Under the pieces are notes generated by a model. The model did not search any database. It had not been told where the DNA came from and saw nothing but the letters and a program-made list of their open reading frames with translations. From contig JANYAL010000013.1 of assembly GCA_025361325.1 (NCBI GenBank), positions 1 through 16,001 on the forward strand: a stretch of DNA of 16,001 nt. The letters are read 5' to 3'. Of this stretch, positions 1-16,001 are shown piece by piece. The stretch is from Bacteroidota bacterium. GTDB taxonomy: Bacteria; Bacteroidota; Bacteroidia; Chitinophagales; Chitinophagaceae. Positions within the stretch are counted from its first letter, which is position 1. Each line of letters starts with the position of its first letter. The translations under genes were made by a program, and so were the position numbers.

Positions 1-91
1 GTTTTTTATCATACAAATCCCAGGTCGGTAAGTCAGGGTACCAACAATACATTCTCATATCAATAAAAACTGTAATTATTAGGGAAGATCC

Positions 92-119
92 AAAAAATGG
101 TCTGTGAAGACAGAGACCA
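92..119 (-). terminator. Intrinsic terminator of the PUL operon
   Basis: Read on the minus strand, TGGTCT (103-98 complement) and AGACCA (119-114 complement) form a 6-bp GC-containing stem with two further T-A and G-C pairs inside it, closed by a short TCTT loop. Six T residues follow directly (92-97 on the plus strand are all A). It lies 43 bases after the stop of the last GH16 gene, where the operon should end. The remaining bases to the left edge (1-91) show nothing I can support. Confidence 0.85.
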
Positions 120-161
120 GGGTGAGGAGAAGATACGAACCGGGGGCTCGTTTTATGTTCA

Positions 162-989
162 CTATTTCTGATCGCTGTACACCCGTACATAGTCGATCTC
201 CAATCGCTGCGGAAAGCTGTTGTCGTCGATACCGTATTTACCGCCCCAATTGCCGCCGACGGCTATATTGAAGATGAAGTGAAATGCCCTGTCGAAAGGC
301 CAGGCCTCGGTGCCGGTATGTTCATTTTTGAATACGTGGTATTTCTGATCGTCTACAAAAAAGGAGATGGTTTCGGCGGTCCATTCAAGAGCATAGACAT
401 GGAAATTATCAGCCAGGTCGCTGAACTTCAATCCTTTTGTTTTCTGTGTACCCTTCATGCCGTTATAAGCACCGGTATGTATGCTGCCGAAAACGGAATC
501 CGGCATATAACCCACGTTCTCCATGATATCTATCTCGCCGCTGTGGGGCCAGTCGCCATACTCCCAATGAGTAGGCATCATCCACACGGCGGGCCAGGTA
601 CCTTTGCCTTTGGAGATCTTTGCCTTAATTTCGAACCGTCCGTATTTCCAGTCGCCCTTGTTTTTACTCACCAGCCTGGCTGATGTATAGGACGATCCCT
701 TGAAATTTTCTTTCCTGGCCTCAATGATCAGCCTTCCATTCTCCACCCTGGCATTCTCCGGCCTTTTGGCAGTATAATATTCCTTTTCATTATTTCCCCA
801 GCCACAGATCTTGGGGCATCCGTTGCCCTCCTCGTAACTCCACTTGGTACTGTCGGGCAAACCGTTATAATTGAACTCATCGGACCAGACCAGTTTTTTG
901 AATCCTGTCTGGGCACTATCCGTACAACTGCAGCATACCAGGATCAATGAACAGCAGGTTATCAGCAGGTTTTTATAAGATGTGTTCAT
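162..989 (-). CDS. GH16 endo-beta-glucanase (laminarinase-type), exported lipoprotein
   Basis: 275-aa glycoside hydrolase family 16 enzyme that should cut internal beta-1,3 (or mixed beta-1,3-1,4) glucan linkages by a retaining mechanism. The catalytic motif GEIDIMENVG is intact: E152 nucleophile, D154 assisting, E157 acid/base. Other family landmarks are VWSDEFN (34-40), GWGNNEKEYY (63-72), YGRFEIKAK (116-124), GTWPAVWMMP (130-139), LEWTAETISFFVDD (201-214), NIAVGGNWGG (241-250) and the closing EIDYVRVY (264-271). The N-terminus has a hydrophobic segment ending in a Cys cluster (Cys19, 20, 22); this is not a textbook lipobox but suggests lipidation. A Cys pair (58, 62) in GCPKIC is absent from the neighbouring GH16. 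There is no PKD domain, so it is essentially a bare catalytic domain. It is the last gene of the PUL, 212 bases after the other GH16. The exact linkage specificity cannot be read from sequence. Confidence 0.93.
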   Translation of the reverse strand: MNTSYKNLLITCCSLILVCCSCTDSAQTGFKKLVWSDEFNYNGLPDSTKWSYEEGNGCPKICGWGNNEKEYYTAKRPENARVENGRLIIEARKENFKGSSYTSARLVSKNKGDWKYGRFEIKAKISKGKGTWPAVWMMPTHWEYGDWPHSGEIDIMENVGYMPDSVFGSIHTGAYNGMKGTQKTKGLKFSDLADNFHVYALEWTAETISFFVDDQKYHVFKNEHTGTEAWPFDRAFHFIFNIAVGGNWGGKYGIDDNSFPQRLEIDYVRVYSDQK

Positions 990-1052
990 TGGAAATGATT
1001 GGTTTTTTGTTCATCGGAATTTTACGTGTGAGCACATCAGTGATCATAGCAG

Positions 1053-1109
1053 TGAAAAAAGAAAAAAGTGGAGGCACTATATCTTGGAAAAGAAAATACG
1101 ACCACTTTT
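1053..1109 (-). terminator. Possible attenuator/terminator between the two GH16 genes
   Basis: On the minus strand AAAAGTGG (complement of 1102-1109) can pair with CCACTTTT (complement of 1064-1071), and the tract TTTTTTCTTTTTT (complement of 1055-1067) overlaps and follows the second arm. The loop is long (30 bases), so stability is uncertain. If it works it would lower or condition expression of the last GH16 gene relative to the rest of the operon. Seen directly: the inverted repeat and T-tract. Inferred: the function. Confidence 0.35.
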
Positions 1110-1137
1110 AATGATTGCTTATATGAGGTTTTTAATG

Positions 1138-1166
1138 ACAGGGAGCCTGTTTTACGGGCCACCTGT
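1138..1166. other. Stem-loop in the GH16-GH16 intergenic gap
   Basis: ACAGG (1138-1142) pairs with CCTGT (1162-1166). After a 2x2 internal mismatch, GCCTG (1145-1149) pairs with CGGGC (1155-1159) around a TTTTA loop, with one G-T pair when read on the plus strand and one C-A mismatch on the minus strand. No T-run follows on the minus strand, so it is a weak terminator candidate for the operon. It could be an RNA-processing or stability element, or chance. Confidence 0.25.
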
Positions 1167-1201
1167 TATGTTTTACTTTTAAGATCCGGGGCGATCAACT
1201 G

Positions 1202-2233
1202 CTAATGATATAACCTTACATAATCCACTTCCAGTACATCGCTGGTAAAGCCCGGGTCAACCGCACCGCCGAAATTACCTCCTATGGCCAGGTTCAGGAT
1301 CACAAAGAAATTCTGGTTAAAGGGCAGGCTTCCGTTATTGGTGAAGATCTTGAATATAACACCATCCACAGAAAAGGAGATGTACGATGGGGTCCAGTCC
1401 AGCGCATATTTATGGAATGCCGTACTGGCGTTCGCTATGACCGTGGTAGACACATCCCCGTTGCTACCGGAATGGCCGGGATAATGAACGGTGCCGTAGA
1501 TCTTGTTTTGGTCACTGCCCTTTTGTTCCATAACGTCTATCTCGCCGCAATTGGGCCAGCCCACAGAAGATATATTATTACCCAGCAACCAGAATGCCGG
1601 CCAGGTGCCCAGGGCCGAAGACAGTTTTGCGCTGATCTCGATCCTGCCGTATTGGAAGGAGAATTTATTCATGGTCAGCAGCCGGGCTGAAGTATAAGCA
1701 CTGCCCATAAAACTCTCTTTTTTGGCGATGATCTTCAGCGTTCCACCCGATACTATGGCATTGTCGGGCCTGTTGGTATAATATTCCAGTTCATTATTGC
1801 CCCAACCGCCGGACCCTGTACCAATATCATATCCCCATTTTGAGGGATCGGGTGCGCCCGGTACATCAAATTCATCTGACCATACGAGCGTTAATACAAC
1901 GGTAACGGTGATGTTTATGCTCTTGGATACGGTTTGCCCGGTAGAGGACTTTGCCACCACATTAACGGAATAAGTACCGGAGGCAGGATATTTGTAGGTG
2001 ATAACCCCCGACGGAACAGTTTGAAAAATGCCGTTGCCATAATCAAAATCATAACTCACCGCGTTGGTGGCGGATGCAGTAAAAGAAACATTGCCGCTGT
2101 TATCCAGGGCCACCACGGCGGAAACAGAAAGATTCGTGGGAGCCGAACCGGAATTATCGGTTGTACTGCTTTTGCTGCAGGAGGCCAGCAAAGCAATGAT
2201 GACCACGGTATATTTTACCAATTTCCCTTTCAT
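1202..2233 (-). CDS. PKD-GH16 endo-beta-glucanase lipoprotein
   Basis: 343-aa two-domain glycoside hydrolase. A lipoprotein signal ends in LLASC, with Cys19 as the lipidation site. A PKD-like beta-sandwich follows (about 34-112, with YDFDYGNG and YKYPASGTYSVNV). The GH16 catalytic domain spans 114-343. The catalytic motif GEIDVMEQKG is intact: E231, D233, E236. Further GH16 landmarks are VWSDEFD (117-123), GGWGNNELEYYT (142-153), YGRIEISAK (195-203), GTWPAFWLLG (209-218) and NLAIGGNFGG (314-323). GWGNNE plus AIGGNFGG is typical of laminarinase-like GH16 enzymes. It probably acts as a surface-anchored endo-beta-1,3-glucanase, with the PKD domain as spacer or binding module. It lies 11 bases after the preceding PKD lipoprotein gene, so it is co-transcribed with it. 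ATG start with an AT-rich leader. Confidence 0.94.
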   Translation of the reverse strand: MKGKLVKYTVVIIALLASCSKSSTTDNSGSAPTNLSVSAVVALDNSGNVSFTASATNAVSYDFDYGNGIFQTVPSGVITYKYPASGTYSVNVVAKSSTGQTVSKSINITVTVVLTLVWSDEFDVPGAPDPSKWGYDIGTGSGGWGNNELEYYTNRPDNAIVSGGTLKIIAKKESFMGSAYTSARLLTMNKFSFQYGRIEISAKLSSALGTWPAFWLLGNNISSVGWPNCGEIDVMEQKGSDQNKIYGTVHYPGHSGSNGDVSTTVIANASTAFHKYALDWTPSYISFSVDGVIFKIFTNNGSLPFNQNFFVILNLAIGGNFGGAVDPGFTSDVLEVDYVRLYH

Positions 2234-2244
2234 CGTATGATACT

Positions 2245-3147
2245 TTACTTAATTTTCAATTTTTGATACCAGGCATTGCCATCACTGCCGATATTACGCA
2301 GGAAGACATTGGTGGAAGATATGGAAAGGATTTCATAGGTCTTTCCGCCGGTGGCAAAATTTATGATACCATTACCTGGTACTGCAAACTGCACCTGGGT
2401 GGAATTGGCAGGCGTTGAACCCGAAGTGGCGGGCGAAAAACCAAGTTTCTTTGGGCCAATGGTAGCAATAGTATAACATCCGTCCCCGCCGGACAGTCCA
2501 TAGGTAGCTGTAGCAGCACCGATCATAAAGGATTGTCCTTTATTATCTACGTTAATTGATATCCCGCCGATGCCATCACTGATAAAAGTGATCTCGTCAT
2601 CATACGCACAGGCTTCTCTTGAATTCGGTGATGCGGCATACCAGTCTGGATAAAAGCTGGTATTAGGCCCTACACCAAAATGACCGTTCGCATCATGGTC
2701 TGTGATCCATATCTTACTGGCACCATTGGTAAGAGCAGCAATGATATTGGCAGGTATCTGGTAATCGGTGAATACCGTGATGCTCTTATCCAGCGTAGAG
2801 GTGCTTCCGCCTGTCCCAATTGCATTCACAGAAACGGTATAATTGTATGTACCCTTTACAGCGTTGATATATTTATGACTGAAGTTGCCGGAATAGGAAG
2901 TATCGGTACTTCCGTCTCCGTAAAATATCTTGTACAGGAGTGCATCTGTTGCCGCAGCAGCGAAAGTTACGCGCCCGGTACCGTCTCCGTTAGGGTTTGG
3001 ACCACTAATACCCAATACCGTTGGGGTCATCGTAAGCCCTGCGGGTGTTTTCAGCGTTCCAAATGAATAGGTTTCTTTCTTGCAGCTGCTGAAGCCGAAC
3101 AGCATCGCCAGCAATATAACTGCAAAAGATCTGATATTAGTAACCAT
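2245..3147 (-). CDS. PKD-domain surface glycan-binding lipoprotein, unassigned C-terminal domain
   Basis: 300-aa lipoprotein: signal peptide ending FGFSSC (Cys22), then one PKD-like domain (about 37-126, with YKIFYGDGS and SHKYINAVKGTYNYTVSV). The C-terminal region (about 132-300) matches no family I can name with confidence. That region has a Trp/Asp-rich start (KIWITDHDANGHFGVGP, then DWYAASP), an acidic YDDEITF and a final YEILSISSTNVFLRN strand pattern, which looks like a beta-sandwich. No catalytic signature is visible. Its position between SusC/D and the GH16 enzymes suggests a surface glycan-binding protein (the SusE/F or SGBP-B slot) that captures the same glucan. It is 18 bases after the preceding gene and 11 before the next. 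The binding role is inferred; an unrecognised enzyme cannot be excluded. Confidence 0.8.
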   Translation of the reverse strand: MVTNIRSFAVILLAMLFGFSSCKKETYSFGTLKTPAGLTMTPTVLGISGPNPNGDGTGRVTFAAAATDALLYKIFYGDGSTDTSYSGNFSHKYINAVKGTYNYTVSVNAIGTGGSTSTLDKSITVFTDYQIPANIIAALTNGASKIWITDHDANGHFGVGPNTSFYPDWYAASPNSREACAYDDEITFISDGIGGISINVDNKGQSFMIGAATATYGLSGGDGCYTIATIGPKKLGFSPATSGSTPANSTQVQFAVPGNGIINFATGGKTYEILSISSTNVFLRNIGSDGNAWYQKLKIK

Positions 3148-3165
3148 GGTTTTTAGTTTTTATAA

Positions 3166-4752
3166 TTAGTTAAGTCTGATATCATCAAAATAATAAGTCA
3201 ACCCGGTACCCGTGTTACCAAAATCAAAGAATACAACAACCCTTTGATAGTTATTGGCACTTACGATACCGCTGAAATCGAACGTGAGGTCTTCCCATCC
3301 ATTAGCGATCGTGGTGTTCACATCCCGTTCAATATTGATTGCTGGATTGCCAAGGTTCTCCAGTTTTAGTTTGATATCCAGACCGGCTGCCGGCACCCAA
3401 ACCTTCATATTGATCTTATGCAGGAAATTAAAATTGATAGGATTGCCCAATTCCAGGTAAGAACCGGCCCATACCTGTGCGCCTGCGCCCTTGGTAAGTG
3501 CCCCCACTTTAGAGGAGGTATTGATACCTGTCACATGCGGATTGCTCACCACGGTTGATGCTGCACCTCCGAAATCGGTGAAATTATAGGGCAGGGTGGC
3601 TGACTGAAAATCGATCGGCAGTTGTAACCCGCTGTATATGTTCACGGGCTCAAATTTAACATCATCCCACAGGAACACTTTGCCGCTGCCGGGTGTACCG
3701 AAATCAAAGAATACGGAAGCCTTGTCATACGTATAACCAAGGTTCAGTGCAGCCGTTCCCGTTGCCTGGTAGGCAAAATCAAAGATCAGTTTTTGCCAGG
3801 TATTGGCAACGGTGGTGAGTGCTTCTGTTTCCACAGATTTGGTAGGGTCGTTATGGTCCTCCACTTTCAGGCGTACATGGATGCCCACGGCAGGTGAATA
3901 AACGCGCATACTCATTTGGGTGGTCAATGCAGTGAAAGGTACTTTATGAACAAAACCCTGGTTATTGCCCATGGTAGTGCCGGCCCAGGTCTCTGCACCG
4001 GGGGCCTTGGTGGTCTGTTCTACATTGTTACTGTTATTGGTGGGGTCAACTGCGCCCACAGATACGGCTCCGCCAAAATCAATGACCGAGTAATCAATCG
4101 TGGGGTCATCAAAGGTAACGGGGAGGTCTAGCTGGTTCTTGATGGATATCACCTGGGTATAGGTGGTCCGGGCGGCGCCGCCGCTGAGCGCCACAACCCG
4201 TATTGTATAGGTGCCGGTACTGGCATAGGTATGACTGATGATCTGTCCCTGCAGGAAATTCTGAGGCACTTCATTGGGTACATCTCCAAAATACACCTGG
4301 AAAAAGGTTTGGTAAATGGCTGTGGCCGACACATTGACCTTAAACCTGCTCACGGCATCCCGCGTAATGGTCACCACCAGGTTCTCAGGTGCCCGAAAAG
4401 TCACTGTCAGTGGCTGTGACAATACCGTTGTTTGCCCGGTAAGGCTATGGGCGATGGTCTTTACCGTATAATTTCCTTCCGGATACTTGTGGGTCACATT
4501 ACCGCCGGCCAGCACTTTTGCAGGCGCCGTGGTAGTATCCCCGAAGAATATCTCGTAATAGGAAGCCCCTTCAGCTCCGGGATAGATGGTCACCAGGCCG
4601 GAATTGTCTTGCGTGATCGTGAACAGTTCCGCCAGTTTGGAAGGGGTCACCGCCGGCTGTAGCAGGGAGACGTCGTTGTAATTTTGTTTTTCGCAACTGA
4701 TAACGGCAGTCATCAGGAGGAGCAAACAAAGAATATTTTTTATTGCTTTCAT
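3166..4752 (-). CDS. Multidomain surface glycan-binding lipoprotein (2 PKD-like + 2 duplicated CBM-like modules)
   Basis: 528-aa lipoprotein with signal ending VISC (Cys20). Two PKD-like domains follow: about 40-118 (YYEIFFGDT, THKYPEGNYTVKTI) and about 120-205 (FQVYFGDVP, SHTYASTGTYTIRVV). Then come two related modules of about 150-160 residues, 209-368 and 378-528. Both open with LPV/I-x-F and a DFGGA block, contain a GA-x2-WAG motif and an HK strand, then V-x-SPA/VPAAG-hydrophobic-RL/KLK, then W-x-L-FDF, and close with V-FFDFG and a (W/F)DD strand. No catalytic site is evident. The architecture suits an extended surface binder that presents glucan to SusC/D and the GH16 enzymes. The modules look like jelly-roll carbohydrate-binding modules, but I cannot assign a CBM family. 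It starts 27 bases after the susD-like stop. Confidence 0.82.
   Translation of the reverse strand: MKAIKNILCLLLLMTAVISCEKQNYNDVSLLQPAVTPSKLAELFTITQDNSGLVTIYPGAEGASYYEIFFGDTTTAPAKVLAGGNVTHKYPEGNYTVKTIAHSLTGQTTVLSQPLTVTFRAPENLVVTITRDAVSRFKVNVSATAIYQTFFQVYFGDVPNEVPQNFLQGQIISHTYASTGTYTIRVVALSGGAARTTYTQVISIKNQLDLPVTFDDPTIDYSVIDFGGAVSVGAVDPTNNSNNVEQTTKAPGAETWAGTTMGNNQGFVHKVPFTALTTQMSMRVYSPAVGIHVRLKVEDHNDPTKSVETEALTTVANTWQKLIFDFAYQATGTAALNLGYTYDKASVFFDFGTPGSGKVFLWDDVKFEPVNIYSGLQLPIDFQSATLPYNFTDFGGAASTVVSNPHVTGINTSSKVGALTKGAGAQVWAGSYLELGNPINFNFLHKINMKVWVPAAGLDIKLKLENLGNPAINIERDVNTTIANGWEDLTFDFSGIVSANNYQRVVVFFDFGNTGTGLTYYFDDIRLN
3169..4128 (-). repeat. Tandem duplicated CBM-like module within the glycan-binding lipoprotein
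   Basis: The C-terminal 320 residues consist of two homologous modules: copy A at about 3649-4128 and copy B at about 3169-3621. Shared landmarks in the same order are DFGGA, GA-x2-WAG, a KV/KI strand, a GI/GLxV/IRLK/KLK strand, W-x-x-L-x-FDF, VFFDFG-x2-G-G and a terminal DDI/V strand. Divergence is substantial, so this is an old protein-level duplication and not a recent DNA repeat. Confidence 0.75.
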
Positions 4753-4779
4753 AAATTATAGTTTTTAAAATTGAATGAA

Positions 4780-6297
4780 TCAGTAACCGGGGTTTTGTGT
4801 CAATCCGCCGTCCACTTCGCCCTGGGGTATGGGAAACAGTTCATTTTTCCCGGTAACGAATCCTAAAGGGCCCAGTACACTTGCAGCCTTCCCGGTTCTG
4901 ACCAGGTCAAAAAAGCGTTCGCCTTCCATGGCAAGTTCCAGTCTCCGTTCATTCAGAATGGCGTCGTACAATGCAGACCCCGTCACATTCACATCATGTG
5001 CATTGTCTCCGAAAGCACGGCGGCGCACGAGGTTCAGATAGGTCTGGGCCTTCCCATCATTGGCTGCAGTGGCTTTATTATTGGCCTCTGCCGCCAGCAG
5101 CAATACATCAGCATAACGAATGGTTCTGAAATTATTATCGTAGTTGAGTTCTACCTGACCGGAAGTTTCACCTTTACGGGGCTGGAATTTTGCATTGTAT
5201 AAACCGGTATTCTCGTATGGTGCCACCTGGTAACTGATATTATAGGAAGGGTTTGCGTTCTTATACGCTTCAATATCTAATACAGTGGCATCTTTTCTTT
5301 TATCCCCGGCGGCATAGGCAGAAGCCAGGTTCTGGGTAGGCAGGTTTGTACTCCAGCCCGGGTTATAGGGCATATTACCGGAACCAACCAATCCCCTTAC
5401 GCCACACTGTTGAACAGAATAATTTCCCTGGCCGCGGGTAACATGTCCCCAGTCGTATGTGCCCTGCCCGTTCGAATACTGGATCTCAAATACAGACTCG
5501 GGGCCATTTTCGCCACTCAGCAGGAATATGGAAGCAAAATCAGGTACGAGGCTGTAGGCATTTGAAGTGATTACTTTTTCAAGTGTGGAAGCAGCGGCAT
5601 CATATTTATTCTCATATAGATACACTTTACCCAGCAATGCCTGGGCTGCATATTTGGTGGCCCTGCCCTTGTCTGTTTGTGTTGCCGGCAATACACTGAT
5701 GGCATTGTTCAGATCCGTTTCAATCTGTTTGTACACATCCGCTTTAGGTGACCTTTTCAATTGCCTGGAATCGGCCAGGGTGAGCCTCTTGTCAGTGAAT
5801 AAAGGAACATCCCCGAACACCTTTACCAGGTTGAAATAATAAAAAGCCCGCAGGAAATATACTTCGCCGTACAGGGCATCTTTGCCGGCAAAGGTAACAG
5901 TGGCGCCTGACAGGTTCTTATCCTTATACTGGTAGAGGTAATTGGCCCGGTTGATACCTTCATACATTACCTGCCAGAGGTCGGCGATGGTGGAATTTAT
6001 CGGGTAGTGTGTGTACTTATCAATCTGCTGCAAGGAAAGCACATCAGAAGCACTTTCTCCGCCTGTAACAGAATTATCTGTGGCGATATCACCAACCGGT
6101 ACAATCTGGTTCATCCACTGGAGGGGTGAATACACACCCACTGTCATGGCCCGGTAATCACCTTCGTTCTGCAGGTAATCCTGTTCAGTGATCAGGAAGT
6201 CCTGGTGTGCATTGTAATCAACCCATTTTTTACAGGATGCCAGCGATGTGACCAGGATCACCGCACTTAATATCTTTAAACTTTTCATCGTATTCAT
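4780..6297 (-). CDS. SusD/RagB-family glycan-binding outer-membrane lipoprotein
   Basis: 505-aa SusD-like protein, a usual length for the family. The lipoprotein signal ends LASC (Cys22). The helical TPR-rich SusD fold is shown by an N-terminal LQQIDKYTHYPIN block, WQVMYEGINRANYLYQY, YGEVYFLRAFYYFNLVKVFGDVPL (the signature RAFYYF-L-FGDVPL, about 130-153) and AKADVYKQIETDL-type helices. The C-terminal SusD/RagB half has IRYADVLLLAAEA, LNLVRRRAFG, ILNERRLELAMEGERFFDLVRTG and a final LFPIPQ-E--LTQNPGY. It caps the SusC barrel as a hinged lid and recruits oligosaccharide. It begins 16 bases after the susC-like gene. Two in-frame ATGs (codons 1 and 4) are both possible starts; the first is used here. 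Confidence 0.96.
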   Translation of the reverse strand: MNTMKSLKILSAVILVTSLASCKKWVDYNAHQDFLITEQDYLQNEGDYRAMTVGVYSPLQWMNQIVPVGDIATDNSVTGGESASDVLSLQQIDKYTHYPINSTIADLWQVMYEGINRANYLYQYKDKNLSGATVTFAGKDALYGEVYFLRAFYYFNLVKVFGDVPLFTDKRLTLADSRQLKRSPKADVYKQIETDLNNAISVLPATQTDKGRATKYAAQALLGKVYLYENKYDAAASTLEKVITSNAYSLVPDFASIFLLSGENGPESVFEIQYSNGQGTYDWGHVTRGQGNYSVQQCGVRGLVGSGNMPYNPGWSTNLPTQNLASAYAAGDKRKDATVLDIEAYKNANPSYNISYQVAPYENTGLYNAKFQPRKGETSGQVELNYDNNFRTIRYADVLLLAAEANNKATAANDGKAQTYLNLVRRRAFGDNAHDVNVTGSALYDAILNERRLELAMEGERFFDLVRTGKAASVLGPLGFVTGKNELFPIPQGEVDGGLTQNPGY

Positions 6298-6313
6298 TTT
6301 TAATGGTAGTTAT

Positions 6314-9300
6314 TTAAAATTTGATGTCAAGGCCGAAAGCATAGGTCCTGGCCTGGGGATAGGTACCTCTGTCCACACCGGTATCGAGCAAACCGCCGCC
6401 GGCAATTTCAGGATCAAGACCGTTATACCTGGTGAAGGTGAACGGGTTCTTTACCTGTGCATATACCCTTACGTTCCTGAATACCTTTTTTACTGCTGCC
6501 AGCGGAATATTGTAACCCAACAGCAGGTTCTTCACCTTTACAAATGAACCATCTGTTACATACCGGTCAGATACGCGGCTGTTATTGTTCACATCGGTGA
6601 ATGTGTAGCGGGGGCTTCTTGCATCATTGGTGGTACCGGGCCCGGTCCACCTGCTCAGTATACCCCTGTATTTATTGGTATAGGTATCATTTCTTTCAAA
6701 TGCCATGTAGATATCATTTCCATAAGAGGCATAGGTGAAAGCACTGAAATCAAAATTCTTGTAGGTAAGTCCCAGGTTCCAGCCCATGGTGAATTTGGGG
6801 AAAGGATTGCCAATCACCGTCTGGTCCTTGCTGTCGATCACGCCATCACCATTCAGGTCCTGGAATTTGATATCACCGGGTTTGGCACCATTTTGTATGG
6901 GTGACTTGTCGATCTCTGCCTGGGTCTGAAAAAGTCCGGCAGTTTTATAGCCAAAGAAAGCAGCCGGCGTTTGGCCCGGCCCGAAGATGGTCACGTTCTG
7001 AGACTGGCCATTGAAATAACCGCCTCCGAAGATGTATGCGCCATTATCACCAGTTTTGGTAACCAGGTTCTTTACGGTAGTAAATGTAAGTGATGTGTTC
7101 AGGCCCAGGTCTTTGATGATCTTACTGTTGAAGCCGAGGGTGATGTCGACCCCACTGCTCTTGGTGCTGCCGATATTGGCAGGGGGGGGTGGAATGGTTC
7201 CCAGGTAGGCCGACAGGGAAGGCGTGAACAGCAATCCATCCACTGTTTTGGTGAAATAGTCAGCGCTAATATTGAATTTGTTCTTGTAGAAAGTGGCTTC
7301 AAAGCCCGCATTGCTCTGTAACTGCTTCTCCCAGCGAAGGGCGGAGTTGGCAGCAGAGGCAATGGTGGATCCCGGAAAAAATACGTTACCGAACGTGTAG
7401 CCGATACTGTTTCCCGAACCATAGAGAGAGGCCAGGTAATCGGTTTGAATGGTTACCAGCACCTTACGGGGATCTATACCATTATCACTGCCCACAGAAC
7501 CGTAGCTTCCCCTGATCTTCAGGAAATTAATGAAATTGCTTTTAAAGAAATCCTCTTTACTGACCACCCAGCCCAGTGAACCGGAGAGGAAAGTAGCGAA
7601 TTTATTATCGACCCCAAATGCATAGGAACCGTCTCTTCTTGCGGTGAAGGAAGCCAGGTATTTGTCTTCATAATCATAGTTCACCCTGCCGAAGCCGGAA
7701 GCGTGCTTATTAAAGTATTGGAAATAATAGCCGTTCAGCCCGTTGGTATTATTATTGGTTGTATTACCTGTAGCCGCTGTAAAATCAGCGAATTGCCATG
7801 AATTATAGGGCACATCCTGCCTGCTTGCCCCGGCGGTGTTGCCTGTGCCCTTGGACAGGGTCATACCTACCGTGGTTTCCAGGTGATGCTTGCTGTAGAG
7901 GGTAAAGTTATAGTTTGCAAAAAGGTCGATATTGTAATTCGCATACGTTGCCTTGGTATGGGATACGCTGTTATGCAGTCCGGAAATAGTGGAACCGTCT
8001 GCGTTCAGTGTATTGCCCGTATTGTTCAGGCCCCAGAAGACGAGGGGATCGAAGCTTTTGGAATTGCCGTCGTACTTCGTATACCCGTACCTGGCGGAAA
8101 GCCTGAGGTTCTTGATGGGCTCATACTGGAATTCGAATTTTCCATACAGCTTGTTACCCGCGTTGGTATTATAGGTATTATCCAGTTTAGTGAGCGGGTT
8201 GTATACTTCCCGGGTGATCAGGTTACTGAATCCGTATTTACCAACCGTACTGGGTACGTTATTATAGATGGGTACCGTGGGATCGAAATTGATAGCACTG
8301 CCCAGGATACTGTTAAAAGCATTCTCCGCCACACTTCTTCCGTCGAAATTCAGGTAGGTGGCATCCACGATAAATTTCAGGTTGGAGGTAAGGTCGATGG
8401 AAAGGTTCGACGTAAAGTTCAAACGGTTGAAACGGGATTTGTCATATCCGCCAAGGATACCACCTTGCTGCAGGTAACCGCCCGATACGAAATAGGTGAT
8501 CTTGTCACTACCGCCCCTGGCGGAAATATTATGCGTTTGCAGGGGTGCATTATTGAAGACCTGTTTTTGCCAGTCGGTACCAACGCCCAGTACAGAAAGG
8601 TCGGGGAAGATGACACTTCCTCCACTCAGGGTACTGCCTTCATTAAGCATGGCACCGTATTCGGTGGCATTCAATACCGGCAGGGTACGAATCACCTGCT
8701 GTATGCTATAGCTGCTGTTAAGGGTTATATCTGTCTTTTGATTCTTGCGTCCCGACTTAGTGGTGATCACGATTACCCCGTTACCCCCCTTCACACCATA
8801 AATGGCTGTGGCCGAAGCGTCCTTCAGAACGGAGACAGACTCTATCTCGGTAGGATTGATTGAGTTCAGATCATCTGTGGTTTGCTCAACACCATCCACG
8901 ATCACAGTGGGTTTTCCCGAAAGGTCGGGTATACCACGGATGAAGATGGTTGGACCAACACCCGGAGAACCGCTTTGAATGATGTTTACACCCGAAACAG
9001 ATCCCTGCAGTGCCTCTTCCACCCGTACCGGGTTCAGTTTCTGTATATCTGCGCTTTTTACAGTAGAGATGGCACCGGATACCTTGGTCACTTTCTGGGT
9101 GCCGTATCCTACTACCACTACATCCTGCATAGTATTTGAAGCACTTTCCTGCATGAATATCTGTACCGGTGCGTCATTATTGCGCACCAAATACTCTACG
9201 GGTGTCATACCTATATATGATACGACCAGGGTTGCCCCCTTTTTTGCAGTAATGGAAAAGTTACCGTTTTCGTCGGATGTTGTTCCTACGGCACTACCCT

Positions 9301-9445
9301 TTATACTGATTGTACTGCCAGGTACAGGTTTTCCCGTTGAACTGTTGCTTACTTTACCGGAAAGTTTGAGATCTTGCCCGATGGCTTGTTGAAGAAATAT
9401 GCCAGTCGTAGTGAGCAGGCACAATAGTGCTAGTTTTAATTTCAT
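6314..9445 (-). CDS. SusC/RagA-family TonB-dependent outer-membrane transporter
   Basis: 1043-aa SusC-like transporter that imports glucan oligosaccharides across the outer membrane using TonB-ExbBD energy. In order: a signal peptide (1 to about 24, QAIGQ), a CarboxypepD_reg-like domain (about 26-102: GKVSNSSTGKPVPGSTISIKG, then GNFSITAKKGATLVVSYIGM), a DVVVVGYGTQ segment before the plug (108-117), and the plug (about 118-232: LQGSVSGVNI, IFIRGIPDLSGKPTVIVDGV, ASATAIYGVKGGNGVIVITTKSG). A 22-strand barrel follows, ending in a terminal Phe (GLDIKF) typical of outer-membrane proteins. Full length and intact. First gene of the PUL operon, with the promoter about 40-50 bases upstream. A run of eight G on the plus strand (about 7182-7189) encodes a Pro-Pro-Pro-Pro segment; the frame is maintained. 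Confidence 0.97.
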   Translation of the reverse strand: MKLKLALLCLLTTTGIFLQQAIGQDLKLSGKVSNSSTGKPVPGSTISIKGSAVGTTSDENGNFSITAKKGATLVVSYIGMTPVEYLVRNNDAPVQIFMQESASNTMQDVVVVGYGTQKVTKVSGAISTVKSADIQKLNPVRVEEALQGSVSGVNIIQSGSPGVGPTIFIRGIPDLSGKPTVIVDGVEQTTDDLNSINPTEIESVSVLKDASATAIYGVKGGNGVIVITTKSGRKNQKTDITLNSSYSIQQVIRTLPVLNATEYGAMLNEGSTLSGGSVIFPDLSVLGVGTDWQKQVFNNAPLQTHNISARGGSDKITYFVSGGYLQQGGILGGYDKSRFNRLNFTSNLSIDLTSNLKFIVDATYLNFDGRSVAENAFNSILGSAINFDPTVPIYNNVPSTVGKYGFSNLITREVYNPLTKLDNTYNTNAGNKLYGKFEFQYEPIKNLRLSARYGYTKYDGNSKSFDPLVFWGLNNTGNTLNADGSTISGLHNSVSHTKATYANYNIDLFANYNFTLYSKHHLETTVGMTLSKGTGNTAGASRQDVPYNSWQFADFTAATGNTTNNNTNGLNGYYFQYFNKHASGFGRVNYDYEDKYLASFTARRDGSYAFGVDNKFATFLSGSLGWVVSKEDFFKSNFINFLKIRGSYGSVGSDNGIDPRKVLVTIQTDYLASLYGSGNSIGYTFGNVFFPGSTIASAANSALRWEKQLQSNAGFEATFYKNKFNISADYFTKTVDGLLFTPSLSAYLGTIPPPPANIGSTKSSGVDITLGFNSKIIKDLGLNTSLTFTTVKNLVTKTGDNGAYIFGGGYFNGQSQNVTIFGPGQTPAAFFGYKTAGLFQTQAEIDKSPIQNGAKPGDIKFQDLNGDGVIDSKDQTVIGNPFPKFTMGWNLGLTYKNFDFSAFTYASYGNDIYMAFERNDTYTNKYRGILSRWTGPGTTNDARSPRYTFTDVNNNSRVSDRYVTDGSFVKVKNLLLGYNIPLAAVKKVFRNVRVYAQVKNPFTFTRYNGLDPEIAGGGLLDTGVDRGTYPQARTYAFGLDIKF

Positions 9446-9492
9446 ATAACAATTGTTTTAGCGAATCGAAAAATCAAGAGATAATAACCGTT

Positions 9493-9525
9493 CAAATCTA
9501 CAGGGTTATGTTGTAGAAATACTAA
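9493..9525 (-). promoter_or_regulatory. Predicted promoter of the PUL operon (susC)
   Basis: On the minus strand TAGATTTG (complement of 9493-9500) matches the Bacteroidota -7 consensus TAnnTTTG exactly. A partial -33 box, TTAG (complement of 9522-9525; consensus TTTG), lies 21 bases upstream. Transcription would begin near 9486, giving a leader of about 40 bases to the susC ATG. The -33 mismatch suggests the promoter needs an activator. Confidence 0.65.
9497..9517. promoter_or_regulatory. Palindromic operator candidate overlapping the susC -7 box
   Basis: TCTACA (9497-9502) and TGTAGA (9512-9517) form a perfect 6-bp inverted repeat with a 9-base spacer. The left arm overlaps the predicted -7 box and the right arm lies in the promoter spacer. 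The arms share the CTACA core with the direct repeats further upstream. Seen: the symmetry. Inferred: a regulator-binding site. Confidence 0.5.
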
Positions 9526-9531
9526 AAATAG

Positions 9532-9606
9532 CTACATCAACACTACATCAAAAAGAAAATCAATCACTATTTTAAGCGTATTTTGAGTACTTCAATACTA
9601 CATCAA
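9532..9606. promoter_or_regulatory. Three phased CTACATCAA direct repeats (putative activator sites)
   Basis: CTACATCAA occurs at 9532-9540, 9543-9551 and 9598-9606. The spacings are 11 and 55 bp, exact multiples of 11, so the copies lie on one face of the helix. Relative to the predicted susC start the first two sit near -46 to -65, a normal activator position. The third lies near the regulator gene's own start. This fits binding by the divergently encoded LuxR-type regulator, including possible autoregulation. Confidence 0.55.
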
Positions 9607-9648
9607 CATATTTTTTATACTTTCACAAACACAAATCAGGGTACAACA

Positions 9649-12531
9649 TTGAAAAAAATCATTATTTTATTGTTACTTCCCATTTCCCTGGCTGGTCAAA
9701 ACACAATCGGGCTGCCCGATGTGATCAATTACCCCCGTATAACATATGGCGCCGGCTTACAGAACTGGGATATCCGGCAAGACAAGAGCGGGATCATTTA
9801 CCTGGCCAATAATGAGGGTTTACTCAGTTTCGACGGCAAATACTGGAACCTGTACCCTCTTCCCAACAAAACAATCGTGCGTTCGGTTGAGATTGCACCA
9901 GATAATAAAATATATGTGGGTGGCCAGGACGAACTGGGATACTTTGCGCCCTCAGAGAACGGGAGGCTTCAATACCGTTCCATTACAAGCCTCATCCCCG
10001 AAAAGTACCGCTCATTCGGGGATGTATGGGATATTGTTGCGCTCCACCATGATGTTTTCTTCCGGACCTCCAACCTCATCTTCAGGATCACCAATGAGTC
10101 TGTGGCAGTATATAATGCACCCGCTGAATGGTCATACATGGGTGCCTGTAATGATAAACTGTATGCCCACGACTATAAGAATGGACTGCTCTGTTTCGAA
10201 AATAATGTATGGAAGCCGGTGAATGCGCCTAATATGCTGGCTGTAAATGATCCAGTTACTGCCATTCTTCCGCTTCAAAAAGACAGTATTCTGATCACCA
10301 CGCTAAAGAATGGCTTGTACATCCTGTCATCAGCTGGTTATTCCAGCATGCACACGCCGGCCACTGACATGATCGAAAAGGAAAGGATCTACACCGCCTG
10401 CTCCATCAGCAGCGACAGGATCGCCCTGGGAACCAACAACGGCGGTGTCTTTATTATTGACGCCACCGGACAGCTGATCCAGCGCTTTTCCAAGACAGAA
10501 GGTTTACAGAATAACAATGTACTGAGCCTTTTCCACGACAGGCAGGGAGATCTGTGGCTGGGACTGGATAACGGTATCGATTTCATCGCCTATAATAGTG
10601 CCATAAAACACATCACGCCCTCCTCCCTGGATGCCTCGGGCTATACCGCCATTATCCATAAGGACTATTTATATGCCGGCACGTCTGCCGGACTCTTCCG
10701 TGTACTTCTGCAGCCCGTCAGTGACCTCAGTTTCAGTAAAGGCGTATTTTCTGAAGTGGTGAATACTACCGGACAAACCTGGGGCCTTGCCGAGATCAAT
10801 GGCCAGTTGCTGCTCGGACATCATGAAGGCGCTTTTATTGTTACCGGTAATACCGCAACACCCATTTACTCCGGTACCGGATTCTGGAATTTTCTGCCGC
10901 TCTCTGAAGTATTCCCATCCAAGAAGATCGTGGCAGGTAATTATAAGGGGCTAACCTTCTTTAATTACAACAACAGTTCCTTTACGCCTGCCGAGAGCAT
11001 CCGGGGCTTTGAAGAATCTTCCAGGTTCATAGCCATCGACAAGAATGATAATATCTGGGTGTCACACCCCTATCACGGGGTGTACCGTATAACCCGCTCA
11101 CCCGACAGCAGTTACACCGTAAAATTATATACCAACGCCAACGGATTGCCCTCCACCCTAAACAATCATGTTTATAAGATCAAGAACGAAGTGGTGGTGG
11201 CAACGGAAAAGGGCATTTACGGGTATAACGCTGCCAGGGATATCTTTGAACCATCAGCAGAATATAAGTACCTGCTCGGTCAGCAAAGTATCCGGTACCT
11301 CCGGGAAGATACGGAAGGCAATATCTGGTTCATACATGAAAAGAACCTGGGTGTACTGGAAATGTCCACAAAAAAACCATCTCTCATCTATCTGCCCGAA
11401 CTGAACAACAAAATGCTCAGCGGCTTTGAATTCATATATCCCGTGAACGAACACAATATTTTTGTGGGCAGTGAGAAGGGTTTCTTTCACATTAATTTTG
11501 AGAAATACAAAAATAACGTTCCTGAGATTCGGGTGCTCGTACGGTCGGTAAGGATCATCGACACCAGGGACAGTCTCCTCTTCGGTGGCTACCTGCCCGA
11601 CAGCAATGACAAGCAGGTGCAGGACGAGAACAGCATCCGGCAGATAAACAATAACTGGAAAACGATTCGTTTTGAATATGCTTCGCCACTTTTCGGGCAG
11701 CAAAACAACCTGGAATACAGTTACCGGCTGAGGGGTTTCAATGATCAGTGGTCCGATTGGTCTAATAAAACAGAGAAGGAATACACCAACCTGCCTGTTG
11801 GTACTTACACGTTTGAGATCAAGGTCCGCAATAACCTGGGCAATGAATCTATACCCGCCTATTATGGCTTCCGCATTCTTCCCCACTGGTACCAAAGCAC
11901 CTGGGTCTATATCATCTATTTCCTGGTATTCTGCCTGCTGGCCTGGTTATTTTACAGGTGGGACCGGAAAAAATTCCACCAGCAACAGAAGCGTTACGAG
12001 GAAGAACAGAAAAGGCTGCAATACCTGCACCAGCTCGAGATCAACAAGGCGGAAAATGAACTGGTGGCACTGCGTAACGAAAAACTGCAGGCAGAGATCG
12101 ATTACAAGAATTCTGAACTGGCCACCACCGCCATGCACCTGCTGCAGAAGGGAGAATTGCTTACCAAGATGAAGACCGAACTGAACCAGGTGATGAAAGT
12201 ACTGAGCAATGAGAAAGAAGTGAACGAACTGAAGAAGATGATAAAAGTACTCAGTGAGGATGACAAGGTAGACAAGGACTGGGAACATTTTGCACAGCAC
12301 TTCGACAAAGTGCACAACGACTTTGTGATCAGGCTCAAGGAAAAACACCCTGCCCTGAGCGGGAATGAATTAAAATTATGTGCTTACCTGCGCATGAATC
12401 TGTCGACCAAGGAAATAGCACAGCTTATGAATATATCTGTACGCGGGGTGGAGATCAGCCGTTACCGCCTGAGGAAAAAACTGGGCATCGCTTCTTCATT
12501 AAGCCTTTTCGAATACCTGATGAATCTCTGA
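9649..12531 (+). CDS. Membrane-spanning propeller-sensor transcriptional regulator with LuxR-type HTH (PUL regulator)
   Basis: About 960 aa if started at TTG 9649, which gives a clean signal sequence MKKIIILLLLPISLAGQ with AGGG seven bases upstream; a TTG at 9583 would put 22 polar residues in front. Residue numbers follow the 9649 start. Periplasmic beta-propeller blades fill about 20-640 (repeats such as GDLWLGLDNGID, NDNIWVSHPYHGV, GNIWFIHEKNLGV). A Y_Y_Y domain follows (about 673-743: YSYRLRGFNDQWSDWS, LPVGTYTFEIKVRN), then one membrane helix (about 752-770), a charged coiled coil (about 774-868) and a C-terminal LuxR/NarL-type HTH (about 902-944: SGNELKLCAYLRMNLSTKEIAQLMN, then SVRGVEISRYRLRKKL). 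There is no histidine-kinase or receiver domain, so it should act as a one-component sensor binding DNA from the inner membrane, in the manner of SusR-type regulators. It is divergent from susC and probably activates the operon when glucan fragments bind the propeller. Confidence 0.9.
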   Translation: MKKIIILLLLPISLAGQNTIGLPDVINYPRITYGAGLQNWDIRQDKSGIIYLANNEGLLSFDGKYWNLYPLPNKTIVRSVEIAPDNKIYVGGQDELGYFAPSENGRLQYRSITSLIPEKYRSFGDVWDIVALHHDVFFRTSNLIFRITNESVAVYNAPAEWSYMGACNDKLYAHDYKNGLLCFENNVWKPVNAPNMLAVNDPVTAILPLQKDSILITTLKNGLYILSSAGYSSMHTPATDMIEKERIYTACSISSDRIALGTNNGGVFIIDATGQLIQRFSKTEGLQNNNVLSLFHDRQGDLWLGLDNGIDFIAYNSAIKHITPSSLDASGYTAIIHKDYLYAGTSAGLFRVLLQPVSDLSFSKGVFSEVVNTTGQTWGLAEINGQLLLGHHEGAFIVTGNTATPIYSGTGFWNFLPLSEVFPSKKIVAGNYKGLTFFNYNNSSFTPAESIRGFEESSRFIAIDKNDNIWVSHPYHGVYRITRSPDSSYTVKLYTNANGLPSTLNNHVYKIKNEVVVATEKGIYGYNAARDIFEPSAEYKYLLGQQSIRYLREDTEGNIWFIHEKNLGVLEMSTKKPSLIYLPELNNKMLSGFEFIYPVNEHNIFVGSEKGFFHINFEKYKNNVPEIRVLVRSVRIIDTRDSLLFGGYLPDSNDKQVQDENSIRQINNNWKTIRFEYASPLFGQQNNLEYSYRLRGFNDQWSDWSNKTEKEYTNLPVGTYTFEIKVRNNLGNESIPAYYGFRILPHWYQSTWVYIIYFLVFCLLAWLFYRWDRKKFHQQQKRYEEEQKRLQYLHQLEINKAENELVALRNEKLQAEIDYKNSELATTAMHLLQKGELLTKMKTELNQVMKVLSNEKEVNELKKMIKVLSEDDKVDKDWEHFAQHFDKVHNDFVIRLKEKHPALSGNELKLCAYLRMNLSTKEIAQLMNISVRGVEISRYRLRKKLGIASSLSLFEYLMNL

Positions 12532-12535
12532 TGAT

Positions 12536-12556
12536 GGCATCAAATGCCGAAAGCAT
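12536..12556. terminator. Hairpin between convergent genes (weak terminator candidate)
   Basis: Two competing small hairpins lie in the 24-base gap: GGCAT-CAA-ATGCC (12536-12548) and AATGC-CGAAA-GCATT (12543-12556 region). Neither is followed by a T-run on either strand. They may help to end the convergent transcripts, but the evidence is only the position and symmetry. Confidence 0.25.
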
Positions 12557-13713
12557 TACAGTGATCTTTGCCGGTATATCTTTTCAAAGGTATCAACGAT
12601 GGTATGGATGTTGTGCCGCTGAACCAATTCCAGGGTCTTTGCCCGCATACCCTGATACAGGTCATCACGGGTAATGATATCCCCGATACCCTTCACGATG
12701 GCCGGGATATCCCCTTCAGTATACAAGTATCCGTTCATACCATCCTTTACCAGCTCAGGGAGGGCACCAGCATGGACGGCAATGACAGGCAGGCCCGAGG
12801 CCATGGCCTGCAGGGTGGTAAGGCTGAGCAGTTCGGCAATACTGGCTATAATGAAACAACGGCTCGCCCTGTATATGACAGGAAGATCTTCATCAGGAAC
12901 AAACCCGGTAAAGAACACATTTTCCGTGATGCCCAGTTTCTGAACCCGTTGTTGCAATGCCGGCTTGCTGGTACCCTTGCCAACGATAACAAAACAGAAA
13001 TCGATGGTCTTCACAGCAATGGCAACAGCTTCTAATATTTCCTCGATGTGTTTTTCGGGATCCAGTCTGCCCACGTATATCAATATGGGTTTATCCGGCA
13101 ATCCGTACTTCGCGCGTATCGTTTGTGTATTGCCGGAGGGATTAAAGGTAACCAGGTCTATCCCGCTGCTGATGGCCATCGTATCCACTTTCAGCCGGGG
13201 GCGAATGAGGCTCACCCCATATTCCGTGGGGGTGGTCACCAGCCTGACCTGGTTAAAAACCTTAGAGAAACCTTTCCACAGAAAATGCTCCAGCCGCTTT
13301 TTCCAGTATTGCCGGCGCAGGAATACCGTGATGTTCTCCGGCATGAAATGATTGGTGCCCATGATGGGGATCTTAAGCTTTCTGTTCACGCTCACCACGG
13401 CCTTGCATATGGGAAAATGGTCCTGTATATGTATGATATCCGGTTTGAAATCAATAATGATCTTCCGGATCTTTTTCTTTAACCCAAAGGGGACCGGCAC
13501 ACGTACGGATGGATAGAAAATAACCGACATGGAAGGCAGTCCATATACATCCAGTCCGTCCACCTTTTTAAATGTAGAAGACATTCTTTCCGAAGGAGCG
13601 ATCACTGCTATTTCATGTCCTTTGCCCTGCAGCAGGGGCCCCACCCGGCATACAAAATAATAAACGCCGTTTATATGCGGATAATAGGAGTCGGAAACAT
13701 AAAGGATTCTCAT
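12556..13713 (-). CDS. GT4-family glycosyltransferase (GT-B fold)
   Basis: 385-aa retaining nucleotide-sugar glycosyltransferase. N-terminal Rossmann half (glyco_transf_4-like): MRILYVSDSYYPHINGVYYF, GHEIAVIAP (32-40), then DIIHIQDHFP (92-101) and GTNHFMPEN (119-127). C-terminal half (glycos_transf_1): ILIYVGRLDPEKHIEEILEA (210-229), FVIVGKGTSKPALQ, NVFFTGFVPDEDLPVIYRAS (265-284) and IASIAELLSLTTLQAMASG (289-307). The SIAEL-x-S--T-(E/Q)AMASG block resembles diacylglycerol glucosyl- or sulfoquinovosyltransferases (glycolipid synthesis); the acceptor is not provable from sequence. The classical EX7E pair reads E294-x7-Q302, so the second Glu is replaced. The protein lacks membrane spans and probably works at the inner face of the inner membrane. 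Its ATG overlaps the stop of the DedA-like gene upstream (ATGA), so the two are translationally coupled. Confidence 0.9.
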   Translation of the reverse strand: MRILYVSDSYYPHINGVYYFVCRVGPLLQGKGHEIAVIAPSERMSSTFKKVDGLDVYGLPSMSVIFYPSVRVPVPFGLKKKIRKIIIDFKPDIIHIQDHFPICKAVVSVNRKLKIPIMGTNHFMPENITVFLRRQYWKKRLEHFLWKGFSKVFNQVRLVTTPTEYGVSLIRPRLKVDTMAISSGIDLVTFNPSGNTQTIRAKYGLPDKPILIYVGRLDPEKHIEEILEAVAIAVKTIDFCFVIVGKGTSKPALQQRVQKLGITENVFFTGFVPDEDLPVIYRASRCFIIASIAELLSLTTLQAMASGLPVIAVHAGALPELVKDGMNGYLYTEGDIPAIVKGIGDIITRDDLYQGMRAKTLELVQRHNIHTIVDTFEKIYRQRSL

Positions 13714-14276
13714 ATTTTCTTGCGCTTCGATTTAACATAAAGGAATATCCCCACGCTCAGGACAATGATTACCACCAAAGCAGTGAGGAAGTCGATATAA
13801 TTATTGATCTGCTTATAAGCATGACCGAATAAAAGTCCGATACCCAGGTACACCAAATATTGCAGGGCCGATGTGCACATGCTGATGATGATGAACCTGT
13901 TATAAGGGATTTTGGAATGTCCGGCCAGGTAGATACCGGTAAAGCCGATACCCAGGGTGATCTTTGACAGGGAAACGGTACGAATAGGATTGGTATTGAA
14001 ATAGGCCCGCACTTTCTGCACCTTCTCCGGCTTGAAACCAAGTTTTAAAGCGACCCTTTTCAGGAAAGGAGGTATGCCGAACCTGCCCAGCATATACACC
14101 AGGGAATCGCCGACCATATCTCCTGCCACAATTATAGGAAATACTATATAGGGGTTCAGTATATTATTGATGCATAAAAAGCCGCAGAGCACGGCAATGA
14201 TAGGACCTTCTATGATCGCCAGAGGAAATAAGATAAAATATTTGTACTGCAGCAGCAGTTGAATGATATGATCCAA
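13710..14276 (-). CDS. DedA/VTT-family inner-membrane protein
   Basis: 188-aa integral membrane protein of the DedA (SNARE-associated, VTT) family, whose members include lipid scramblases and flippases for undecaprenyl phosphate or phospholipids. Visible features are an N-terminal hydrophobic pair with LFPLAIIEGPIIAVLCGFL (Glu23-Gly24), a re-entrant region with AGDMVGDSLVYMLGRFG (51-67), an amphipathic segment around KRVALKLGFKPEKVQKV, then SKITLGIGFTGIYLAGHSKIPYNRF (104-128), and two C-terminal helices with a basic tail KSKRKKI. The usual Arg of the family's R-x-x-P motif region is replaced by Lys105 here. The start is a TTG; no in-frame ATG lies nearby. Coupling to the GT4 gene by a 4-base overlap suggests a shared job in membrane or glycolipid handling (inference). 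Confidence 0.88.
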   Translation of the reverse strand: MDHIIQLLLQYKYFILFPLAIIEGPIIAVLCGFLCINNILNPYIVFPIIVAGDMVGDSLVYMLGRFGIPPFLKRVALKLGFKPEKVQKVRAYFNTNPIRTVSLSKITLGIGFTGIYLAGHSKIPYNRFIIISMCTSALQYLVYLGIGLLFGHAYKQINNYIDFLTALVVIIVLSVGIFLYVKSKRKKI

Positions 14277-14334
14277 AACTTGATCGGGTAGTGGTTAATT
14301 GATGATTTCTTTTATTACTTGGCAGTAAAATTAC

Positions 14335-14360
14335 AAAACCCCTGATAAACAGGGGGTTTT
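14335..14360 (-). terminator. Intrinsic terminator upstream of the DedA-like gene
   Basis: AAAACCCCTG (14335-14344) pairs with CAGGGGGTTTT (14350-14360) around a five-base loop with one bulged G. Read on the minus strand the GC stem is followed by TTTT and then a T-rich stretch. It would stop transcripts coming from the FKBP gene before the DedA promoter. The symmetry also permits plus-strand termination. Confidence 0.6.
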
Positions 14361-14449
14361 AATCTGTTTTGGAGTGCTTACGCGTATGGCCTTCAGCAGC
14401 ATGTGGTTCCCAAATCTGCAGGTTTTGCAGGGGTGCACCTCTTTACCAG

Positions 14450-14517
14450 ATCGTTCCCGCATCTACCCGCATTTGGTGTGGCCCGATGTGGGAACGATGT
14501 GGGAAGGATGTGGGAAG
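14450..14517. repeat. 14-bp inverted repeat fused to 3 x 11-bp tandem repeat
   Basis: GATGTGGGAAS is repeated three times head to tail (14485-14495, 14496-14506, 14507-14517), followed by a partial GAT. The arm ATCGTTCCCGCATC (14450-14463) is the inverse complement of 14485-14498 with one G-T pair, and its core can also pair with the other copies. Inside the loop CCGCA (14467-14471) and TGTGG (14477-14481) form a further 5-bp stem. The function is unknown. Confidence 0.7.
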
Positions 14518-14522
14518 GATCA

Positions 14523-14544
14523 CTGTTTTTTATTGAAAAAACGG
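14523..14544. other. Small perfect A/T hairpin
   Basis: GTTTTTT (14525-14531) and AAAAAAC (14536-14542) form a 7-bp stem with an ATTG loop, extendable outward by T-G and C-G pairs (14523-14544). Its A/T stem could act with the adjacent inverted repeat in ending the FKBP transcript. Confidence 0.4.
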
Positions 14545-14554
14545 TACACAAAGC

Positions 14555-14614
14555 AATGATTGTACTTAAAACAGCCAAAGCAAAATAGGCCGGCTATTTT
14601 AAGTACAATTCATT
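14555..14614. repeat. Long inverted repeat just 3' of the FKBP gene
   Basis: ATTGTACTTAAAA (14559-14571) is the exact inverse complement of TTTTAAGTACAAT (14597-14609), a 13-bp perfect stem. After one C-A mismatch AGCC (14573-14576) pairs with GGCT (14592-14595). Outward, AATG (14555-14558) pairs with CATT (14611-14614) past one bulged T. An alternative inner hairpin is AAAATAG/CTATTTT (14582-14600). It starts five bases past the FKBP stop codon, so a transcript-end structure is the simplest reading; a small palindromic mobile repeat is the alternative. Confidence 0.75.
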
Positions 14615-14618
14615 CTTA

Positions 14619-15671
14619 CTAATTCTTTTGAGTGGGTTGCGGTACAGTCGTATGTACAGAATCTTTTAGGGGTATAACAGGTGGCGGAGGAACAGGATGT
14701 TTACTGCTGGCAAGCTGAACATTGAATATCAAAACAGAATTGGCAGGTATCCCTTTTGGATTGGCGCCACTGCCCGGCATAGCCGATGCGCCGTAAGCCA
14801 GCGCGGAGGGGATATAAAGGGTAGCTTTTGCCCCTACCTTCAACAAGGCAACCCCCTCATCCCATCCCTTGATCACCATGCCGCGTCCCAGGATGAACTG
14901 AAAAGGCATCACATGATGAAAGGCAGTATCCTCATTACTGTCGAATTTGGTACCGTCCAGCAACCGGCCAGTATAATTCACAATAACACTATCTCCTGCC
15001 AGCGGCTTTTCACTATAGCCTTCTGCTGTTATTTGATAGTAGAGGCCTGAAGCTCTTTTTAACGGTGTTAGATTATTCCTGGTAAAAAAGTCCTTTAACG
15101 CCCTGTCATCCTTCATCAACTGTTTATCAGCTGCTTCTTTTTGTTTAGCCATTTGTTCTTTGATCTGCTTGTCTATCAATGCCTGTTGTTCCTTCTGCAT
15201 TTGCTCCTTTGTTTTAACGGAAACCAGTTTTATAAAATACTGTATTTTATCTCCGGTTTTTATGAAATCCGGTTTTTTGTTCTTGGTATTCCTGAATAAG
15301 GCATCGGCATCCACGATACAGGTGATGCTGTCGCCGGGTGTCATCAGTGTGATCGCTTCTATCACATCTCCCTTGAACATCGGTTTGGTAACTCCATACA
15401 GTGCCGGCTTTCCTTTAAACGACTGGGCAGAATTGAACAACAACCTGCTGTTACAAACCATCTGCATGTTCACATAGATCTGGTCGCCTTCCTTTGGATT
15501 GGGCGAAGTGGGCTTATTGATTATAAATGCATATTCCAGGTTGGGGTTGAGTTTTTTAAAATTTTGTGCAGGCTGGGTCGATTGCAGGGTTTGGGCAGTC
15601 GCCGCCATGGATACCAGGCTTGCCAGGCACGGTAAGAATAATGAACCTGTGTTTTTGAAGATGGTCCTCAT
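14619..15671 (-). CDS. Exported tandem FKBP-type peptidyl-prolyl cis-trans isomerase
   Basis: 350 aa from the ATG at 15671; a TTG one codon upstream is also open but unnecessary. The signal peptide ends about MAATAQ (22-27). A divergent FKBP-like domain follows (about 58-152: PKEGDQIYVNMQM, then TPGDSITCIVDADALF and KIQYFIKLVSV), lacking the usual V-x-YTG core. Next is a charged helical linker (about 153-195, Lys/Gln/Glu-rich) and a canonical FKBP domain (about 205-322) with DSVIVNYTGRLLDGTKFDSN, FILGRGMVIKGWDEGVALLKVGAKATLYIPSALAYG and IPANSVLIFNVQL. The active-site residues of the FKBP family (Tyr-Asp-Phe-Val-Ile-Trp-Tyr pattern) are present in this second domain. A proline-rich tail (326-350) follows. 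It is probably a periplasmic folding catalyst or chaperone. It is a single gene with long inverted repeats at both flanks. Confidence 0.93.
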   Translation of the reverse strand: MRTIFKNTGSLFLPCLASLVSMAATAQTLQSTQPAQNFKKLNPNLEYAFIINKPTSPNPKEGDQIYVNMQMVCNSRLLFNSAQSFKGKPALYGVTKPMFKGDVIEAITLMTPGDSITCIVDADALFRNTKNKKPDFIKTGDKIQYFIKLVSVKTKEQMQKEQQALIDKQIKEQMAKQKEAADKQLMKDDRALKDFFTRNNLTPLKRASGLYYQITAEGYSEKPLAGDSVIVNYTGRLLDGTKFDSNEDTAFHHVMPFQFILGRGMVIKGWDEGVALLKVGAKATLYIPSALAYGASAMPGSGANPKGIPANSVLIFNVQLASSKHPVPPPPVIPLKDSVHTTVPQPTQKN

Positions 15672-15704
15672 CAATTTTCTGTTTGTTTTATAAGGTTAAC
15701 TTAT

Positions 15705-15728
15705 TAAAGATAATTGTCTGTAAAGATA
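15705..15728 (-). promoter_or_regulatory. Possible promoter region of the FKBP gene
   Basis: On the minus strand the octamer TATCTTTA occurs twice (complements of 15721-15728 and 15705-15712), each one mismatch from the -7 consensus TAnnTTTG. The nearer copy would place a start about 30 bases before the ATG. No good -33 box was found, so this is only a suggestion. Confidence 0.3.
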
Positions 15729-15768
15729 AATAAATAATTTTCCCGGTTATGCCCTTGCTGATGTTGAA

Positions 15769-15808
15769 ATGTAAAGAGGTAAACCATTGCCGGTTCACCT
15801 CTTTACAT
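15769..15808 (-). terminator. Long hairpin downstream of katG (terminator candidate)
   Basis: ATGTAAAGAGGT (15769-15780) and ACCTCTTTACAT (15797-15808) form a perfect 12-bp stem. After one mismatch AACC (15782-15785) and GGTT (15792-15795) add four pairs around a six-base loop. It sits 20 bases past the katG stop. The T-run on the minus strand is short (TTT), so termination may be inefficient or factor-assisted. Confidence 0.6.
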
Positions 15809-15813
15809 GATAT

Positions 15814-15828
15814 ATTTCATCGATGAAA

Positions 15829-15829
<1 letters not shown>
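15814..15829. other. Perfect 16-bp palindrome abutting the katG stop
   Basis: ATTTCATCGATGAAAT reads the same on both strands (15814-15829), and its last base is part of the katG stop codon. With no loop it cannot make a stable simple hairpin beyond a few pairs, so it may be a dimeric protein-binding site or part of the katG 3' end. Confidence 0.5.

Positions 15830-16001
<172 letters not shown>

Follow-up and report, generated by a model that had tools for sequence, protein, structure and literature searches.

Which protein reads a cluster of identical repeats between a susC homologue and a divergent regulator gene, and which of the two genes do the repeats serve? The question is raised by a stretch of 16,001 nucleotides from a Bacteroidota bacterium (the window), in which an earlier note had seen three identical 9-mers and proposed a complete operator for a membrane-tethered regulator of the LuxR type. 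The repeats are likely, at a probability of about 0.8, to be the operator of the one-component regulator that is encoded divergently from susC.

The locus and its repeats

The window is a polysaccharide utilization locus (PUL) with susC and susD homologues, a PKD-like protein and two GH16 proteins, all encoded on the minus strand (Table 1). Judging from the GH16 proteins, the substrate would be a beta-glucan of the laminarin type. The regulator, whose best named matches are Chitinophagaceae loci, carries Reg_prop plus Y_Y_Y domains and thus counts as a propeller sensor. Its GerE HTH (PF00196) scored 24.9 bits at a cut-off of 23.5, with the recognition helix at about residues 931-945. No kinase, receiver or AraC domain was found in it by Pfam at E 0.001. 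The best-placed start codon is the TTG at 9649, where homology begins; a longer frame opens at a TTG at 9583.

Table 1. Coordinates of genes, half-sites and candidate promoter boxes in the window.
Feature	Position	Strand	Remarks
Rest of the PUL	162..4752	-	Pfam
GH16 protein	162-989	-	Pfam
GH16 protein	1202-2233	-	Pfam
ORF without Pfam match	2245-3147	-	
PKD-like protein	3166-4752	-	just under the Pfam cut-off
susD-like protein	4780..6297	-	Pfam; inferred to share the operon
susC-like TonB-dependent receptor	6314..9445	-	Plug, CarbopepD_reg_2, TonB barrel (Pfam); inferred target
susC -7-like box, TAGATTTG	9493..9500	-	31 nt from the edge of pair I
Half-site 1, CTACATCA	9532..9539	+	pair I, susC-proximal
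Half-site 2, CTACATCA	9543..9550	+	pair I, 11 bp after half-site 1
Half-site 3, GTACTTCA, degenerate	9587..9594	+	pair II; at -62, 2 mismatches
Half-site 4, CTACATCA	9598..9605	+	pair II, regulator-proximal
Possible regulator -7 box, TACTTTCA	9618..9625	+	12 nt from pair II, weak
Membrane-tethered regulator, divergent	9649..12531	+	Reg_prop, Y_Y_Y sensor, long helix, GerE HTH

Exact copies of CTACATCAA were found on the plus strand at 9532, 9543 and 9598, with the steps of 11 and 55 that had been described. A degenerate half-site, GTACTTCA at 9587, had been missed; with it, the gap holds four half-sites in two head-to-tail pairs, each with an 11-bp step and the pairs 55 bp apart. In addition, the earlier note had counted a palindrome over the susC -7 box as part of the operator. 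This palindrome, CTACA-N9-TGTAG, is present at 9498-9516, but it was found in only one of 50 divergent gaps of homologues with at least 45% identity (two of the 50 being repeat copies), namely the window itself, and was rejected as an operator part. The operator reading is supported, with one half-site more and the palindrome left out.

The clustering was compared with dinucleotide shuffles of the window, counting any 9-mer with at least three letters and three non-overlapping copies within 75 bp. Three such 9-mers were found in the real window and none in any of 200 shuffles. With one mismatch allowed, CTACATCAA has seven matches in the window, which is not unusual (4.0 expected; at least seven in 31 of 200 shuffles). 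Genome-wide, the lone 9-mer occurs in 26 exact copies, compared to 23.9 expected from independent bases at the GC content of the window. This is background frequency, which the earlier note had named as a reason to doubt the operator, and the lone 9-mer was dropped as a genome-wide marker. The tandem pattern CTACATCAANACTACATCAA, in contrast, gave two hits with up to two mismatches, 9532-9551 and 9587-9606, both in this gap; the assembly searched is 88% complete, so further sites may be missing.

Conservation, phasing and position of the pairs

The earlier note had pointed to orthologous loci as the place to look for the motif. Both pairs are kept in all 26 orthologues that share at least 50% identity and for which upstream DNA was at hand (30 fetched rows less four repeat or near-duplicate rows; five partial hits, G019, G023, G055, G080 and G087, whose start or upstream DNA was missing or outside the fetched set, do not enter the count). 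The step between the pairs is 54 bp in 19 orthologues, 53 bp in six and 55 bp in the window alone. The second half-site is the better conserved, with at most one mismatch in 26/26 (pair I) and 25/26 (pair II). The first half-site has at most two mismatches in 21/26 (pair I; three to four in the other five) and in 24/26 (pair II).

When 175 permuted consensi were picked in the same way, a step of 53-55 bp was obtained in a mean of 5.4 of 26 orthologues; the maximum of 21/26 arises because some permutations still overlap the true sites. The mean mismatch of the permuted consensi was never below 6.65, compared to 3.31 for the true consensus. A chance or low-complexity cluster, for which the background count of the lone 9-mer would speak, is a negligible explanation in view of the conservation and spacing in all 26 orthologues and the absence of such a cluster from the 200 shuffles.

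Two further features were seen in relatives. The spacer between the pairs contains a palindrome-like GATWWTCAAT in 9 of 35 orthologues (e.g. L049, L089, L092; shuffled mean 0.04, maximum 1), which is absent from the window and may be the site of a second factor or a bending site. In L122, L127, L135 and L138, a further lone half-site is found about 24 bp from pair I in the direction of susC (offset -24); it is not evident in the window.

The spacings had been taken as exact multiples of one helical turn. For the analysis of the phasing, 43 further half-site offsets in 48 operators of homologues below 45% identity were used. They follow a 10.95-bp period (R 0.78), and none of 2,000 random sets, which ignore relatedness, was as strong. 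The sites of the relatives fall on a lattice of about 10.9-10.95 bp, which makes the earlier wording a loose one; 10.5-bp phasing was rejected (R 0.27). In the wider loci, the steps from pair to pair are mostly 31-34, 42-44 and 53-55 bp, and isolated values include 64 and 68; a search with TGTAG adds steps of 46 and 49.

The susC and regulator promoter positions were inferred from sequence, with the -7 and -33 consensus as given in the excerpted text of PMC7366714. A TAnnTTTG-like -7 box lies 31 nt from the pair edge with a z of 5.2, and at least five of its six positions match in 61% of 67 loci. On the regulator side, the signal for a -7 box at offset 12 is weak (z 2.5; at least 5/6 matches in 13% of 52 loci). 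The orientation of the pair with respect to susC is the usual one in 58 cases and the opposite one in 4 (all loci, 8 repeat rows dropped). The opposite cases are L221, at a second susC, and L279, L308 and L309; the latter three flipped-pair loci belong to the genomes G465, G516 and G310.

Nine loci with an RG[VIL]E[IV][SGA] recognition helix have susC downstream on the same strand. In five of them (L211, L214, L217, L218, L221) a pair scoring at least 18 was found 101-196 bp before susC, and in L208 and L209 the pair precedes an intervening PKD gene. L215 and L220 have no pair of at least 18 before the downstream susC (same-strand best 14.5 and 14.9). Upstream of the regulator, no pair scoring 18 was found in L211, L214, L217 and L218.

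Pairs were also identified elsewhere: 44 of the 183 pairs scoring at least 18 lie away from any regulator start, before SusC-size or other genes. The SusC-size genes were judged by size, and 20 other flanking proteins were scanned with Pfam. These secondary pairs flank GH3 (L110), GH16 (L119, L266) and GH2-like (L205, L272) proteins, PKD proteins (L208, L209), proteins with a secretion tail (L192, L212, L266), a CBM48 protein (L304), and beta-lactamase-like and ketoacyl-synthase-like genes (L113, L116). Three proteins next to secondary pairs (L111, L205, L272) gave a weak or no Pfam match. In two further loci, redoxin and xylose-isomerase-like TIM-barrel genes flank a pair near the regulator (L158:8175-8235, L161:6402-6420), which differs from the glucan targets at other loci.

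These positions bear on whether the operator mainly autoregulates the regulator gene, with susC as a bystander. Pair II does adjoin the regulator start in divergent loci. Nevertheless, this reading is very improbable, since the four loci named above carry the pair before a downstream susC and none of at least 18 before the regulator, since secondary pairs flank other SusC-size, GH3, GH16 and PKD genes, and since a 31-nt distance to the susC -7-like box is preferred.

Link to the regulator and its recognition helix

The distribution of the pairs was also analyzed in 80 named loci, at least two of which (L146, L150) repeat training loci. In 34 of the 80, the 300 bp upstream of the regulator contain a pair with a score of at least 20; 50 permuted matrices gave a mean of 0. 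Permuted matrices were used in place of reversed controls (pattern, and matrix with 96 hits vs 125). Reversal was unsuitable because CTACATCA reversed is ACTACATC, which matches true sites.

Among 395 genomes across the class, a homologue (E up to 1e-80) was found in 78 and the pattern with at most one mismatch in 21. A homologue is present in 16 of these 21 pattern genomes, the genome of the window included (hypergeometric P 1.2e-8). Of the 27 pattern places, again including that of the window, 13 have a listed homologue at a distance of up to 500 bp and 16 have one at up to 8 kb. The remaining 11 have no listed homologue within 8 kb; as no more than two candidates were scored in each genome, some homologues may have escaped the search.

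The pairs were then tabulated by recognition helix in 181 rows (8 repeats removed) at a threshold score of at least 18. With the RG[VIL]E[IV][SGA] helix (RG loci), a pair was found in 80 of 108 homologues. As 22 of these 80 are training loci, the proportion is 58/86 without them. The other 28 of the 108 have no such pair under the rule applied; for some of them no adjacent susC was found, and in L208 and L209 the pair lies before a PKD gene. A pair was detected in 0/17 homologues with the [RK]A[VI]EV helix (AV loci), in 3/17 with other RG[VI]E helices, in 2/13 with RG[VI]EI[RQH] (flipped in three more), in 0/6 with RS[VM]E, in 3/14 with other helices and in 1/6 where the HTH was not found. For the RS[VM]E and RG[VI]EI[RQH] classes, no resolved motif emerged when their half-sites were examined. 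In related loci with an EIR helix, words resembling CTACATCA are arranged in inverted fashion.

A TGTAG double tandem before an adjacent susC was also searched for in a class-neutral way. Among 58 RG loci it was found in 29, with a spacing of 53-55 bp in 24 of these; among 15 AV loci it was found in 11, nine of them with a spacing of 53-54 bp. The letters TGA before the core have frequencies of 90, 95 and 87% in RG half-sites and of 62, 19 and 35% in AV half-sites. The AV half-sites favour G at the second base after the core (65%), and the variant half-site is TGTAG[TG]G in place of TGATGTAG.

In AV loci with susC downstream, the 53-54 bp layout was found in 9 of 10, with L186 as the exception. 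Two TGTAG[TG]G pairs 53-54 bp apart were recorded in L169, L171, L177, L178, L182, L183, L223, L261 and L262, the first seven of which are from Pedobacter, Parapedobacter and Echinicola. Five AV loci are divergent: in L168 the two pairs are separated by 57 bp, and no second pair was found in L170, L175, L187 and L257.

The half-site changes with the class of the recognition helix, which ties the repeats to the HTH of the regulator. The covariation of helix and operator on a tree made without the HTH points the same way and is not significant (median p 0.125; nine supported independent pairs, with about 3.8 in agreement, 0.1 in disagreement and 5.1 without a difference).

These data can be set against the explanation that the repeats bind another transcription factor, which controls both genes in place of the adjacent regulator. 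This is unlikely, though less so than the autoregulatory explanation. It draws on the 11 of 27 pattern places away from listed homologues and on the homologues without a site, and binding by the regulator is itself deduced from sequence. It is countered by the co-occurrence of pattern and regulator in 16 of 21 genomes and by a half-site that varies with helix class in a layout kept in most AV loci, the tree test being not significant. The pairs thus appear to be a widely conserved operator, most likely of the adjacent regulator.

Proposed mechanism and comparison with known systems

Most likely, the four sites form a switch by which a membrane-bound sugar sensor turns on the neighbouring polysaccharide-uptake genes. 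In the proposed mechanism, a glucan oligosaccharide bound by the periplasmic propeller would alter the coiled-coil dimer, whose two HTHs would bind one pair head to tail, so that two dimers would occupy both pairs. Relative to the inferred susC start, pair I (9532-9550) lies at about -43 to -61, from where it would recruit RNA polymerase to the susCD-GH16 operon. On the other side, pair II (9587-9605), at about -24 to -42 from the inferred start of the regulator, would overlie the -33 region of the latter. Judged by this position, pair II probably damps the regulator's own promoter, and it may also help by looping.

A structure prediction of the C-terminal 206 residues of the regulator, as a monomer without DNA, gave one helix about 96 residues long, together with a small helical bundle and the HTH (mean pLDDT 89). 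The modelled HTH resembles the domains of DosR, LiaR and RcsB (probability near 1; all matches at E of at least 0.001), and together with the Pfam GerE match this is a likeness to the NarL/LuxR family. Many NarL/LuxR (GerE) domains bind inverted repeats as soluble dimers, whereas the repeats found here run head to tail and the protein is membrane-bound.

The regulator was also compared with SusR-type proteins, which we take to be marked by DUF6377. Its DUF6377 match is below the cut-off. None of 20 fetched DUF6377 loci gave a tblastn match to the HTH of the regulator, and no pair scoring 18 was found anywhere in them (best 11.9). SusR-type membership was therefore rejected.

According to the excerpted text of PMC3878776, sites of SusR-like regulators in Bacteroides are predicted as direct repeats with a spacing of 67 or 77 bp. 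These values come close to six and seven 11-bp steps. The predicted sites are similar to the present sites in that a membrane-bound PUL regulator is predicted to use distant direct repeats on one face of the DNA. Unlike these sites, with 67 or 77 bp between box centres in that excerpt, two 11-bp tandem pairs lie 53-55 bp apart in all 26 orthologues here.

The same excerpt predicts sites of the hybrid two-component systems (HTCS) as direct repeats 21 bp apart on average. The HTCS of Bacteroides are similar in having direct-repeat sites in PULs, as far as that text goes, and a homologous sensor domain: the sensor profile of the regulator matches the structures 3v9f and 4a2l, named hybrid sensor kinase/response regulators. 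They differ in their AraC HTH and in repeats about 21 bp apart, compared to a GerE HTH and an 11-bp step here. HTCS membership was rejected on this difference and on the domains searched for by Pfam.

The earlier note had called the DNA sites of this regulator class little described. This agrees with the literature search: among the open-access matches listed, which mostly lack subscription journals, no operator for a propeller-LuxR regulator was found. PMC12125979 concerns, in its excerpt, the Vibrio regulator XylRA. The excerpted part of PMC5698469 gives no site for a LuxR-type regulator, and none of five terms looked for occurs in PMC11253607, on DNA binding by HTCS. To the extent of these matches and excerpts, no earlier description of the operator layout was found.

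A code for the whole class can be suggested tentatively, with somewhat less than even odds as a joint reading. Head-to-tail HTH dimers would bind tandem 11-bp half-sites with a CTACA core on a one-face lattice of about 10.9 bp. The helix would set the flanks, RGVEI reading TCA and [RK]AVEV not. The spacing would vary by whole turns, mostly 3, 4 or 5, so that one anchored complex could bridge divergent promoters.

The predicted sites would give membrane-tethered PUL regulators of this widespread class a concrete operator that can be tested. From the tandem pair in combination with the recognition helix, regulons might be predicted and orphan PULs assigned to their regulators. Furthermore, such an operator raises the question of how a membrane-anchored protein finds and bridges its DNA sites.
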